Below are positions 1 to 64,000 of a DNA stretch of 64,000 bases, piece by piece. Positions within the stretch are counted from its first letter, which is position 1, and each line of letters opens with the position of its first letter. Location of the stretch: contig NZ_JANFPI010000002.1 in NCBI RefSeq assembly GCF_026552795.1, positions 1 through 64,000 on the forward strand. Reading direction: 5' to 3'. The notes beneath the pieces are model-generated. The model was given only the letters and a program-made list of their open reading frames with translations, was not told where the DNA came from and did not search any database. The translations under genes were made by a program, and so were the position numbers. This DNA comes from Ectorhizobium quercum (lineage in GTDB: Bacteria; Pseudomonadota; Alphaproteobacteria; Rhizobiales; Rhizobiaceae).

Positions 1-12
1 ACATGCGCAAAC

Positions 13-71
13 GGCAGCGTACCGGGCTCGGACACGGTCTCTTGCGACCAAGGGTGACACGGTACGCTGCC
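13..71 (-). terminator. possible stem-loop downstream of ilvH
   Basis: An 11-base inverted repeat (GGCAGCGTACC at 13-23, GGTACGCTGCC at 61-71) with a 37-base loop lies about 105 bases beyond the ilvH stop. On the minus strand it is followed by GTTTG, not a proper T run, so it may be a poor terminator or part of a dispersed repeat. The stretch at 111-145 also resembles one end of the repeat family seen at 61427-61558. Confidence 0.3.
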
Positions 72-175
72 AGCAACTCAAGCCTACCAAAATCAAGCCG
101 ATAAAACAGATAAGGGTGACGAAGGAGAGGATGTGTCGATAATGCATTGCGGCGCGGAGCCCCTTCCCGTCCGGA

Positions 176-748
176 TCACATGCCCTGCGAGCCGCGGTTC
201 ATGGCGGCAATCCCGGTGCGGCAGACCTCGATCAGCCCGAGTGGCTTCATGATCGAGACGAACTGGTCGACCTTGGCCGACTTGCCGGTAATCTCGAAAA
301 TGAAATGCTCGACGGACGCATCCACCACCTTCGCATTGAAGGCGTCGGCAAGGCGCAGCGTTTCCGCACGGGTCTCGCCTCCGCCGGCGACCTTCACCAG
401 TGCCACCTCGCGCTCGACGGGGCGCTCCTGACCGAGATCGCGGGCGCGGACGGAGAGGTCCACCACCCGGTGAACCGGTACGATGCGTTCGAGCTGGGCC
501 TTGATCTGCTCGAGGACCGTGGAGGTGCCGCGCGTCACGATGGTAATGCGCGACAGGTGCGACTCGTGCTCGGTTTCCGAAACGGTGAGGCTTTCGATGT
601 TGTAGCCGCGGCCCGAGAACAGGCCGATGACGCGGGCGAGCACGCCCGGCTCGTTATCGACGAGAACCGAGAGCGTGCGGGATTCGATGGCCTGCTTCTC
701 CTTGGCGATGAAGTAGGCGGAGCCGGTCGGCTGATGCTGTGCGTTCAT
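176..748 (-). CDS. ilvH: acetolactate synthase small (regulatory) subunit
   Basis: Regulatory subunit of acetohydroxyacid synthase, which makes acetolactate and acetohydroxybutyrate in branched-chain amino acid synthesis. The 190-residue protein has an N-terminal ACT domain (about residues 25-95, with LSVLVDNEPGVLARVIGLFS and GYNIESLTV) that in this family senses valine, then the C-terminal small-subunit domain (about 105-180, including VEHFIFEITGK). Length is normal. The start is the ATG of MNAQHQPT, preceded by GGAGAAACC; an in-frame upstream Met at 772 has no better ribosome site. It follows ilvI on the same strand with a 124-base gap filled by a palindromic repeat, so the two are very probably one operon controlled by the attenuator before ilvI. 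Confidence 0.97.
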   Translation of the reverse strand: MNAQHQPTGSAYFIAKEKQAIESRTLSVLVDNEPGVLARVIGLFSGRGYNIESLTVSETEHESHLSRITIVTRGTSTVLEQIKAQLERIVPVHRVVDLSVRARDLGQERPVEREVALVKVAGGGETRAETLRLADAFNAKVVDASVEHFIFEITGKSAKVDQFVSIMKPLGLIEVCRTGIAAMNRGSQGM

Positions 749-772
749 GATGGTTTCTCCACGTTCCGGCAT

Positions 773-876
773 AGAGCATTTCCGTTTGAAACGGCGTCAC
801 GGAAATGCTCTATCCTTTTGTTTTTACGCATTTCCTAACGGAAAACCGCTTCACACTTTTCCTGGAAATGCTCTAG
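773..876. repeat. dispersed intergenic palindromic repeat, family 1, copy 1
   Basis: A roughly 104-bp element fills the ilvI-ilvH spacer. It begins with a perfect 12-bp hairpin (GAGCATTTCCGT at 774-785, ACGGAAATGCTC at 799-810), continues through a TTGTTTTTACGCA segment, and ends with CTGGAAATGCTCTAG. A clearly related sequence lies at 30537-30645 after uvrD, and degenerate relatives lie near 27797 and 59592. The element's TAG end supplies the ilvI stop codon (873-875). Similar intergenic repeats are common in Rhizobiaceae. Because it is co-transcribed it would fold as RNA inside the ilvIH message. Confidence 0.8.
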
Positions 877-2651
877 ACGAGCTGGCGGCCCTTGGCGTCG
901 ATGGCGTTGGCGACGGCATCGTCCGTCGCCTCGTCCGGCAACAGCATGTCGTTATGGGCGCGGCCCGACGGGATCATCGGGAAGCAGTTGGCAAGGTTGG
1001 CGACGCGGCAATCGAAGATGACCGGGCGCTTCACGGCGATCATCTCGGCGATCGCGCCGTCGAGATCGCCCGGCTTCTCGCAGCGCAGGCCGACCGCGCC
1101 ATAGGCTTCCGCCAGCTTCACGAAGTCCGGCATGGCTTCCGTATAGGAGTTGGACAGGCGGTTGCCGTGCAGAAGCTGCTGCCACTGGCGCACCATGCCC
1201 ATGTACTGGTTGTTCAGGATGAAGATCTTGACCGGCGCGTTGTACTGCACCGCGCAGGACATCTCCTGAATGCACATCTGGATGGAGGCGTCGCCGGCAA
1301 TGTCGATGACGAGCGCGTCGGGATGGGCGATCTGCACGCCGATGGCGGCCGGAAAGCCATAGCCCATCGTGCCGAGCCCGCCCGAGGTCATCCAGCGGTT
1401 CGGCTGTTCGAAGCCGAAATACTGGGCCGCCCACATCTGATGCTGGCCGACTTCCGTGGTGATGTAGGTGTCGTGCCCCTTCGACGCCTCGTAGAGCCGC
1501 TGGATGGCATATTGCGGCATGATGACATCGTTGCTCATCGAATAGGCGAGAGAGTTGCGTGCCCGCCAGCGATCGATCGCCTGCCACCAGTCGGCAAGGC
1601 GGGCCTTGTCCGGCGCGGTCGGCCGCGCCTTCCACTGCCGCAACATTTCGGCCAGAACCCGATTGATATCGCCGACGACGGGCACGTCGACGCGAACCGT
1701 CTTGTTGATCGACGACGGGTCGATGTCGATATGGATTTTCTTCGAACCCGGCGAGAAGGCGTCGAGACGGCCGGTGATGCGGTCGTCGAACCGTGCGCCG
1801 ATACAGACCATGACGTCGCAATCGTGCATCGCCATGTTGGCCTCGTAGGAACCGTGCATGCCGAGCATGCCGAGCCAGGCCTCGCCGGAAGCGGGATAGG
1901 CGCCGAGGCCCATCAGGGTCGAGGTGATCGGAAAGCCGGTCAGCTCGACGAGTTCGCGCAGCAGCGTCGAGGCGTCCGGTCCGGAATTGACGACGCCGCC
2001 GCCGGTATAGAAGACCGGCCGGCGCGCATTCGCCATCAGCTCGACGGCCGCGGCGATTGCGCCGACATCGCCATCCATCTTCGGCTGGTAGCTGGTCTGG
2101 ATCGCATGCTTTTCCGGCGGAACGTAAGTGCCGGTGGCGAACTGGACGTCCTTCGGAATATCGACGACGACCGGCCCCGGACGCCCGGACTGCGCAATGC
2201 GGAAGGCCTCGTGGATGATGCGGGCCAGATCGTTGACGTCCTTGACCAGCCAGTTGTGCTTGGTGCATGGGCGCGTGATGCCCACGGTGTCACATTCCTG
2301 GAAGGCATCGGAACCGATGAGCGTCGTCGGAACCTGGCCGGAGATGCAGACGAGCGGGATAGAATCCATCAGCGCGTCCTGGAGCGGCGTGACGGCATTC
2401 GTCGCCCCCGGACCGGACGTCACCAGCATAACGCCGACCTTGCCCGTGGAGCGGGCGTAGCCTTCGGCGGCGTGGCCTGCACCCTGCTCGTGGCGCACGA
2501 GAATGTGCTGGATATCGTCCTGCTGGAAGATTTCGTCGTAGATCGGCAGCACGGCACCGCCCGGATAACCGAAAATATGCTCGACGCCGTTGTCTTTCAG
2601 CGCTTGCAGGACGATCTCCGCGCCCGTCATCTGGTTCTCTGTCGCTGTCAT
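873..2651 (-). CDS. ilvI: acetolactate synthase large (catalytic) subunit
   Basis: ThDP-dependent catalytic subunit of acetohydroxyacid synthase (EC 2.2.1.6). The 592 residues show the N-terminal ThDP pyrimidine-binding domain (FGYPGGAVLPIYDE, with the catalytic Glu after VRHEQGAGHAAEGYAR), the central domain (about 200-340), and the C-terminal ThDP pyrophosphate/Mg domain with the GDASIQMCIQEM motif followed by LNNQYMGMVRQWQ. Length is standard. Two starts are possible: Met 2651 (AAAGGA sits very close to it) or the internal Met of MTGAEIVLQ at 2630. It is preceded by a leader peptide and terminator, so transcription into ilvIH is probably controlled by attenuation. Symbols ilvB, ilvG and ilvI are used interchangeably in rhizobia. 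Confidence 0.97.
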   Translation of the reverse strand: MTATENQMTGAEIVLQALKDNGVEHIFGYPGGAVLPIYDEIFQQDDIQHILVRHEQGAGHAAEGYARSTGKVGVMLVTSGPGATNAVTPLQDALMDSIPLVCISGQVPTTLIGSDAFQECDTVGITRPCTKHNWLVKDVNDLARIIHEAFRIAQSGRPGPVVVDIPKDVQFATGTYVPPEKHAIQTSYQPKMDGDVGAIAAAVELMANARRPVFYTGGGVVNSGPDASTLLRELVELTGFPITSTLMGLGAYPASGEAWLGMLGMHGSYEANMAMHDCDVMVCIGARFDDRITGRLDAFSPGSKKIHIDIDPSSINKTVRVDVPVVGDINRVLAEMLRQWKARPTAPDKARLADWWQAIDRWRARNSLAYSMSNDVIMPQYAIQRLYEASKGHDTYITTEVGQHQMWAAQYFGFEQPNRWMTSGGLGTMGYGFPAAIGVQIAHPDALVIDIAGDASIQMCIQEMSCAVQYNAPVKIFILNNQYMGMVRQWQQLLHGNRLSNSYTEAMPDFVKLAEAYGAVGLRCEKPGDLDGAIAEMIAVKRPVIFDCRVANLANCFPMIPSGRAHNDMLLPDEATDDAVANAIDAKGRQLV

Positions 2652-2694
2652 TCCTTTGTCCGTCTCTTCTGCAAGGTTGGATCGTTGCGGGCAT

Positions 2695-2719
2695 AAAAAA
2701 AGGCCCCTGTGAGGAGCCT
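2695..2719 (-). terminator. ilvI leader terminator (attenuator)
   Basis: On the minus strand AGGCTCCT and AGGGGCCT (2719-2701) form an 8-bp stem with one T-G wobble and a 3-base loop, followed by seven T (2701-2695). It lies between the leader peptide stop (2752) and the ilvI start (2651), the position expected of an intrinsic terminator used in attenuation. There is no other gene upstream for it to terminate. Confidence 0.85.
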
Positions 2720-2725
2720 CGTCTA

Positions 2726-2773
2726 GCGCATGGGTGGCTATCGCCGGATGGTTACACCATCCTGCCCATGCGC
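2726..2773 (-). promoter_or_regulatory. alternative (1:2) hairpin of the ilv attenuator
   Basis: Two nested inverted repeats overlap the end of the leader reading frame: a 9-bp outer arm (GCGCATGGG at 2773-2765 with CCCATGCGC at 2734-2726) and a 7-bp inner arm (GGATGGT at 2762-2756 with ACCATCC at 2752-2746) around the TAA stop. A ribosome stalled at the Leu-Ile-Val-Val codons would mask the first arm. A short AGCC/GGCT pairing between this region and the terminator's first arm could be the antiterminator, but that is weak and inferred. Confidence 0.65.
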
Positions 2774-2808
2774 CGTCCCACTACGATAAGGTTTGCGAAT
2801 TTTTTCAT
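2752..2808 (-). CDS. ilv operon leader peptide (18 residues)
   Basis: A small frame on the minus strand encodes MKKFANLIVVGRRMGRMV and stops at 2754-2752. It carries four consecutive branched-chain codons, Leu-Ile-Val-Val, the hallmark of a leader peptide that senses charged tRNA for the operon's end products. It is followed by a competing hairpin and an intrinsic terminator and then by ilvI. A good promoter (TTGACG, 17 bases, TAACAA) places the transcription start at about 2809, essentially on the ATG, so the leader would be translated from a leaderless message. That arrangement is known for the rhizobial trpL leader; here it is inferred from spacing. Confidence 0.8.
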   Translation of the reverse strand: MKKFANLIVVGRRMGRMV

Positions 2809-2815
2809 GGCCGAT

Positions 2816-2844
2816 TTGTTAGACGCAAACACGACATTCGTCAA
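2816..2844 (-). promoter_or_regulatory. ilvIH promoter (-35/-10)
   Basis: Minus-strand TTGACG (2844-2839), a 17-base spacer and TAACAA (2821-2816) resemble a housekeeping sigma-70 promoter of alphaproteobacteria. The predicted start point is about 2809, at the leader peptide ATG. It faces away from the HerA-like gene, which starts at 3053. Confidence 0.6.
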
Positions 2845-3052
2845 CGCCCACAGCCTGAAAAAGAGGCGGCTGGCGGATAATTTGCCGCCGTTTTCGCCAG
2901 AAGGCGCACGCCTGCCTATACGAGTTATTAAATCCGCACGCATAGGATGGAGGCAACCGGCAGAAAAGGCGCGGGCGGCCCAACCTCCCCCGAAGCTCCG
3001 ATGCCGGCCTCCTGCGACGGAAAGCACCGATTTGTTCACGGACGAGCACAGC

Positions 3053-4957
3053 ATGCCTGAACCCGGCAACGACACGGAACGCCGCGGCGACAAGCCGGGA
3101 AACCGCCTGCTGGGGCGGGTCGTCTCGTGCAACGGCGCCCGGGCGACCATCGCCGCCGTGGCCGAAAACGGCGGCACGGACCTCACCGAACTGTGGTCCG
3201 TCGGCCGGCTGATCTCGATCAGCGTCGGCGAGAACCGGGTCGTCGCGCTGGCCTTTTCCATGCGCACCCGTTCCAGCGGCTGGACGGAAGCGGTCGACAA
3301 TCCCTTTGAGATCGAAGTGGAGATTCTGGGAGAAATCCGTCCGGGCGCGGACGGCCGCCCGGAATTCTCGACCGGCATTTCCCGCTACCCCTATCTCGGC
3401 GCCATCGCCCACCGCATCCGCGCGGCGGACCTGCGCTGCATCTACGACACGGGCAAGAACGAGAGCTGCGTGGTCGGGCATCTTTCGCAGGACGAGAGCA
3501 TCGCCGCCACGATCCATGTCCCTTCCATGCTGTCCAAGCATTTCGCGGTCGTCGGCTCCACCGGCGTCGGCAAATCGACCGCCGTCTCGCTGATCCTGCG
3601 CAAGGCGATCGAGACCGATCCGAAGCTGCGGGTGCTGATCCTCGATCCGCACAACGAATTCGCCGCCGCCTTCCCCGATCATGCGGTCGTCATCGACACC
3701 GACAATCTCGACCTGCCCTTCTGGCTCATGAAGCTCGAGGAATTCACCGAGGTCATCTTCCGCGGCCGGCCCGCTGTTCCCGAGGAAATCGAATTCCTGC
3801 GCGATGTGGTGGCCGAGGCCCGCAAAGCCTTCCGCGGCGAATCCAGCTTCATGCGGCGCGCGACGGAAAAGAGCGGCATCACCGCCGACACGCCCGTTCC
3901 CTACCGCATCGCCGACCTGCTCGCCCTCATCGACGACCGTATCGGCCGGCTGGAAGGCCGCAACGAAAAGCCGCATCTGCGTTCGCTGAAGGTGCGCATC
4001 CTGTCGGTCATCAACGACCCGCGCTACCATTTCATGTTTTCCAACAATACGATCAGCGACACGATCATGGAAACGGTCGCGCATATTTTCCGCATTCCGG
4101 GCAACGACAGGCCCATCTGCACGTTCCAGCTCTCCGGCATTCCCTCGGAGGTGGTCAACTCGGTGGCCTCCGTCCTGTGCCGCATGGCCTTCGAACTGGC
4201 CCTGTGGTCGAACGGCGCGGTCCATATGCTGGTCGTCTGCGAGGAAGCGCACCGCTACGTGCCGGCCGATCCCCATCTCGGTTTCTTCCCGACGCGTCAG
4301 GCCATCGCGCGAATCGCCAAGGAGGGGCGCAAATACGGCGTCTCGCTCGGCGTCATCACCCAGCGCCCGAACGAACTCGACCAGACCATCCTTTCGCAGT
4401 GCTCGACGCTGTTCGCCATGCGTCTGGCCAACGAGCACGATCAGGACATCATCCGCTCGGCCATTCCGAACTCGTCGATTTCGACGACGAGCTTCCTGTC
4501 CTCCATTGGCAACGGCGAGGCCATCGCCTTCGGCGAGGCCATCGCCATTCCCATGCGCATGCGTTTCGAGCGCGTGCAGGAAAACCGGCTGCCGAAGACG
4601 GCGAGCGCCGCCCGCAAGGTGGAGGAAACCGCCGATCAGGTCGATCTGCGCTCGGTCATCAGCCGCATGCGGGCCATGAACACCGAGCCGGACATCAGCG
4701 CCTTCAGGGCATCCTACGACAGCTACGCCGCCGAACGCGAAGCCGCCCTCGCCGCCAGCACGGGCCTCGATGCCTGGAATGGCGGACTCCACCGCGAATC
4801 CCTCGTCGTCCGGGAAGAGCCACACGATCCGCACCGCCAACCCGCACCGCCGCTCGACCCGTCGACGGATGCCGGTCCGTTCCGCCGCGACAATCGCCTG
4901 TCACTGCGGGAAAGTATCCTGAAAAAGCCCCTGAGCAGCCTGCGCGATCCCGACTAA
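3053..4957 (+). CDS. HerA-like ATPase (DUF87, helicase/translocase family)
   Basis: A 634-residue hexameric-translocase-type ATPase of the HerA/FtsK superfamily. An N-terminal beta-rich domain resembling the HAS barrel (about 15-100) precedes the DUF87 RecA-like domain with Walker A GSTGVGKST (near residue 170), LDPHNEF just after it, Walker B HMLVVCEEAHRYV (near 390) and the later GVITQRPNELDQTIL motif typical of HerA. The C-terminal 60 residues are basic and proline-rich and look disordered. The frame is open upstream to 2768, but the start at 3053 has GGACGAG in front, and the upstream part overlaps the ilv promoter and leader. No nurA-like partner is adjacent. Its role is probably in DNA processing; the exact function is unknown. 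Confidence 0.85.
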   Translation: MPEPGNDTERRGDKPGNRLLGRVVSCNGARATIAAVAENGGTDLTELWSVGRLISISVGENRVVALAFSMRTRSSGWTEAVDNPFEIEVEILGEIRPGADGRPEFSTGISRYPYLGAIAHRIRAADLRCIYDTGKNESCVVGHLSQDESIAATIHVPSMLSKHFAVVGSTGVGKSTAVSLILRKAIETDPKLRVLILDPHNEFAAAFPDHAVVIDTDNLDLPFWLMKLEEFTEVIFRGRPAVPEEIEFLRDVVAEARKAFRGESSFMRRATEKSGITADTPVPYRIADLLALIDDRIGRLEGRNEKPHLRSLKVRILSVINDPRYHFMFSNNTISDTIMETVAHIFRIPGNDRPICTFQLSGIPSEVVNSVASVLCRMAFELALWSNGAVHMLVVCEEAHRYVPADPHLGFFPTRQAIARIAKEGRKYGVSLGVITQRPNELDQTILSQCSTLFAMRLANEHDQDIIRSAIPNSSISTTSFLSSIGNGEAIAFGEAIAIPMRMRFERVQENRLPKTASAARKVEETADQVDLRSVISRMRAMNTEPDISAFRASYDSYAAEREAALAASTGLDAWNGGLHRESLVVREEPHDPHRQPAPPLDPSTDAGPFRRDNRLSLRESILKKPLSSLRDPD

Positions 4958-4964
4958 GGCGTCA

Positions 4965-5227
4965 GGGCCCGTACTCCATCAGAATGGGTGTTCTGCAAGC
5001 GGCATTTTGCGTCTGAGTAGGAGGGAAGGTGCAGGAAATGCCGATCATTTTCAAACCTTTCCGACGTCCGCAGGCGCAAAATGCCACTTGCCCAAAGGGT
5101 TGGCCGGGATGAGCCGCCTGATTGCAAACAATGCTCGACAAGGCCAAAAGCCTTGCCTTGCGCTTGTTTGCTTCCATCCAATCTCATCCCGGCCAACAGA
5201 ACACCCATTCTGATGGAGTGTGGGCCC
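4965..5227. repeat. 263-bp nested inverted-repeat element
   Basis: The space between the convergent HerA-like gene and miaA is one folded element. Outer arms: GGGCCC plus a perfect 23-bp match, 4973-4995 against 5197-5219, giving 31-bp arms with two mismatches. Inside are two further stems: CAAGCGGCATTTTGCG (4996-5011) with CGCAAAATGCCACTTG (5075-5090, one mismatch), and a perfect 14-bp TTGGCCGGGATGAG (5100-5113) with CTCATCCCGGCCAA (5183-5196). The second stem encloses GCAAACAA/TTGTTTGC (5124-5131, 5164-5171) and a small hairpin at 5140-5154. Together these make a three-way-junction cruciform. It may be a MITE or RIME-like repeat, or a structured RNA or bidirectional terminator. It has no convincing gene. 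Confidence 0.85.
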
Positions 5228-6129
5228 TAGGCGGGCGGCGTCAGGCGCTGCCAGCTTTCGTCCATCTGGTTGCGGAACCACGTCATCTGCCGCTTGGCAT
5301 ATTGCCGGGTGGCCGCCGCCCCGCGCTCCTCCACCTCGGAGCGGCTCATCGAACCGTCCAGCATGGCGGCGATCTCGCGCACGCCGATGGCCTTCATCAC
5401 CGGCAGGTCGTCCGCAAGCCCGAGCGCAAGCAGGGCCCGGACCTCCTCGACCGCCCCGTGATCGAGCATCAGCCCGAAACGCCGGCCGATCCGCTCATGG
5501 AGAACGCCGCGCTCCGGCAGGACCACGAATTTGGCCGCCCGGGCGGGATCGACCAGCACCGGCCCCGCCTTGCCCTGGAACGCGCGGATGGAGCGCCCCG
5601 TCGCCTCGATGACCTCGAGCGCGCGCACGATCCTCTGCCCGTCCGCCGGCTGGAGGTCTGCCGCCGTCTCCGCGTCGCGGCGGGCAAGTTCGGCGTGCAG
5701 CGCCTCCGCCCCCTCTTCCTTCAGCCGCAGCCGCACCTGGCAGCGGACCGCCTGGTCGATCTCCGGCATATCCGACAGGCCGCCCGTCAGCGCCTTGAAA
5801 TAGAGCCCGGTGCCGCCGACGAACACGGGCAGCCGGCCATCGGCCCGGAGGACGGCGAGCAGGGCACTGGCGTCGCGCAACCACTCGCCGGTCGAATAGG
5901 CGCGCGAGGCCGACACATGCCCGTAAAGACGGTGGGGAGCGGCCGCCTCGTCCTCCAGCGAAGGACGCGCCGTCAGAACCCGCAGCGTGTCGTAGACCTG
6001 CATGCTGTCGGCATTGATCACCACGCCGTTGTGGCGCCGCGCGAGATCGAGCGCCAAAGCGGACTTGCCGCTGGCCGTCGGCCCGGTTATCAGAACGGCA
6101 TCGATATCGTCGTCAAGGTTTATCGTCAT
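5227..6129 (-). CDS. miaA: tRNA dimethylallyltransferase
   Basis: Adds a dimethylallyl group to A37 of tRNAs reading UNN codons (EC 2.5.1.75). The 300-residue product has the P-loop LITGPTASGKSALAL near the N terminus, followed by NADSMQVYDTLRVLTARPS, the conserved substrate-binding segment, and later GGTGLYFKALTGGL and QYAKRQMTWFRNQ. The preferred start is the ATG at 6129-6127 (MTINLDDD); a TTG at 6156 would add nine residues, and neither has a strong ribosome site. The ATG overlaps the divergent serB ATG by two bases. The stop TAG abuts the outer arm of the nested-palindrome element. Confidence 0.95.
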   Translation of the reverse strand: MTINLDDDIDAVLITGPTASGKSALALDLARRHNGVVINADSMQVYDTLRVLTARPSLEDEAAAPHRLYGHVSASRAYSTGEWLRDASALLAVLRADGRLPVFVGGTGLYFKALTGGLSDMPEIDQAVRCQVRLRLKEEGAEALHAELARRDAETAADLQPADGQRIVRALEVIEATGRSIRAFQGKAGPVLVDPARAAKFVVLPERGVLHERIGRRFGLMLDHGAVEEVRALLALGLADDLPVMKAIGVREIAAMLDGSMSRSEVEERGAAATRQYAKRQMTWFRNQMDESWQRLTPPA

Positions 6130-7018
6130 GGGCCTAGTTGCCACGCTGATCGCCAATCCGTCAAATCCCGTTCTCGATACGGCCTTCGGCGAGAAGGCCG
6201 CCGAAACCGCCGGCTCGACATTGCTCTACTGGCTGGCCGACGGCGTCGCCTGCGACATTCCCTTGCCCGATTTCGGCGATGCCGACGGGACGGAAGCGGC
6301 GCTGCGCACGCTGATCGGCTCGAAACCCGTCGACCTCGTCATCCAGCAGGCGGAAACCCGCCGCAAGAAACTGCTGATCGCCGACATGGATTCCACCATG
6401 ATCGAGCAGGAATGTATAGACGAACTGGCCGCAGAAGCCGGCCTGAAGCAGCAGGTCTCCGAAATCACCGCCCGCGCCATGAACGGCGAAATCGCCTTCG
6501 AGCCCGCCCTGCGCGAGCGCGTGGCGCTGCTCAAGGGTCTTCCGGTCTCCGTCATCGGCGATGTCATCGAAAAGCGCATCACGCTCACCCCCGGTGGCCG
6601 CGAGCTGATCGCGACGATGAAGGCCCGCGGCCATTACACCGCCCTCGTGTCCGGCGGCTTCACTGCCTTCACCGACCGCGTCGCCCATCTTCTCGGCTTC
6701 CATGAAAACCGCGCCAATCTCCTGATCGAGGAAGACGGCCGGCTGGCCGGCACCGTCGCCGATCCGATCCTCGGGCGCGAAGCCAAGGTCGATGCGCTGA
6801 ACGATATCGCCGCGAAGCTCGGCATCTCGCCGGACGAGGCCATTGCCGTCGGAGACGGGGCCAACGACCTCGGCATGCTGCATCTTGCGGGTTCCGGCGT
6901 GGCGCTGCACGCCAAGCCCGCCGTCGCCGCCCAGGCGCGGATCCGCATCGATCACGGCGACCTCACCGCGCTTCTCTACATCCAGGGCTATCGCAAGTCG
7001 GATTTCGTTTCGGCATGA
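6128..7018 (+). CDS. serB: phosphoserine phosphatase
   Basis: HAD-family enzyme releasing serine from phosphoserine, the last step of serine synthesis (EC 3.1.3.3). The 296 residues have a poorly conserved N-terminal regulatory part (1-80) and the HAD core: motif I LLIADMDSTMIEQECIDELA with the nucleophile Asp in DMDST, motif II LVSGGFTAF, and motif III with VGDGANDLGML. The start ATG lies within CATG shared with the divergent miaA start. The last four bases overlap the GNAT gene start (ATGA), indicating co-translation. Confidence 0.95.
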   Translation: MGLVATLIANPSNPVLDTAFGEKAAETAGSTLLYWLADGVACDIPLPDFGDADGTEAALRTLIGSKPVDLVIQQAETRRKKLLIADMDSTMIEQECIDELAAEAGLKQQVSEITARAMNGEIAFEPALRERVALLKGLPVSVIGDVIEKRITLTPGGRELIATMKARGHYTALVSGGFTAFTDRVAHLLGFHENRANLLIEEDGRLAGTVADPILGREAKVDALNDIAAKLGISPDEAIAVGDGANDLGMLHLAGSGVALHAKPAVAAQARIRIDHGDLTALLYIQGYRKSDFVSA

Positions 7019-7617
7019 CGCAGGCCGTCGAACTCCTGCAAACGCAGCGTCTGCGGGTTCGAAACTGGCAGGACGGCGACCGCGCGCTCTTTCGCGAGAT
7101 CAACGCCGATCCGCAGGTCATGGAATTCTTCCCGCACCGGCGAACGGCGGACGAAGCCGACAGGCTGATGGACGAGGCCAACGCCGCCATCGCAGCCACC
7201 GGCTACGGCATCTACGCGCTGGAACGCAAGGACACGGCGGACCCCATCGGCTTCTGCGCGCTGATGCCGGTGAACTTGCCCGGCATTTTCCCCCACGAAG
7301 CCGTCGAAATCGGCTGGCGGCTGGCGACGCGCTTCTGGCGGCAGGGCTATGCGTCCGAGGCCGCCCGCGCCCTTCTCGACCACGCCTTCGACGTCCGGCG
7401 CCTCGACGCCGTGGTCTCCTTCGCGGTTGCGGCCAATCTCCGCTCCATCGCCGTCATGGAACGTCTCGGCCTCGTGCGCATTCCGGCGCTCGACTTCGAT
7501 CATCCGCGCGTTCCCGACACCCATCCGCACCTGAAACGCCACCTCGTCTTTGCCGTCACGCGGGATGCGTGGCATGCATCCCGCCAGACACAGCAGAAGA
7601 CGCTGCCTATTCCATGA
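7015..7617 (+). CDS. GNAT family N-acetyltransferase (RimJ/RimL type)
   Basis: A 200-residue acetyltransferase of the acetyltransf_3 kind: LQTQRLRVRNWQDGDRALF at the N terminus is the classic opening, followed by EIGWRLATRFWRQGYASEA, which holds the acetyl-CoA-binding segment, and VVSFAVAANLRSIAVMERLG. The substrate cannot be told from sequence. It overlaps serB by four bases and its 3' end overlaps the convergent degP-type gene by 11 bases, so the two coding ends share DNA on opposite strands. Confidence 0.9.
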   Translation: MTQAVELLQTQRLRVRNWQDGDRALFREINADPQVMEFFPHRRTADEADRLMDEANAAIAATGYGIYALERKDTADPIGFCALMPVNLPGIFPHEAVEIGWRLATRFWRQGYASEAARALLDHAFDVRRLDAVVSFAVAANLRSIAVMERLGLVRIPALDFDHPRVPDTHPHLKRHLVFAVTRDAWHASRQTQQKTLPIP

Positions 7618-9127
7618 GCACGCCGACGAAGCGCAGGTTGCCGTCGGGGCCGGCGATCATCATGTGAGCGCTGCGGCGGCCTTCCTTCTTGAGCGCATCC
7701 ACCCGGCCGGAAGCATCCGAAGGTGTCGCCATGAACTCCTGCGCGATCTCCACGACCACCTCGCCGACCTTCAGCCCGGCCTTTTCCGCACCGGAACCGG
7801 GCGAGACTTCGGTAATGACGAGACCGTCCACACCCTCGCCGATACCGTAGGTCTTGCGGCTGTCGTCGTCGAGATAGGCCAGCGTCATCCCGAGAACGGC
7901 CACGCTGTCGGCATTGGCGTCGGCGTCGCTGCCGGCATCCGGGGCGGAAGCCGCGCTGTCGTCGGTCGGAGCGTCGTCGGCCTTGCCGACGCTGGCGGTT
8001 TCCTGGTCCTCCAGCCGGCCGAGCGTGATCTGAACGGCCTCTTCCTTGCCGTCGCGCAGGACCCGCGCCTCGACCGGCGCGCCGATCGGGCTTTCGGCGA
8101 CGATGCGTTGCAGGTCGCGCGTATCGTTCACCGTCTTGCCGTTGAAGGAGACGATCACGTCGCCCGGCTTCATCTCGCCATTGGTGATCGGCCCGCCTTC
8201 GATGATGCCGGCGATCATCGCCCCGCCGGCCTTTTCGAGGTTGAGGCTCTTGGCCACCTCGTCCGTCACCGGCTGGATGCGCACACCGAGCCAGCCGCGG
8301 CGGGTCTCGCCGAATTCGGAAAGCTGGTTGACGATATTGGCGGCAAGTTCGGTCGGAACCGCGAAGCCGATGCCGATGGAGCCGCCCGACGGCGATATGA
8401 TCGCGGTGTTGATGCCGATGACCTCGCCGTCCATGTTGAACAGCGGGCCGCCGGAATTGCCCTTGTTGATCGCCGCATCCGTCTGGATGAAGTTGTCATA
8501 AGGGCCGGCATTGATGTTGCGCCCGCGCGCCGAGACGATACCCACGGTGACGGAACCGCCGAGGCCGAACGGGTTGCCGATCGCCATCACCCAGTCGCCG
8601 ATGCGGATCTTGGTGGAATCGCCGAATTTCACCGCCTTGAGCGGCTTGGTGGGCTCCACCTTCAGCACGGAAAGGTCCGTCTTCGGATCGGTGCCGACCA
8701 GCGTCGCCGGAAGCGAGGAGCCGTCGGCGAAAATCACCTCGATGGCATCGGCGCCCTCGATGACGTGGTTGTTCGTGACGACGATGCCCTTCTCGTCGAT
8801 CACGAAGCCGGAGCCGAGGGAATTGACCTTCTGGTTGCCGCCGCGCCGGCCTTCGCCCTTGAAGAAATCCTCGAACAGTTCCTGGAACGGAGAACCGTCC
8901 GGCACGGTCGGGGAAGGAGATCCTTCCTCCTCCTGCTGCACCTTCTGCGATGTCGAGATGTTGACGACGGCATCCAGAAGCCCCTCCGCCAGATCGGCCA
9001 CCGATTCCGGTCCCTGCGCCACGGCCGGGCGGATACCCGCCGCCGGCACGCCGGCAAGAGCGATGGCCAGAACCATCGCGCCCGCAAGAGGTTTCCTCAG
9101 GCTCGGAAGATAATACGAAACACCCAT
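7607..9127 (-). CDS. periplasmic Do/DegP-type serine protease
   Basis: A 506-residue HtrA-family protease/chaperone. It begins with a signal peptide (basic LRKPL, hydrophobic AGAMVLAIALAGVPAAG, ending near AVAQG), then the trypsin-like domain with the triad His (TNNHVIEG), Asp (KTDLSVLKV) and Ser (GNSGGPLF), then two PDZ domains separated by an Asp/Ala-rich linker (about residues 375-405). The start is the ATG at 9127 with AGGAA nine bases upstream; the TTG at 9133 is less likely. It sits downstream of hflK, hflC and a DUF2065 gene on the same strand, a common alphaproteobacterial arrangement for envelope quality control. Confidence 0.94.
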   Translation of the reverse strand: MGVSYYLPSLRKPLAGAMVLAIALAGVPAAGIRPAVAQGPESVADLAEGLLDAVVNISTSQKVQQEEEGSPSPTVPDGSPFQELFEDFFKGEGRRGGNQKVNSLGSGFVIDEKGIVVTNNHVIEGADAIEVIFADGSSLPATLVGTDPKTDLSVLKVEPTKPLKAVKFGDSTKIRIGDWVMAIGNPFGLGGSVTVGIVSARGRNINAGPYDNFIQTDAAINKGNSGGPLFNMDGEVIGINTAIISPSGGSIGIGFAVPTELAANIVNQLSEFGETRRGWLGVRIQPVTDEVAKSLNLEKAGGAMIAGIIEGGPITNGEMKPGDVIVSFNGKTVNDTRDLQRIVAESPIGAPVEARVLRDGKEEAVQITLGRLEDQETASVGKADDAPTDDSAASAPDAGSDADANADSVAVLGMTLAYLDDDSRKTYGIGEGVDGLVITEVSPGSGAEKAGLKVGEVVVEIAQEFMATPSDASGRVDALKKEGRRSAHMMIAGPDGNLRFVGVLME

Positions 9128-9226
9128 AGTCAATCGTTCCTGTCGCTAGCCCCTGCCCGGCTCATCGGCGTAAGGATATGCCGGATCATAGTCGGGCGAA
9201 ATCATCTTTTCGCGAGCGCGATGCGA

Positions 9227-9412
9227 TCATCCACGCAAAAGCCAGACGAGCCCCACCCCGGCGCCGATGGCGCCGAGCCCGGCAAGACGCAGTTGCCGCT
9301 CGGGAATGAGGGGAAGAATGCGTGCCATTTCAACGAGAAATCGAGGGGCCAGCGCGTAGACCAGCCCCTCGATGATCAGGAAGAATGCCAGACCGGTGAA
9401 AAAGTCCGACAT
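9227..9412 (-). CDS. DUF2065 small membrane protein
   Basis: A 61-residue protein with two predicted membrane helices (FFTGLAFFLIIEGLVYALAP and GLGAIGAGVGLVWLLRG) joined by a short loop with ILPLIPERQLRL, matching the DUF2065 family. It starts only 8 bases after the hflC stop, so it is almost certainly co-transcribed with hflKC. Function unknown; genes of this family usually sit beside hflC in proteobacteria, which suggests a link to the HflKC complex. Confidence 0.85.
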   Translation of the reverse strand: MSDFFTGLAFFLIIEGLVYALAPRFLVEMARILPLIPERQLRLAGLGAIGAGVGLVWLLRG

Positions 9413-9420
9413 AAGCTTTT

Positions 9421-10344
9421 TCAGTTCGACGGCGGCGCGGCAGGAGCGGCAGGAGCGGCGCTCGGGCCGTTGGAATTGCCGAAGTAGCGGAAGAACTGCG
9501 AGTCGGGCGACAGCACCAGCGTCGTGTCCGGCGAGGACAGCGAGGCCGAATAGGCGCTCATCGACCGGTAGAACTCGAAGAAGGACGGGTCCCTCTGGAA
9601 GGCCTCGCCGAAGATGCGGTTACGGTCGGCATCGCCCTCACCGCGCAGGATTTCGGCGTCACGCTGGGCCCCGGCCACCAGTTCGACGACCTGGCGGTCG
9701 GCGACGGCGCGGCGGCGCTGTCCCTCTTCCGTTCCCTGCGCGCGCAGGAACTCGGCTTCGGCCAAGCGCTCGGCGCGCATGCGGTTATAGGTGCGTTCCG
9801 AAACCTCGGCGCTCAGATCCGTGCGGCTGATGCGGACATCCTCGAGAGAAAGGCCGAGCGTGTTGGCATCGTTGGCAAGATCGTTGCGGACTTCCGCCAT
9901 CATCGTGGTACGGGAATCCGCCAGCACGGCGGCGATGCTGCGCAGGCCGTAGACCCGGCGAAGCGACGAGTCGAGACGGGTGCGAAGGCGCATTTCCGCG
10001 GTGTTGCGGTCGCCGGAAACCGTTTCGCGGAAACGGCGCGGGTCCGAAATGCGGTAGATGACGAAGGCGTTCACCTCATAGAAGGCGCCGCCGGAATCCT
10101 GAACGCGGATATTGTCGAGATCGAAGCGCAGGGCCAGATCCTCGACATACTGAACGCGGTCGGCATCCATGAAGGCGAAGGGCAGCTTGAAATAGAGGCC
10201 CGGCTCGCTGTGGACGTTCTGGATCTGGCCGAAGCGGACGACGATCGCCTGCTGGCGTTCGTTCACGACGAAGACCGATGCGTAAACGAGACCGAAAAGA
10301 GCGGCGACGACGCCAAGAACGATCATAAGTCTGTTCTGGTTCAT
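9421..10344 (-). CDS. hflC: HflC, SPFH-domain regulator of FtsH protease
   Basis: A 307-residue inner-membrane protein with an N-terminal anchor (LMIVLGVVAALFGLVYASVF) and a periplasmic SPFH/band-7 domain (VNERQQAIVVRFGQ, then PGLYFKLPF) followed by a coiled coil rich in Arg, Glu and Ala (about 190-250). In the known system HflC pairs with HflK and modulates FtsH. The C-terminal 20 residues are Ala/Pro-rich. Its ATG overlaps the hflK stop (ATGA), a coupled pair. Confidence 0.95.
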   Translation of the reverse strand: MNQNRLMIVLGVVAALFGLVYASVFVVNERQQAIVVRFGQIQNVHSEPGLYFKLPFAFMDADRVQYVEDLALRFDLDNIRVQDSGGAFYEVNAFVIYRISDPRRFRETVSGDRNTAEMRLRTRLDSSLRRVYGLRSIAAVLADSRTTMMAEVRNDLANDANTLGLSLEDVRISRTDLSAEVSERTYNRMRAERLAEAEFLRAQGTEEGQRRRAVADRQVVELVAGAQRDAEILRGEGDADRNRIFGEAFQRDPSFFEFYRSMSAYSASLSSPDTTLVLSPDSQFFRYFGNSNGPSAAPAAPAAPPSN

Positions 10345-11441
10345 GGCGCGGTGCCTCCCTGCTGCGTGGCCGGACGGTTAAGCTCGTTGAGCGGCAGATA
10401 GGGCACGACGCCGCTCTGGTTTTCGTCGATGATGACCTTCTTCGAATTCTTCAGCACCGCTTCCATCGTTTCGAGGAAGAGACGCGTGCGGGTCACGTCC
10501 GGGGCATTGCGGTACTGTTCGTAGATCGAGACGAAGCGCTGGGCCTCACCTTCGGCTTCCTGCACGACGCGATTCTTGTAGGCGCTCGCTTCTTCGCGAA
10601 TCTGGGCGGCTTGACCGCGGGCCTGGCCGAGAATCTGGTTGGAGTACTGGTTGGCCTCCTCGACCAGCCGCTGGCGGTCCTGACCGGCGCGCTGAACTTC
10701 CTCGAACGCATCGGCCACGTCGCGCGGCGGCGCCACGTCCTCGATGTTGATGCGGTTGATCGCGATACCGGCGCCGTAGAGATCCATCGTCGACTGGAGG
10801 ATGGTGCGAACCTCCTCCTCGATCGGCTGGCGGTTGTCGCGATAGGCGTCCTGCGCCGGACGACGGCCGACGACTTCGCGCATCGCGCTCTCGGCCACCT
10901 GCTGAAGCGTATCGGCCGGATTTTCCACGTTGAACAGATAGGCGGACGGGTCCGTCACGGTATAAAGAACGGAGAACTGCACGTTCACGATGTTCTGGTC
11001 GCCGGATAGCATCAGGCCCGTGCCGGAATTGGAGCCGGCCCGGCTACCGATATTCTGCTGCTGCTCGGTGACTTTGACGATCTCGACCTTGTCGACCGGC
11101 CAGAGATGGAAATGCAGCCCCGGCATGGACACTTCCTCGCGCGGCTTGCCGAAGCGCAGCTCGACGCCGCGTTCGTCCGGCTGGACCGTGTAGATGGCCT
11201 GCGTCAGCCAGAAGATGGCGAAGATTCCCACCACGATCACGGCCATGCCGCCGTTGAAGCCGCCGGGCACGATGTTCTTGAACTGGTCCTGCCCGCGCCT
11301 CAGAATATCTTCCAGATCAGGTTGTCCGCCATTGCCGCGCGGCCGGTTCGGCCCGCGTCCCCACGGCCCCTGATTGTTGCCGCCTCCTCCACCGCCGCCG
11401 CCACCCCAGGGGCCGCCGCCATTCTGATTGCTCCAGGGCAT
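10341..11441 (-). CDS. hflK: HflK, SPFH-domain partner of HflC
   Basis: A 366-residue protein with a Gly/Asn/Pro-rich cytosolic N terminus (about 1-45, including a run of nine glycines), one membrane helix (GMAVIVVGIFAIFWLTQAIY), then the band-7 domain (VQPDERGVELRFGKP) and a long coiled coil. It forms the HflKC cage around FtsH. The start is ATG 11441 (MPWSNQNGG), with AGAGGATTCG in front; an upstream in-frame start at 11477 lacks a ribosome site. A promoter lies at 11511-11539 and the operon runs hflK-hflC-DUF2065-degP. Confidence 0.95.
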   Translation of the reverse strand: MPWSNQNGGGPWGGGGGGGGGNNQGPWGRGPNRPRGNGGQPDLEDILRRGQDQFKNIVPGGFNGGMAVIVVGIFAIFWLTQAIYTVQPDERGVELRFGKPREEVSMPGLHFHLWPVDKVEIVKVTEQQQNIGSRAGSNSGTGLMLSGDQNIVNVQFSVLYTVTDPSAYLFNVENPADTLQQVAESAMREVVGRRPAQDAYRDNRQPIEEEVRTILQSTMDLYGAGIAINRINIEDVAPPRDVADAFEEVQRAGQDRQRLVEEANQYSNQILGQARGQAAQIREEASAYKNRVVQEAEGEAQRFVSIYEQYRNAPDVTRTRLFLETMEAVLKNSKKVIIDENQSGVVPYLPLNELNRPATQQGGTAP

Positions 11442-11510
11442 CGAATCCTCTTTACATCTTGTATTTTTTGGCTCCACGACCGAGAGACCGGCGTGAAATC
11501 CGATGGCCCC

Positions 11511-11539
11511 GTTATAGGGAGGCCAACCCCCGCTTTCAA
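11511..11539 (-). promoter_or_regulatory. hflK promoter (-35/-10)
   Basis: Minus-strand TTGAAA (11539-11534), a 17-base spacer and TATAAC (11516-11511) form a good housekeeping-type promoter about 63-70 bases before the hflK start. No other gene begins here. Confidence 0.55.
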
Positions 11540-11621
11540 CGCCGATGCACTCGCGCGAAAGTGATTTCAGGTAAAATAGTTGTCAGAGGGGGAAGATAAA
11601 TCCGAAAAAACCGTCCTCCGG

Positions 11622-12143
11622 TCACGCGCGGCGGCGATAGAGCCTGTAGACCGTCGCATGGTCGTCGCGTTCGCCGGCCGGAACCTCGACCTCCTCCCCG
11701 ACCGTCCAGCGCTCCGGCGGGATATCGGGAAAGGTCGTGTCACCCTCCGGTTCCGCCTCGACATGCGTGACGTGCAGCAGGTCGGCCAGCGGCAGGGCCT
11801 GGCGGTAGATGTCTCCGCCGCCGAGTACGCAGATCTCGTCGACGCCGCGTTCCTTCGCCAGCCGCGCGGCGATTGCAAGCCCGTCCTCCAGCGAATGCGC
11901 GACCGTCACCCCGTCCGGCGCGGCAAAGCCGGCATTGCGCGTGACGACCACATGCGGGCGTCCGGGCAGAAGCTTCGGCAGGGATTCGAGCGTCTTGCGC
12001 CCCATCACCACCGGCTTGCCCATCGTGAGAGCCTTGAACCGCCTGAGATCGGACGAAAGCCGCCAGGGCATGTCGCCCTCGCGGCCGATGACACCGTTGC
12101 GCGCCTTCGCCACGACGATGACAACCTTCACGCCGTCGATCAT
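11622..12143 (-). CDS. folA: dihydrofolate reductase
   Basis: Reduces dihydrofolate with NADPH (EC 1.5.1.3). The 173 residues include VIVVAKARNGVIGREGDMPWRL, where the NGVIG segment and the DMPW active-site acid are seen, then GKPVVMGRKTLESLPK for NADPH binding and ICVLGGGDIYRQAL. The ATG at 12143 overlaps the thyA TGA by one base (TGATG); a GTG one codon earlier is also possible. The thyA-folA pairing is functional: thymidylate synthase makes the dihydrofolate that this enzyme recycles. Confidence 0.96.
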   Translation of the reverse strand: MIDGVKVVIVVAKARNGVIGREGDMPWRLSSDLRRFKALTMGKPVVMGRKTLESLPKLLPGRPHVVVTRNAGFAAPDGVTVAHSLEDGLAIAARLAKERGVDEICVLGGGDIYRQALPLADLLHVTHVEAEPEGDTTFPDIPPERWTVGEEVEVPAGERDDHATVYRLYRRRA

Positions 12144-12937
12144 CACACGGCCACCGGCGCCTTGATATGCGGATCAGGATCGTAGCCGGACAGGGTGAAA
12201 TCCTCGAAGCGGAAGGCGAAGATATCCTTCACTTGTGGGTTGACCGTCATGGTCGGCAACGCCTTCGGCTGGCGCGCAAGCTGGGTTTTCACCTGCTCGA
12301 AATGATTGTGGTAGATATGCGCGTCGCCGAAGGTGTGCACGAAATCGCCCGGCTCCAGCCCGGTCGCCTGCGCGACCATCAGCGTCAGCAGCGCATAGGA
12401 GGCGATATTGAAGGGCACGCCGAGAAAAATGTCGGCAGAGCGCTGATAGAGCTGGCAGGAAAGCCTGCCTTCGGAAACGTAGAACTGGAACAGGCAATGG
12501 CAGGGCGGCAGCGCCATCTCGTCGACAAGCGCCGGATTCCAGGCTGAAACGATGTGGCGGCGGGAATTGGGATTCGTCTTCAGCCCCTCGACCAGATGGG
12601 CGATCTGGTCGATATGCCCTCCCTCGGGCGTCGGCCAGGAGCGCCACTGATAGCCGTAGACCGGGCCGAGATCGCCTTTGGCGTCGGCCCACTCGTCCCA
12701 GATGGAAACGCCGTTTTCCTTCAGCCAGGCGATATTGGTCTCACCCTTCAGGAACCACAGCAGCTCGTAGATGATGGAACGCAGATGCAGCTTCTTCGTC
12801 GTCAGAAGCGGAAAGCCTTCCGAAAGATCGAAACGCATCTGATAGCCGAACACCGAGCGCGTGCCGGTGCCGGTGCGGTCGCCCCGGTCGGTGCCGTTCT
12901 GCATGACGTGGTCGAGAAGATCGAGATATTGCCGCAT
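12143..12937 (-). CDS. thyA: thymidylate synthase (ThyA)
   Basis: Methylates dUMP to dTMP using methylene-tetrahydrofolate (EC 2.1.1.45). The 264-residue length is that of the short bacterial enzyme. Visible signatures are [17 protein letters not shown] for phosphate binding, the catalytic Cys in [12 protein letters not shown], the [20 protein letters not shown] substrate region, and [10 protein letters not shown]. The ATG start is in the expected place for [11 protein letters not shown]. Coupled to folA downstream. Confidence 0.98.
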
Positions 12938-13027
12938 GGGTTCCGCCGCCGATTCCTGTCAGGCAGGATACATAACGGGTCACGGCAACGGAACCAAGAA
13001 GCCGGTGGATGCTTTTCCGCCTTATCC

Positions 13028-13336
13028 TCAGAGATCGCCGAGCTTGCCGAGTTCCTTGGCGACGAGATAATAGAAGGTGACACGCGACTTGCTGCGGTCG
13101 GCGGCCATGAGGCTGGCGACGGTGGCCACGGCCTTTTCCGCCGGCTCGCCGGTCACGCCCAGCTTCTTGCCAGCCCATTTCTCGACCACGCGGTCGAGTT
13201 CCGTCTTGTCGGTCGCCGACACCAGCGCCGAGTCGCGGTTGCGCAGGGCGATCCCGAGATGGCGGACGATCTTCTGGACGGCCGCTTCGTCGGCAGCGGC
13301 ATCGTACTTTTTCACATCGGCAAGATAATCAGTCAT
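13028..13336 (-). CDS. DUF2853 family protein
   Basis: A 102-residue soluble protein beginning MTDYLADVKKYD and containing VQKIVRHLGIALRNRDSALV and SRVTFYYLVAKELGKL, matching the all-helical DUF2853 family of unknown function. The start at 13336 is preceded by GAGGACATC; an earlier in-frame start at 13372 lacks support. It lies alone between thyA and ssrA. Confidence 0.85.
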   Translation of the reverse strand: MTDYLADVKKYDAAADEAAVQKIVRHLGIALRNRDSALVSATDKTELDRVVEKWAGKKLGVTGEPAEKAVATVASLMAADRSKSRVTFYYLVAKELGKLGDL

Positions 13337-13460
13337 GATGTCCTCTTTTCTGACCGGTCGAGCGCGCAACATCCGCGCTTCCCCCGGTTGAGAACATGAG
13401 TCACGGCCTGCCCGCCGTCAAGAACGGGCAATTTCTTTTTACATTCAAAAGCCGCGGCAT

Positions 13461-13489
13461 CTTTTCACGGAGCGAATAACACCCTATAT
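13461..13489 (+). promoter_or_regulatory. candidate ssrA promoter
   Basis: CTTTTC (13461-13466), 17 bases and CTATAT (13484-13489). The -10 box is typical for alphaproteobacteria while the -35 box is a weak match to CTTGAC. Predicted start point is about 13496, just before the first stem of the tmRNA acceptor piece. Confidence 0.45.
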
Positions 13490-13495
13490 GAAGCG

Positions 13496-13830
13496 TGCCG
13501 GACTTGATCCGGCTATGGCGATAAACGGCCTTTGTAATAAGCCTATTGGACCCGGGGGCGGTACCCGGCGCCTCCACCAGAAACCGGCGGCCTTCTCGAT
13601 AAAGAAAAAGGCCGGCTTCTGATGGGGGCGAAACAGGATCGACAAGGGTGTAAAGATTGGACTTTCGCTCGGCATGATACCGCCGTTATCGGGTCACTAG
13701 AGTAGTTGCAAACGACAACTATGCGGAAGCTCGTCTCGCTGCCTAATGGCGGTGTGACACTTCAAATCAAGTCCTGAGGGGTCGCACTCTCAGGCGGGGT
13801 TCGAAGGCACCTGGCAACAGAAGCCTTCAC
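13496..13830 (+). ncRNA. ssrA: permuted two-piece tmRNA (alphaproteobacterial ssrA)
   Basis: Trans-translation RNA in the circularly permuted form. The acceptor piece comes first and ends at CCA 13577-13579, after a T-arm (CCGGG, loop GGCGGTA, CCCGG) and CGCCTCC. An intervening segment (13580-13623) folds into a hairpin (CCGGC with GCCGG) and should be excised. The coding piece begins GGGGGCG (13624-13630), which pairs with CGCCTCC to form the 7-bp acceptor stem. The resume codon GCA is at 13708 and the tag reads ANDNYAEARLAA, stopping at TAA 13744-13746. The 3' end is placed after a hairpin (GAAGGC at 13803, GCCTTC at 13823); both outer ends are approximate. Confidence 0.93.
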
Positions 13831-14168
13831 TTTCCCTCTCTTCAATTTCCGCGGACACACGGCTCTGAAACGCAATCCCTTTCTGGATTGTGAACAATCT
13901 TGCGCTGGTATCGCATACAATAATCCTACATAGAGAATCCAAAGAACAAGATATTTGACTACAAAATAATATTTTTTATGCACACATTGGTGACATTTTG
14001 TTCAAACTATCGCCATCCCTTTGGTCGTCAATCGAAATGATCCGATACACATCATCTGCCGACGGCCCTTCGTTGCGAATTTTCTTCTTTTGAAAACAGG
14101 TCTCTAACGAACAAATTACCCTGAAAGCCGTCATCGCACCCGCAATTTCCGGGTGCGGGCCTTCAATC
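13831..14168. other. AT-rich intergenic stretch between ssrA and the importer operon
   Basis: About 340 bases with a base composition clearly lower in G+C than all neighbours, densest in A/T at 13900-14000. No convincing gene is present. Near its end is a 7-bp inverted repeat, GCACCCG (14136-14142) and CGGGTGC (14150-14156), lying just upstream of the sigma-54 promoter. It could be an activator site, or the tail of an old insertion near ssrA. Confidence 0.5.
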
Positions 14169-14184
14169 TGGCACGGCACCTGCA
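14169..14184 (+). promoter_or_regulatory. sigma-54 (RpoN) promoter, -24/-12
   Basis: TGGCACGGCACCTGCA matches the RpoN consensus TGGCACG-N4-TTGCA with one mismatch; the invariant GG and GC are ten bases apart, as required. The start point would be near 14195, 20 bases before the ATG of the ATPase gene at 14215. No activator gene is adjacent. Confidence 0.65.
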
Positions 14185-14214
14185 TCGTCATGGGCAGAAG
14201 CCAGAGGGAAGACC

Positions 14215-15303
<1,089 letters not shown>

Positions 15304-15343
15304 TCCCACCACATCCACAGTCACCGAACAAGGAGAACTTCGC

Positions 15344-16633
15344 ATGACTGATACTCCGATCAAGAAGACGGGCCTTTCCCGCCGCTCGCTCCTGAAGACC
15401 GGCGCTGCGGCGGCCGGCCTTGCCGCCGGCTCCGGCGCCATCACCGGCTTCCCGACCATCTGGGCCCAGAACCCGATCACGCTCCGCCAGTTCGGCACCG
15501 GCGTTTCGAACATCAACGCCATCGCCCAGAAGTGCAAGGAAGACCTCGGCATCACGCTCGAAATGACGGCGACCGACAGCGATGCCGCCGCCCAGCGCGC
15601 CGTCACGCAGCCGAACTCCTACGACATCGCCGACATCGAGTACTGGATCCTGAAGAAGGTCTTCGCCGCCGGCGTCATCCAGCCGATGGATACGACGAAG
15701 CTGACGCACTACGACAAGATCGTGCCGCTGTTCAAGAACGGCAAGCTGACGCCGGACAGCGTCATCGCCCAGGGCACCGCCCCGCACACGGTCGGCTTCG
15801 TCGAAAAGCCAGGCGACAAGACCTTCGCCACGGAAGAGACCCAGTGGTTCACGATGGTTCCCACCATCTACAACGCCGACACGCTCGGCATCCGTCCGGA
15901 CCTCGTGGGCCGCGAGATCACCACCTGGGCCGATATTCTCGACCCGGCCTTCAAGGGCAAGACCTCGATCCTCAACATCCCCTCCATCGGCATCATGGAC
16001 GCCGCGATGATCATGGAGGCCGCCGGCAACATCGAGTACGGCGACAAGGGCAACATGACTCAGGAGGAGATCGACAAGACGATCGACTTCCTGATCGAAA
16101 CCAAGAAGGCCGGCCAGTTCCGCGCCTTCTGGAAGAGCTTCGACGAGAGCGTCAACCTGATGGCCTCGGGCGAGGTCGTGATCCAGTCCATGTGGTCGCC
16201 GGCCGTCGCCGCCGTCCGTTCGAAGGGCATCGCCTGCAAGTACCAGCCGCTCAAGGAAGGCTACCGCTCGTGGGGCGGCGGCCTCGGCCTCGCCGCGCAT
16301 CTGTCGGGCGCCAAGCTCGATGCGGCCTATGAATACATCAACTGGTACACGTCCGGCTGGGTCGGCGCCTACCTGAACCGCCAGGGCTACTATTCCGCCG
16401 CGATGGATACCGCGAAGGAATACATGACCGCCGACGAATGGGGCTACTGGATCGAGGGCAAGCCGGCCCAGGGCGATATCGTCTCGCCGGAAGGCCAGGT
16501 GATGGAAAAGGCCGGCGCCGTGCGCGACGGCGGCTCCTTCATCGAGCGCATGGGCAAGGTCGCCTGCTGGAACTCGGTGATGGACGAGGACCGCTACATG
16601 GTCCGCCGCTGGAACGAGTTCATCGCCGCGTAA
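15344..16633 (+). CDS. Tat-exported ABC transporter substrate-binding protein
   Basis: A 429-residue extracellular solute-binding protein of the spermidine/putrescine (PotD/SBP_bac) type. The N terminus carries a twin-arginine signal, LSRRSLLKTGAAAAGLAAG, with probable cleavage after the Ala of IWAQN. The start at 15344 has AAGGAG nine bases upstream; an earlier frame opening at 15263 lies inside the ATPase gene and is not used. Tat export suggests folding before secretion. Given the sigma-54 promoter and the racemase downstream, a nitrogen compound such as a polyamine, hydantoin or ureide is a reasonable guess at the ligand, but only a guess. Confidence 0.92.
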   Translation: MTDTPIKKTGLSRRSLLKTGAAAAGLAAGSGAITGFPTIWAQNPITLRQFGTGVSNINAIAQKCKEDLGITLEMTATDSDAAAQRAVTQPNSYDIADIEYWILKKVFAAGVIQPMDTTKLTHYDKIVPLFKNGKLTPDSVIAQGTAPHTVGFVEKPGDKTFATEETQWFTMVPTIYNADTLGIRPDLVGREITTWADILDPAFKGKTSILNIPSIGIMDAAMIMEAAGNIEYGDKGNMTQEEIDKTIDFLIETKKAGQFRAFWKSFDESVNLMASGEVVIQSMWSPAVAAVRSKGIACKYQPLKEGYRSWGGGLGLAAHLSGAKLDAAYEYINWYTSGWVGAYLNRQGYYSAAMDTAKEYMTADEWGYWIEGKPAQGDIVSPEGQVMEKAGAVRDGGSFIERMGKVACWNSVMDEDRYMVRRWNEFIAA

Positions 16634-16963
16634 ACAGCCCCCGCCGGCAGTCGACCGTACGGCCTGCCGGCCTCTCCCCACAAGGGGGAAGAAGATATGC
16701 CGCGCCGGTTTCCCGACCGCCGGCCCGGCGAGGAGCAAGAAGCCCCTCCCTTTCATGGGGGGCGGGGCGGTGTATTGACAAACCCTCTCCCTCGTCACCC
16801 TCGGGCTTGAGCCCCAAGGGTCCATGCCGCAAGCGCCGCGGTGGATGGTCGGGTCAAGCCCGACCATGACGAAAGAGAGCGACGAGCCGTTTGTCAGCAG
16901 TCTGGCCGCACCCCCTATGCGGGGATGGGTCTTTTCGCAGCCGCAGACAAGGAGCCGAACGAA
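16634..16963. other. intergenic region with repeats inside the importer operon
   Basis: 330 bases separate the binding-protein gene from the first permease. They hold a short palindrome of the CTCTCCCCACAAGGGGGAAGA kind (16671-16691), another around CCCCTCC/GGGGGGCGGGG (16744-16768), and a copy of repeat family 2 (16773-16904). No gene is seen. Such structure may lower expression of the permeases relative to the highly needed binding protein, a known effect of REP-type elements. Confidence 0.6.
16773..16904 (-). repeat. dispersed intergenic repeat, family 2, copy B
   Basis: About 132 bp, closely similar in reverse complement to 61427-61558. Both have CAGACTGCTGAC at one end, a GTCATGGTCGGGCTTGA palindromic segment with its partner CCGACCATCCAC, and an end GAGAGGGTTTGTC followed by ATA or GATA. 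Each half forms its own stem-loop. Confidence 0.8.
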
Positions 16964-17878
16964 ATGCCGATGGTCGTCCCCCAGCCGAAAACGGCAGCGG
17001 TCGAAGTGCCCGAAAAACCGCCGCTGCGCTTGCCGCCCATGCTGATCTCATGGCTCCAGGCCACGCCGCTTGCGCTCATTCTGGGAGCGTTCCTGGCGCT
17101 TCCCATCCTGATGATCGCGGTCGTCAGCTTCTGGGACTACGATTTCGCCCAGATGTATCCGGACTTCGTGACGTTCAACTATGCCGAAACGCTCGGTTCC
17201 TGGGTCACGTGGAGGACCTACCTTAACACGTTGAAATATACGTTCCTCGTCTGGGCGCTCACCCTGTTCATCGGCTTCTGGGTGGCCTATTTCCTGGCCT
17301 TCCACATCCGCACCAGCACCATGCAGATGGTTCTCTTTCTCGTCTGCACCGTGCCGTTCCTGACCTCGAACATCATCCGCATGATCTCGTGGATACCGGT
17401 GCTCGGCCGCAACGGTCTCGTCAATTCCGTGCTGGTGGAGGCGGGCATCGTCTCGGTGCCCATCGAGTGGCTGCTCTATTCCGATTTCGCGGTGGTGCTG
17501 GCGATGGTCCACCTCTACACGCTGTTCATGGTGACGCCGATCTTCAACACCATGATGCGCATCGACCGCTCGCTGGTCGAGGCCGCCCGCGATGCCGGAG
17601 CAAGCGGCTGGCAGATTCTGACCAACGTCATCATTCCGCTTTCGAAGCCCGGCATGGCCATCGGCTCCATCTTTGTCGTCACACTCGTCATGGCGGACTT
17701 CTCCACCGTGCAGGTCATGTCCGGCGGCCAGAGCGCATCCGTGGCGCTGATGATGAAGAACCAGATGTCGCTGCTGCAATATCCCGCCGCGGCCGCAAAC
17801 GCCGTCGTGCTGCTCGCCCTCGTTCTCCTGATGGTGGCGGGCATCCTGCGCGTCGTCGACATCCGCAAGGAGCTGTGA
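16964..17878 (+). CDS. ABC transporter permease (PotB type)
   Basis: A 304-residue membrane protein with about six membrane helices, starting with an N-terminal cytoplasmic stretch (1-25) and LALILGAFLALPILMIAVVS. The EAA loop that contacts the ATPase is EAARDAGASGWQILTNVIIPLSKPG, here split by position near residue 205-230. The start at 16964 (MPMVVPQP) is preceded by AAGGAGCCGAAC. Two bases separate its stop from the next permease, so the pair are co-translated. Confidence 0.92.
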   Translation: MPMVVPQPKTAAVEVPEKPPLRLPPMLISWLQATPLALILGAFLALPILMIAVVSFWDYDFAQMYPDFVTFNYAETLGSWVTWRTYLNTLKYTFLVWALTLFIGFWVAYFLAFHIRTSTMQMVLFLVCTVPFLTSNIIRMISWIPVLGRNGLVNSVLVEAGIVSVPIEWLLYSDFAVVLAMVHLYTLFMVTPIFNTMMRIDRSLVEAARDAGASGWQILTNVIIPLSKPGMAIGSIFVVTLVMADFSTVQVMSGGQSASVALMMKNQMSLLQYPAAAANAVVLLALVLLMVAGILRVVDIRKEL

Positions 17879-17880
17879 CC

Positions 17881-18699
17881 ATGAACCACGAAACGCGCAC
17901 CTGGGAATTCTATATCCTCGCCTTTTTCTTCGCGGTCTTCGTGCTGTTCCTCTACGGTCCCCTCTCCGCGATCCTCATCCTCGCCTTCCAGGGACCGAAC
18001 GGCGGCCTCACCTTCCCGCTGAACGGCGTCTCGTTGCACTGGTTCTTCAACCTGTTCGAACAGCAGGCGGTGGGCGATTTCGGCGGCTCCTTCCGCCGCT
18101 CCTTCATGCTCGGCCTGATGGTCATGGCGGTGACGGTCGTCGTTTCGCTGCTGGCGGGCCTCGCCTTTCGCCGCAAGTTCCCGGGCGGGACGCCGCTGTT
18201 CTACCTCGTCGTCGCCAGCCTCGTGGTGCCGTCGATCATCATCTCGCTCGGCATCGGCGTCATCTTCAGCCAGGCGGGCCTCCAGCCGGCATGGTATTCC
18301 TCGGCCTTCGGCGCCCACCTGACCTGGACACTTCCCTTCGGCGTGCTCATCATGTTCGCCGTGTTCAACCGCTTCTCGCCATCCTACGAGGAAGCCGCCC
18401 GCGACCTTGGCGCGAATTCCTGGCAGACCTTCAGCCATGTCGTCCTGCCGATGATCCTGCCAAGTCTCGTCGGCGTCGGCCTGTTCGGCTTCACGCTCTC
18501 CTACGACGAATTCGCGCGTACGTTGATGACCTCCGGGACTTACAATACCCTGCCGCTTGAGATATATGGCATGACCACCAACGTAACGACGCCGGTGCTC
18601 TACGCTCTCGGCGCGGTCACAACCTTCTTCTCCTTCCTCGTGATCGCCTGCACGCTTGGCATCATCGTCGCGATCAATCGCCGTCGCGCGCGCGGTTAG
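17881..18699 (+). CDS. ABC transporter permease (PotC type)
   Basis: A 272-residue second permease with about six helices, opening MNHETRTWEFYILAFFF. The EAA motif is EEAARDLGANSWQTFSHVV followed by LPMILPSLVG. Paralogous to the preceding permease, and together they would form the heterodimeric channel. It begins two bases after the first permease stop; its own stop is followed by a 147-base gap containing a strong hairpin before the racemase gene. Confidence 0.92.
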   Translation: MNHETRTWEFYILAFFFAVFVLFLYGPLSAILILAFQGPNGGLTFPLNGVSLHWFFNLFEQQAVGDFGGSFRRSFMLGLMVMAVTVVVSLLAGLAFRRKFPGGTPLFYLVVASLVVPSIIISLGIGVIFSQAGLQPAWYSSAFGAHLTWTLPFGVLIMFAVFNRFSPSYEEAARDLGANSWQTFSHVVLPMILPSLVGVGLFGFTLSYDEFARTLMTSGTYNTLPLEIYGMTTNVTTPVLYALGAVTTFFSFLVIACTLGIIVAINRRRARG

Positions 18700-18780
18700 C
18701 GCCACGCTGGAAAAGCGCCGCGCGATCCCGGACGGAAATGCTCCGGCGACATGCCGGGGACGCCATCGAACGTTCAACCT

Positions 18781-18826
18781 GCCCGCGAACCCTTCAAACC
18801 ACCTCCGGTCTGAAGGGTTCGCGTGC
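18781..18826 (+). promoter_or_regulatory. perfect 13-bp hairpin before the racemase gene
   Basis: CGCGAACCCTTCA (18784-18796) and TGAAGGGTTCGCG (18811-18823) are a perfect inverted repeat with a 14-base loop, extended by two more pairs beyond one mismatch. There is no T run, so it is not an obvious terminator. It ends 20 bases before the racemase ATG and may be an operator or an RNA processing/attenuation structure. Confidence 0.6.
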
Positions 18827-18846
18827 CAAAGCAGACCTGAAAATCC

Positions 18847-19596
18847 ATGCAGATACTCGTCGTCAATCCCAACACCACGCAAACCATGACGGCCACCATC
18901 GCCGCCGCGGCGAAAGGCGTGGCGGCGGCGTCCACCGAGATCGTCGCCGTCACCTCCCCGATGGGCCCTGCCTCCATCGAGGGCTACTACGACGAGGCGC
19001 TGGCCGTTCCCGGCCTGCTGATCGAAATCGCCAGGGGCGAAAAGGCGGGCGCGCAGGCGGCGGTCATCGCCTGCTTCGACGATACCGGCCTCGATGCCGC
19101 CCGGGCGCTGGCCGGCATTCCCGTGCTGGGAATTTGCGAAGCCGCGCTTGCCACCACCGCCTTCGTCGCCCGCCGCTTCGCCGTGGTGACAACGATGGAG
19201 CGCTCGCGCCTGCCCGTGGAGGCGCTGGTCGAGCGCTACGGCATGAAGGACCGCTGCAACGTGCGCGCCGCCGATATTCCCGTGCTTTCGCTGGAAGACC
19301 CGGCCTCCAACGCCCGCGAACGGCTGCGGGCCGAAATCGCCGCGGCGCTGGCGCAGGACAGGGCCGAGGCCATCGTGCTCGGCTGTGCCGGCATGGCAGA
19401 CCTCGCCGCCGAGCTGACCCATGAATTCGGCTGCCCCGTCGTCGACGGCGTTTCCGCCGCCGTCAAGCAGGCCGAAGCGCTGATCGCGCTGAACCTTTCC
19501 ACCGCCAAACGCGGTGCCTATGCGCGGCCAGTCGACAAGACCTACACGGGGCTTCTCTCCGCCTTCGCACCGCAGGAGCTGCTCGGCAATGGCTGA
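18847..19596 (+). CDS. Asp/Glu/hydantoin racemase family protein
   Basis: A 249-residue racemase of the hydantoin/allantoin racemase type. It opens ILVVNPNTTQTMTATI, typical of the family, and has the two catalytic cysteines expected of cofactor-independent racemases: one in AVIACFDDTG and one in IVLGCAGMADLA. In related enzymes the substrate is a 5-substituted hydantoin or allantoin. It follows the ABC importer genes, suggesting uptake and racemisation of one nitrogen compound, though no hydantoinase or allantoinase is in the window. Its last 8 bases overlap the next gene. Confidence 0.88.
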   Translation: MQILVVNPNTTQTMTATIAAAAKGVAAASTEIVAVTSPMGPASIEGYYDEALAVPGLLIEIARGEKAGAQAAVIACFDDTGLDAARALAGIPVLGICEAALATTAFVARRFAVVTTMERSRLPVEALVERYGMKDRCNVRAADIPVLSLEDPASNARERLRAEIAAALAQDRAEAIVLGCAGMADLAAELTHEFGCPVVDGVSAAVKQAEALIALNLSTAKRGAYARPVDKTYTGLLSAFAPQELLGNG

Positions 19597-20434
19597 TTCG
19601 TCCCCCCTCATCCGCCCGATGAGCCTCTCCGAAGTGGAAACCCTCGTGGAATGGGCCGGCGACGAGGGGTGGAATCCGGGCTTCGCCGACGCCGAGGCCT
19701 TCCATGCGGCCGACCCGGAAGGCTTCATCGGCTGTTTCGTGGACGGGCGGCTGGCCGCAGCCATCGCCGCCACCGCCTATGGCCGGGAATTCGGCTTCAT
19801 CGGCCTTTACATCAGCCACCCCGCCTTTCGCGGCAAGGGATATGGCAAGCGCGTGTGGGATGCGGGCATGGAGCGCCTGTCCGGCCTGAGCGTCGGTCTC
19901 GACGGCGTGCCGGCGCAGCAGGAGAACTACCGCAAATCCGGCTTCGTGGAACAATACCGCACCTGGCGGTGGAGCGGCCATTTCATCGGCAAATACGAGG
20001 CAAGGGACGACATCGTGCCGATCGCCCCCGGCCAGCTCGCGGATCTGAACGAATATGACAGGCGCTTCTTTCCGGCCGCCCGCCCCGCTTTCCTGCAAGC
20101 CTGGACAAGCGCGCCGCGCCTGTCGCTCGCCATTGTGACGGACGGCAGGATCCGGGGCTACGGCACGCTGAGGCAATGTCGCGACGGCTGCAAGATCGGA
20201 CCGCTCTTCGTCGACGACGATGCGGATTCGCAGCAGCTTTTCGCCGCGCTCGCCTCGCGCAGCGGCGGGCAGATGCTTCATATCGACGTTCCGGAAACGA
20301 ACACGGACTTTTCCGCCTTTCTGGCTGAAACGGGCTTCGAAAAGGGTTTCGTCACCGCCCGGATGGTGCGCGGCCCCGCCCCGCAGGCCCCCTGGCGCAC
20401 GCCCGCCGGCATCACGACGCTCGAACTTGGATAG
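19589..20434 (+). CDS. GNAT N-acetyltransferase with C-terminal acetyltransf_18-like domain
   Basis: A 281-residue protein with an N-terminal GNAT domain (about 5-135) containing GFIGLYISHPAFRGKGYGKR, the acetyl-CoA-binding loop (R/Q-x-x-G-x-G/A), and a second domain (about 150-275) of the kind found in YitH-like proteins. The ATG at 19589 overlaps the racemase stop by eight bases, so it is translationally coupled and probably part of the same operon. It may acetylate a product of the imported compound; substrate unknown. Confidence 0.85.
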   Translation: MADSSPLIRPMSLSEVETLVEWAGDEGWNPGFADAEAFHAADPEGFIGCFVDGRLAAAIAATAYGREFGFIGLYISHPAFRGKGYGKRVWDAGMERLSGLSVGLDGVPAQQENYRKSGFVEQYRTWRWSGHFIGKYEARDDIVPIAPGQLADLNEYDRRFFPAARPAFLQAWTSAPRLSLAIVTDGRIRGYGTLRQCRDGCKIGPLFVDDDADSQQLFAALASRSGGQMLHIDVPETNTDFSAFLAETGFEKGFVTARMVRGPAPQAPWRTPAGITTLELG

Positions 20435-20571
20435 AGCCGCTTTCCATCAAACTCCGACAGATGTATGAATAGAATAAGTGATTTGAGCGTCGCGGTGGAC
20501 TTTCCCCATGCCGACGCCCATGTCATAAGCGGCACCGAACATCTGTTAACCAAGAAGAGAGACAGGAGCGC

Positions 20572-21093
20572 ATGGGGCAGGATCACATCCGATACGACAT
20601 TCTGGCACAGGACGCATTGCGTGGAGTCATCCGCAAGGTTCTGACCGAAGTCGCCGCCACGGGCCGCCTGCCCGGCGACCACCATTTCTTCGTGACATTC
20701 CTGACGGGAGCGCCGGGCGTTCGCATTTCGCAGCACCTGAAGGCAAAATATCCCGAGCAGATGACGATCGTCATCCAGCACCAGTTCTGGGACCTGAAGA
20801 TCAGCGACACCCAATTCGAGATCGGCCTCTCCTTCTCGGATACGCCCGAGCGGCTCACGGTGCCCTTCGCCGCCATCCGCGGCTTCTATGATCCGTCCGT
20901 GAATTTCGAACTCGAATTCGACGTGCCTCTCGTAGCCGAGGATGCCGGCGAGGAAGAGGGCGAAGCGGAAATCGCCACCTACACGCCGCCGCCCGCCGCC
21001 GCCGAAACGGCCGAGGCCGACAGCGAGCCCAAGGAAGGCGAGAAGAAGGAGGCATCGGTGGTCTCGCTCGATGCCTTCCGCAAGAAGCAGTAG
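20572..21093 (+). CDS. sspB: SspB, ClpXP adaptor for ssrA-tagged proteins (alpha form)
   Basis: A 173-residue adaptor that delivers tmRNA-tagged proteins to ClpXP. The folded domain (about 1-125) contains GDHHFFVTFLTGAPGVRIS, YPEQMTIVIQHQFWDL and FSDTPERLTVPFAAIRGFYDPS, the tag-binding core. An acidic, disordered linker (about 125-160) leads to VVSLDAFRKKQ, the short ClpX-binding tail. The alphaproteobacterial form diverges from the E. coli protein but keeps this layout. Its substrate tag is encoded 6.8 kb upstream at 13708-13743. Confidence 0.93.
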   Translation: MGQDHIRYDILAQDALRGVIRKVLTEVAATGRLPGDHHFFVTFLTGAPGVRISQHLKAKYPEQMTIVIQHQFWDLKISDTQFEIGLSFSDTPERLTVPFAAIRGFYDPSVNFELEFDVPLVAEDAGEEEGEAEIATYTPPPAAAETAEADSEPKEGEKKEASVVSLDAFRKKQ

Positions 21094-21142
21094 TCAGGTC
21101 GGGGCGGCGCGGATGCCGCCCTTTTCGTTTCGGAGACAAGCC

Positions 21143-21337
21143 ATGAGCGCCGATGTCGTCAATTTGCGCCAGTTCAGGAAGCGGAACGCCCGCGCCGAAA
21201 AGGAAAGGCAGGCGGAGGAAAATCGCGCCAGTTTCGGACGCACCAAGGCGGAAAAGCAGCTTGCCCATGCCCTGAGCGAACAGGAAGCGCGCAAGCTGGA
21301 CGCCGGCCGCATCGAACGCAAGGACGGCGACGACTAA
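21143..21337 (+). CDS. DUF4169 small protein
   Basis: A 64-residue, very charged protein opening MSADVVNLRQFRKRNARAEK and containing RASFGRTKAEKQL, matching the DUF4169 family. Likely helical; function unknown. It lies 49 bases after sspB with GGAGACAAGCC as ribosome site and is probably co-transcribed. The pairing with sspB is seen in other rhizobial genomes as far as I recall. Confidence 0.8.
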   Translation: MSADVVNLRQFRKRNARAEKERQAEENRASFGRTKAEKQLAHALSEQEARKLDAGRIERKDGDD

Positions 21338-21482
21338 CGGACTGCGAGACAAAACGAATCCGCAAACAACGGCTTGCGGCGAAAAGCTGAATCGATCCGC
21401 GAGCCCGTTCAGGTAATATCCGAAGCACCCCGGACGCCGACAGGACGACGGGATTTCACCGGAAGAACGGAACCGCTCCAGG

Positions 21483-21692
21483 ATGATCCGCAAGCATTCC
21501 ATTACCCTGCACGGCCACCGCACCAGCCTTTCCCTCGAAGACGCCTTCTGGGCCGAACTCAAGGCCATCGCCGAGGCGCGCGATTTATCGGTCGCCGCCC
21601 TCATCGCCGAAATCGACGATGCCCGGGAGCCGGACAGCAATCTCTCCTCGGCGCTGCGCATCTACGTCCTGAACTGGCTGAAAACGCGCTGA
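21483..21692 (+). CDS. ribbon-helix-helix domain protein
   Basis: A 69-residue protein. RKHSITLHGHRTSLSLEDAFW is the beta-strand and first helix, followed by IAEARDLSVAALIAEIDDAR and SALRIYVLNWLK, matching the PF13467-type ribbon-helix-helix proteins. These are potential DNA-binding regulators or antitoxin-like proteins, but no toxin gene is adjacent. It is the third small gene after sspB; GCTCCAGG precedes the ATG. Confidence 0.82.
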   Translation: MIRKHSITLHGHRTSLSLEDAFWAELKAIAEARDLSVAALIAEIDDAREPDSNLSSALRIYVLNWLKTR

Positions 21693-21945
21693 CCCCCGCC
21701 ATGCGGGCCGGCAGCCGGCAATCCTTCGTTTACCAATCGGCGTTATTTTCACCAGCATTGTAAGTGGGAAATCACCCCATTTAATTCGACGCTACTGCGT
21801 GATGCCATCCGAAGTTTCAAGGACCGGGATCAGGCAGCAGATTTAAAACGTTGCCGCATCCCTTACGCATCACGAAAGGCGCGTTCGGCAACGCCGTCCG
21901 AATGACCGCATGAAGCGGTGTACCCAAACTTCGGCGAGACTTTCC

Positions 21946-22299
21946 ATGACAAGCATTTCTTCCGTTTCGAGCGCCGCAACGACGCTCCTCACTTCTTCTT
22001 CCTCCACCACATCCAGCTCCGTTTCGGAACTGCAAGCCCAGATCGCCGCCAAACAGGCAGCCCTCGGCTCCGCCCAGACCGACGAGGAGACGGCGGAAAT
22101 CGAAGACGAGATCGCCGGGCTGAAGGCCGACCTCGCCAAGGCGCAGGCCGCGGAAAAGCAGACGGCCCAGTCGTCCTCCGGTTCGAAAAGCACCTCCTCC
22201 CTGTCTGCCGCCACGCCGCTTTCCGGCGAAAGCGAGCGGATCGGCACGTCGAACTTCACCGAGGATACGCCGTTCGGAGACCGCACCGCCTGGGTCTGA
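21946..22299 (+). CDS. Ser/Thr-rich protein with a coiled coil
   Basis: A 117-residue protein I do not recognise. Residues 1-28 are almost all Ser, Thr and Ala; residues 29-75 form a heptad-like segment, VSELQAQIAAKQAALGSAQ through AEIEDEIAGLKADLAKAQ, a strong coiled coil; the tail is Ser-rich and ends FGDRTAWV. It resembles FlxA-like and other small coiled-coil proteins. No signal peptide is evident. Start 21946 is favoured over 21910 because the protein then begins MTSISSVSS, but the ribosome site is weak. Confidence 0.6.
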   Translation: MTSISSVSSAATTLLTSSSSTTSSSVSELQAQIAAKQAALGSAQTDEETAEIEDEIAGLKADLAKAQAAEKQTAQSSSGSKSTSSLSAATPLSGESERIGTSNFTEDTPFGDRTAWV

Positions 22300-22396
22300 G
22301 GCACGGGCGAGGCCGCGGAAAGCGGGCCGGAACGGCAGCCGTTCACAGAGATGACGCGTTTCGAGTGCGTCCGTTTTGAACGCACGGCGCGCCGCG

Positions 22397-25300
22397 TCAG
22401 GGATTTGCATCCACCGGCGGCGGCAGGGGCATCTGGATCACCCTCTCCTCGGCCGGAACGGGCATGTGGCCTTGCGTCGGCCGGCTTTCCTCGGCGGCCT
22501 TCCGGGCTTCCGCCTCGGCCCGCGCCCTGGCCTCCGCTTCCGCCCTGGCCCTGGCTTCCGCCTCCGCCCGCGCTTTGGCTTCCGTCTGCCGAACCTCCTC
22601 ACGGAAGCGGTAGAGCGCGACCTCGCGGCGCAGGCGCTGCTTCTCCATCACATTGGCCTGCATGCGCTCCACCCGCCGGCGCTCGCGCTCGTAGGCGCGC
22701 AGCGAGAGGAAATTGGCGGCGTCCGACACATCCATGCTCATCGACGGCGCCCGGACGGGACCGTCGAAATGAAGCCGCGCCCCGGGAACGGCACCCGCCT
22801 CGGCGAAGTCGCCGGGATCGAAGGCAAGCTCCAGCGTGCCGTTCAGCACCTCGCCAGCGACCTTGAGGCGTCCGTTTGCCGCAATCCGGCCGTGCGCCGC
22901 GTTCATGACCACGCTCTGGACCCGGAACTCTCCCTCGGTAATCTGGAAGGGAACCTCGCCCGAACCCAGATCGGTCCGGCCGTTCTTCACCAGCGTTTCC
23001 AGCACCGGCGCGATCTTGGCCGTGGTGATTTCGCCCTGCATCAGGTCGGCCGCCGTCACCAGCGGCCCCATCACATCGAGATTGAGGCCATCGACGGCAA
23101 GGTCGGAAAAGCGCAGCAGGCCGGACCCGCCAAGACCCGAACGCAGGGCCGCCAGACTGCCGCCGAGACTTTCCGCCGAAAGCGCGAGATCCAGCTTGCC
23201 GGCCGCCATAGGCCGGCCATCCTGTTTCCATGCGAGAGCCGACACATCGGCGCCCGCCAGATCGAAGCCCAGCCGGAAAATGCCGTCGCTGCCGCCATTG
23301 GCCAGCACGACGCGTCCGCCAGAAAGCGTGCCGCCGAACCATTGCCCCTGCGCATCGGAAATTTCCAGCGTGCCCGAGCGGTAGGAAAGGCGGGCGCTGG
23401 CCGCCGTGATCGGGTCCGCAACACCGGGATCGAATTCGTCGACGCTGAGATCGAGCGCGATATCCGCATTGCCCGCCAGCGGCTTGCCGAACGCATCATC
23501 CGGCAGGTCGCCCGATACCGGATCGATGACTGGCCCGTACATCGCCTCTCCCAGCCAGGAAATGGCCGCATGGCCGAGCTTCAGCTCGCCCTCGATGTGC
23601 GGCAAGGGCGCATTGCGGGCAAGGGAAAGCCGGCCCGCCACCGGATTTTCACCGACGCTGCCGGCAAGGCCGGAGAAATCGAAACGCTCGGCGGCAATGG
23701 CGATATCACCCTCCAGCGTCGTCGGCAGGCTGTTTCCGATCTGCGGCACCGCGATGCCGTTCATCGCCAGATACGGCTCGACATTGGCGCTTTCGAGCTT
23801 GAAGCGCCCTTCGCCCTCGGCGAACGTCGCGCCTTCGAGCGCAAACCCGCCATCCACCTGAAATCGCGTCTGGTCGGTGGTGAAGCTCAGGGCAGTCTCG
23901 GCCGGGTTCCGGCCATCGGCCTTGACGGTCACGGCCAACAGCCCGCTGCCATCGGTCTCCAGCGGCAAGGGCGAAAAGCCGACCTGTCCGAACAGGATCG
24001 ACGTATCGGGGTTCTCCAGCGTCGCATCGAGACGCAGGCGCGCCGATCCGTCGGTCAGGATCGCCAGACCTTCGGCCAGCTCGAATTGCAGCTCCGCCCC
24101 CAGACGCGACCCGTTCGCCGTACCGTTCAGGCGCACATGCACCGCCCCTTCGTCGCGCGGCGCGGCGGCGGATTCCACCGTGACGTCCATATCCCGGTAA
24201 TAGGCCGCGTTGCGCCTCAGCATGGCGAGGAAGGGATGGTCCGGCAGTCTTTGGTCGAGCAGGCGGAACAGACCGGCCGGATCGGACGACTGCACATGCG
24301 CGTTCAGCACGCCGGCCTGCGGCCGCCCGCTGACCACGATGGACGAACCGGCCAGGTCGTCGACCGAAAGCCGGGAAATATCCACGACACCCTTGGAGCG
24401 CGTGACGACCGCATCCAGCGAACCGGCCTCGATTCCATCGGCGGTGAAGCGGTCGAGATCGAGCTTGGCGGCAAGCTCGTGGCCGGAAAACAGGTCGCCG
24501 CTTCCGAACAGCGCCAGAAAGGCCTGCGCCTCTCCCATGTCCAGAAGCTCGCCCTTGAGATCGGCCGAAAGCGACGGCGGCAGTTTCGCCAGCGTCTGGT
24601 GCTCCAGCCGGCCGGTCAGGTGGCTTTCGCCCAGTACGACCTCCAGCCGCTCGAAACGCTGGATGGTGCTGGACAGGCTGACGGCCGCGGAAAAACCGGC
24701 CTTGGAAATGTTGCGCACGGCCGGATCGACCGAACCGTTCAGCCAGTTGGCAAGCCCCGTAGGCTGCGAGGAGGCGACCAGCAGATTGCCGGCGAACGAG
24801 GGGTCGCCTGCAAGCCGCAGGCGGCCGGATGCCTCGACCTGCGTGCGGCCCGGCAGCACGGCCACGGCGCGCTCGACGATCCAGCCGGTGCCGGCGGGGC
24901 GCACGTCGAGCTGGATGTCGCGCAACGTCGTATCGCCGGCAACCACGGCCGGCAGGCGCAATGTCGCCTTGCCCTCGACCTGCGGCACGGGAATGGCCGC
25001 GGCGACCGAAAGCAGCGCATGGAGACGCCGTTCGAGCGAGCTTTCCGGCTGGCGTCCCGTCTTGGCCGCCGAACCGTTGACCTCCAGATCGCTGACGTCG
25101 ATCTGCTGGCCTTCCGCCTTCAGCAGGAACTCCGGCTTCGCGCCCACGTCGAGCGTCGCCTCGCCGGTCACGAGATAGGGCGCGTCGGCCGCGCCGATCT
25201 CCAGCCGGTATTCCGGCACGCGCACGCGCTCGTTGGTCAGCTCGAAGGCGCCCTTCACGCGCGGCTGCGGCTTCTCGTCCTCGCCGCCGGTCAGCGCCGC

Positions 25301-26023
25301 GGAAAAATTGCCCTTGTAGACGGGCCGGGCCTCCTCGATGGCCAGGCTGCCATCCAGATCGATCTCGACCGGATGCGCCTCCGGCATCAGGCGCAGGCGC
25401 AGGCCGAGCGATGCCCGGTCGGAACTTTCCGCCGTATTGAGCGTGAAGCGCCCCTTCTCGCCGTCGACCGTCGCCTCTCCCTCGACCCGCCACGGCCCGG
25501 CGAGCGAGTGGGCCGACATGGCCGCCTCCAGCCCTTCCACCCGGCGGACACGGCCCGACTGCTCGTCGATGAACTCGATGCTGCCATCGGCGATCTGCAC
25601 GCTTTCGAGGATCACGGTCCGGGCCGGCACGGAAGGCGTTGCGCCACGCACCCAGTCCATCCGCCCGTCGGCCAGCAGCCGCACCCGCGCCCGCGGCCTT
25701 TCGATGCGCATATCGAAGATGCGGGCCTCGCCGGACAGGAACGGGGCAAGCTCGGCGTCCATCGAGAAGCGGTCGATCTGCACGATCGGCGTGCCGTCCA
25801 CGTCCTGGCCGACGCGCACATCGTGCAGGGTCACGGAGGGAAAGGGCAGAAGGCGCGCCTCGACCTTGCCGTTGACCGTCACCTTCTTGCCGAAGATGCG
25901 ACTTGCCTGACGTTCGAAATCGGTGCGAAAATTCGTCCAGTCCACGAAAAACGGGGCCAGCAGCGCCGCAAACAGCACCGCAACCACCAATCCGCCCAGC
26001 GCTACAAGCAACTTTCCGAGCAC
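22397..26023 (-). CDS. AsmA-family envelope protein (large)
   Basis: A 1208-residue protein with an N-terminal membrane anchor (VALGGLVVAVLFAALLAPFF) followed by VDWTNFRTDFERQASRIFGKKV, the AsmA opening, and a long chain of beta-rich repeats typical of bridge-like phospholipid carriers. An AsmA C-terminal region lies near residues 900-1120. The last 100 residues are a charged helix (RERRRVERMQANVMEKQRLR, then Glu-Ala-Arg repeats) and a Pro-rich end. The likely start is the GTG at 26023, with GAGGG five bases upstream; GTG at 26035 or TTG at 26053 are less likely. The family is thought to act in outer-membrane lipid transport. Confidence 0.9.
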   Translation of the reverse strand: MLGKLLVALGGLVVAVLFAALLAPFFVDWTNFRTDFERQASRIFGKKVTVNGKVEARLLPFPSVTLHDVRVGQDVDGTPIVQIDRFSMDAELAPFLSGEARIFDMRIERPRARVRLLADGRMDWVRGATPSVPARTVILESVQIADGSIEFIDEQSGRVRRVEGLEAAMSAHSLAGPWRVEGEATVDGEKGRFTLNTAESSDRASLGLRLRLMPEAHPVEIDLDGSLAIEEARPVYKGNFSAALTGGEDEKPQPRVKGAFELTNERVRVPEYRLEIGAADAPYLVTGEATLDVGAKPEFLLKAEGQQIDVSDLEVNGSAAKTGRQPESSLERRLHALLSVAAAIPVPQVEGKATLRLPAVVAGDTTLRDIQLDVRPAGTGWIVERAVAVLPGRTQVEASGRLRLAGDPSFAGNLLVASSQPTGLANWLNGSVDPAVRNISKAGFSAAVSLSSTIQRFERLEVVLGESHLTGRLEHQTLAKLPPSLSADLKGELLDMGEAQAFLALFGSGDLFSGHELAAKLDLDRFTADGIEAGSLDAVVTRSKGVVDISRLSVDDLAGSSIVVSGRPQAGVLNAHVQSSDPAGLFRLLDQRLPDHPFLAMLRRNAAYYRDMDVTVESAAAPRDEGAVHVRLNGTANGSRLGAELQFELAEGLAILTDGSARLRLDATLENPDTSILFGQVGFSPLPLETDGSGLLAVTVKADGRNPAETALSFTTDQTRFQVDGGFALEGATFAEGEGRFKLESANVEPYLAMNGIAVPQIGNSLPTTLEGDIAIAAERFDFSGLAGSVGENPVAGRLSLARNAPLPHIEGELKLGHAAISWLGEAMYGPVIDPVSGDLPDDAFGKPLAGNADIALDLSVDEFDPGVADPITAASARLSYRSGTLEISDAQGQWFGGTLSGGRVVLANGGSDGIFRLGFDLAGADVSALAWKQDGRPMAAGKLDLALSAESLGGSLAALRSGLGGSGLLRFSDLAVDGLNLDVMGPLVTAADLMQGEITTAKIAPVLETLVKNGRTDLGSGEVPFQITEGEFRVQSVVMNAAHGRIAANGRLKVAGEVLNGTLELAFDPGDFAEAGAVPGARLHFDGPVRAPSMSMDVSDAANFLSLRAYERERRRVERMQANVMEKQRLRREVALYRFREEVRQTEAKARAEAEARARAEAEARARAEAEARKAAEESRPTQGHMPVPAEERVIQMPLPPPVDANP

Positions 26024-26355
26024 TTCGACCCTCACACGGCCACATATCCACAATCCGGCCCTTGGACGTTCTTAAGGCCGGATTTTACGAAAATTATGTC
26101 GGCTGCCGCATCCCGGCAAACCAGGAGTGCCTGACAAACCCCGGCGTTGAGGATGACGCGAGATTTTTCGCTGTCCTACACGGCGCCGGCCGCAGTCGAT
26201 GCCGGGGCATCGGAAAGGATCGGCAACGAAGCAGGCGTCGAAAGCACCGATCAGCCGACCCCGGAGATTTTGTCGGGCACTCTAAACGCAAACGGGCCGG
26301 TAGCAAGGCATAAAGCGCCCTGCCCCGGCCTCGTCGCGCGTTTTTGCGATGCCGG
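26024..26355. other. intergenic region between AsmA gene and FAD dehydrogenase
   Basis: 332 bases between two minus-strand genes. A possible terminator for the dehydrogenase is GGCCGG...CCGGCC around 26294-26331. The remaining sequence should hold the AsmA gene promoter near 26060-26100, where composition is more AT-rich. Short frames on the plus strand (from 26147) do not resemble any protein. No repeat family member is recognised. Confidence 0.45.
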
Positions 26356-27768
26356 TCAGTCCTGCGGGAAAATCTTGCCGGGATTGAAGATGCCCTGCGG
26401 ATCGAGCGCGTCCTTGATGGCGCGCATCGCCGCCAGCGCCGGGCCGATTTCCTCTTCCATATAGGCGACCTTGCCCTGCCCGACTCCATGCTCGCCGGTG
26501 CAGGTGCCGTCCATCGCAATGGCCCGATGCACGAGACGCTCGACGAAGGCCTCGACCTTCTCCACGTCCTTCGGGTCCTTGCCGTCATAGATCAGCAGCG
26601 TGTGGAAATTGCCGTCCCCGGCGTGTCCGACGATCGGCGCCAGCAGCCCATGCTCCTGAATGTCGGCATGGGTCTCCGCCACGCATTCGGCAAGCCGGGA
26701 AATCGGCACGCAGACATCGGTGGAAAAGCCGTCGAGATGCGGCGCCAGCGCCCGCGAGGCCCAGTAGGCGTTGTGGCGCGCCTTCCAGAGCCGTGCGCGC
26801 TCCTGCGGATCGACCGTCCAGACGAAATCCTCCGCGCCGTTTTCCGTCGCGATCTCGCGGAAGAGTTCCGATTGCAGGCGCACCGTTTCGGCATCGCCGT
26901 GAAATTCGAGGAACAGCGTCGGCTTCTCCGGCAGGGTCAGGCCGGAATAGGCGTTGCAGGCCCGGACCTGGATGTCGTCCAGCAGTTCGATGCGGGCGAC
27001 CGGAATGCCCATCTGCACCGTCATGATGACCGCGTTGCAGGCCGATTGCACATCGGAAAAGGCGCAGACGCCGCCGCCGATCACCTCCGGAATGCCCTGA
27101 AGCCGCAGGGTGATCGACGTCAGCGCCCCCAGCGTGCCTTCGGCGCCGACGAAGAGCCGCGTCAGGTCGTAGCCGGCGGACGATTTGCGCGCCCGCCGTC
27201 CGGTACGGATTTCCTCGCCATTGGCCAGTACGGCCGTGACGGCAAGCACATTGTCCTTCATCGTGCCGTAGCGGACGGCGTTCGTGCCCGAGGCGCGGGT
27301 TGAGGCCATGCCGCCGATGGTGGCGTTGGCGCCCGGATCGATCGGGAAGAACAGCCCGGTGTCGCGCAGGTATTCGTTGAGCTGCTCGCGCGTCACGCCC
27401 GGTTCCACCGTGCAGTCCAGATCTTCCGCGTTCACCGAAAGGATACGGTTCATGCGGGTGAAATCCATCGAGATGCCACCGCTCGGCGCATTGACCTGGC
27501 CTTCCAGCGACGAGCCCGCCCCGAACGGAATGATCGGCACGCCGTGTTCGGCGCAGACGCGCACCACCGCCTGCACGTCGCCGGCGCCTTCCACGAAGAC
27601 CACGCCGTCCGGAAGCTGCGACTTTAGCCCCGTGGCGGTGTGGGCGTGCTGCTCGCGGAAGGATTGTCCCGTCTGGAAGCGCTCGCCGAATTCCTGCTTC
27701 AGGATACCGAGGGCCTTTGCGATGCCCTCTTCGTTACGGGGCCCCGCCTTCACATTGCTGACAGTCAT
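26356..27768 (-). CDS. FAD-binding oxidase, D-lactate dehydrogenase/GlcD type
   Basis: A 470-residue flavoprotein. The FAD-binding PCMH/FAD_binding_4 domain (about 45-225) shows VPIIPFGAGSSLEGQVNAPSG, the pyrophosphate-binding loop, and PGANATIGGMASTRASGTNA. The C-terminal FAD-oxidase domain (about 225-468) ends with GDGNFHTLLIYDGKD and GTCTGEHGVGQGK, giving the His residues expected at the active site. This matches D-lactate dehydrogenase (cytochrome) and related 2-hydroxyacid dehydrogenases; no glcE or glcF partner is nearby, which favours the single-subunit D-lactate type. The start has AGGAG and MTVSNVKAG. Confidence 0.88.
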   Translation of the reverse strand: MTVSNVKAGPRNEEGIAKALGILKQEFGERFQTGQSFREQHAHTATGLKSQLPDGVVFVEGAGDVQAVVRVCAEHGVPIIPFGAGSSLEGQVNAPSGGISMDFTRMNRILSVNAEDLDCTVEPGVTREQLNEYLRDTGLFFPIDPGANATIGGMASTRASGTNAVRYGTMKDNVLAVTAVLANGEEIRTGRRARKSSAGYDLTRLFVGAEGTLGALTSITLRLQGIPEVIGGGVCAFSDVQSACNAVIMTVQMGIPVARIELLDDIQVRACNAYSGLTLPEKPTLFLEFHGDAETVRLQSELFREIATENGAEDFVWTVDPQERARLWKARHNAYWASRALAPHLDGFSTDVCVPISRLAECVAETHADIQEHGLLAPIVGHAGDGNFHTLLIYDGKDPKDVEKVEAFVERLVHRAIAMDGTCTGEHGVGQGKVAYMEEEIGPALAAMRAIKDALDPQGIFNPGKIFPQD

Positions 27769-28090
27769 GGACGAACTCCTGCTCGGCGCAATTCCCGGAC
27801 GGGCAATGGCGGTTTCCGTCCGGAATTGCGCGATAAGAAAAAACACCGGCGAAGGGCCTAGAAAGCCTCCTCCAGCCCGAAGCGAACCGAAGGCGGATAT
27901 GCGCCGTAAAACCGGGGATGTCCAGACCATTTGCGGCCCGTTCCCCCCTTCTAGATCGGGGAAAAGAGGGTTTCCGCCCGCGCCACTTTCGCTCGTTGCG
28001 CCACGGATCGGCCTGCTTTGCAGGGATGATTGGAATGAAACCAGAACGCTTCGGCTGGTCTTTGCCGCCCGAATCACTACATTGAACGGC
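27769..28090. other. divergent promoter region, dehydrogenase and uvrD
   Basis: 322 bases between divergent genes. It holds a degenerate family-1 repeat fragment (about 27797-27845) and, at 28033-28047, GAAT-N7-GAAC, one mismatch from the alphaproteobacterial LexA operator GAAC-N7-GAAC. No extra gene is seen. Confidence 0.45.
27797..27845 (-). repeat. partial family-1 repeat
   Basis: In reverse complement, GCAATTCCGGACGGAAA followed by CCGC matches the inner part of the repeat at 30537-30645 (GCAATTCCGGACGGAAAACCGC). The outer hairpin is missing, so this is a decayed fragment. It lies in the divergent dehydrogenase-uvrD promoter region. Confidence 0.6.
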
Positions 28091-30541
28091 ATGATGAACG
28101 GTTACGACGATATTCCCTTCTTCGAGGACGAACCGCCGAGGCAGCCGGCCAACGCGCCGGCCGGCGGCATAGCGGCGCGGGCGATGGCGGCGCGCGACCA
28201 CGGCCGCGAGGCCCCGGATTATCTCGCCGGCCTCAATCCCGAACAGCGCGACGCCGTCGAGACTCTGGAAGGCCCGGTTCTCGTGCTCGCCGGCGCGGGC
28301 ACGGGCAAGACGCGCGTGCTGACGACGCGCATCGCCCATATCCTGTCCTCCGGCCGCGCCTTTCCCTCGCAGATCCTCGCCGTGACCTTCACCAACAAGG
28401 CCGCCCGCGAGATGAAGGACCGCATCGCCCGTCTCGTCGGCGGCGCGGTGGAAGGCATGCCCTGGCTCGGCACGTTTCACTCCATCGGCGTCAAGCTGTT
28501 GCGCCGGCACGGCGAACTGGCCGGCCTGTCGTCCGATTTCACCATTCTCGACACCGACGATGTCGTCCGCCTCATCAAGCAGATCATCCAGGCCGAAGGG
28601 CTGGACGACAAGCGCTGGCCGGCCAAGCAGTTCGCCGGAATGATAGACGGCTGGAAGAACAAGGGGCTCGGCCCGGCCGACATTCCCGAAGGCGACGCCC
28701 GCGCCTTCGCCAACGGCAAGGGCCGCGAGCTTTACGCCGCCTACCAGGCGCGGCTGAAGAGCCTGAACGCCTGCGATTTCGGCGATCTGCTGATGCACCC
28801 GATCTCGATCTTCAAGCGCAATCCGGATCTCCTCAAGGAATATCACCGGCGCTTCCGCTACATTCTGGTGGACGAGTATCAGGACACCAACACCGCGCAG
28901 TATATCTGGCTGCGGCTGCTGGCCCAGCGCCCGCAGGGCGAGCCCCAGAACGTCTGCTGCGTCGGCGACGACGACCAGTCGATCTATGGCTGGCGCGGCG
29001 CGGAGGTGGACAACATCCTGCGCTTCGAAAAGGATTTCCCCGGAGCCAAGGTCGTCCGTCTGGAGCGTAACTACCGCTCGACGGAACATATTCTCGGCGC
29101 CGCCTCCCATCTCATCACCCATAACGAGGGCCGGCTCGGCAAGACCCTCTTCACCGACCGCCGCGATCCCGACGACGAAAAGGTGCAGGTCCACGCCGCG
29201 TGGGATTCGGAGGAGGAGGCCCGCGCCGTCGGCGAGGAGATCGAACAGCTCCAGCGCCAGGAGCATAACCTCAACGGCATCGCCATCCTCGTGCGCGCCT
29301 CCTTCCAGATGCGCGAGTTCGAAGACCGCTTCGTCACGCTGGGGCTGAACTACCGCGTCGTCGGCGGTCCGCGCTTCTACGAGCGCCTGGAAATCCGCGA
29401 TGCGATGGCCTATTTCCGCCTCGTCTGCCAGCCGGCGGACGACCTTGCCTTCGAGCGCATCATCAACACGCCGAAGCGCGGCCTCGGCGACACCAGCGTG
29501 CGCGCCCTGCACGACTACGCCCGCGCCCGCGACATGCCGATGCTGGCCGCTGCCGACGATATCGTCAATTCCGACGAGTTGAAGCCCAAGGCCCGCAAGG
29601 CGCTGACCGACGTGGTGACGGACTTCCGCCGCTGGCAATCGCTGCTGGAAAACACCCCGCACACCGATCTTGCCGAACAGATCCTCGAGGAGTCCGGCTA
29701 CACGGACATGTGGAAGAACGACAAGTCGGCGGAAGCGCCGGGCCGTCTGGAAAACCTCAAGGAACTCATCCGCTCGATGGAAAGCTTCGAATCGATGCGC
29801 GGCTTCCTCGAACACGTCTCGCTGGTCATGGATGCCGAGCAGAACGAGGATATGGAAGCCGTCTCGATCATGACCCTGCATTCGGCCAAGGGGCTGGAGT
29901 TCGACACGGTGTTCCTGCCCGGATGGGAGGAAGGGCTGTTCCCGCACCAGCGCTCGCTGGACGAAGGCGGCCGCGCCGGGCTGGAGGAAGAACGCCGCCT
30001 CGCCTATGTCGGCATCACCCGCGCCAAGCGCCGCTGCCACATCTGGTTCGTCTCCAACCGCCGCATCCACGGCCTGTGGCAATCGACTCTGCCGTCGCGC
30101 TTCCTCGACGAGCTTCCCGCCGCCCATGTCGATGTCGCCATGCCGGAAACCTCCTATGGCGGTTACGGCCGCGGCGGCTACGGCCAGTCGCGCTTCGACA
30201 AGGCCGATCCCTTCGCCAATACCTATTCGACACCGGGCTGGAAGCGCGCGCAGGAAAACCGCAACGACGCGACGCGCAACAACTGGGGCAACCGCTCCGG
30301 CCACGCCGTCGAGCGGGTCGGTTATGGCGAAAGCGGCCCGCGCTCACGTACCATCGAAGGCGAGCTGGTGGCCAAGAGCGTGGCGGAAACGCCCTCGCGC
30401 TTCGAAATCGGCGACCGCGTCTTCCACATGAAGTTCGGCAATGGCAATATCGCCGGCATCGAGGGCAACAAGCTCACCATCGATTTCGACCGCGCCGGCC
30501 AGAAGCGCGTGCTGGACGGCTTCGTCGAAAAAGCCCGTTAG
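28091..30541 (+). CDS. uvrD: ATP-dependent DNA helicase UvrD/PcrA
   Basis: An 816-residue superfamily 1A helicase. Motifs in order: LNPEQRDAV (Q motif), Walker A LAGAGTGKTRVLTTRI, VTFTNKAAREMKDR, motif II ILVDEYQDTN, DQSIYGWRGA, LERNYRS, then SIMTLHSAKGLEFDTVF and LAYVGITRAK. The C terminus has a Gly/Tyr-rich linker and ends with FEIGDRVFHMKFGNGNI, the Tudor-like fold of PcrA/UvrD. It serves nucleotide excision and mismatch repair. ATG 28091 is chosen; ATG 28094 follows immediately and the ribosome site is weak. The stop TAG is contributed by the adjacent repeat. Confidence 0.96.
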   Translation: MMNGYDDIPFFEDEPPRQPANAPAGGIAARAMAARDHGREAPDYLAGLNPEQRDAVETLEGPVLVLAGAGTGKTRVLTTRIAHILSSGRAFPSQILAVTFTNKAAREMKDRIARLVGGAVEGMPWLGTFHSIGVKLLRRHGELAGLSSDFTILDTDDVVRLIKQIIQAEGLDDKRWPAKQFAGMIDGWKNKGLGPADIPEGDARAFANGKGRELYAAYQARLKSLNACDFGDLLMHPISIFKRNPDLLKEYHRRFRYILVDEYQDTNTAQYIWLRLLAQRPQGEPQNVCCVGDDDQSIYGWRGAEVDNILRFEKDFPGAKVVRLERNYRSTEHILGAASHLITHNEGRLGKTLFTDRRDPDDEKVQVHAAWDSEEEARAVGEEIEQLQRQEHNLNGIAILVRASFQMREFEDRFVTLGLNYRVVGGPRFYERLEIRDAMAYFRLVCQPADDLAFERIINTPKRGLGDTSVRALHDYARARDMPMLAAADDIVNSDELKPKARKALTDVVTDFRRWQSLLENTPHTDLAEQILEESGYTDMWKNDKSAEAPGRLENLKELIRSMESFESMRGFLEHVSLVMDAEQNEDMEAVSIMTLHSAKGLEFDTVFLPGWEEGLFPHQRSLDEGGRAGLEEERRLAYVGITRAKRRCHIWFVSNRRIHGLWQSTLPSRFLDELPAAHVDVAMPETSYGGYGRGGYGQSRFDKADPFANTYSTPGWKRAQENRNDATRNNWGNRSGHAVERVGYGESGPRSRTIEGELVAKSVAETPSRFEIGDRVFHMKFGNGNIAGIEGNKLTIDFDRAGQKRVLDGFVEKAR

Positions 30542-30645
30542 AGCGGGTTCAGCGTTTCACGGAATCGCAGAACCGCTCCATCTCATTGTTTTCACGCAAT
30601 TCCGGACGGAAAACCGCTACGCACTTTTCCTGGAATTGCTCTAAA
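30537..30645. repeat. dispersed intergenic palindromic repeat, family 1, copy 2
   Basis: Starts at the uvrD stop (TAGAGCGGGTTC) and ends CTGGAATTGCTCTA just before the VOC gene. The inner half (TTGTTTTCACGCA, then CGGACGGAAAACCGCT and CACTTTTCCTGGAA) is nearly the same as in copy 1 (773-876). The first hairpin differs (GAGCGGTTC with GAACCGCTC type, here imperfect). Confidence 0.75.
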
Positions 30646-30657
30646 GGAAACCGACGC

Positions 30658-31032
30658 ATGCTCGACCACCTCTCCGTCGCCGTGAGCGACATAGGCCGCA
30701 GCAAGGCCTTCTACACCGCTGCCCTCGCAACCCTCGGCTATCGTCCGCTCAAGGATTTCGGCGATGCCGTCGGTTTCAGCGACGGCAAGGGCACCGACCC
30801 CGGCGGCGATTTCTGGATCGTCGAGAAAAAGCCCTCCCTGCCGCTTCCCCATTTCGCCTTTTCGGCCGCAACACGCGAGGAGGTCGACGCCTTCTTCGCC
30901 GCGGCCATTGCAGCCGGCGGCGGCGATAACGGCCCGCCCGGTATCCGCCAGGCCTATCACCCGCATTACTACGCCGCCTTCGTCATCGACCCGGACGGCT
31001 ACAATATCGAAGCCGTCTGCCACGCCGGCTGA
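30658..31032 (+). CDS. VOC (glyoxalase/dioxygenase-like) family protein
   Basis: A 124-residue single-domain vicinal-oxygen-chelate protein. It opens MLDHLSVAVSDIGRSKAFYT, contains the VEKKPSLPLPHFAFSA strand with the metal-type His, and ends YYAAFVIDPDGYNIEAVCH, where the Glu is the usual metal ligand. Substrate unknown; glyoxalase, dioxygenase and resistance proteins share this fold. AAAGGAAACC precedes the ATG. The alpha/beta hydrolase gene follows 12 bases later on the same strand. Confidence 0.88.
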   Translation: MLDHLSVAVSDIGRSKAFYTAALATLGYRPLKDFGDAVGFSDGKGTDPGGDFWIVEKKPSLPLPHFAFSAATREEVDAFFAAAIAAGGGDNGPPGIRQAYHPHYYAAFVIDPDGYNIEAVCHAG

Positions 31033-31044
31033 CGGGACACCCCC

Positions 31045-31791
31045 ATGAAACACGCTCCGGCGACACAAGGCGGCGCCCGCATGGGCTATGTGGAACTGCC
31101 CGGCGACGGCCCCGTCCTTGTCTTCATACACGGGCTCGGCAGTTCATCGCTGCCCTATTTCACCCCGGTTGCCGCCGATCCCGCCCTTGCCGGCGCCCGC
31201 TCGCTGCTCGTCGATCTTCTCGGCTTCGGCATCAGCGACCGCCCGCATGATTTCGGCTACACGATCCCCGAACAGGCGCGCGCCGTCGCCACGTTTCTGG
31301 ATAAGCTGAACATCGCCGGGGCGCACGTCGTCGCGCACAGCATGGGAGGCTCCATCGCCATCCATCTGGCCAGCGAACGCACCGATCTCGTTGCGGGACT
31401 GGTGACTGTGGAGCCCAACCTCCTCCCCTCCAGACGGCCCCGGGTCGAGCCCTATACGGAAGAAACCTTCGTCACCAAAGGCTTCGCCCGGGCGCTGGCG
31501 ACCTGCGGCGAGGCCTGGGTAGCGACGATGCGCCTTGCCGACCCGGTGGCCCTCTTCCGCGCCGAAAACGCTTTGGGACGGAACATGCCGGCCGATCTGG
31601 CCGAGCGTTATCTGCGCCTTCCCATGCCGCGGCTGATGATCCGCGGCGCGCTGACTGCCTGTCATCCGTGTGAGGAAGAGATCGCGGCAGCCGGGATTCC
31701 GGTGGCAACGATCCCGGATGCGGGGCATAACACCATGCTCGATAATCACGCTGCCTTCGTCTCCGCACTCGCCGCCTTCCTGCCGCGCTGA
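31045..31791 (+). CDS. alpha/beta hydrolase
   Basis: A 248-residue alpha/beta-hydrolase. The oxyanion loop is VLVFIHGLGSSSLP, the nucleophile elbow is VVAHSMGGSIAIHL with Ser as nucleophile, and the catalytic His is in DAGHNTM near the C terminus. The catalytic acid is probably in the region around GALTACH, but is not certain. Substrate unknown. It lies between the VOC gene and an amidohydrolase gene, which may form one short operon. Confidence 0.9.
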   Translation: MKHAPATQGGARMGYVELPGDGPVLVFIHGLGSSSLPYFTPVAADPALAGARSLLVDLLGFGISDRPHDFGYTIPEQARAVATFLDKLNIAGAHVVAHSMGGSIAIHLASERTDLVAGLVTVEPNLLPSRRPRVEPYTEETFVTKGFARALATCGEAWVATMRLADPVALFRAENALGRNMPADLAERYLRLPMPRLMIRGALTACHPCEEEIAAAGIPVATIPDAGHNTMLDNHAAFVSALAAFLPR

Positions 31792-31833
31792 GACGCGACG
31801 GCAAGGCGCAGACATAAATCGGAGACCCGTCCC

Positions 31834-32979
31834 ATGCCTCTCACCGCCCCGACGCTGATGGAAGTCACCCGCTGGCGCCGCAAGCTGCACGCCAGACCGG
31901 ACATTTCCGGCGAGGAGCACGAGACGGCAAGGGAAGTCGTCGATTTCCTGTCTCCCACGAGGCCGGACCGCGTGATCACGGGCCTCGGGGGCACCGGCGT
32001 CGCCGTCATCTATCAGGGCACCGAGCCCGGCCCGACCGTCGCGATCCGCGCCGAACTCGACGCCCTACCGATTTTCGAAACCGGCACGCCGCCGTGGCGC
32101 TCGACCGTCGCCGGCAAGGGCCACATGTGCGGCCATGACGGACACATGGCGATCCTCGCCGCCGTCGGCCATGCGCTCGGGAACAGGCGCCCGCGGCGCG
32201 GCCGCGCCGTCCTGCTGTTCCAGCCGGCGGAGGAAACCGGCGCGGGGGCCGCCGCGATGATCGGCGACGGACAGTTTGCCGACGCCCGGCCGGACGTCAC
32301 CCTGTCCCTGCACAACATGCCGGGCCTGCCCTTCGGTCATGTCTGGCTGAAGGAAGGCACGGCCAACTGCGCTTCGCAGGGGCTGAGGATCGTCCTCACC
32401 GGACGCACCGCCCATGCTTCGCTGCCCCACACCGGCCTCTCGCCGGCGCCGGCGATCGCCGACCTCGTTCCGGCCCTGACCGCCCTTGGCGGCGGTTCGC
32501 TGGAAACGGGCGACCTGACCCTTGCCACCGTCACCCATGTACGGATCGGCGAACCGACCTTCGGCATCGCGCCGGGCGAAGGGGAGATCCGGGTAACGCT
32601 GCGCACCCAGACGGACGCGGCGATGGCGGCAGTGCGGGCTGCGGCGGAAGACTGCGCGCGCGCCGCGGCGCAGCGCGACGGCCTGACGGTACTGTTCGAG
32701 GAACACGATGTCTTCCGCGCTGCGGTCAATCACCCGCAGGCGGTCGCCCTTCTCAGGAATGCGCTGGATGCCGAAGGCGTACCGCATAGCGAAGGCGAAG
32801 CCATGCGCGCGTCGGAGGATTTCGGGCGCTTCGCGGATATCTCCGCCTCTGCCATGTTCTTCCTCGGCGCCGGCGAGACGCATCCCGCCCCGCATAGTCC
32901 AGACTACGATTTTCCCGACGACCTCATCCCCATCGGCGCGCGCATCTTCCTGCGCGCCATCCATGACCTGCTGGACTGA
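31834..32979 (+). CDS. M20-family amidohydrolase (peptidase/aminoacylase type)
   Basis: A 381-residue amidohydrolase of the M20D (HipO/IAA-amino-acid hydrolase) group. It opens with WRRKLHARPDISGEEHETA, then AIRAELDALPIFE, the metal-binding GKGHMCGHDGHMAILAAVG, and LLFQPAEETGAGAAAMI, with the catalytic Glu and metal ligand in PAEETGAG. The dimerisation domain is about residues 180-290. The C-terminal SEDFGRFADISASAMFFLG segment holds another conserved position. Such enzymes deacylate N-acyl amino acids; the substrate here is unknown. Confidence 0.9.
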   Translation: MPLTAPTLMEVTRWRRKLHARPDISGEEHETAREVVDFLSPTRPDRVITGLGGTGVAVIYQGTEPGPTVAIRAELDALPIFETGTPPWRSTVAGKGHMCGHDGHMAILAAVGHALGNRRPRRGRAVLLFQPAEETGAGAAAMIGDGQFADARPDVTLSLHNMPGLPFGHVWLKEGTANCASQGLRIVLTGRTAHASLPHTGLSPAPAIADLVPALTALGGGSLETGDLTLATVTHVRIGEPTFGIAPGEGEIRVTLRTQTDAAMAAVRAAAEDCARAAAQRDGLTVLFEEHDVFRAAVNHPQAVALLRNALDAEGVPHSEGEAMRASEDFGRFADISASAMFFLGAGETHPAPHSPDYDFPDDLIPIGARIFLRAIHDLLD

Positions 32980-32987
32980 AGGCGGCC

Positions 32988-34268
32988 TTAGTCCTTGGCG
33001 CGCATGTAGTCGACCAGCGTACGCTTCGGCTTGTCGCCGTTCTGCGCGACGGAAAGCGTGGGCCTGCGGCCGTCATGGCGCTCGACGATGACCATATGCG
33101 TCACCTCGCCACGCCGGAACGCCTTCAGGAACCGGTCGTACTGGGCGAAGGCCACGCAGCCGTGCGAATCGCCCTTGCGCGGCAGAAGATAGCTGTGAGC
33201 GAGAAGACCGGTGCGGCCCTTCGGCGCGATCCCGTCGATCGGGTTGAGGCGGATGGCCGCCACGCCGTGGAAGAGCTTCTCGCGCATGGTCAGCTTGTAG
33301 GTGCCGGGCGGCGTCGCGCCGCGCATCTTCACATGCGTGAATTTCGGGTTGTCGCGCATCTCGCCGATGCCGGAATGGGCCTCGAGCTTCTCGCCGTTCG
33401 GCATGTGGACCACGGCATTGGTGATGTCGTAGACGGCGATCTTCGTGCCGCGGTCCGGCCACGGAACGGACTTGCCGAGGCTCCGGGCAGGATTGTCCGG
33501 ACGCGCGAAGGCCAGCGCCTTGGTCGCGGGCTCCTCGGCGTCGCGGGCAGCAACGGCCGGGGCCGGCTTCGCCGGACGATCGGGCCTGGTGGCTACCGCC
33601 GGACGGCGAACCGGCAGCGGAACGGCCGCCGGCAAGGCGCCCGATTCGGCTTCGGCAACCGTTTCCTCGACCGCGGCCTGCTCCATGATCCTGACGGTAT
33701 CGGCATCGATGGAAGCCACCTCGACGGATGCTTCCTCCGGCGCGTTCCAGGCGACGTTGCTCCTAGGGGCAAGGGTGAGGGTCTCGCTGAGCGCCGCCGC
33801 CAGCGCGGTGCGGACGGTCTCGGCTTCGGGGCGCTTCTCCAGAACCGCGGCGATCCGCCGGTTTTCCTCGTCGGCCCGAAATGCCGCCTGAAGCCGTTCG
33901 CGCACCAGATCGCCCTGCGGGCGGTTGGCGGAGCGGTGGGCAAGATCGGCATGGGTCAGCCGTTCCGCCTTGCCGGCGGCAGGCGCGATGCGCTTGAACT
34001 TGACGGAATGGACGATCCTCTCGCCGTTCGGCGTCGGCCGCGCTTCCGCGACCCTGATGGCGAGCGGCGCCGAAAGCGTCCGCTCGTGAACAGAGAGAGC
34101 AAGCCCCTGCATGCTGGCGAGGCTGCCGGCGACCCAGCCGCCGACAGCAAGCCCGATACCGATCAGGACGGTGCGGCTGAAAAAGCCGCCTCGTTCTGCC
34201 GCCTTGCGGACCGGGAGATGACGGCCTTCGCCGCCCTTTGCAGATTTCTTGGCCATCACACGCGCCAT
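32988..34268 (-). CDS. DUF2778 (Tlde1-like) L,D-transpeptidase-fold protein
   Basis: A 426-residue protein with a membrane anchor near the N terminus (SRTVLIGIGLAVGGWVAGSL), a long Ala/Pro/Glu-rich spacer (about 70-290) and a C-terminal DUF2778 domain (about 300-415). The domain keeps the catalytic Cys motif GDSHGCVAFAQYD and LLAHSYLLPRKG; the fold is related to L,D-transpeptidases. The Tlde1 family includes type VI secreted amidase/transpeptidase effectors, but this gene has an N-terminal anchor, no secretion-system neighbours and no immunity gene, so a housekeeping cell-wall role is as likely. Start ATG 34268, with AAGGGG seven bases upstream. It overlaps nothing and faces the amidohydrolase gene. 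Confidence 0.82.
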   Translation of the reverse strand: MARVMAKKSAKGGEGRHLPVRKAAERGGFFSRTVLIGIGLAVGGWVAGSLASMQGLALSVHERTLSAPLAIRVAEARPTPNGERIVHSVKFKRIAPAAGKAERLTHADLAHRSANRPQGDLVRERLQAAFRADEENRRIAAVLEKRPEAETVRTALAAALSETLTLAPRSNVAWNAPEEASVEVASIDADTVRIMEQAAVEETVAEAESGALPAAVPLPVRRPAVATRPDRPAKPAPAVAARDAEEPATKALAFARPDNPARSLGKSVPWPDRGTKIAVYDITNAVVHMPNGEKLEAHSGIGEMRDNPKFTHVKMRGATPPGTYKLTMREKLFHGVAAIRLNPIDGIAPKGRTGLLAHSYLLPRKGDSHGCVAFAQYDRFLKAFRRGEVTHMVIVERHDGRRPTLSVAQNGDKPKRTLVDYMRAKD

Positions 34269-34579
34269 TTACCCCTTACTCCTCCCCGGCTGTTTTAACA
34301 TTCACGCAACGGCCGGGCACTTGAGCAGGATCAAGAACGGTTCGTTTCGCGAACCCCGTTCCTGTCTGCCGGTAATGGCAAGCATGGGCAATTATAGTAA
34401 CCAATCCGTTTACAACGCCCCCGGATATTTACGAATGTGCAGCCGCCCCTTAACCATAGAAGGCGACGGAAGTTTAACCCCATTGCGACGGAAGCGGGGC
34501 AATCGACCGCACCGATGGCCCTTGAACCGCCGGCGGCGGCTTGGCATGGTTGGTTTCCGGGAAAGGTGAAGGAGACACC
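34269..34579. other. divergent intergenic region before pncA
   Basis: 311 bases between the DUF2778 gene and pncA. Its middle (34380-34470) is AT-richer and should hold promoters for both. I see short inverted segments such as GGTTCGTTTCGCGAACC (34339-34355) but no gene or dispersed repeat. Confidence 0.4.
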
Positions 34580-35206
34580 ATGAACGCGCTGCTGCTCATC
34601 GACCTGCAAAACGGCTTCTGCCCCGGCGGCAGCCTTCCCGTGCCGGATGGCGATTCCATCATGCCGATCGCCAACCGCCTGATGAAGAGCGGCCACTACG
34701 GCCTGATCGTCGCCTCGCAGGACTGGCACCCGGCCGATCACGGCAGCTTCGCCTCCCGGCACCCCGGCAAAAGACCGTTCGAGATGGGCGAGCTTTCCGG
34801 CAAGCCGCAGATGCTGTGGCCGGATCATTGCGTGCAGGAAACGAAGGACGCCGAGTTCCATCCGGCGCTGGAAACCCGCCACATCGCCTATGTGCAGCGC
34901 AAGGGCGAGAATCCCGAGGTCGACAGCTATTCCGCCTTCCGCGACAACGACCGCGCCGCGCTCACCGGCCTTGCCACCTATCTGCGCAACAAGCGCGTGA
35001 CGGAGCTGGATATTTGCGGCCTTGCCACGGATTACTGCGTGAAATTCTCCGCGCTCGACGCCGTGGACATGCTGCCCGGCGTCAAGGTGCGCTTCATCGC
35101 CGATGCCAGCCGAGGCATTGCCCCCCAGGGCGTTTCGGACGCCATCGCCGAGATGGAGGCGGCGGGCATCGCCATCGTCGACAGTTCGGACGTTCTCGCC
35201 GGCTGA
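34580..35206 (+). CDS. pncA: nicotinamidase/pyrazinamidase
   Basis: Hydrolyses nicotinamide to nicotinate in NAD salvage (EC 3.5.1.19). In 208 residues: ALLLIDLQNGF with the catalytic Asp, SQDWHPADHGSF with the metal-binding Asp and His residues, the Lys in VQRKGENPEVDSYSAF, and the nucleophile Cys in CGLATDYCVKFSA. All triad members are present. GAAGGAGACACC precedes the ATG. Followed 146 bases later by panC, another cofactor gene. Confidence 0.95.
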   Translation: MNALLLIDLQNGFCPGGSLPVPDGDSIMPIANRLMKSGHYGLIVASQDWHPADHGSFASRHPGKRPFEMGELSGKPQMLWPDHCVQETKDAEFHPALETRHIAYVQRKGENPEVDSYSAFRDNDRAALTGLATYLRNKRVTELDICGLATDYCVKFSALDAVDMLPGVKVRFIADASRGIAPQGVSDAIAEMEAAGIAIVDSSDVLAG

Positions 35207-35352
35207 CCGGCCCGGTTGACCGACCTTGCGGCGCGAGCCCGACCCTTCGCGTCATTGCATTTCCGGGCCGCCCGCGGTAATCCCGCATGGGTGTCCGGGA
35301 GGGACCGGCGATGGCCTTGCGGCCCATCGCCGCGCAGGGTGGAGAATTGCGG

Positions 35353-36207
35353 ATGGAAACGGTGAAATCCATCGCCGGACTGCGGGCGCGGCTCGCACCG
35401 GCGAAATCCGAAGGCAGGCGCATCGGCTTCGTGCCGACGATGGGATACCTGCACAAGGGCCATATGGAGCTTGTCGCCCGCGCGCGGGCGCAAAACGACG
35501 TGGTCGTGGTCTCGATCTTCGTCAATCCCCTGCAATTCGGCGCGAACGAGGATCTCGCCGCCTATCCGCGCGACCCTGGCCGCGACAGCAAGCTGCTGGA
35601 AGCCGCGGGCGTCGACATCCTCTTCGCCCCGGACGTCGCTGACATGTATCCGCGGCCGATGGAAACGGTGGTCGACGTTCCCCGGCTCGGCTCCGAACTG
35701 GAAGGCGCCGTCCGCCCCGGCCATTTCGCCGGTGTCGCCACCGTCGTGACCAAGCTTTTCAATATCGTCGGGCCGGATGCGGCCTATTTCGGCGAGAAGG
35801 ACTACCAGCAGGTGGCCGTCATCCGCCGCATGGTGGAAGACCTCGCCCAGCCGGTGCGCATCGTTCCGGTGCCGACGGTGCGGGAAGAGGACGGCCTCGC
35901 CTGCTCGTCGCGCAACGTCTATCTGTCGCCGGAAGAACGCGCCGCCGCCGTGATCGTGCCGAAGGCGCTGGCGGAAGCCGAGCGGCTTTACGCCGCCGGC
36001 ATCGCGACCGCCGGCGAACTGGAGGCCGCTCTCGCCCGTTTCGTCGAGGCGGAGCCGAAGGCCGTTGTCGAGGTGATCGCCGTGCGCGATCCCGACACGC
36101 TGGAGACCGTGGACCGGATCGACGGGCGGCCCGTTCTGGTCCTGCTCTTCATCCGGATCGGGCAGACGAGGCTGCTCGACAACCGCGTTATCGGAAAGGA
36201 GCGCTGA
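35353..36207 (+). CDS. panC: pantothenate synthetase
   Basis: Joins pantoate and beta-alanine with ATP (EC 6.3.2.1). A 284-residue enzyme with [15 protein letters not shown] (HIGH-like nucleotide-binding motif), [39 protein letters not shown] and [16 protein letters not shown], the KMSKS-like region. The start is ATG 35353 with GGAGAATTGC; the upstream in-frame ATGs at 35287 and 35311 lack good ribosome sites. One base separates its stop from the panB ATG, an obvious operon. Confidence 0.97.
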
Positions 36208-36208
36208 C

Positions 36209-37036
36209 ATGAGCGCGCCCACCCGCCCGAAACGGTTCGGCCCAGCCGCCATCACCGCCCTCAAGGGCCAGCGCCCCATCGTCGCGCTGACCGCCTACAC
36301 GACGCCGATGACGAAATTGCTCGATCCGCATTGCGATCTCCTGCTTGTCGGAGACTCGCTCGGCATGGTGCTCTACGGACTGGAAACGACGGTCGGCGTC
36401 ACCCTCGAAATGATGATCGCCCACGGCCAGGCCGTCATGCGCGGGGCGGCAACGGCCTGCGTGGTCGTCGACATGCCGTTCGGTTCCTATCAGGAATCGA
36501 AGGAACAGGCGTTTCGCAACGCCGCGCGCATCCTCAAGGAAACCGGAGCCGACGCCGTGAAACTGGAAGGCGGCGCGGAAATGGCCGAAACGGTGTCCTT
36601 CCTCGTCACGCGCGGCGTTCCGGTCTGCGGACATGTCGGCCTGATGCCGCAGCAGGTGAACGCCACCGGCTATCGCTCGCAGGGCCATACCGAAGGCGAA
36701 GCCGCCAAAATCCGCCGCGACGCCGAGGCCATCGGCAAGGCCGGCGCCTTCGCCGTGGTGGTGGAAGGCACGGTGGAGCCGCTGGCCCGGGAGATCACGG
36801 CGAGCATCGCCGTCCCGACCATCGGGATCGGCGCATCGCCCGCCTGCGACGGCCAGATTCTGGTTTCCGACGACATGCTCGGCCTGTTCAGCGACTTCAG
36901 GCCGCGCTTCGTCAAGCGCTTCGCCGATCTCGCCCCGCTGATCGCGCAGGCGGCCGAAGCCTATGCCGAAGAGGTCCGGTCGCGGACCTTCCCCGGCCCC
37001 GAGCACACCTTCAGGCGACGTCCCGGCGCGGATTGA
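36209..37036 (+). CDS. panB: ketopantoate hydroxymethyltransferase
   Basis: Makes ketopantoate from 2-oxoisovalerate and methylene-tetrahydrofolate (EC 2.1.2.11). The 275 residues have [15 protein letters not shown] with Mg-binding Asp, [31 protein letters not shown] and the catalytic Glu in VVEGTVEP. It draws on 2-oxoisovalerate from the branched-chain pathway that ilvIH feeds. AAAGGAGCGCTGAC precedes the ATG. It meets the DUF2164 gene convergently 22 bases further on. Confidence 0.97.
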
Positions 37037-37058
37037 TCGGCTGGGGCGAAGGCGCCGC

Positions 37059-37322
37059 TCAGCGCTTGCCCGGCACCGGCAAGGGCTTCTCCAGCATGCG
37101 GATCGCATCGGAAAGATCGTCCATCTTCCCGAGCATCGCGGCCTCGGCATCGAGAAGGCCGCGATTGTAGAAGACCGGCCCGAGAGTTTCCGTCAGGAAA
37201 TCGAGAAAGAGTTCGGCCTGAAGGCCGCCGATCTCCTGATCCAACTCCTCGGCGAAATAGCGCCGGATCGTCTCGGCAAGCGCCGCGCGCTCCGGCTTGG
37301 AAAACACGATCCCGCTATTCAC
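37059..37322 (-). CDS. DUF2164 family protein
   Basis: An 87-residue helical protein opening MNSGIVFSKPERAALAET and containing AELFLDFLTETLGPVFYNRGLLDA, a clear DUF2164 match. Function unknown. Its start overlaps the end of the aminopeptidase gene (37315) by eight bases, so the two are translationally coupled. Confidence 0.85.
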   Translation of the reverse strand: MNSGIVFSKPERAALAETIRRYFAEELDQEIGGLQAELFLDFLTETLGPVFYNRGLLDAEAAMLGKMDDLSDAIRMLEKPLPVPGKR

Positions 37323-39162
37323 GGTTCAGCCGCTCGACGGGCGCGGTCGCCTTTTCCAGCCATGCCTTCGCCTCCGGGGTGCGGATGAGCGGCATCAGCA
37401 TGTCGCGGGTGCGGGCGTGGTAGTCGTTGAGCCACAGAAGTTCCTCGCCCGACAGGAACGAGGTCAGCACCAGCCGCGTGTCGATCGGGCAATAGGTCAG
37501 CGTCTCGAAGCTCAGCATCGGCATGTCGCCGCCCTCGACCTCTTCCGGCTCGCGGACATAGAGCAGGTTCTCGATCCGGATGCCGAACTCGCCGGGGCGG
37601 TAATAGCCCGGCTCGTTCGAGAGGATCATGCCCGGCAGCAGTTCCTGCATCGCCGCGCGGGAAATACGCTGCGGGCCCTCATGCACCGACAGGTAGGAGC
37701 CGACGCCATGACCCGTTCCGTGGCCGTAGTCGACGCCGGCTTTCCACAGCGCGGCACGCGCCAGCGGATCGAGATCCACGCCGCGCGTGCCCTTCGGAAA
37801 GCGTGCCGTGGAAATGGCAATCATGCCTTTCAGCACCAGCGTGTAGAAGCGGCGCTGCTCCGCCGGCACCTCGCCGATGGCGACCGTGCGGGTGATATCC
37901 GTCGTTCCGTTCACATACTGCGCGCCCGAATCGACCAGAAACATCTCGCCCGCCTCCAGCCCGCGGTCGGTATCGGTGGTCACGCGATAATGGATGATCG
38001 CGGCATTCGGCCCGGAGCCGGCAATCGTGTCGAAGGAAATGTCCTTCAGCGGGTTCTGCATCGCCTCGCCCATGCGGCGGCGGGCGTCCTCGAGCGCCTC
38101 CACCGCCCCGATTTCCGTAACGGAACCGGGCGGCTGGGTGTCGAGCCAGCAGAGAAACTCCACCATCGCCGCGCCATCCTGAAGATGGGCGGCGGCCGAT
38201 CCGTTGATTTCGACCGCATTCTTGCAGGCGCGCGGCAGCCGGGCCGGATCGGCACCTTCGACGACAACGCCGCCCGCCTTGCGCACCGCCTCGGCCAGCG
38301 CGACGGACGTGACGTCGGGATCGATCAGGATCTTCGCGCCGCCAGCGGCGAGTTCGCCCAGATAATCCGGCAGCGCCTCCGGGCCCATCTGGGTGGCCAT
38401 CTGCGTCAGATAGGCCTCCTGCTCGATGCCGGTCTTGCGCCGGTCGAGGAAGATGGCGGCGCTCCCGTCCGCCCGGACGACGGCGCGCGACAGCGGATGC
38501 GGCGTATGGGGCACGTCATTGCCGCGGATGTTGAAGATCCATGCCACCGAGGACGGATCGGCGATCAGCGCGGCCTCGGCGCCCGCCTTCCTCAGCCCGG
38601 TGGCGATGTCGAGGATCTTCTCGTGCGCGGAAAGACCGGAAACGTTCTCCGCCTGTATGGAAACCGGCCCGAGCGGCTCGCCGGGACGGTTGGTCCAGAT
38701 GTCGTCGAGCGGGTTGCTGTCCAGAAACACGAGCGCGCCGTCAACCGTCGCCAGCGCCTTTTCCAGACGCTTCACCTCCGCGCCGGTGTGCAGCCGGGGA
38801 TCGATGCCCAGCCGGAACCCCTTGCCGGCATTCTTCTCGATCCACACCGGCGGCGGCGCTCCGACGAGATCGCCGCCGGTAAACACGTCGGGATCGACCT
38901 GCCGGGCAAGCTGCGTCGTATAGCGCCCGTCGACGAACACCACGGCCTGCGCCTGCGTGACCAGAACCACGCCGGCCGAGCCGGTGAAACCCGTCAGCCA
39001 GGCAAGGCGCTCAGACGAGGCAGGAACGTATTCTCCCTGATATTCATCGGCGCGGGGCACGAGGAAACCATCGACGCCGAGATCGGTAAGACGCGCGCGA
39101 AGCGCGGCAATCCGCTCCTTGCCGAACTGCGGTTCGGACGAATTGTCGAACGACTGGAACAT
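37315..39162 (-). CDS. pepP: aminopeptidase P (Xaa-Pro aminopeptidase)
   Basis: Removes N-terminal residues before proline. The 615-residue, three-domain form (two creatinase-like N domains, about 1-310) is like eukaryotic XPNPEP1. The pita-bread metallopeptidase domain shows all five metal ligands in context: Asp in LVDSGAQYVNG, Asp in TDITRTV, His in GHGTGHGVGSYLSVHEG, Glu in LSNEPGYY and Glu in IRIENLLYV. Start ATG 39162 (MFQSFDNSS). It is followed by a DUF2164 gene with overlap, indicating co-expression. Confidence 0.94.
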   Translation of the reverse strand: MFQSFDNSSEPQFGKERIAALRARLTDLGVDGFLVPRADEYQGEYVPASSERLAWLTGFTGSAGVVLVTQAQAVVFVDGRYTTQLARQVDPDVFTGGDLVGAPPPVWIEKNAGKGFRLGIDPRLHTGAEVKRLEKALATVDGALVFLDSNPLDDIWTNRPGEPLGPVSIQAENVSGLSAHEKILDIATGLRKAGAEAALIADPSSVAWIFNIRGNDVPHTPHPLSRAVVRADGSAAIFLDRRKTGIEQEAYLTQMATQMGPEALPDYLGELAAGGAKILIDPDVTSVALAEAVRKAGGVVVEGADPARLPRACKNAVEINGSAAAHLQDGAAMVEFLCWLDTQPPGSVTEIGAVEALEDARRRMGEAMQNPLKDISFDTIAGSGPNAAIIHYRVTTDTDRGLEAGEMFLVDSGAQYVNGTTDITRTVAIGEVPAEQRRFYTLVLKGMIAISTARFPKGTRGVDLDPLARAALWKAGVDYGHGTGHGVGSYLSVHEGPQRISRAAMQELLPGMILSNEPGYYRPGEFGIRIENLLYVREPEEVEGGDMPMLSFETLTYCPIDTRLVLTSFLSGEELLWLNDYHARTRDMLMPLIRTPEAKAWLEKATAPVERLNRE

Positions 39163-39254
39163 GACTGGCCTTTCTGAATTGCGGACGAATCCATCAGCCA
39201 GGATTTTAGATCAGGATTACGACCGCCGCGAAACGGTTTTCGGGCGCTTTCGTG

Positions 39255-40136
39255 TCAGCCCCGGCGTTCGAGGCGGATCGTCACCCAGCCGTTGCGCCAG
39301 ATCGTCCGCACATGGGCGAGGCCGGCGCCGTTATAGGCGGACAGAACCTTCCACCGCTGCGCAGCCAGGATGCCCGACAGGATGACGGTTCCGTGCGGCG
39401 CAAGATGCCGCGCCAGTTCCGGCGCCATCCTGATGAGCGGGCGGGCGAGGATATTGGCGATGATGACGTCGAACGGCCCGTATGCGCGAAAGGCCGGGGA
39501 ATGGAACCCGGGCGCCGTCTCGAAGGCCAGGCCGCTGGCGATGCCGTTGAGCCGGGCATTTTCCCGCGCCACCCGCACCGCCACCGGATCGATGTCGGTG
39601 GCCAGCACCGGAATGGGACGCAGCTTGCGCACCGCGATCGCTAGCACGCCGGAGCCGGTGCCGAGATCGAGCGCATTGCGCGCGGTGCGGGCCTTGAACA
39701 CGTCCTCGATCATTTCGAGGCAGCCGGCGGTCGTGCCGTGATGCCCGGTTCCGAAGGCCTGCCCGGCCTCGATCTCGATGGCGAGATCGTTGGCCTGCAC
39801 CTTGTCGCGGTCGTGGCTGCCGTGAACGAGGAAACGCCCCGCCCTCACCGGCTTCAGCCCCTCGAGCGACATGGCGATCCAGTCCGCGTCGGGAATCGTC
39901 TCCTTCTCGATCGGAAAACCGGCAAACTCCGAAGAAAGCGCCTCGGTAATCCGCGCCCGGACATAGGCCTCGTCCTCGGCCATGAGATAAACCGAGGCTT
40001 CCCAGATGTCCCTGCTTTCGTCGATTTCCTGCGTCGCCAGCGCGAAGTCCTCCTCGCCGAAGGCAAGGGTCAGGAGATCGAGAATCTGTTCGGCCTGCTT
40101 TTCGCTGGCGCGCACGTAAAGACGGAGTTCACTCAA
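39255..40136 (-). CDS. prmA: ribosomal protein L11 methyltransferase
   Basis: Trimethylates ribosomal protein L11. The 293 residues have an N-terminal substrate-binding domain beginning SELRLYVRASEKQAEQIL and a SAM-binding domain with ALDLGTGSGVLAIAVRKL, ATDIDPVAVRVA and DVIIANILARPLIRMAP, the conserved NILA-type motif. The probable start is a TTG at 40136, ten bases after AGGAAAG, since homologues begin at this point; an ATG-like start 34 residues earlier (40238) overlaps nothing but makes an unusual extension. Confidence 0.93.
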   Translation of the reverse strand: MSELRLYVRASEKQAEQILDLLTLAFGEEDFALATQEIDESRDIWEASVYLMAEDEAYVRARITEALSSEFAGFPIEKETIPDADWIAMSLEGLKPVRAGRFLVHGSHDRDKVQANDLAIEIEAGQAFGTGHHGTTAGCLEMIEDVFKARTARNALDLGTGSGVLAIAVRKLRPIPVLATDIDPVAVRVARENARLNGIASGLAFETAPGFHSPAFRAYGPFDVIIANILARPLIRMAPELARHLAPHGTVILSGILAAQRWKVLSAYNGAGLAHVRTIWRNGWVTIRLERRG

Positions 40137-40260
40137 CGGGCCGGTCTTTCCTGTCGGGGCGGCTCCGGGCAGGCGCGGGCAAACCCGCATGCGCAATTGC
40201 CCGAGACGTCCGGATGGCTTCGGGCCGTGGCTTGCCATAAAGCGCCCCGCATCGCAAGCA

Positions 40261-40851
40261 TCAGCCCTTGCCGATCAGATCCCTGATCTTGGAAATCGCG
40301 CTTTCCGCTTCCTCGCCATAGGAAATCGTGCCGCGGAACCGTCCCTGACCGTCGAGAAGATAGACGGCGGCGGTATGGTCCATCGTGTATTCGCCGTCTT
40401 CGGTCGGAACCCTGCGGGCATAGACGCGGTATCCCTTCAGCACCCGTTCGATCTCGGCGGGTTCGCCGGTAATGCCGAACACGCGGTCCGACATGGCCGG
40501 GACATACTCCGCCAGCACCTCCGGCGTGTCGCGCTCGGGATCGACGGTCACGAAGAAGGCGCGAACCTTGTCGCCGGCCGGATCGGCCTCCTTCAGCCAT
40601 CCGTCCATTTCGTAGAGCGTCGTCGGGCAGATTTCCGGGCAATGGGTGAAGCCGAAGAATATCAGCGCCGGCCGGCCGCGCAGCGCCTGCTCGGTGATCG
40701 GCTGCTCGTCCTGCCCGGTCAGGGCGAAGGCGACGCCGAACGGCTGGTCGCTGAGATTGCGCTGGGAACGGTTGATCTCGGTGGCGAGCCATCCGACCAT
40801 CCCGGCCAGAAGCAGGATGCTCGCGGCTATGGCGATCCGGAATTTCCTCAT
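40261..40851 (-). CDS. SCO1/SenC family copper chaperone
   Basis: A 196-residue, membrane-anchored thioredoxin-fold protein, probably for cytochrome c oxidase CuA site assembly. It has an N-terminal helix (IAIAASILLLAGMVGWLA), the Cu-binding FTHCPEICPTTLYEMD with CPEIC, and the conserved His in YTMDHTAAVYL. A Met of MRAAAG upstream (40899) is in frame but has no support. Followed on the same strand by prmA; no cytochrome oxidase genes are in the window. Confidence 0.92.
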   Translation of the reverse strand: MRKFRIAIAASILLLAGMVGWLATEINRSQRNLSDQPFGVAFALTGQDEQPITEQALRGRPALIFFGFTHCPEICPTTLYEMDGWLKEADPAGDKVRAFFVTVDPERDTPEVLAEYVPAMSDRVFGITGEPAEIERVLKGYRVYARRVPTEDGEYTMDHTAAVYLLDGQGRFRGTISYGEEAESAISKIRDLIGKG

Positions 40852-41063
40852 GGCTCGTTCCCGTCTTTCTGTTCGGCAGGGACCTGCGGCGGCGCGCATC
40901 GCTCGTGACCGGCAAAGGGTGCCGTAACACTTTAAAAACGCTGCACGATTCGGCCCTCAAGCCGATTCCGGCCCAAGGACAGGTTCATGCAGTAGCGCGG
41001 CGGGGCGTCAAAGGCAAATCACACCCGTGTTCCCGGCAGGACACCACATTCACGAGGCAGCCG

Positions 41064-41228
41064 TCAGAGGCACCAGTTGATCGCGCTATCGGAAAGAGCG
41101 AGGAAAATGTCCGGCCCGTAATGCAGCCATGCGGAAAAAGCGGCGGTGGTGAACACGCCGGCCAGGGCCAGGCCGGCGGCGATCACAAGCGGGCGGAACC
41201 GGAATGTCTGTTCAGCGGGCGGCGTCAT
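41064..41228 (-). CDS. small membrane protein (54 residues)
   Basis: Not recognised. A short Thr/Pro/Arg-rich N terminus (MTPPAEQTFRFRP) leads to one membrane helix, VIAAGLALAGVFTTAAFSAW, then a tail with LALSDSAINWCL. The reading frame runs open further upstream but the ATG at 41228 fits best. Divergent from cheW, 248 bases away. Compositional and codon patterns match the surrounding genes, so it is likely real, possibly a small integral membrane protein. Confidence 0.5.
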   Translation of the reverse strand: MTPPAEQTFRFRPLVIAAGLALAGVFTTAAFSAWLHYGPDIFLALSDSAINWCL

Positions 41229-41345
41229 GATGAAATCATAGCATTCACGAGGCGGAATGTCTTGCGGTTGCGGCGAATGAACGCATTCACCACCCGAATC
41301 TTCACCAAAGATTAAAGTCTCATGAGGCACCATGAAAGAAGCGGA

Positions 41346-41382
41346 CTGCCCGCAAGCGCCGACGACGATTCGGCGCGGGCAG
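41346..41382 (+). other. GC-rich hairpin upstream of cheW
   Basis: CTGCCCGC...GCGCCG (41346-41361) and CGGCGCGGGCAG (41371-41382) form a strong bulged stem about 93 bases before the cheW start, in the divergent region. It may be the 5' untranslated region of cheW; there is no T run. Confidence 0.4.
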
Positions 41383-41475
41383 CCAGAGACATGATGTCAG
41401 CCGGAAGCGTTCCGGCCCGCCGCATATTCGGAAGCATGCGCTTTGCCGTAACGGACGGCGGGAGACTCTCGTATC

Positions 41476-41940
41476 ATGAGCAACACGATCAAGCAGTCGG
41501 GTGCCTATCTCGAAATCGTGTCTTTCCATCTTGGCGATCAGGAGTTCTGTATCGACATCATGGCGATCCGGGAAATTCGCGGCTGGGCTCCGGTCACGCC
41601 GATGCCGCATACTCCGCCCTACGTCCTCGGCCTCATCAACCTGCGCGGCGCCGTGATCCCGGTCATCGACATGGCCTGCCGCCTCGGCATGAAGTCCACC
41701 GAACCGTCCGAACGCGCGGCAATCATCGTCACCGACATCGCCGGCAAGCTGGTCGGCCTCCTCGTCGAGCAGGTCTCCGACATGATGACCATCCGCAGCG
41801 AGGACCTTCAGCCCGCCCCCGACATCATTCCGACCGCCCAGCGCGATTTCTGCCGCGGCATCGTGGCGCTCGAAAAGAACATGATCTGCTTCCTGAACCT
41901 CGACACGGTCATCGCCGACGAACTGGCAGCCGCCGCCTGA
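41476..41940 (+). CDS. cheW: CheW chemotaxis coupling protein
   Basis: A 154-residue adaptor that couples methyl-accepting receptors to the CheA kinase. It opens AYLEIVSFHLGDQEFCIDIMAIREIRGW, followed by LGLINLRGAVIPVIDMACRLG, the conserved NLRG and DL-type positions, then GLLVEQVSDMM. It stands alone, away from any che operon in the window, and a good terminator follows at 41971. Single cheW genes outside the main cluster are common in rhizobia. Confidence 0.95.
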   Translation: MSNTIKQSGAYLEIVSFHLGDQEFCIDIMAIREIRGWAPVTPMPHTPPYVLGLINLRGAVIPVIDMACRLGMKSTEPSERAAIIVTDIAGKLVGLLVEQVSDMMTIRSEDLQPAPDIIPTAQRDFCRGIVALEKNMICFLNLDTVIADELAAAA

Positions 41941-41970
41941 ACCGCCCCGTCCCCCTTCCGTCAGCGCAAG

Positions 41971-42006
41971 CCGCAAACGCCGGTCATTCGGGCGTCTGCG
42001 GTTTTT
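41971..42006 (+). terminator. cheW terminator
   Basis: CCGCAAACGCC and GGCGTCTGCGG (41971-41981, 41991-42001) form an 11-bp stem with one mismatch, followed by five T. It begins 31 bases after the cheW stop. Confidence 0.8.
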
Positions 42007-42035
42007 GCCGTTCGCGCGAATATCCGCAAAAGTGT

Positions 42036-42070
42036 CATTTTCATGGAATTCATCACTTCTCGTGAAAATG
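42036..42070. promoter_or_regulatory. inverted repeat in an AT-rich promoter region
   Basis: CATTTTCA (42036-42043) and TGAAAATG (42063-42070) form a perfect 8-bp inverted repeat spaced by 19 bases, followed by 50 AT-rich bases. The half-site TGAAAAT is the same as that before the LysR gene at 46608. It may be a regulator binding site for the small secreted protein gene at 42248. Confidence 0.4.
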
Positions 42071-42247
42071 TGATTAAATAATTAAAATCAAAACATTACG
42101 ATCATTTAATCTTTGATGGCTGGAACATATCCGCCCGCATGATCATTTCCCTGTTGTCCGAAGCGTGAGAAACGCCGGGCCGAAATTCCAAGAGGAATGA
42201 CGCACAGCAGCCCCCTGCGCCGTGCGCCTCAACAAGGAGATACGATC

Positions 42248-42559
42248 ATGAACACCACCATCAAGATGACTTTCGCCGCCGCCCTTGCCGCCGCCGCCCT
42301 GGCTCCGGCTGCCTACGCCGCGAACGCTGAAGGCGTCAGCATCGTCTATATCGATTCGCTCGATACCGGCGCCAATCGCTCCACGTTCAACCTGCTGAAC
42401 CAGAAGGCTCAGAACCCGAACGTGACGCAGGAAGCCCAGGCGGAAGCAAGCTCCGACCCGGCCATTGCCGACCAGCTGGCAGCCCGCAGCATCGGCCTGC
42501 ACAATGTCGTTGAAGTCGACACCGCTGCAAACGGCGGCAAGATCGTCTACGTCCGCTAA
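42248..42559 (+). CDS. small secreted protein of unknown function
   Basis: A 103-residue protein not recognised. A clear signal peptide (TIKMTFAAALAAAALAPAAYA, cut after AYA) leads to an about 80-residue mature part with no cysteines, containing VSIVYIDSLDTGANRSTFN and ENVVEVD-type acidic strands. AAGGAG lies seven bases before the ATG, a strong ribosome site. It has its own AT-rich upstream region and a terminator after a repeat (42690-42720), so it is a separately controlled gene. Possibly a stress- or starvation-induced periplasmic protein. Confidence 0.75.
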   Translation: MNTTIKMTFAAALAAAALAPAAYAANAEGVSIVYIDSLDTGANRSTFNLLNQKAQNPNVTQEAQAEASSDPAIADQLAARSIGLHNVVEVDTAANGGKIVYVR

Positions 42560-42589
42560 AGCGGCCTGACGAACGGCCGAACGGCTATC

Positions 42590-42688
42590 CTCTTTCGTCG
42601 CCGGAGGCTCACGCCCGAGCATCCACCGCCCCTTTGCATGACCCTCGGGTCAGGCCCCGAACGACGAAAAACGGGTTAGTCGATACAG
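42590..42688 (+). repeat. family 2 repeat, degenerate copy D
   Basis: Weaker match to 61427-61558 in the same orientation: shares TCTTTCGTCG at the start, GCATCCACCGC in the middle, and GGTTAGTCGATACAG at the end. Confidence 0.5.
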
Positions 42689-42689
42689 T

Positions 42690-42720
42690 AAGGCCCCGGC
42701 GCACGCCGGGGCCTTTTGTT
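42690..42720 (+). terminator. terminator after the small secreted protein gene
   Basis: AAGGCCCCGGCG (42690-42701) and CGCCGGGGCCTT (42704-42715), a 12-bp stem followed by TTGTT. Immediately follows repeat copy D. It lies before the convergent creA. Confidence 0.8.
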
Positions 42721-42726
42721 CATCTT

Positions 42727-43218
42727 CTATTCGGGCTTGCCCTTCTGCCAGTTCACCGTCTGGCCGAAGAGCGGCACGGTGGAAATGGCCATCTTGGCCG
42801 AACCGTCACTCAGTTCCCGCGTGTGGACGAGATAGATCAGCGTGTCGTTCTTGCGGTCATAGATGCGGTTGATCACCAGCGTCTTCCAGATCAGGGACAT
42901 GCCCTCGCGGAACACTTCCTCCCCATCCTTCGACAGATCGATATCGCCGATCGTCAGTACGCCGGTCTGGCGGCAAGCGATGGAATTGTTCGAGGGGTCC
43001 TCGAACCAGTTGCCGTTCTTCAGGCGGTCGATCAGGCCGCGCTCGAAATAGCTGACATGGCAGGTCACGCCTTCGATCTTCGGATCGGCGAAGGCCTCGA
43101 CGATGATATCGTTGCCGATCCAGTCGACGCCCACCTCGCCCACCACTTCGGCGCGCGCCGGAAGGCCGGCGGCAAGGATGAGCCCGGCGGACAAAAGCGC
43201 CCGGAAAAAACAGGTCAT
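42727..43218 (-). CDS. creA: CreA family protein
   Basis: A 163-residue exported protein. The N terminus is a signal peptide (ALLSAGLILAAGLPARAE), then IIVEAFADPKIEGVTCHVSYFERG and LIDRLKNGNWFEDPSNNSIACRQTG, with cysteines in the CreA pattern. The family is widespread, of unknown function. GGAGACTGCCGC precedes the ATG, and its 3' end faces the terminator at 42690-42720. Confidence 0.9.
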   Translation of the reverse strand: MTCFFRALLSAGLILAAGLPARAEVVGEVGVDWIGNDIIVEAFADPKIEGVTCHVSYFERGLIDRLKNGNWFEDPSNNSIACRQTGVLTIGDIDLSKDGEEVFREGMSLIWKTLVINRIYDRKNDTLIYLVHTRELSDGSAKMAISTVPLFGQTVNWQKGKPE

Positions 43219-43316
43219 GCGGCAGTCTCCTTGTGAGGACGCGGCATTCGTGCGAGCCGCCCGTCACAAAGATATGATCACGCCCCCGCTTTGCAAGAAA
43301 TGCCGCCGGGCAGGCG

Positions 43317-44138
43317 TCACGAAAAATGGAGGAACGCCTTGATCGGCAGATGATCGGAGGCGACGCGCGCCAGCGGGCTGTCGTGAACCTCGACGCTGCG
43401 GATCAGGTCCGGCCGGTTGGAGAGGATGCGGTCGAGCGCGAGCACGGGAAGCCCCGCCGGAAAGCTCGGCACCGCCACGGAAGCGTCGAAAACGGGGGCG
43501 AGCGCCCGCAGGGCCGAGCCCTTGCCGAGCCGCCATTCGTTCAGGTCGCCCACCAGCAGCGTCGGATATTCCCCGCCGTTTCTGACGATATCGAGAATAT
43601 GGTTCGCCTGCTGCCGGCGGGAATGACGCAGCAAGCCGAAATGGGCGGCGATGATGCGCAGTTCGCGCGAATCCTTGAGTTCCAGCTCGGCCACCAGCGC
43701 GCCGCGCGGCTCCAGCCCGGGAAGCCTCACCGTATTCAGGTCGCGCACCAGCCCCTCGCGGAACAGCAGCGTATTTCCGTGGAAGCCGTGCGCCCGCTCC
43801 GACACCGATAGCGGAACCCGCGTCAGCCCCGTCTCCCGCTCCAGCCAGCCGAGATCGAGCAGCCCCGTCCGTTCGCCGAAACGCGTATCGGCCTCCTGAA
43901 GCGCGATCACGTCCGCATCGATCTCGCGGATCACCTCCGCGGTCCGCCCCGGATCGAAACGCCGGTCGCGTCCCACGCATTTGTGGACGTTGTAGGAGGC
44001 TACGGTCAGGTCGCAGACCGGCCCCGCCACGGCCGCAGGCGAGATGATGCGGCGCTGCCTGCTTTGGCGCAGGCTTGCCAGAATGCGCTTGGGCAGGCTC
44101 TCGGAAAGACCCTCCGCCTGAAGCTTCTCTTCTATCAT
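43317..44138 (-). CDS. endonuclease/exonuclease/phosphatase (EEP) family protein
   Basis: A 273-residue EEP-fold protein. Catalytic and metal residues are visible in TVASYNVHKC (Asn), ALQEADTRF (Glu), LLVGDLNEWRLGK (Asp, Asn) and VASDHLPIKA (Asp, His). The ATG at 44138 has AAAGG in front; an upstream GTG at 44180 would add 14 residues but its ribosome site lies on top of the start. It follows the cardiolipin synthase gene by about 50 bases, so the two are probably one operon, perhaps acting on phospholipid or phosphoinositol-like substrates. Its substrate is unknown. Confidence 0.88.
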   Translation of the reverse strand: MIEEKLQAEGLSESLPKRILASLRQSRQRRIISPAAVAGPVCDLTVASYNVHKCVGRDRRFDPGRTAEVIREIDADVIALQEADTRFGERTGLLDLGWLERETGLTRVPLSVSERAHGFHGNTLLFREGLVRDLNTVRLPGLEPRGALVAELELKDSRELRIIAAHFGLLRHSRRQQANHILDIVRNGGEYPTLLVGDLNEWRLGKGSALRALAPVFDASVAVPSFPAGLPVLALDRILSNRPDLIRSVEVHDSPLARVASDHLPIKAFLHFS

Positions 44139-44189
44139 GCCTTTTCCGTCCCGCCGTTTTTCCTGATCGGACAAAGCCACTCCTTCACG

Positions 44190-45647
44190 TTACAAATAAG
44201 GCGAACCGAGCCACAGGATGCGCTCCATGAGCCGGACCGGGAACGGCCGGTTCCTGAGCGCCTCCAGCGTCACGGGCCGTGCCTCGGCAATCGCCGCGTC
44301 GATGCGCCGTTCCACCTGCGCCGCGAAGGCGGAATCGTAGACTTCCAGATCGATCTCGAAGTTCAGCCGCAGGGAACGCCCGTCGAGATTGGACGATCCC
44401 GTATAGGACCAGCGCCCGTCGATCGTCAGCAGCTTCGAATGGTTGAACGGGCCGGAAGAGCGCCAGATGCGGCAATAGTTCTTCAGGAACTGGTCGAACT
44501 GGGCGGTCATGGCCTTGTCGACCAGCGTGAGATTGTTCACCCCCGGCACGACGATATCAACCTGGACGCCGCGTCGCGCCGCCGTCGCCAGCGCGCTGAT
44601 CAGTTCCCGGTCGGGAAGAAAATAGGGCGACATGATGCGGATCGAGCTTCGCGCCACGGAAAACGCCCCCATCAGCAGCTTGGCGTTGGTTTCCACGCTT
44701 CGATCCGGCCCGGAAGGCACCGCGCGGATGATGACCGGACCGCCGGGCGGCGTATCCGGATCGGCGATGCGCCACGCCTCCCCGTCCAGCGTCTCGCCGC
44801 TCGCGAAACGCCAGTCGGCGGCGGCGATGAAGAAGAGATCGGCCACCACCCGACCCCGCACCTGGAAATGCGTGTCGAGCGCGGCTTTGTCGCCGAGCAG
44901 CGCGTGGGAAAAGCCCTCGCGTATGTTCATGCCACCGGTGAAGGCGACCGTCCCGTCCACCACCAGGATCTTGCGGTGCGTCCGCAGGTTGGCGTAAGGT
45001 AGCCTGAGACCGACGATCACGTTGCCGTTGAACACATCGACCGGCACGCCCGCCTTCCGGAACCGGCTGAGGATCGAGGGAAAGGAATAGCGCGCGCCGA
45101 CCGCATCGACCAGCACGCGCACTTCCACCCCGCGCGCGTGGGCGGCGATCAGGCAATCCGCCAGATGCTGCCCCACCCTGTCGCGGTCGAAGATATAGCT
45201 TTCCAGAATGATGCTGCGCTCCGCCGCCTCGATGGCGGCGCACATCGCTTCATAGGCCTCGTCGCCCCTTTCGAGCATCCGGACATCGTTGCCCGTCGTC
45301 AACTGATGGGGCGTGATGTTGTTGCCGAGCACCATCAGCGAGGTGAACCGCCGCCCGTAACAGGCGGTGATCTGCTCCTCGGTAACGTCGTAACGGGCGA
45401 TATGCTCGGGCGGCCCGACGAGAACGCGCATCCATTGCTGGCCGACATTGGAGCGGCGGATGCGGTTGACGCCGGCGATCATATAGAGCACCGCGCCGAC
45501 GACCGGAGACAGCATGATGACGCCCACCCAGCCGATGGCCGAACGAACCTCCTCCTTGGTCATCGCAACATGAATGGCCGCCGCCGCCCCCACCGTGAAG
45601 GAAAAAACGGCAAGAATATGCGGCCAGTAGTGCGACAGAAGCTCCAT
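44190..45647 (-). CDS. cls: cardiolipin synthase / phospholipase D family
   Basis: A 485-residue enzyme with two N-terminal membrane helices (ILAVFSFTVGAAAAIHVA and VIMLSPVVGAVLYMIAG) and two PLD domains. The HKD motifs are HRKILVVDGTVAFTGG and HSKLLTIDGRWSYTGSSN, each with the following Gly and Asn. This fits a cardiolipin synthase joining two phosphatidylglycerol molecules. ATG 45647 opens MELLSHYWPH. Upstream of the EEP gene on the same strand. Confidence 0.93.
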   Translation of the reverse strand: MELLSHYWPHILAVFSFTVGAAAAIHVAMTKEEVRSAIGWVGVIMLSPVVGAVLYMIAGVNRIRRSNVGQQWMRVLVGPPEHIARYDVTEEQITACYGRRFTSLMVLGNNITPHQLTTGNDVRMLERGDEAYEAMCAAIEAAERSIILESYIFDRDRVGQHLADCLIAAHARGVEVRVLVDAVGARYSFPSILSRFRKAGVPVDVFNGNVIVGLRLPYANLRTHRKILVVDGTVAFTGGMNIREGFSHALLGDKAALDTHFQVRGRVVADLFFIAAADWRFASGETLDGEAWRIADPDTPPGGPVIIRAVPSGPDRSVETNAKLLMGAFSVARSSIRIMSPYFLPDRELISALATAARRGVQVDIVVPGVNNLTLVDKAMTAQFDQFLKNYCRIWRSSGPFNHSKLLTIDGRWSYTGSSNLDGRSLRLNFEIDLEVYDSAFAAQVERRIDAAIAEARPVTLEALRNRPFPVRLMERILWLGSPYL

Positions 45648-45698
45648 GAGGGCGAATATAGGACGGCCGGAACGAATTAAACAGATCGCCCACGCCCT

Positions 45699-46589
45699 TT
45701 ACCGGCCGGATTCCCCTGCGTTTTCCGTCTCGATGGCATCCAGCAGCAGGTCGCGGAACAGGGCGACGGCGGGCGGCGGACGGGCTTCGTTGAGGTGAAG
45801 GCGAAGCCCGAGCGGCGGTAACGGCGGCAGGCCGCAACGGTCCGGGTCGAGCCGCGCGAGATGCGCGGGCACGCCATCGGCCACGCGCACCGTCACGCCG
45901 AGCCCCGCCGTCACCGCCGCCCAGAGCCCGGCAAGGCTGGGGCTGGCGAAGACATGCCGCCAGGAAATGCCGGCGCCGTCCAGCGCCGCGATCGCCGCGG
46001 ATCGAAAGGCACACGGCGCGTCGAAGGCCACGAGCCGCACGGGGTCGCCCTCTCGCCGGGAAAATCCGGGGGTACCCACCCACACCAGCGAACGCTCCGC
46101 CACCGGCCGGCAATGGGCGCTGTCCAGCTCGCCCCAGGCCAGCGCCAGGTCGAGCCCGCCGCGCTCCACCGCCTGCACGAGCTGCACGCCCCGGTCGGCC
46201 CGCGCTTCGAGTTTCACTTTCGGATGGGCCCGGGCAAAACGCCCGAGCAGCGCCGGCAGGAGGTGCTCGGCGAAATCCTCCGGCATGCCGACCCTCAGCC
46301 AGCCGGCGATGCCGCCCTCGCCGGCCAGCGCCAGCGCTGCCTCGTCGTTGAGATCGAGGATGCGCCGCGCATAGGAAAACATCAGCTCGCCCGCCTCGGT
46401 CAGCGCCAGCCCCCGGCCCCGCTTCACGAGAAGTGGCTTTCCCGCCTGCTCCTCCAGCTTGCGCAATTGCAGGCTGATCGCCGAGGGCGAGCGCCCGAGC
46501 CGATCCGCCGCCCGGGCGAAACTGCCGAGCGAAACGCCGGTGACGAAGGTGCGCAGCACATCCATGTCGAAATTGGCGACGCGACCCAT
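45699..46589 (-). CDS. LysR-family transcriptional regulator
   Basis: A 296-residue regulator. The winged-helix domain (about 1-65) contains MDVLRTFVTGVSLGSFARAADRLGRSPSAISLQLRKLE. The effector-binding domain follows (about 90-290). The ATG at 46589 is favoured; an upstream TTG at 46604 lies inside the probable operator. It is divergent from a tautomerase gene with 101 bases between, and a TGAAAAT-N13-ATTTTCA inverted repeat at 46608-46634 is the probable binding site controlling both. Confidence 0.93.
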   Translation of the reverse strand: MGRVANFDMDVLRTFVTGVSLGSFARAADRLGRSPSAISLQLRKLEEQAGKPLLVKRGRGLALTEAGELMFSYARRILDLNDEAALALAGEGGIAGWLRVGMPEDFAEHLLPALLGRFARAHPKVKLEARADRGVQLVQAVERGGLDLALAWGELDSAHCRPVAERSLVWVGTPGFSRREGDPVRLVAFDAPCAFRSAAIAALDGAGISWRHVFASPSLAGLWAAVTAGLGVTVRVADGVPAHLARLDPDRCGLPPLPPLGLRLHLNEARPPPAVALFRDLLLDAIETENAGESGR

Positions 46590-46607
46590 CGTTGAGATTT
46601 CCAAAAC

Positions 46608-46634
46608 TGAAAATGAAATATTACTCGATTTTCA
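46608..46634. promoter_or_regulatory. probable LysR operator
   Basis: TGAAAAT (46608-46614) and ATTTTCA (46628-46634) form a 7-bp inverted repeat with a 13-base spacer, in the divergent LysR-tautomerase region. It contains T-N11-A spacing (T46608, A46620), typical of LysR-type sites. Confidence 0.55.
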
Positions 46635-46690
46635 AAACGATAATGATCAACGACCATCGCCGCGTCAACCGCACACCGATGGAGAAAGCC

Positions 46691-47089
46691 ATGCCCTTCG
46701 TCCACATCCGCATTGCCGGCAAACGCCTGCCCGAAAGCAACCTGAACCTGTTGCAGGATGAAACGACCCGCCTGATGGAAAGCGTCCTCGCCAAGAAGCG
46801 GGAACTGACCGCTGTGCTGGTCGAGCAACTGCCCGCCGGCGGATGGGCGGTGGGCGGCCAAGCCGTTCCCGCAGCCGCCCATCTGGAAGCGACGATCACC
46901 GCCGGCACCAGCACGCGGGAGGAGAAAGCCCGCTTCATCGACAAGGCGACCGCCCTGCTGAAATCCGTCTGCGGCACGCCGCTTCCGCTGGCGACCTATG
47001 TGGTCGTCCGCGAGCTTCCTTCGGAAAGCTGGGGGTACGACGGCAGGACGCAGGCCTCCCGCCGCCCCATGACAGCCCCGGCGACATGA
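46691..47089 (+). CDS. tautomerase family protein
   Basis: A 132-residue protein beginning MPFVHIRIAGKRLPESN. Pro1 after removal of Met is the catalytic base of the 4-oxalocrotonate tautomerase superfamily, and its presence fixes the start; GGAGAAAGCC lies in front. The length exceeds single-domain 4-OT (about 60), so it may be a fused two-domain (cis-CaaD or MIF-like) member. Controlled probably by the divergent LysR regulator. Substrate unknown. Its end meets ligA (47099) convergently with 9 bases between. Confidence 0.85.
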   Translation: MPFVHIRIAGKRLPESNLNLLQDETTRLMESVLAKKRELTAVLVEQLPAGGWAVGGQAVPAAAHLEATITAGTSTREEKARFIDKATALLKSVCGTPLPLATYVVVRELPSESWGYDGRTQASRRPMTAPAT

Positions 47090-47098
47090 TGATGCGGG

Positions 47099-49285
<2,187 letters not shown>

Positions 49286-49359
49286 TTAGTGCAATTGATG
49301 GGAAAGAAAAGCCGGAAAGACACGTTGCATCGCAGACGGAGGAAACGCCCGGGCTGTGA

Positions 49360-51033
49360 TCAGTCGGTCGCGGCGAGAAGCTTGGCGGCGGCGGCGCGCG
49401 CCTCGTCGGTTATTTCGGCGCCGGCCAGCATGCGGGCGATTTCCTCGCGGCGATGCTCGGGCTGCATGGCCGTGACACGGGTGGCGATGCGCGAGACGTC
49501 GCCGTCCACCGGCCCCTTGGCGATCAGAAGATGCGTCGCCGCCCGTGCGGCCACCTGCGGCGCGTGCGTGACCGAAAGAACCTGCACGGTTTTTGAAAGC
49601 CGCCTCAGACGCTGGCCGATGGCATCCGCTACCGCCCCGCCAACACCCGTGTCGATCTCGTCGAAAACCAGCGTCGGCGCCGAGCCTCGGTCGGCCAGCG
49701 CCACCTTGAGCGCCAGCAGGAAGCGCGAAAGCTCGCCGCCCGAGGCGACCTTCATGATCGGCCCGGGGCGTGTGCCGGGGTTGGTCTGCACGTGGAACTC
49801 GACCGTATCGATGCCCTCCGCGCCGGCATTGCCGGCATCGCTTGCAACATCGACCATGAAGCGCGCCCGCTCCAGCTTCAGGGCCGGAAGCTCGGCCATG
49901 ACGGCGGCTGACAGCGATTCGGCGGCGCGATGGCGCTTTGCGGACAGCGAGGAGGCGGCGGCATGATAGGCGGCGGCCTCGGCCTCCACTTCCTTCTCCA
50001 GCGCCTTCAGCCTTTCCTCACCTGCATCGAGCTCGGCGAGATCGACCACCATCTTCTCGGCCAGCGCCGGAAGCGCCGTCACCGGCACGGAATATTTGCG
50101 CGCCGCGGCACGCAGCGCAAACAGCCGCTCCTCGACGCGCTCCAGTTCCCTCGGGTCGAACTCGGTGCGCCGCAGCGCCGCCTCGACCTCCATCTGCGCA
50201 TTGGACAGGATATCGAGCGCCTGGTCGAGCAGGGAAACGGTCTCTTCGAGAAGCCCCGGCGCCTCATGGCTCTTGCGCTCCAGCCGGCGCATCAGCGAGG
50301 CGATTTCCGGCACCGGCGAGGCATTTCCGTTCAGGAAATCGCTCGCCTCGGTGATGTCGGACGCCACCCGCTCGATCTTCATCATCCGGGCGCGGACTTC
50401 CGCCAGTTCGTCTTCCTCCCCGTCGACGGGGGAGAGTGCTTCCAGTTCGTCCACGGACGAACGCAGGTAATCGGCCTCGCGGGCGGCGGCCTCCACCTTC
50501 TCGCGATGCTTCTTCAAAGCCCGCTCGGCCTCGCGCCATGAGCGATAGAGACCTGCCAGGGCAGCCGCCTCCTCGGAAAGCCCGGCGAAGGCGTCGAGCA
50601 GGGCGCGATGGGCCGCCGTATCGGTCAAGGCCCGGTCGGCGTGCTGGCCGTGGATTTCGACGAGGGCCTGCCCGGCCTGGCGCATGAGTTGCACGCTGAC
50701 AGGCTGGTCGTTGACGAAGGCCTTGGTGCGCCCGTCGGCGGACTGGATGCGCCGGAAAATCAGATCCCCGTCGTCGTCGACGCCGTTCTCGCGCAGGATC
50801 AGGCGGGCCGGATGGTTCATCGGCACGTCGAAGACGGCCGTGATCTGCCCCCTGTCCTCGCCGTGCCGGACGAGATCGCCGTCGCCGCGCCCGCCAAGGG
50901 CGAGCGAAAGACTGTCGAGAAGAATGGATTTGCCAGCCCCGGTCTCGCCGGTCAGCACCGAAAGCCCTTGCTCGAAGGCAAGATCCAGCCGATCGATCAG
51001 AACAATGTCACGGATCGAAAGCTGGATCAGCAT
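49360..51033 (-). CDS. recN: DNA repair protein RecN
   Basis: An SMC-like ATPase for double-strand break repair. The 557 residues begin MLIQLSIRDIVLIDRLDLAFEQGLS, then Walker A TGETGAGKSILLDSLSLALGGRG, two coiled-coil arms (about 150-360), and at the C terminus the signature SGGELSRFLLALK and Walker B LVFDEIDTGVGG. Length normal. The start lies 13 bases after the bamD stop, so the genes are co-transcribed. Confidence 0.97.
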   Translation of the reverse strand: MLIQLSIRDIVLIDRLDLAFEQGLSVLTGETGAGKSILLDSLSLALGGRGDGDLVRHGEDRGQITAVFDVPMNHPARLILRENGVDDDGDLIFRRIQSADGRTKAFVNDQPVSVQLMRQAGQALVEIHGQHADRALTDTAAHRALLDAFAGLSEEAAALAGLYRSWREAERALKKHREKVEAAAREADYLRSSVDELEALSPVDGEEDELAEVRARMMKIERVASDITEASDFLNGNASPVPEIASLMRRLERKSHEAPGLLEETVSLLDQALDILSNAQMEVEAALRRTEFDPRELERVEERLFALRAAARKYSVPVTALPALAEKMVVDLAELDAGEERLKALEKEVEAEAAAYHAAASSLSAKRHRAAESLSAAVMAELPALKLERARFMVDVASDAGNAGAEGIDTVEFHVQTNPGTRPGPIMKVASGGELSRFLLALKVALADRGSAPTLVFDEIDTGVGGAVADAIGQRLRRLSKTVQVLSVTHAPQVAARAATHLLIAKGPVDGDVSRIATRVTAMQPEHRREEIARMLAGAEITDEARAAAAKLLAATD

Positions 51034-51046
51034 GGCTTATCCGATA

Positions 51047-51913
51047 TCAAGCGCCAACGAGTCGCTTGCCCGCACGCGCGATCCAGGAGCCGGGGTTTTC
51101 ACGCGGTTCGTGACCGCCGCTTCTGAGCAGCTTGTAGGAATCGGCGTACCACTGGCTGTCCGGATAGTTGCGGCCGAGAACGGCGGCGGCGGTCTGCGCC
51201 TCCTCGGTCAGGCCCATCGCGAAATAGGCTTCGGTCAGGCGCGCGAGCGCTTCCTCCACCTGATTGGTATTGTTGTACTGTTCCACGACCGTGCGGAAGC
51301 GGGAAATGGCGGCAAGATATTCCTTGCGCTCCAGATAGTAGCGGCCGACCTGCATTTCCTTGCCGGCGAGCTGGTCGCGCGCGAATCGGATCTTCGTCTG
51401 CGCGTCGTCGACATATTCGGAATCGGGAAAGTTCGTGACGACCTTCTCCATCGCCTCGATCGTCCGGCGCGCCGGGGTCTGGTCCTGCGTGACGGCGGTG
51501 ATCTGCCGCGAATAGGAAAGACCGATCAGATACTGGACATAGGCGCTGTCTTCCGAGCGCGGATATTGCGCCAGGTAGCGGTTGCCGCTGGCGATCGCGT
51601 CCTCGGCCCGTCCCATGCGATATTTCACGAACGTGCCCATCACCAGAGCCTTGCGCGACCAGTCCGTGAACGGATACTGCCGGTCGATCGCGTCGAACTT
51701 GCGCCCGGCTTCGGGCATCTTGCCCGCCTTGATGTTGGCAAGGCCCTGATTGTAGAGAACGTCCGGCGGGTCGGTCTCCGGCACCAGCTTGGTGATGTCG
51801 ATATCCTTGTCCGACTGGCAACCGGCCAGAACAAGACCTGTGCCGCTGAGCGCGAAAGTGAGCATCACCGCCCGAAGCGTCGTCTTGGTCATGCCGGAAA
51901 TTGCATTGCTCAT
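51047..51913 (-). CDS. bamD: outer-membrane assembly lipoprotein BamD
   Basis: A 288-residue lipoprotein of the BAM complex that inserts beta-barrel proteins into the outer membrane. The N terminus holds a signal peptide ending in the lipobox LVLAGCQS; the Cys is acylated. Five TPR-like repeats follow, including [21 protein letters not shown] and [20 protein letters not shown]. The start is ATG 51913. A frame opening upstream (from 52573) crosses the intergenic region and lpxC and is not used. Located between lpxC and recN. Confidence 0.95.
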
Positions 51914-52084
51914 AGAAGAGATCCCGTTTGCCGCCCTATACGCGAGCGCTACGTAACAACTGGCGTTTCTAGCCATAAATGCACACAGAGAGCAACGCAA
52001 TGATGCTGCAATTACGCATTTTTGTGGCAAGGCCGGAAAATACTGCACGGCCCCTCTTAGTACAGGATGCGCCGTCCCGCCATG

Positions 52085-52119
52085 AAAAACCCCGCACGGC
52101 CGAAGGGCCTTGCGGGGTT
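52085..52119 (-). terminator. lpxC terminator
   Basis: On the minus strand AACCCCGCAAGGCC and GGCCGTGCGGGGTT (about 52119-52088, with one mismatched pair) form a long stem followed by TTT (52087-52085). It lies 28 bases beyond the lpxC stop at 52147, so lpxC does not rely on read-through into bamD. Confidence 0.85.
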
Positions 52120-52146
52120 CTTGCCAATCCGGTGCGGATGACCTGT

Positions 52147-53100
52147 TCAGGCCGACCAGGGCGCGAAGCCCGGTGCGTTGACGGCGATGAACTCGCCGGC
52201 GCGAACCCGCTGGCTGCGGGCCGGAGCCTCCACCACCTGATAGGCCGAGACATCCGAGAGCAGCGCCTTGAGGGCAATCGCGTTGACCTTGTGGCCGCCG
52301 CGATAGGAACGGTAGCAGCCGATGAACTGCGCACCGGCAAGCGCCAGATCGCCCACGGCATCCAGCGTCTTGTGGCGGACGAATTCGTCCTTGTAGCGCA
52401 GGCCTTCCATGTTCACGACCGTATTGTCGTCGGAGATGACGACAGAGTTCTCCAGCGAGGAACCGAGCGCGTAACCGGCGGCCCACAGGCGCTCGACGTC
52501 GCGCATGAAACCGAAGGTGCGCGCACGCGACAGTTCTTCGCGGAACGTGGACGCGGTCAGGTCGCCTTCCCACTTCTGGCGGCCGATGGCCGGGCTGTCG
52601 AAATCGATCTCGACCTCGAATCGCGTGCCGTCATAAGGACGGAACTCGGCCCAGCTTGCGCCCTGCTCGATGCGAACCGGCTTGATGACGCGGATATAGC
52701 GGCGCTTGACGCCGAGCGACTTGATGCCGACCTGCTCGATGGCGTCGATGAACATGCGCGAGGAGCCGTCCATGATCGGCATTTCGGCCGAATCGACCTC
52801 CACCACGATGTTGTCGATGCCGAGCGCGTAAAGCACGGCCATCACATGCTCGATCGTCGCGACCGAATAGGCCGGCGAAAAGCCGAGAACGGTGGAAAGG
52901 TCGGTGGCGCCGACCTGCGAGGAAACGGCCTTCAGCTCCGTTATGGAGCCGTCGGGATGAGCGCGATGAAAGACGATGCCGGCGCCGGCTTCCGCCGGAT
53001 GGAAGGTCAGCGTGACGGGAGCGCCGGAATGCACGCCGATGCCCGAAAGCGTGACGGGCGTGGCAATCGTCGTTTGAAAACCCAGCAATCCCAGAGACAT
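52147..53100 (-). CDS. lpxC: UDP-3-O-acyl-N-acetylglucosamine deacetylase
   Basis: Committed step of lipid A synthesis (EC 3.5.1.108). The 317 residues contain [16 protein letters not shown] with zinc-binding His, [28 protein letters not shown] with the other zinc residues, and the catalytic His in [15 protein letters not shown]. Start ATG 53100 ([11 protein letters not shown]) with AAGGTG nine bases before. It lies directly downstream of ftsZ, as usual in alphaproteobacteria. Confidence 0.97.
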
Positions 53101-53283
53101 GTACTTCACCTTGCTTGCTCGAAGCCCGCGCCTGCGGGGCGCAACTTCCATTTCGACTGATGCCGCCTTGCGGCGAACGACGCGGCACCGGAATCGTCCG
53201 GGGCGCATCTGGTAGCGTCTACATACGTCTCACCGCGCCACAAACCAAATCACTGTTTTTTTCGCTCTGTAACGAATCTACCG

Positions 53284-53309
53284 GGTTGAAAATCAACGGG
53301 TTTTCAACC
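53284..53309. promoter_or_regulatory. inverted repeat in the ftsZ-lpxC spacer
   Basis: GGTTGAAAA (53284-53292) and TTTTCAACC (53301-53309) form a perfect 9-bp inverted repeat with an 8-base loop, between the ftsZ terminator and the lpxC start. It may be an operator for lpxC or a second, T-less stem. Its function is not evident. Confidence 0.45.
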
Positions 53310-53324
53310 TTGCCCGGACCACAG

Positions 53325-53354
53325 CAAAAAGCCCGGCCGTTACCGGCCGGGCTT
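53325..53354 (-). terminator. ftsZ terminator
   Basis: On the minus strand AAGCCCGGCC and GGCCGGGCTT (53354-53345, 53338-53329) form a perfect 10-bp stem with a 6-base loop followed by TTT. It lies 27 bases after the ftsZ stop at 53382. Confidence 0.85.
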
Positions 53355-53381
53355 GCTGAAAAACACCGCAATGCGCGCTGT

Positions 53382-55160
53382 TCAGTTCGACTGGCGGCGC
53401 AGGAAGGCCGGGATTTCGAGCTGCTCGTCGTCACCCATCGAAGCCTGCGGAGCGCTGCGGCCGTGGTCGTCGAGCTGGCCGCGGCGCGGGGCGTAGAGGC
53501 TCGCCTCAGGCGACAGCGGACGGCGCTGCTGGGCAGCCGGAGCCGCCGATGCCGACGGGGCGGCAGCCGCATGATCGTCCTCGTCGCGGCGGCCGAGCGA
53601 ATTCGTGATCCGCTTCAGAAGCCCCATCGGGCCGCGCTCTTCGGCCTGGGCCGGCGCAGCATGCGAACGATGCTCCATCTCGGCCTTCACGACCGGCGGG
53701 AAGTCCTCGACCTTCGGCATGCGGACCGGCTCGTGGCGGACGACCGGTTCGGCGTGCAGGGCCGGCTGCTGGGCAGCGACCTGCGGAGCAGCGGGCTGCT
53801 GGATGCGCGGAGCCGCCGGAGCGTGCATCTGCGTCTGGAGCGGCGCGGGCTGCTGAGCCGGAGCCGCCGCCGGAGCGGATGCGAACAGGCGGCTCTGCGG
53901 ACGGAACTCGTCATGGGCCGGCTGCTGTGCGGCCGGCTGCGGAGCGTGAGCCGGGGTGAAGGCGGGCTGGTGCGAGACGGCGGCAGCCAGTTCGCGTTCC
54001 ATTTCAGCTTCGGCGCCGCGAATCGTATCGGCAACCGGATCGAAGGCCGGCTTCGGCGCAGCGGCCGGAGCCTGCTGTGCGGGAGCGGCGGCAGCCGGGG
54101 CGTGCGGAACGGCGGCGGCCGAACGCACCAGCGGCTTGGACAGGGCGGCCGGACGGATGTCGGCGGTGCGGACGTCCTGCGGCTGGGCCTGGGTGCCGCG
54201 GTCGATGCCGGTGGCGACGACCGAAACGCGGATGAGGCCTTCCAGAGCCTCGTCGAAGGTCGCACCGAGGATGATGTTGGCGTCCGGATCGACCTCCTCG
54301 CGGATGCGCGTCGCGGCCTCGTCGACTTCGAACAGGGTCATGTCGCGACCGCCGGTGATCGAGATCAGCAGCCCCTGCGCACCCTTCATCGAAGCGTCGT
54401 CGAGCAGCGGGTTAGCGATCGCCGCCTCGGCGGCCTGCATGGCGCGGCCCGGACCGGATGCCTCGCCCGTGCCCATCATCGCGCGGCCCATCTCGCGCAT
54501 CACGGAGCGGACGTCCGCGAAGTCGAGGTTTATGAGGCCTTCCTTGACCATCAGGTCGGTGATGCAGGCAACGCCGGAATAGAGCACCTGGTCGGCCATT
54601 GCGAAGGCATCGGCGAAGGTGGTCTTGTCGTTGGCGATGCGGAAGAGGTTCTGGTTCGGAATGACGATCAGCGTATCGACCGACTTTTGCAGTTCCTTGA
54701 TGCCGGATTCGGCAAGGCGCATGCGGCGCTGGCCTTCGAAGTGGAACGGCTTGGTGACAACGCCGACCGTCAGGATGCCCTTGTTGCGGGCCGCCTGGGC
54801 CACGACCGGGGCAGCACCCGTGCCGGTGCCGCCGCCCATGCCGGCGGTGACGAAGCACATGTGCGTGCCGGCCAGATGCTCGATGATCTCGTCGATGCAC
54901 TCTTCGGCGGCGGCGCGGCCGACTTCAGGCTGGGAACCGGCGCCGAGACCCTGGGTGACATTGGCGCCGAGCTGGATGATGCGGTCGGCCTTGGTCATGG
55001 TCAGCGCCTGGGCATCCGTGTTGGCGACGACGAAATCGACGCCTTCCAGGCCCGCGGTGATCATGTTGTTGACGGCGTTGCCGCCGCCGCCGCCGACACC
55101 GAACACGGTGATGCGCGGCTTGAGCTCGGTGATGTCTGGCTTTTGCAGCTTGATGGTCAT
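53382..55160 (-). CDS. ftsZ: cell division GTPase FtsZ
   Basis: Tubulin-like GTPase forming the Z ring. The 592-residue protein has the GTPase domain (about 10-320) with [14 protein letters not shown], the tubulin signature [13 protein letters not shown] and the T7 loop [12 protein letters not shown] long Ala/Pro/Gln-rich linker (about 325-560), typical of rhizobial FtsZ, leads to the C-terminal peptide [12 protein letters not shown] that binds FtsA. ATG 55160 (MTIKLQKPD) with GGAACCGGAG upstream. The upstream in-frame Met at 55223 is not used. Confidence 0.98.
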
Positions 55161-55253
55161 TCTCCGGTTCCTTTCCCTCTTGGCCGCATCGCCACGCCGG
55201 CCAAATTCATTGCAACTCTTCACGTGAGCCCCGCACCGTCATGCGCGCGCGGC

Positions 55254-56576
55254 TCAGAAACTTTCCTTGATCCAGCGCCCCACCCGGGCGATCCGCCCGC
55301 CGCCGAGCAGCAGCGCGGAACCCGCCTGGGTCTGGCTTTCCATATCCGCCACCTGCGGATAGATCATCAGGCCGACCGCGGTCGAAAAGGCCGGTCCCTT
55401 GGCCGCCGCCGGCAGGCCGGACACGCCCATCGGACGGCCGATGCGCACGTTGCGCGCCAGAATCCGGCGTGCGGTATCAGGCAAACCTGTCAGCTGGCTT
55501 GCGCCGCCGGTCAGGACGACGCGTTTTCCGACGATGGGGCTGAAGCCCGATTTCTGGATACGGTCGCGAATCAGCTCCAGCGTCTCCTCGATGCGGGCGC
55601 GCACGATGCGCGTCACCAGCGACCGGGATACCTGCACCGGCTGGTCGCGGTCGTCCTCGCCGATCGGCGGAACGGAGACAGTCTCGCGCTCGTCCGCGCC
55701 GGTCGCAAGCGACGAGCCATGAACGACCTTGATGCGTTCCGCATCCTCGATTCGGGTCGACAGGCCGCGCGCCAGATCCATCGTGACGTGATGCCCGCCG
55801 ATGCCGATGGCGTCGGTATGAACCAGCTTGCCTTCCGCGAAGACCGAAATGGTGGTCGTGCCGCCGCCCATGTCGATGGCGGCGCAGCCAAGTTCAACCT
55901 CGTCGTCCACCAGCGCGGCAAGGCCGCTGGCATAGGGCGTCGCGACCATGCCCTCGACGGAGAGATGGGCGCGGTTGATCGAAAGCTCCAGGTTCTTCAG
56001 GGCCGGACGCTCGCAGGTCACGACGTGCATGTCGACGCCGAGAAGGTCGCCATACATGCCGAGCGGATCGCGGATGCCGCGCTCGCCGTCGAGCGAAAAG
56101 CCGGTCGGCAGCGAGTGCAGGACGACGCGGTCGTGCCTTAGCGACTGGAGGTTCGCCGCCGTCAGCACCTTGCGCAGGTCGCTCTCATCCACCTCCTGCC
56201 CGCCAAGATCGACGGTGGCGGTATAGATGTCGCTGGACAGGCGGCCGGCGGAAACGTTGACGATCAGGCTGTCGACGGTCAGCCCGGCCATGCGCTCGGC
56301 AGCGTCGACCGCCAGGCGGATGACGCTCTCGACCGCATCGAGATCGGCGATGACGCCCGACTTGACCCCACGCGAGCGCTGATGGCCGATGCCGATGATC
56401 TCGACCTTGTGCGTGCGGCCCGGCAGCACTTCGCTTTCCTTGCAGGGCGTCAGCTTGCCGATCATCGCCACGACCTTGGTCGAGCCGATGTCGAGTACCG
56501 AAACGATGTGCGACCGCTTCGAGGACAGCGGCTTCATCCGCGGCAGGCCGAAATGGGAATGACCGAAGATGCTCAT
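55254..56576 (-). CDS. ftsA: cell division protein FtsA
   Basis: Actin-like protein tethering FtsZ to the membrane. The 440 residues contain SVLDIGSTKVVAMIGKL, AAIDMGGGTTTISVF and KRVVLTGGASQLTGLPDTA, the phosphate and adenosine loops. The C-terminal amphipathic helix is suggested by RVGRWIKESF. The ATG at 56576 overlaps the ftsQ stop (ATGA). Ninety-three bases separate its stop from the ftsZ start. Confidence 0.97.
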   Translation of the reverse strand: MSIFGHSHFGLPRMKPLSSKRSHIVSVLDIGSTKVVAMIGKLTPCKESEVLPGRTHKVEIIGIGHQRSRGVKSGVIADLDAVESVIRLAVDAAERMAGLTVDSLIVNVSAGRLSSDIYTATVDLGGQEVDESDLRKVLTAANLQSLRHDRVVLHSLPTGFSLDGERGIRDPLGMYGDLLGVDMHVVTCERPALKNLELSINRAHLSVEGMVATPYASGLAALVDDEVELGCAAIDMGGGTTTISVFAEGKLVHTDAIGIGGHHVTMDLARGLSTRIEDAERIKVVHGSSLATGADERETVSVPPIGEDDRDQPVQVSRSLVTRIVRARIEETLELIRDRIQKSGFSPIVGKRVVLTGGASQLTGLPDTARRILARNVRIGRPMGVSGLPAAAKGPAFSTAVGLMIYPQVADMESQTQAGSALLLGGGRIARVGRWIKESF

Positions 56577-57505
56577 ATATTTTGCCCCGCTTTCTTCAGG
56601 GCCTTGCTGCGGGCCTCGACGGCGGCCTGCCGCCGTTCGGCCGCGCCGGGCGTCAGCTGAATGGTCATGCGGTCGCCGAGACGCAGATCGACGGCGGCGA
56701 TGTCACGCTCCAGAACCTGCTGTTCCTGCTCAAGACGGGCGAGACGGCCGAGCGCGCCGTCCACATCCTCTTCCGGCAGGCGGACCACCACACCATTGTC
56801 GAGGTGCAGGTCCCAGCGGCGCCCAGCGACGCGGACATAGGCCCGCACCCGCTCGCGCAGTTCCGGCCAGCCGGTAAACAGCGTTTCGAACGTCACGGCG
56901 GCCTGCTCGGCATCGCGGCCGACGAACAGCGGCAGGGCGGCGAACTTGTTGTCGCGCAGCGGCGCGATCACGCTGCCGCTCTTCTCGATCAGCGACAGTT
57001 CCGAACCGTGCTGCCAGATGGCATAGGCCTCGCGCTCGCGCAGCTTCACCTCGACGGTGCCCGGATAGATCTTGCGGATCTCGGCGTTCTCGATCCACGG
57101 CAGGTCCGTCAGCTTCCGGCGCGCGTCGTTGATGTCGAGGGCGACGAGCGAGGTCGTGCCGTCCAGACCGAGAAGCTGGAGAATATCGATTTCCGACGTC
57201 TGGGCGTTGCCCGAAATCTTAACGTCCTCGATGGAGAAGCCGGCGGCGCTGGTGATCCACTGCTCGACGGCCGGCGTATGGCCGCCGACGGACATGCCGT
57301 AGAGCCCCGTCGCCGTATAGAAGGCGACGGCGGCAAGCGTGCCGGCATGGTTCGGGATCGCGATGCGCCCGGTCGCAAGGCTGGCGCAGAAGCGGAACGT
57401 GCGACGCAGCGGACGCGGCAGAATGAAGCGCTCGCCCGCCTCTGCCGCGGGGATTGCGGCCCGTCCGTCCGGCAATTTTGCGTTTCTACCCTTCACCGCA
57501 GACAA
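56573..57505 (-). CDS. ftsQ: cell division protein FtsQ
   Basis: Bitopic divisome protein linking FtsBL to FtsA. The 310 residues have an N-terminal cytoplasmic arm, one membrane helix ([17 protein letters not shown]), the POTRA domain ([20 protein letters not shown], about 85-155) and a periplasmic beta domain. The likely start is a TTG at 57505, with GTGGAGGA six bases upstream; it overlaps the ddl stop by 13 bases. A TTG at 57526 would be an alternative with no good ribosome site. Confidence 0.93.
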
Positions 57506-58419
57506 GACGCGTCCTCCACCATCCAACGGAGAAATTCACCGAATGAAAGCCCCGCATGCTGAGCCATTTCCGGAACGAGAGATGTCGGGGTCATGCCCGG
57601 CTGGTTGTTCAGTTCCAGCCAGATCACCTCCCCTTCCCGGGAGAAACGGTCATCGAAACGGAAATCGGAGCGGCTGACGCCGCGGCATCCGAGAGCCTGA
57701 TGGGCCTTCAGGGCCAATGATTGTATTTTTTGGTAAATATTCGGTGAAATTTGTGCCGGAATGACATGCTTCGAGCCGCCGGGCGCATATTTCGATTCAT
57801 AATTGTAGAAGGCGAGCCCCTGCGGCAGAACCTCCGTCACGCCCAGCGGCGTGTCGCCCATGACGCCGCAGGTCAGCTCGCGCCCGTGAATGTAGCGCTC
57901 GACCATCACCAGATCGCCATAACGCCATTCGTCGCTGGTGAGAATCTGCGGCGGATGGGCCTGATCCTCCTTGACGATGACGACGCCGAAGGACGAGCCC
58001 TCGCGCACCGGCTTCACCACGTAAGGAGGCGCGATCGGGTGCTCGTTGCCGAAATCGAACCGGTTCATCACCTTCGCCTCGGCCACCGGAATGCCCGCGG
58101 CCGCAGCGACGATCTTGGCCTGCCTCTTGTCCATCGCAAGGGCCGAGGCCAGCACGCCGGAATGGGTGTAGGGAATTTCAAGATATTCGAGGATGCCCTG
58201 GATGGTGCCGTCCTCGCCGAACGGGCCGTGCAGCGCATTGAACGCGACATCGGGACGAAGACCGGCCAGGACGGCGGCGACGTCGCGCTCGACATCGAGC
58301 CGCGTCACGCGGTAGCCGACCTCTTCCAGAGCATCGGCGCAGGCTTTGCCCGAAGCCAGGCTCACCGGCCGCTCCGAAGAAAAACCGCCCATCAGGACAG
58401 CCACATGCTTGCCGCTCAT
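57493..58419 (-). CDS. ddl: D-alanine--D-alanine ligase
   Basis: Makes the D-Ala-D-Ala of peptidoglycan (EC 6.3.2.4). The 308 residues include [36 protein letters not shown], the ATP-grasp [20 protein letters not shown] and the C-terminal [19 protein letters not shown] with metal-binding Glu and Asn. ATG 58419 is chosen; a TTG one codon earlier is possible. It overlaps ftsQ. Confidence 0.97.
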
Positions 58420-58663
58420 CAACGAACCCCCGAAATGCCGCAGAACGCCGGCCGGAACCCAAGAGACGCGTGATACCGGAATCGTCCGCCATCCGCATCG
58501 ACGCTATTCAAACGACATTAAGGTTAATGAAGCGTTTACTTTCGTTAACCTCCGGCATGAGGATCGGCAAAAAACGAATGCCGGACGAATCAAGCCATCG
58601 AATGAATTATCCACAAGAATCAGAGCCTTGGCCACAAATCAAGATTCTGATTCAAAACATGAG

Positions 58664-58703
58664 CAAAAACAAAGCCCCCGTGGCGCCGTCACCACGGGGG
58701 CTT
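58664..58703 (-). terminator. terminator downstream of aqpZ
   Basis: On the minus strand AAGCCCCCGTGG and CCACGGGGGCTT (58703-58692, 58683-58672) form a perfect 12-bp stem followed by TGTTTTTG. It lies 183 bases after the aqpZ stop and beyond the repeat copy C. Confidence 0.8.
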
Positions 58704-58745
58704 CATGTTAAGGGAAACCGCAAGGCGGCTCAGGATATTGCCCGC

Positions 58746-58865
58746 ACCTCTCCTTCGTCACCCTCGACCTCGAGTCGCGGGTCCATGCAGCGGGTGCCGA
58801 TGGATGCTCGGGGCGAGCCCGGACAGGACGAAAGAGAGCGGCAGGCCCTTTGTCAGCAGCCTGAG
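58746..58865 (-). repeat. family 2 repeat, copy C
   Basis: Same orientation as 16773-16904 and similar to it: CTCTCCTTCGTCACCCTCG, GGGTCCATGC, GACGAAAGAGAGCG, and TTTGTCAGCAGCCTGAG are shared. The central arms are partly diverged. Lies next to the aqpZ stop. Confidence 0.7.
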
Positions 58866-58885
58866 CCGCAAGGCCGTTTTCAGGC

Positions 58886-59572
58886 TCAGTCCTTTTCGCC
58901 GACGACCTTCCAGATCGCCGCGCCGATGATGGCGCCGGCAATCGGAGCCACCCAGAACAGCCACAACTGCTCCAGCGCCCAGCCGCCCGCGAAGATCGCC
59001 TGCCCCGTGGAGCGCGCCGGATTGACCGACGTGTTCGTGACCGGGATGGAGATCAGGTGGATCAGCGTGAGCGCGAGACCGATGGCGATGGGCGCAAAGC
59101 CTACCGGCGCCCGCCCGTGCGTCGTGCCGAGAATGATCAGCAGGAAGAACGCCGTCAGCACCACCTCGATGACCAGCGCGGCGCCGAGGGAATAGCCGCC
59201 CGGCGAATGCTCGCCGTAGCCGTTCGAGGCAAAACCGCCGAGTTCGGCGCCCGCCTTGCCGGTCGCAACCACGTAGAGCACCGCTGCCGCCGCGATGGCG
59301 CCGACGACCTGCGCGACGATATAAGGAACGAGGCTTGCCGCCGGGAAGCGCCCGGCCACCGTCAGCCCGACCGAAACCGCCGGATTGAAATGACCGCCGG
59401 ATATGCCGCCGACGGCATAGGCCATCGTCAGCACCGTCAGGCCGAATGCCAGCGAAACGCCGAGCAGGCCGATTCCGACCTCCGGAAAGGCCGCCGCCAG
59501 GACGGCGCTGCCGCAACCGCCGAACACAAGCCAGAACGTGCCGAGAAACTCGGCACCCAGTTTTTTCATCAT
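58886..59572 (-). CDS. aqpZ: aquaporin Z
   Basis: A 228-residue MIP-family water channel with six membrane helices. Both NPA boxes are present: [12 protein letters not shown] and [15 protein letters not shown], with the Arg after the second NPA as in water-selective channels. Opens [24 protein letters not shown], typical of AqpZ. It lies between ddl and the MFS gene. Confidence 0.96.
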
Positions 59573-59591
59573 GTCCCTCTCCTTTCCCGCA

Positions 59592-59662
59592 TCATGCGGG
59601 AGCTAGGCAATTCCGGAAAACGCGGGAAGCGGCTATCCGTCCTGAACTGCGTGAAAACAAAG
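59592..59662 (-). repeat. family 1 repeat, degenerate copy
   Basis: In reverse complement TTTGTTTTCACGCAGTTCAGG continues through CGGATAGCCGCTTCCCGCGTTTTCCGGAATTGC, matching the 30537-30645 copy with scattered changes. It lies just before the aqpZ start, on the aqpZ side of the divergent region. Confidence 0.6.
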
Positions 59663-59980
59663 CGCCAGACCGGTTCTTGGCCCCCGTGAAGCGGTGAACC
59701 AGTCTCACGGCGGCTCCCGCGCCGACCGGACGAATTTCCCCTGTCCGGCCGTGCGCGAAAACCGCCACGCGCCATCCCCTAATGCTCGCAAGGTGAACGG
59801 AATATGAATATTACTCGCGCATGAGGAGAGCCGAATTGGCCTGGACGCCACCGGGACGAATGGCGAAGCGGAGAAAAGCGATTCGCGCCCGCGCGACAGG
59901 AATTGCGTTTCCTCATCTCCACACCGCTTTGAAAAATTGCGCAGCAGGGGGTGTTTTTGCAAGAAAATGACGTGAAACGG

Positions 59981-60009
59981 CTTGACTATTGCATCTTTCG
60001 TCGTATGTA
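59981..60009 (+). promoter_or_regulatory. promoter of the MFS gene
   Basis: CTTGAC (59981-59986), 17 bases and TATGTA (60004-60009). The -35 box is the alphaproteobacterial consensus. It gives a 5' untranslated region of about 65 bases. Confidence 0.65.
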
Positions 60010-60079
60010 GCAAACCGAACCGGCTGGTACGCCCCTTTGCGACGCAGCAGCTCCCCGATACAAAAGACGGACACCATTC

Positions 60080-61384
60080 ATGACAGACGCAACCGTTTCG
60101 GACGTTGCGGCAGTTCCTGCTTCATCGTCTCCTGCCCGCATTCTCGTCGCCAGCCTCATCGGCACGACGATCGAGTTCTTCGATTTCTATGTCTACGCGA
60201 CGGCCGCGGTGCTGGTTTTCCCGCACCTGTTCTTTCCGGCGAGCGATCCGGCATCGGCCATGCTGCAATCCTTCGCCACCTTCTCCATCGCCTTCTTCGC
60301 CCGCCCCATCGGCGCGCTGGTCTTCGGCCATTTCGGCGACCGCATCGGCCGCAAGGCGACGCTGGTCGCGGCACTGATGACGATGGGCCTGTCCACCGTG
60401 CTGATCGGCTTCCTGCCCGGCTACGAAGCCATCGGCGTCGCCGCGCCCCTGCTTCTGGCGCTATGCCGCTTCGGCCAGGGTCTCGGCCTCGGCGGGGAAT
60501 GGGGCGGCGCGGTGCTGCTGGCGGTCGAAAACGCCCCGCCCGGCAAGCGGAGCTGGTACGCCATGTTCCCGCAGCTCGGCGCACCCATCGGCTTCTTCCT
60601 CTCCGCCACCTTCTTCATCGTGCTGACCGAGACGATGAGCAACGAGACGTTCCTCGACTGGGGATGGCGCCTGCCCTTCCTCGCATCGATCCTGCTCGTG
60701 GTCGTCGGCCTGTACGTCCGCCTGAAGATCGCCGAAACGCCGGAGTTCGCCGCCGCCATCGAGCGCAAGGAGCGCGTTGAGGTTCCCATCGCCACGCTCT
60801 TCAAGAACTACAAGCGCAGCCTGTTGCTCGGCACCTTCGCGGCGCTCGCCACATTCGTGCTGTTCTACATCATGACGGTCTTCTCGCTGTCCTGGGCGAC
60901 CCGTCCGGCCGAAATCGGCGGTCTCGGCTTCACCCGTCAGTCCTTCCTGTTCATCCAGCTCTTCGGCGTGATCTTCTTCGCCCTGTTCATCGCCTTTGCC
61001 GGCCGCATCTCGGACCGCTTCGGCCGCCGCGCCGTGCTCTCCGTCACCTCGGTCATCATCGCCGTGTTCGGCTTCGCCATCGCGCCGCTCTTGTCGGCGG
61101 GCACCGCCGGCGCCGTCGCCTTCTCGGTCATCGGCTTCGCCCTGATGGGCATGACCTACGGCCCGATCGGCGCAGCCCTCGCCGCTCCGTTCCCGGCCGG
61201 CGTGCGCTACACCGGCGCCTCGATGACCTTCAACCTGGCGAGCATCTTCGGCGCGTCGCTCGCGCCCTACATCGCCACCTGGCTCGCGACGACCTACAGC
61301 CTCGGCGCGGTCGGCTTCTATGTGGGCGGCGCCGCCCTCATCTCGCTCGCCTGCATCCTTTGCAGCGGCAAGAACGAAGTCTGA
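60080..61384 (+). CDS. MFS transporter, metabolite:H+ symporter family
   Basis: A 434-residue, 12-helix transporter. LIGTTIEFFDFYVYATAAVL and GHFGDRIGRKATLVAALM are the hallmarks of the MHS family (ProP, ShiA, KgtP relatives). The loop between helices 2 and 3 has the conserved GDRIGR. These proteins import organic acids, betaines or shikimate with protons; substrate not predictable here. It lies divergently from aqpZ with its own promoter, and a terminator-like stem follows at 61562. Confidence 0.93.
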   Translation: MTDATVSDVAAVPASSSPARILVASLIGTTIEFFDFYVYATAAVLVFPHLFFPASDPASAMLQSFATFSIAFFARPIGALVFGHFGDRIGRKATLVAALMTMGLSTVLIGFLPGYEAIGVAAPLLLALCRFGQGLGLGGEWGGAVLLAVENAPPGKRSWYAMFPQLGAPIGFFLSATFFIVLTETMSNETFLDWGWRLPFLASILLVVVGLYVRLKIAETPEFAAAIERKERVEVPIATLFKNYKRSLLLGTFAALATFVLFYIMTVFSLSWATRPAEIGGLGFTRQSFLFIQLFGVIFFALFIAFAGRISDRFGRRAVLSVTSVIIAVFGFAIAPLLSAGTAGAVAFSVIGFALMGMTYGPIGAALAAPFPAGVRYTGASMTFNLASIFGASLAPYIATWLATTYSLGAVGFYVGGAALISLACILCSGKNEV

Positions 61385-61426
61385 ACCGGACGTATATACG
61401 GAAAACGGGGACCGAAAGGCCCCCGT

Positions 61427-61558
61427 CAGACTGCTGACCAACGGCTCATCGCTCTCTTTCGTCATGGTCGGGCTTGATCCGACCATCCACCGCGCCGCTG
61501 TCGGCGTGGCCCCTCGGGTCAAGCTCGAGGGTGACGAAAGAGAGGGTTTGTCGATACA
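61427..61558 (+). repeat. family 2 repeat, copy A (best copy)
   Basis: About 132 bp containing the palindromic pair GTCATGGTCGGGCTTGATC and CCGACCATCCAC, then a second stem (CCCTCGGGTCAAG, CTCGAGGGTGACG). It is itself framed by a 12-bp inverted repeat, GGCCCCCGTCAG (61418-61429) and CTGACGGGGGCC (61559-61570). Confidence 0.8.
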
Positions 61559-61561
61559 CTG

Positions 61562-61590
61562 ACGGGGGCCCTTCGGCCCCCGTTTCATTT
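61562..61590 (+). terminator. terminator after the MFS gene
   Basis: ACGGGGGCC (61562-61570) and GGCCCCCGT (61575-61583) form a 9-bp stem with a CTTC loop, followed by TTCATTTTG. Partly overlaps the frame of repeat copy A. Confidence 0.6.
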
Positions 61591-61611
61591 TGTCTTCCAG
61601 AAGAGAACGGC

Positions 61612-62589
61612 TTATTCCGTGGTCGCGCCGAGGAACGGCTTCACTTCCCGGCCCGGGATGAACTTGCCGAGACGCCTGATTTCCCATTGCAGCTTGATGC
61701 CCGAATGTTCGAAAACACGCTGGCGGACATTCTCGCCGAGATATTCGAGGTCGTAGGCCGAGGCGTGGCCCGTGTTGATCATGAAGTTGCAATGCAGGGA
61801 CGACATCTGCGCGCCGCCGATCATCATGCCCCTGCAACCGGCCTCGTCGATCAGTTCCCAGGCCGAATGGCCTTCCGGGTTCTTGAAGGTCGAACCGCCG
61901 GTCTTCTCGCGAATCGGCTGAACAGTCTCGCGATGCTGGCGCACGGCGTCCATGTCGGCGCGGATCTTCGCCCTGTCCTCCGGGAAGCCCTCGAAAATGG
62001 CCTGCGTGAAGATCAGCCCTTCTTCCGGCGGATGCGAGTGCCGGTAGCCGTAACCCATGTCGGTCTTCGTCAGCACGTGCCTGTTGCCCTTGCGGTCCAC
62101 CGCATGGACTTCGACGACGCGTTCGGACGTCTCGCCGCCATTCGCGCCGGCATTCATCGTCAGCGCGCCGCCGATCGACCCCGGAATGCCGTAGTAGAAG
62201 TGAAAGCCGCCGAGATCGTTATCCATCGCGACGGCCGAAATCGTCTTGTCCGGGCAGATCGCGCCAGCCCGGATACGGTTGTCGCCGATGAACTCGGCCT
62301 GGCCGAAGCCCTTGGCGGAAAGCCGCACCACCGCGCCCGAAATGCCACCATCGCGCACCAGAAGATTGGAGCCGAGGCCGATCACCGTCAGCGGCACCTC
62401 TTCGGGCAGAAGCTTCAGGAAAGCGATCAGATCGTCCTCGTCGTGCGGATGGAAAAGCAGTTCCGCCATGCCGCCGGCCTGGAACCAGGTGGCGCGCTCC
62501 ATCGGCGCGTCCGTGGTGAGACGCCCCCGCAGTTCTTTCACGCCCTCGCCCAGCGACGCCAGCAGTTTTTCCCCATCGACCTGTTTCAT
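61612..62589 (-). CDS. murB: UDP-N-acetylenolpyruvoylglucosamine reductase
   Basis: Second step of UDP-MurNAc synthesis (EC 1.3.1.98). The 325 residues have the FAD-binding [20 protein letters not shown] and [23 protein letters not shown], and the catalytic Ser/Glu region [21 protein letters not shown]. The start is ATG 62589 (MKQVDGEKL), one base overlapping the murC stop (TGATG). Co-transcribed with murC. Confidence 0.97.
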
Positions 62590-63995
62590 CAAGACTTTCC
62601 CGAATAGCTTTCCAATCCATGCGGCAGCGCCTGCGCCCACTGGGTAATGCTGCCAGCCCCCAAACAAACCACAAAGTCGCCAGGCTTCGCAATGCCGGCG
62701 ATGGCTTCGGCCAATCCTTCCGGCTCCGGAAGGTAGCGCGCATCGCGATGTCCCGCCGCCTTCAGCGCCGAAACCAGCGCTTCCGCATTCGCCCCCCCGA
62801 TGGGATTTTCACCCGCCGCATAGACCGGCGGAATGAAAATGACGTCGGCATCGTTGAAGCAATGCGAGAACTCTTCGAACAGGCTCGACAGGCGAGAATA
62901 GCGATGCGGCTGGTGAATGGCGATGATCCGGCCCTTGCAGGCCTCCCGCGCCGCCTTCAGCACCGCCCGGATCTCCACCGGATGATGGCCGTAATCGTCG
63001 AACACCTGCACGCCGTTCCATTCGCCCGTCAGCGTGAAGCGGCGCTTGACGCCGGTGAACGAGGCGAGCCCGCGCGCGATCGCCTCGCCGTCGATGCCGA
63101 GTCGGTTGGCGACGGCAATCGCCGCGCAGGCGTTCGACACGTTGTGCCGGCCCGGCATGGGCAGCATCAGGTCCCGGAAGAAAAACACCTTGCCCGTCCG
63201 GCGCCGGCGGATCTCGACGTCGAAGAAGGACTGCGTCCCCTCCATGCGCACGTTCATGAAGCGCACATCGGCCTGCGGGTTCTCGCCGTAGGTGATCACC
63301 TTGCGGTCCTCGATCTTGCCGACCAGCGCCTGCACCTCCGGGTGATCGAGACACATGACGCCGAAACCGTAGAACGGCACGTTCTCCACGAACTGCCGGA
63401 AGGCGGCGCGCACCGCGTCGAAATTGCCGTAATGGTCGAGATGCTCCGGGTCGATATTGGTGACGACGGCGATCTCGGCGGGAAGCTTCAGGAAGGTGCC
63501 GTCCGATTCGTCGGCCTCCACCACCATCCAGTCGCCCGCGCCCATGCGGGCATTGGTGCCATAGGCGTTGATGATACCGCCGTTGATCACGGTCGGGTCC
63601 AGGCCGCCCGCCACCAGCAGCGCCGCGACCAGCGAGGTCGTCGTCGTCTTGCCGTGGGTGCCACCGATGGCGATGGCATTGCGGAAGCGCATCAGCTCGG
63701 CCAGCATTTCCGCCCGGCGCACGATCGGCAGGGCGCGCTCGCGCGCCGCGACCAGTTCCGGGTTATCCTTCCGGATGGCGGTCGAAACCACCACCACCTC
63801 GGCCTCGCCCAGATTGTCCGCCCTGTGGCCGACGAAGACCGGAATGCCCTTGTCGCGCAGGCGCTGGACATTGGCGCCGTCCGACTGGTCGGACCCTTGC
63901 ACGCGGTGGCCGAGATTGTGCAGCACCTCGGCGATGCCGCTCATGCCGATGCCGCCAATGCCGATGAAATGAACGAGACCGATGGCTTGCGGCAT
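62589..63995 (-). CDS. murC: UDP-N-acetylmuramate--L-alanine ligase
   Basis: Adds L-Ala to UDP-MurNAc (EC 6.3.2.8). The 468-residue Mur ligase has [20 protein letters not shown] at the N terminus, the ATP loop [30 protein letters not shown], and [16 protein letters not shown] in the C-terminal domain. The minus strand continues TGAAG upstream to the window edge; if the next base makes ATG, the true start would be two codons earlier (MKMPQ), as in relatives. Everything visible is intact. Confidence 0.96.
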
Positions 63996-64000
63996 CTTCA

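Follow-up and report, generated by a model that had tools for sequence, protein, structure and literature searches.

A probable IS5-type MITE with a conserved branched core in the Rhizobiaceae and other Hyphomicrobiales

One folded element occupies the spacer beside miaA

We characterized an intergenic spacer in the window (the whole 64,000-nucleotide stretch of Ectorhizobium quercum DNA that was analysed) that separates a HerA-like gene on the + strand (2768–4957, stop codon TAA at 4955–4957) from miaA on the − strand (5227–6156), both named as in the original prediction. Nearly all of the spacer is occupied by a single element of 263 bp (4965–5227 without target duplication; + is the strand on which arm 1 comes first), the ends of which are fixed by a comparison of 70 copies and by an empty site. 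Terminal inverted repeats of 31 bp on the left (4965–4995, + strand) and right (5197–5227, − strand) match each other at 29/31 positions and enclose two long hairpins. Arm 1 (4996–5090, + strand) has a variable outer stem with compensation (in helix 2, two-sided change affects 17/20 pairs) and an inner hairpin (5020–5065, + strand) in which GGAGGRAAGRTGCAGGAAATG..CATTTTCAAACCTTTCCGACG is conserved in most Rhizobiaceae copies of our alignment A1. Arm 2 (5100–5196, − strand), which folds better as the − strand, contains an inner hairpin (5126–5169, − strand) with near-invariant AACAATGCTCGA-AAGG and CTTGCGC in A1 (+ strand spelling), although both motifs were demanded by the core search pattern. 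Between the arms lies a CCC/GGG mini-hairpin (helix 6; 5091–5099, + strand). The two copies of the target duplication are CA on the left (4963–4964), which presumably derives from TA, and TA on the right (5228–5229); the latter TA and the last base of the element, G, together make up the TAG stop codon of miaA (5227–5229, − strand).

These nested inverted repeats, with their 31-bp outer arms and two inner palindromic arms, lie exactly where the original prediction had placed them. The three-way junction that it proposed comes close—the branched fold of an outer stem and two arms stands, and the mini-hairpin adds a further branch, giving a predicted four-way junction (outer stem, arm 1, mini-hairpin and arm 2). 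As RNA, the + strand (4960–5230) folds at −166.3 kcal/mol against a mean of −89.4 kcal/mol for shuffled sequences (z = −14.9; equalled by 0/200 shuffles) and the − strand (4965–5227) at −158.8 kcal/mol (z = −13.2); the − strand folded as DNA (4960–5230) gave z = −13.9, and for neither of the latter two was any of 200 shuffles as stable. No Rfam covariance model matched positions 4700–5500 of the window at E values up to 1, and searches for a sigma-70 promoter and a U-tract terminator gave no match for either. Small size, terminal inverted repeats and the lack of coding capacity are those of a MITE. A GTG/ATG frame that crosses arm 1 in a subset of copies was rejected as a conserved gene, given the in-frame TAA in the TTCTAACG copies of A1 and loop lengths that vary among copies (alignment judged by eye).

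A dispersed family in Hyphomicrobiales

Within its own genome, the element gave 14 blastn matches at E values up to 1. Four of these stem from the window copy itself and its arms and three lie at E = 0.71; the remainder are copies or pieces distributed across several contigs. L004 and L005 show no difference over 3185 bp and therefore represent one site; this identical segment of at least 3185 bp, which includes one copy and lies on contigs C16 and C11, either was duplicated recently or is an artefact of assembly (estimated contamination, 8.85). Remnants in the same genome comprise single ends, single arms and arm-deleted forms (L120, L123, L126, L132, L135, L006, L009 and L011). The ends of the window copy resemble those of Shinella (GGGCCCGTACTCCATCAG; compare L041), whereas other copies in the genome have AGGGTCAGGACC.. 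ends (L002, L003 and L004), and two subfamilies therefore share one genome.

Matches at E values up to 0.001 were found in 6/41 relative genomes and in 14/199 genomes of the family (own genome included in both counts), with at least five of these 14 showing short matches only. The core pattern occurs in 77 stretches of a collection of 84,980 species (one genome per species), which come from Rhizobium, Allorhizobium, Ensifer/Sinorhizobium, Shinella, Neorhizobium, Xaviernesmea, Aliirhizobium and Tepidamorphus, with further stretches in unnamed Hyphomicrobiales, other MAGs and one record titled Azospirillaceae; R. paknamense and A. sonneratiae contain many stretches each. Viral contigs yielded no exact core-pattern match, and two plasmid records matched in part, over 76% and 24% of the query. 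The element belongs to a dispersed family of the Rhizobiaceae and other Hyphomicrobiales. In the draft assembly of R. paknamense, contigs break within approximately 100 bp of element ends (G215 C2, C5, C6, C7, C9, C12, C14, C16, C18, C33 and C36), so that copy numbers in drafts are probably too low.

The 70 copies were extracted by script, with copies of identical core entered once (which dropped the sites L061, L066 and L093); a further 12 anchors failed the end criterion, including L024 and L071, which nonetheless have good inverted ends. Copies that lack the strict core pattern (L004, L005, L006, L009, L019 and L020 among them) fall outside the 70, and L004 was added by hand for the identity comparison and later steps. 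One of the 70, L025, is a nested copy that was miscut at 276 bp and is absent from the identity, neighbour-gene and frame analyses. It belongs to a 494-bp palindromic compound of Allorhizobium sonneratiae (L025:3409–3902) with inverted halves of approximately 150 nt and two core anchors, which has the look of two elements nested or fused into a dimer.

Target duplication and empty sites

An exact length of 268 bp, including the TA on each side, is shared by 47/70 extracted copies. TA is present at both ends in 60/70 copies and YTA..TAR in 52/70 (commonest form CTA..TAG, 26 copies), a constancy that is partly built in because the end-finding script scored against TAGGGTCA. An independent check on the TA duplication is provided by genomes with an element-free, stop-to-stop spacer at the miaA locus, two of them from the same genus (G002 and G001) and one from the family (G065): in G002, the miaA gene of which is 87% identical, the short spacer aligns with the window flanks joined via one TA. 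The duplication is TA at YTAR targets.

The original prediction had drawn attention to a 9-bp direct repeat near the ends, GGCGTCAGG (4958–4966 and 5237–5245). This repeat is present, yet its left copy overlaps the first two bases of the element; we rejected it as the target-site duplication, as it is missing from the empty site of the nearest relative and is unrelated to insertion. The mobility that the same prediction suggested is borne out by dispersed copies, the two same-genus empty sites, constant ends and the TA duplication—the proposed search for copies elsewhere and for empty sites found both, and in place of a single copy without compensatory change we found the opposite on both counts. 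Many copies in varied contexts, empty sites (at this locus only) and a target-site duplication, TA, are all features of a MITE.

Insertion at stop codons

The junction TAG is the exact stop codon of the neighbouring gene in 20/61 copies, against a background of 55/582 (9.5%) non-coding YTAR sites in comparable loci (binomial P = 4e-7), both counts being based on home-made gene calling rather than annotation. In a frame test of 130 ends (L034 and copies with short flanks were excluded, the latter also from the neighbour-gene count), 20 coding-like open frames enter the element; 17 of them terminate immediately in TAG, and the remaining three are short (309–327 nt) and doubtful. Given that the first base of the element is G, a copy that lands in the TA of a stop codon does no harm: target TA and terminal G together restore a stop codon, and entry at the last codon costs the protein nothing. 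The excess at stop codons may reflect target preference, survival or both. At the locus studied here, the element inserted in the TA of the miaA stop codon, with its terminal G changing TAA to TAG and both flanking genes left intact; MiaA ends in ESWQRIAPPP-stop (TAA) in G002 and in ESWQRLTPPA-stop (TAG) in the window, at equal length.

Among the 58 copies for which both neighbours were called, 35 lie between co-directional, 12 between divergent and 11 between convergent genes. Termination between convergent genes is thus not the general role of the element. Orientation relative to co-directional genes is not significantly biased (23 versus 12, P = 0.09).

The fold is conserved, with opposite strand preferences of the two arms

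Alignment A1 contains 30 of 32 representative copies (two 286-bp copies were omitted), and mean pairwise identity over all 32 is 69%. Two-sided compensatory change affects 60 of the 90 consensus pairs in these 30 copies; 96.4% of cells are paired, a share that falls to 79.9% after shuffling and does not exceed 45.5% in slid controls. Shuffling also lowers the covariation score, from 0.467 to 0.156. The stems of the arms are highly variable between lineages and some inner segments are near-invariant, although these segments include the core pattern used for the search, by construction.

Arm 1 is stabler on the + strand in 28/30 copies and arm 2 on the − strand in 30/30, and the whole element is stabler on the + strand in 12/30. 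Changes inferred by parsimony were counted as gains of G-U versus A-C mismatches: these are 25:22 in the terminal stem, 8:6 and 7:6 in the outer arm stems, 11:3 in the inner hairpin of arm 1, 1:5 in that of arm 2, and 52 versus 42 with all stems pooled. Taken on their preferred strands, the inner hairpins give 16:4 (P = 0.012), a comparison picked after the table had been seen. Raw counts (149 G-U versus 59 A-C cells) at first suggested a structured RNA made from one strand; this reading lost ground, as much of the excess comes from a small number of columns, the terminal stem shows no asymmetry and the arms favour opposite strands. The structured RNA considered in the original prediction therefore fares unevenly, with the structure strongly conserved but the arms favouring opposite strands, the terminal stem unbiased and the orientation bias non-significant.

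Recent copies in three groups show 37 distinct changes at 656 paired sites and 17 at 148 unpaired sites (P = 0.017); A. sonneratiae alone has no deficit at paired sites (14/214 paired, 2/54 unpaired). The deficit is modest and the paired-site changes of recent copies are mostly uncompensated, which indicates that single copies are at most weakly constrained; we infer that constraint acts on the lineage that keeps jumping. The opposite strand preferences of the arms make one strand-specific RNA unlikely as the conserved object. Rather, the element looks like two facing halves, each consisting of one end and a hairpin that is possibly relevant in one single-stranded form, an opposed arrangement that a role linked to DNA or replication would explain better than a single RNA would.

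A candidate transposase partner

Copies in R. paknamense start with TAGGGTCAAAACTCAATCA. A scan of this genome for such ends, allowing two mismatches, located a lone end at G215:C10:17278, with a match to the DUF4096 domain starting 97 bp inside. It belongs to an IS5-family element of 846 bp (L185:1404–2249) with ends TAGGGTCAAAACCCAATCA and TAGGCTCCAGACTCAATTG, which encodes DUF4096 and DDE_Tnp_1 in two overlapping frames that both match NCBIfam NF033580 above the cut-off; we take IS5-family insertion sequences (ISs) with this combination to be the IS427 group. Both ends of one R. paknamense MITE copy (L032) match the left end of the IS at 18/19 bases, and the right end of the IS matches a MITE end at only 14/17 (E = 2.3). 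R. paknamense is hence a copy-bearing genome in which an IS5-family element has ends in common with the MITE. E. quercum contains a more diverged IS5-family element of 851 bp that starts with TAGGGTTAGGACCTG, which resembles some of its own MITE copies and remnants (TAGGGTCAGGACCTG) weakly, over approximately 14–15 bp (E = 0.19), and IS5-like elements of other genomes (L197, L210, L211 and L212) have ends that are similar to a varying degree.

Just the terminal bases, approximately 15–19, are common to ISs and MITE. A profile of the family run against the IS loci gave 15 matches, all at E values above 1, of which 12 fall at element ends and three elsewhere; the matches to IS ends are individually non-significant (E = 1.6–9.7), and a reversed control gave one match (E = 1.0). 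The profile found no significant match between the MITE arms and the IS interior. In copy-rich Allorhizobium sonneratiae, neither of two IS5 hits has matching ends, and the ends of the window copy (GGGCCCGTACTCC) have no good match among the ISs found. A separate 21-bp match (95%, E = 3e-5 at best) joins positions 154–174 of the L004 copy with positions 572–592 of the IS in the same genome (L191:1152–2002); on the MITE side it falls in arm 2, in three copies of this genome, and on the IS side in the RLIADKAYD-coding part of the transposase gene, and it may be coincidental or a remnant of the core's origin. An origin of the core in the IS was considered and rejected; besides this 21-bp match there were only the 15 profile matches above E = 1.

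On the evidence of these shared ends, an IS5-family transposase would bind the GGGTC..GACCC ends and mobilise the element in trans, and the element is a probable IS5-type MITE. Two other kinds of mobilisation were weighed against this. Mobilisation by an IS630/Tc1-like transposase would account for the TA duplication, but it is highly unlikely: among three genomes searched, PF13358 is present in two and gave no match in A. sonneratiae, TAGGGTC is missing from all three PF13358 loci, and the R. paknamense locus with a plausible end pair has TAGAGCGC ends. Exceedingly unlikely is a REP/BIME or TIR-repeat moved by a Y1 (RAYT/TIRYT) transposase, which the palindromic structure, the frequent position at gene ends and a foot sequence near CTAG might suggest; PF01797 was not found in 5/6 element-bearing genomes searched (the sole locus, L183, is in E. 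quercum), and the TA duplication and the size are unlike those given for REPs (20–40 bp) in the available part of their description (PMC3733652).

A further repeat was seen in R. paknamense and A. sonneratiae, where several copies of the element (L037, L043, L048, L065, L097 and L079) are adjoined by short palindromic sequences with GAGCG..CGCTCTA-like ends; these may be MITEs of the R. paknamense IS630 locus with the candidate end TAGAGCGC.

Why the core is kept

We consider it likely that the element is a non-autonomous MITE that depends on an IS5-type transposase acting in trans and whose core is kept as an aid to propagation. The branched palindromic core would be retained because it helps the element to propagate: while the element is replicated or excised, its hairpins may form by extrusion or by the folding of single-stranded DNA, and may thereby draw its ends together or make them accessible. 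We infer a role of the core in transposition, and selection on the folded DNA during transposition is our best guess. A stronger form, in which propagation needs the folded core and the two hairpins of opposite strand preference, one per half, serve as recognised structural signals in IS5-type (DDE) transposition, is put forward tentatively, as a possibility that we do not favour over its negation.

The main rival is that pairing is kept by mutation. During replication, template switching in quasipalindromes makes compensatory changes, and such switching within a palindrome would copy arm onto arm with no function needed. Terminal-stem mismatches are strand-symmetric (25 G-U versus 22 A-C gains) and the outer stems shift in sequence yet remain paired, as template-switch correction would have it; the near-invariance of inner segments over distant copies is unexplained by correction alone, and the 16 versus 4 imbalance between strands in the inner hairpins (P = 0.012, a post hoc comparison) also speaks against this explanation, which we judge to be rather unlikely. 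A functional structured RNA (an sRNA or an mRNA 3′ element) selected at host sites is improbable. It would agree with the very strong conserved fold, with paired sites that are less changed than unpaired sites in 2/3 groups of recent copies and with the 20/61 copies that begin exactly at a gene stop codon, but not with arms that prefer opposite strands (arm 1 the + strand in 28/30, arm 2 the − strand in 30/30, the whole element the + strand in 12/30), the lack of significant bias towards co-directional genes (23 versus 12, P = 0.09), the absence of matches to a sigma-70 promoter, a U-tract terminator or Rfam (E values up to 1), or the patchy presence among genomes. The position of the window copy between convergent stop codons, together with the same 20/61 copies at stop codons, could point to a two-way transcription terminator or mRNA-end protector retained for that role between genes; this appears quite improbable, with only 11/58 copies between convergent genes (35 co-directional and 12 divergent), no U-tract terminator found and close relatives that lack the element at the miaA site.

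If propagation does need the folded core in the stronger sense given above, the element would be a DDE mini-transposon with mobility that depends on single-strand hairpins, with ends swapped among IS5 transposases and the core retained. The ends of the family resemble different IS5-type elements in different hosts, and the family could serve as a clear test of whether the movement of DDE-type elements involves DNA folding. For annotation, it accounts for a recurring intergenic block of Rhizobiaceae that resembles a structured RNA.

Relation to known repeats

The element shares with IS5-family ISs the TAGGGTC... end and the terminal TA of the R. paknamense element, and differs from them in that they are approximately 850 bp long with a transposase in two overlapping frames, whereas the MITE encodes nothing. 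RUP of Streptococcus pneumoniae (107 bp), for which an IS630 partner has been proposed, is likewise a small non-autonomous element with a TA target and a proposed driver IS with matching ends; its length and IS630 partner set it apart, and the available part of its description mentions no two-arm core (PMC2229807). ERIC and Correia/NEMIS are mostly intergenic MITEs with transcripts that are reportedly affected by RNase III or RNase E (PMC10969869, PMC2229807), and belong to other taxa (enterobacteria and Vibrionaceae, and Neisseria, respectively), a distinction drawn from partial descriptions rather than sequence. MITEPye1 of Paracoccus yeei is alphaproteobacterial and intergenic and is reported to form long stem-loops as RNA, but has IS1182-family-like ends and 1–3 chromosomal copies, as compared by description in the part of the source available (PMC11578231). 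The RIME, Sm and ABC repeats of Sinorhizobium meliloti are also intergenic and rhizobial, with common sequence and secondary structure reported in the available text (PMC2573895); they were compared by description only, and none of our 77 core-pattern stretches is titled S. meliloti. REP/TIRYT sequences are palindromic repeats that lie mostly downstream of genes and, according to the excerpted source, are tied to Y1 transposases (PMC3733652), which were not found in 5/6 genomes searched. The accessible portions of the open-licence literature on rhizobial repeats, MITEs and IS5, IS427 and IS630 elements contained no description of this family. TA-target MITEs that fold into hairpins are already well known, as the available accounts of RUP, ERIC and Correia illustrate (PMC2229807, PMC10969869). 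What appears to be new is a probable IS5-type MITE with a conserved branched fold inside it, as set against RIME, Sm and ABC by description only. Bacterial MITEs are usually seen as decayed insertion sequences with irrelevant insides; here, the inside is a conserved part—a branched fold with compensatory changes across an order.
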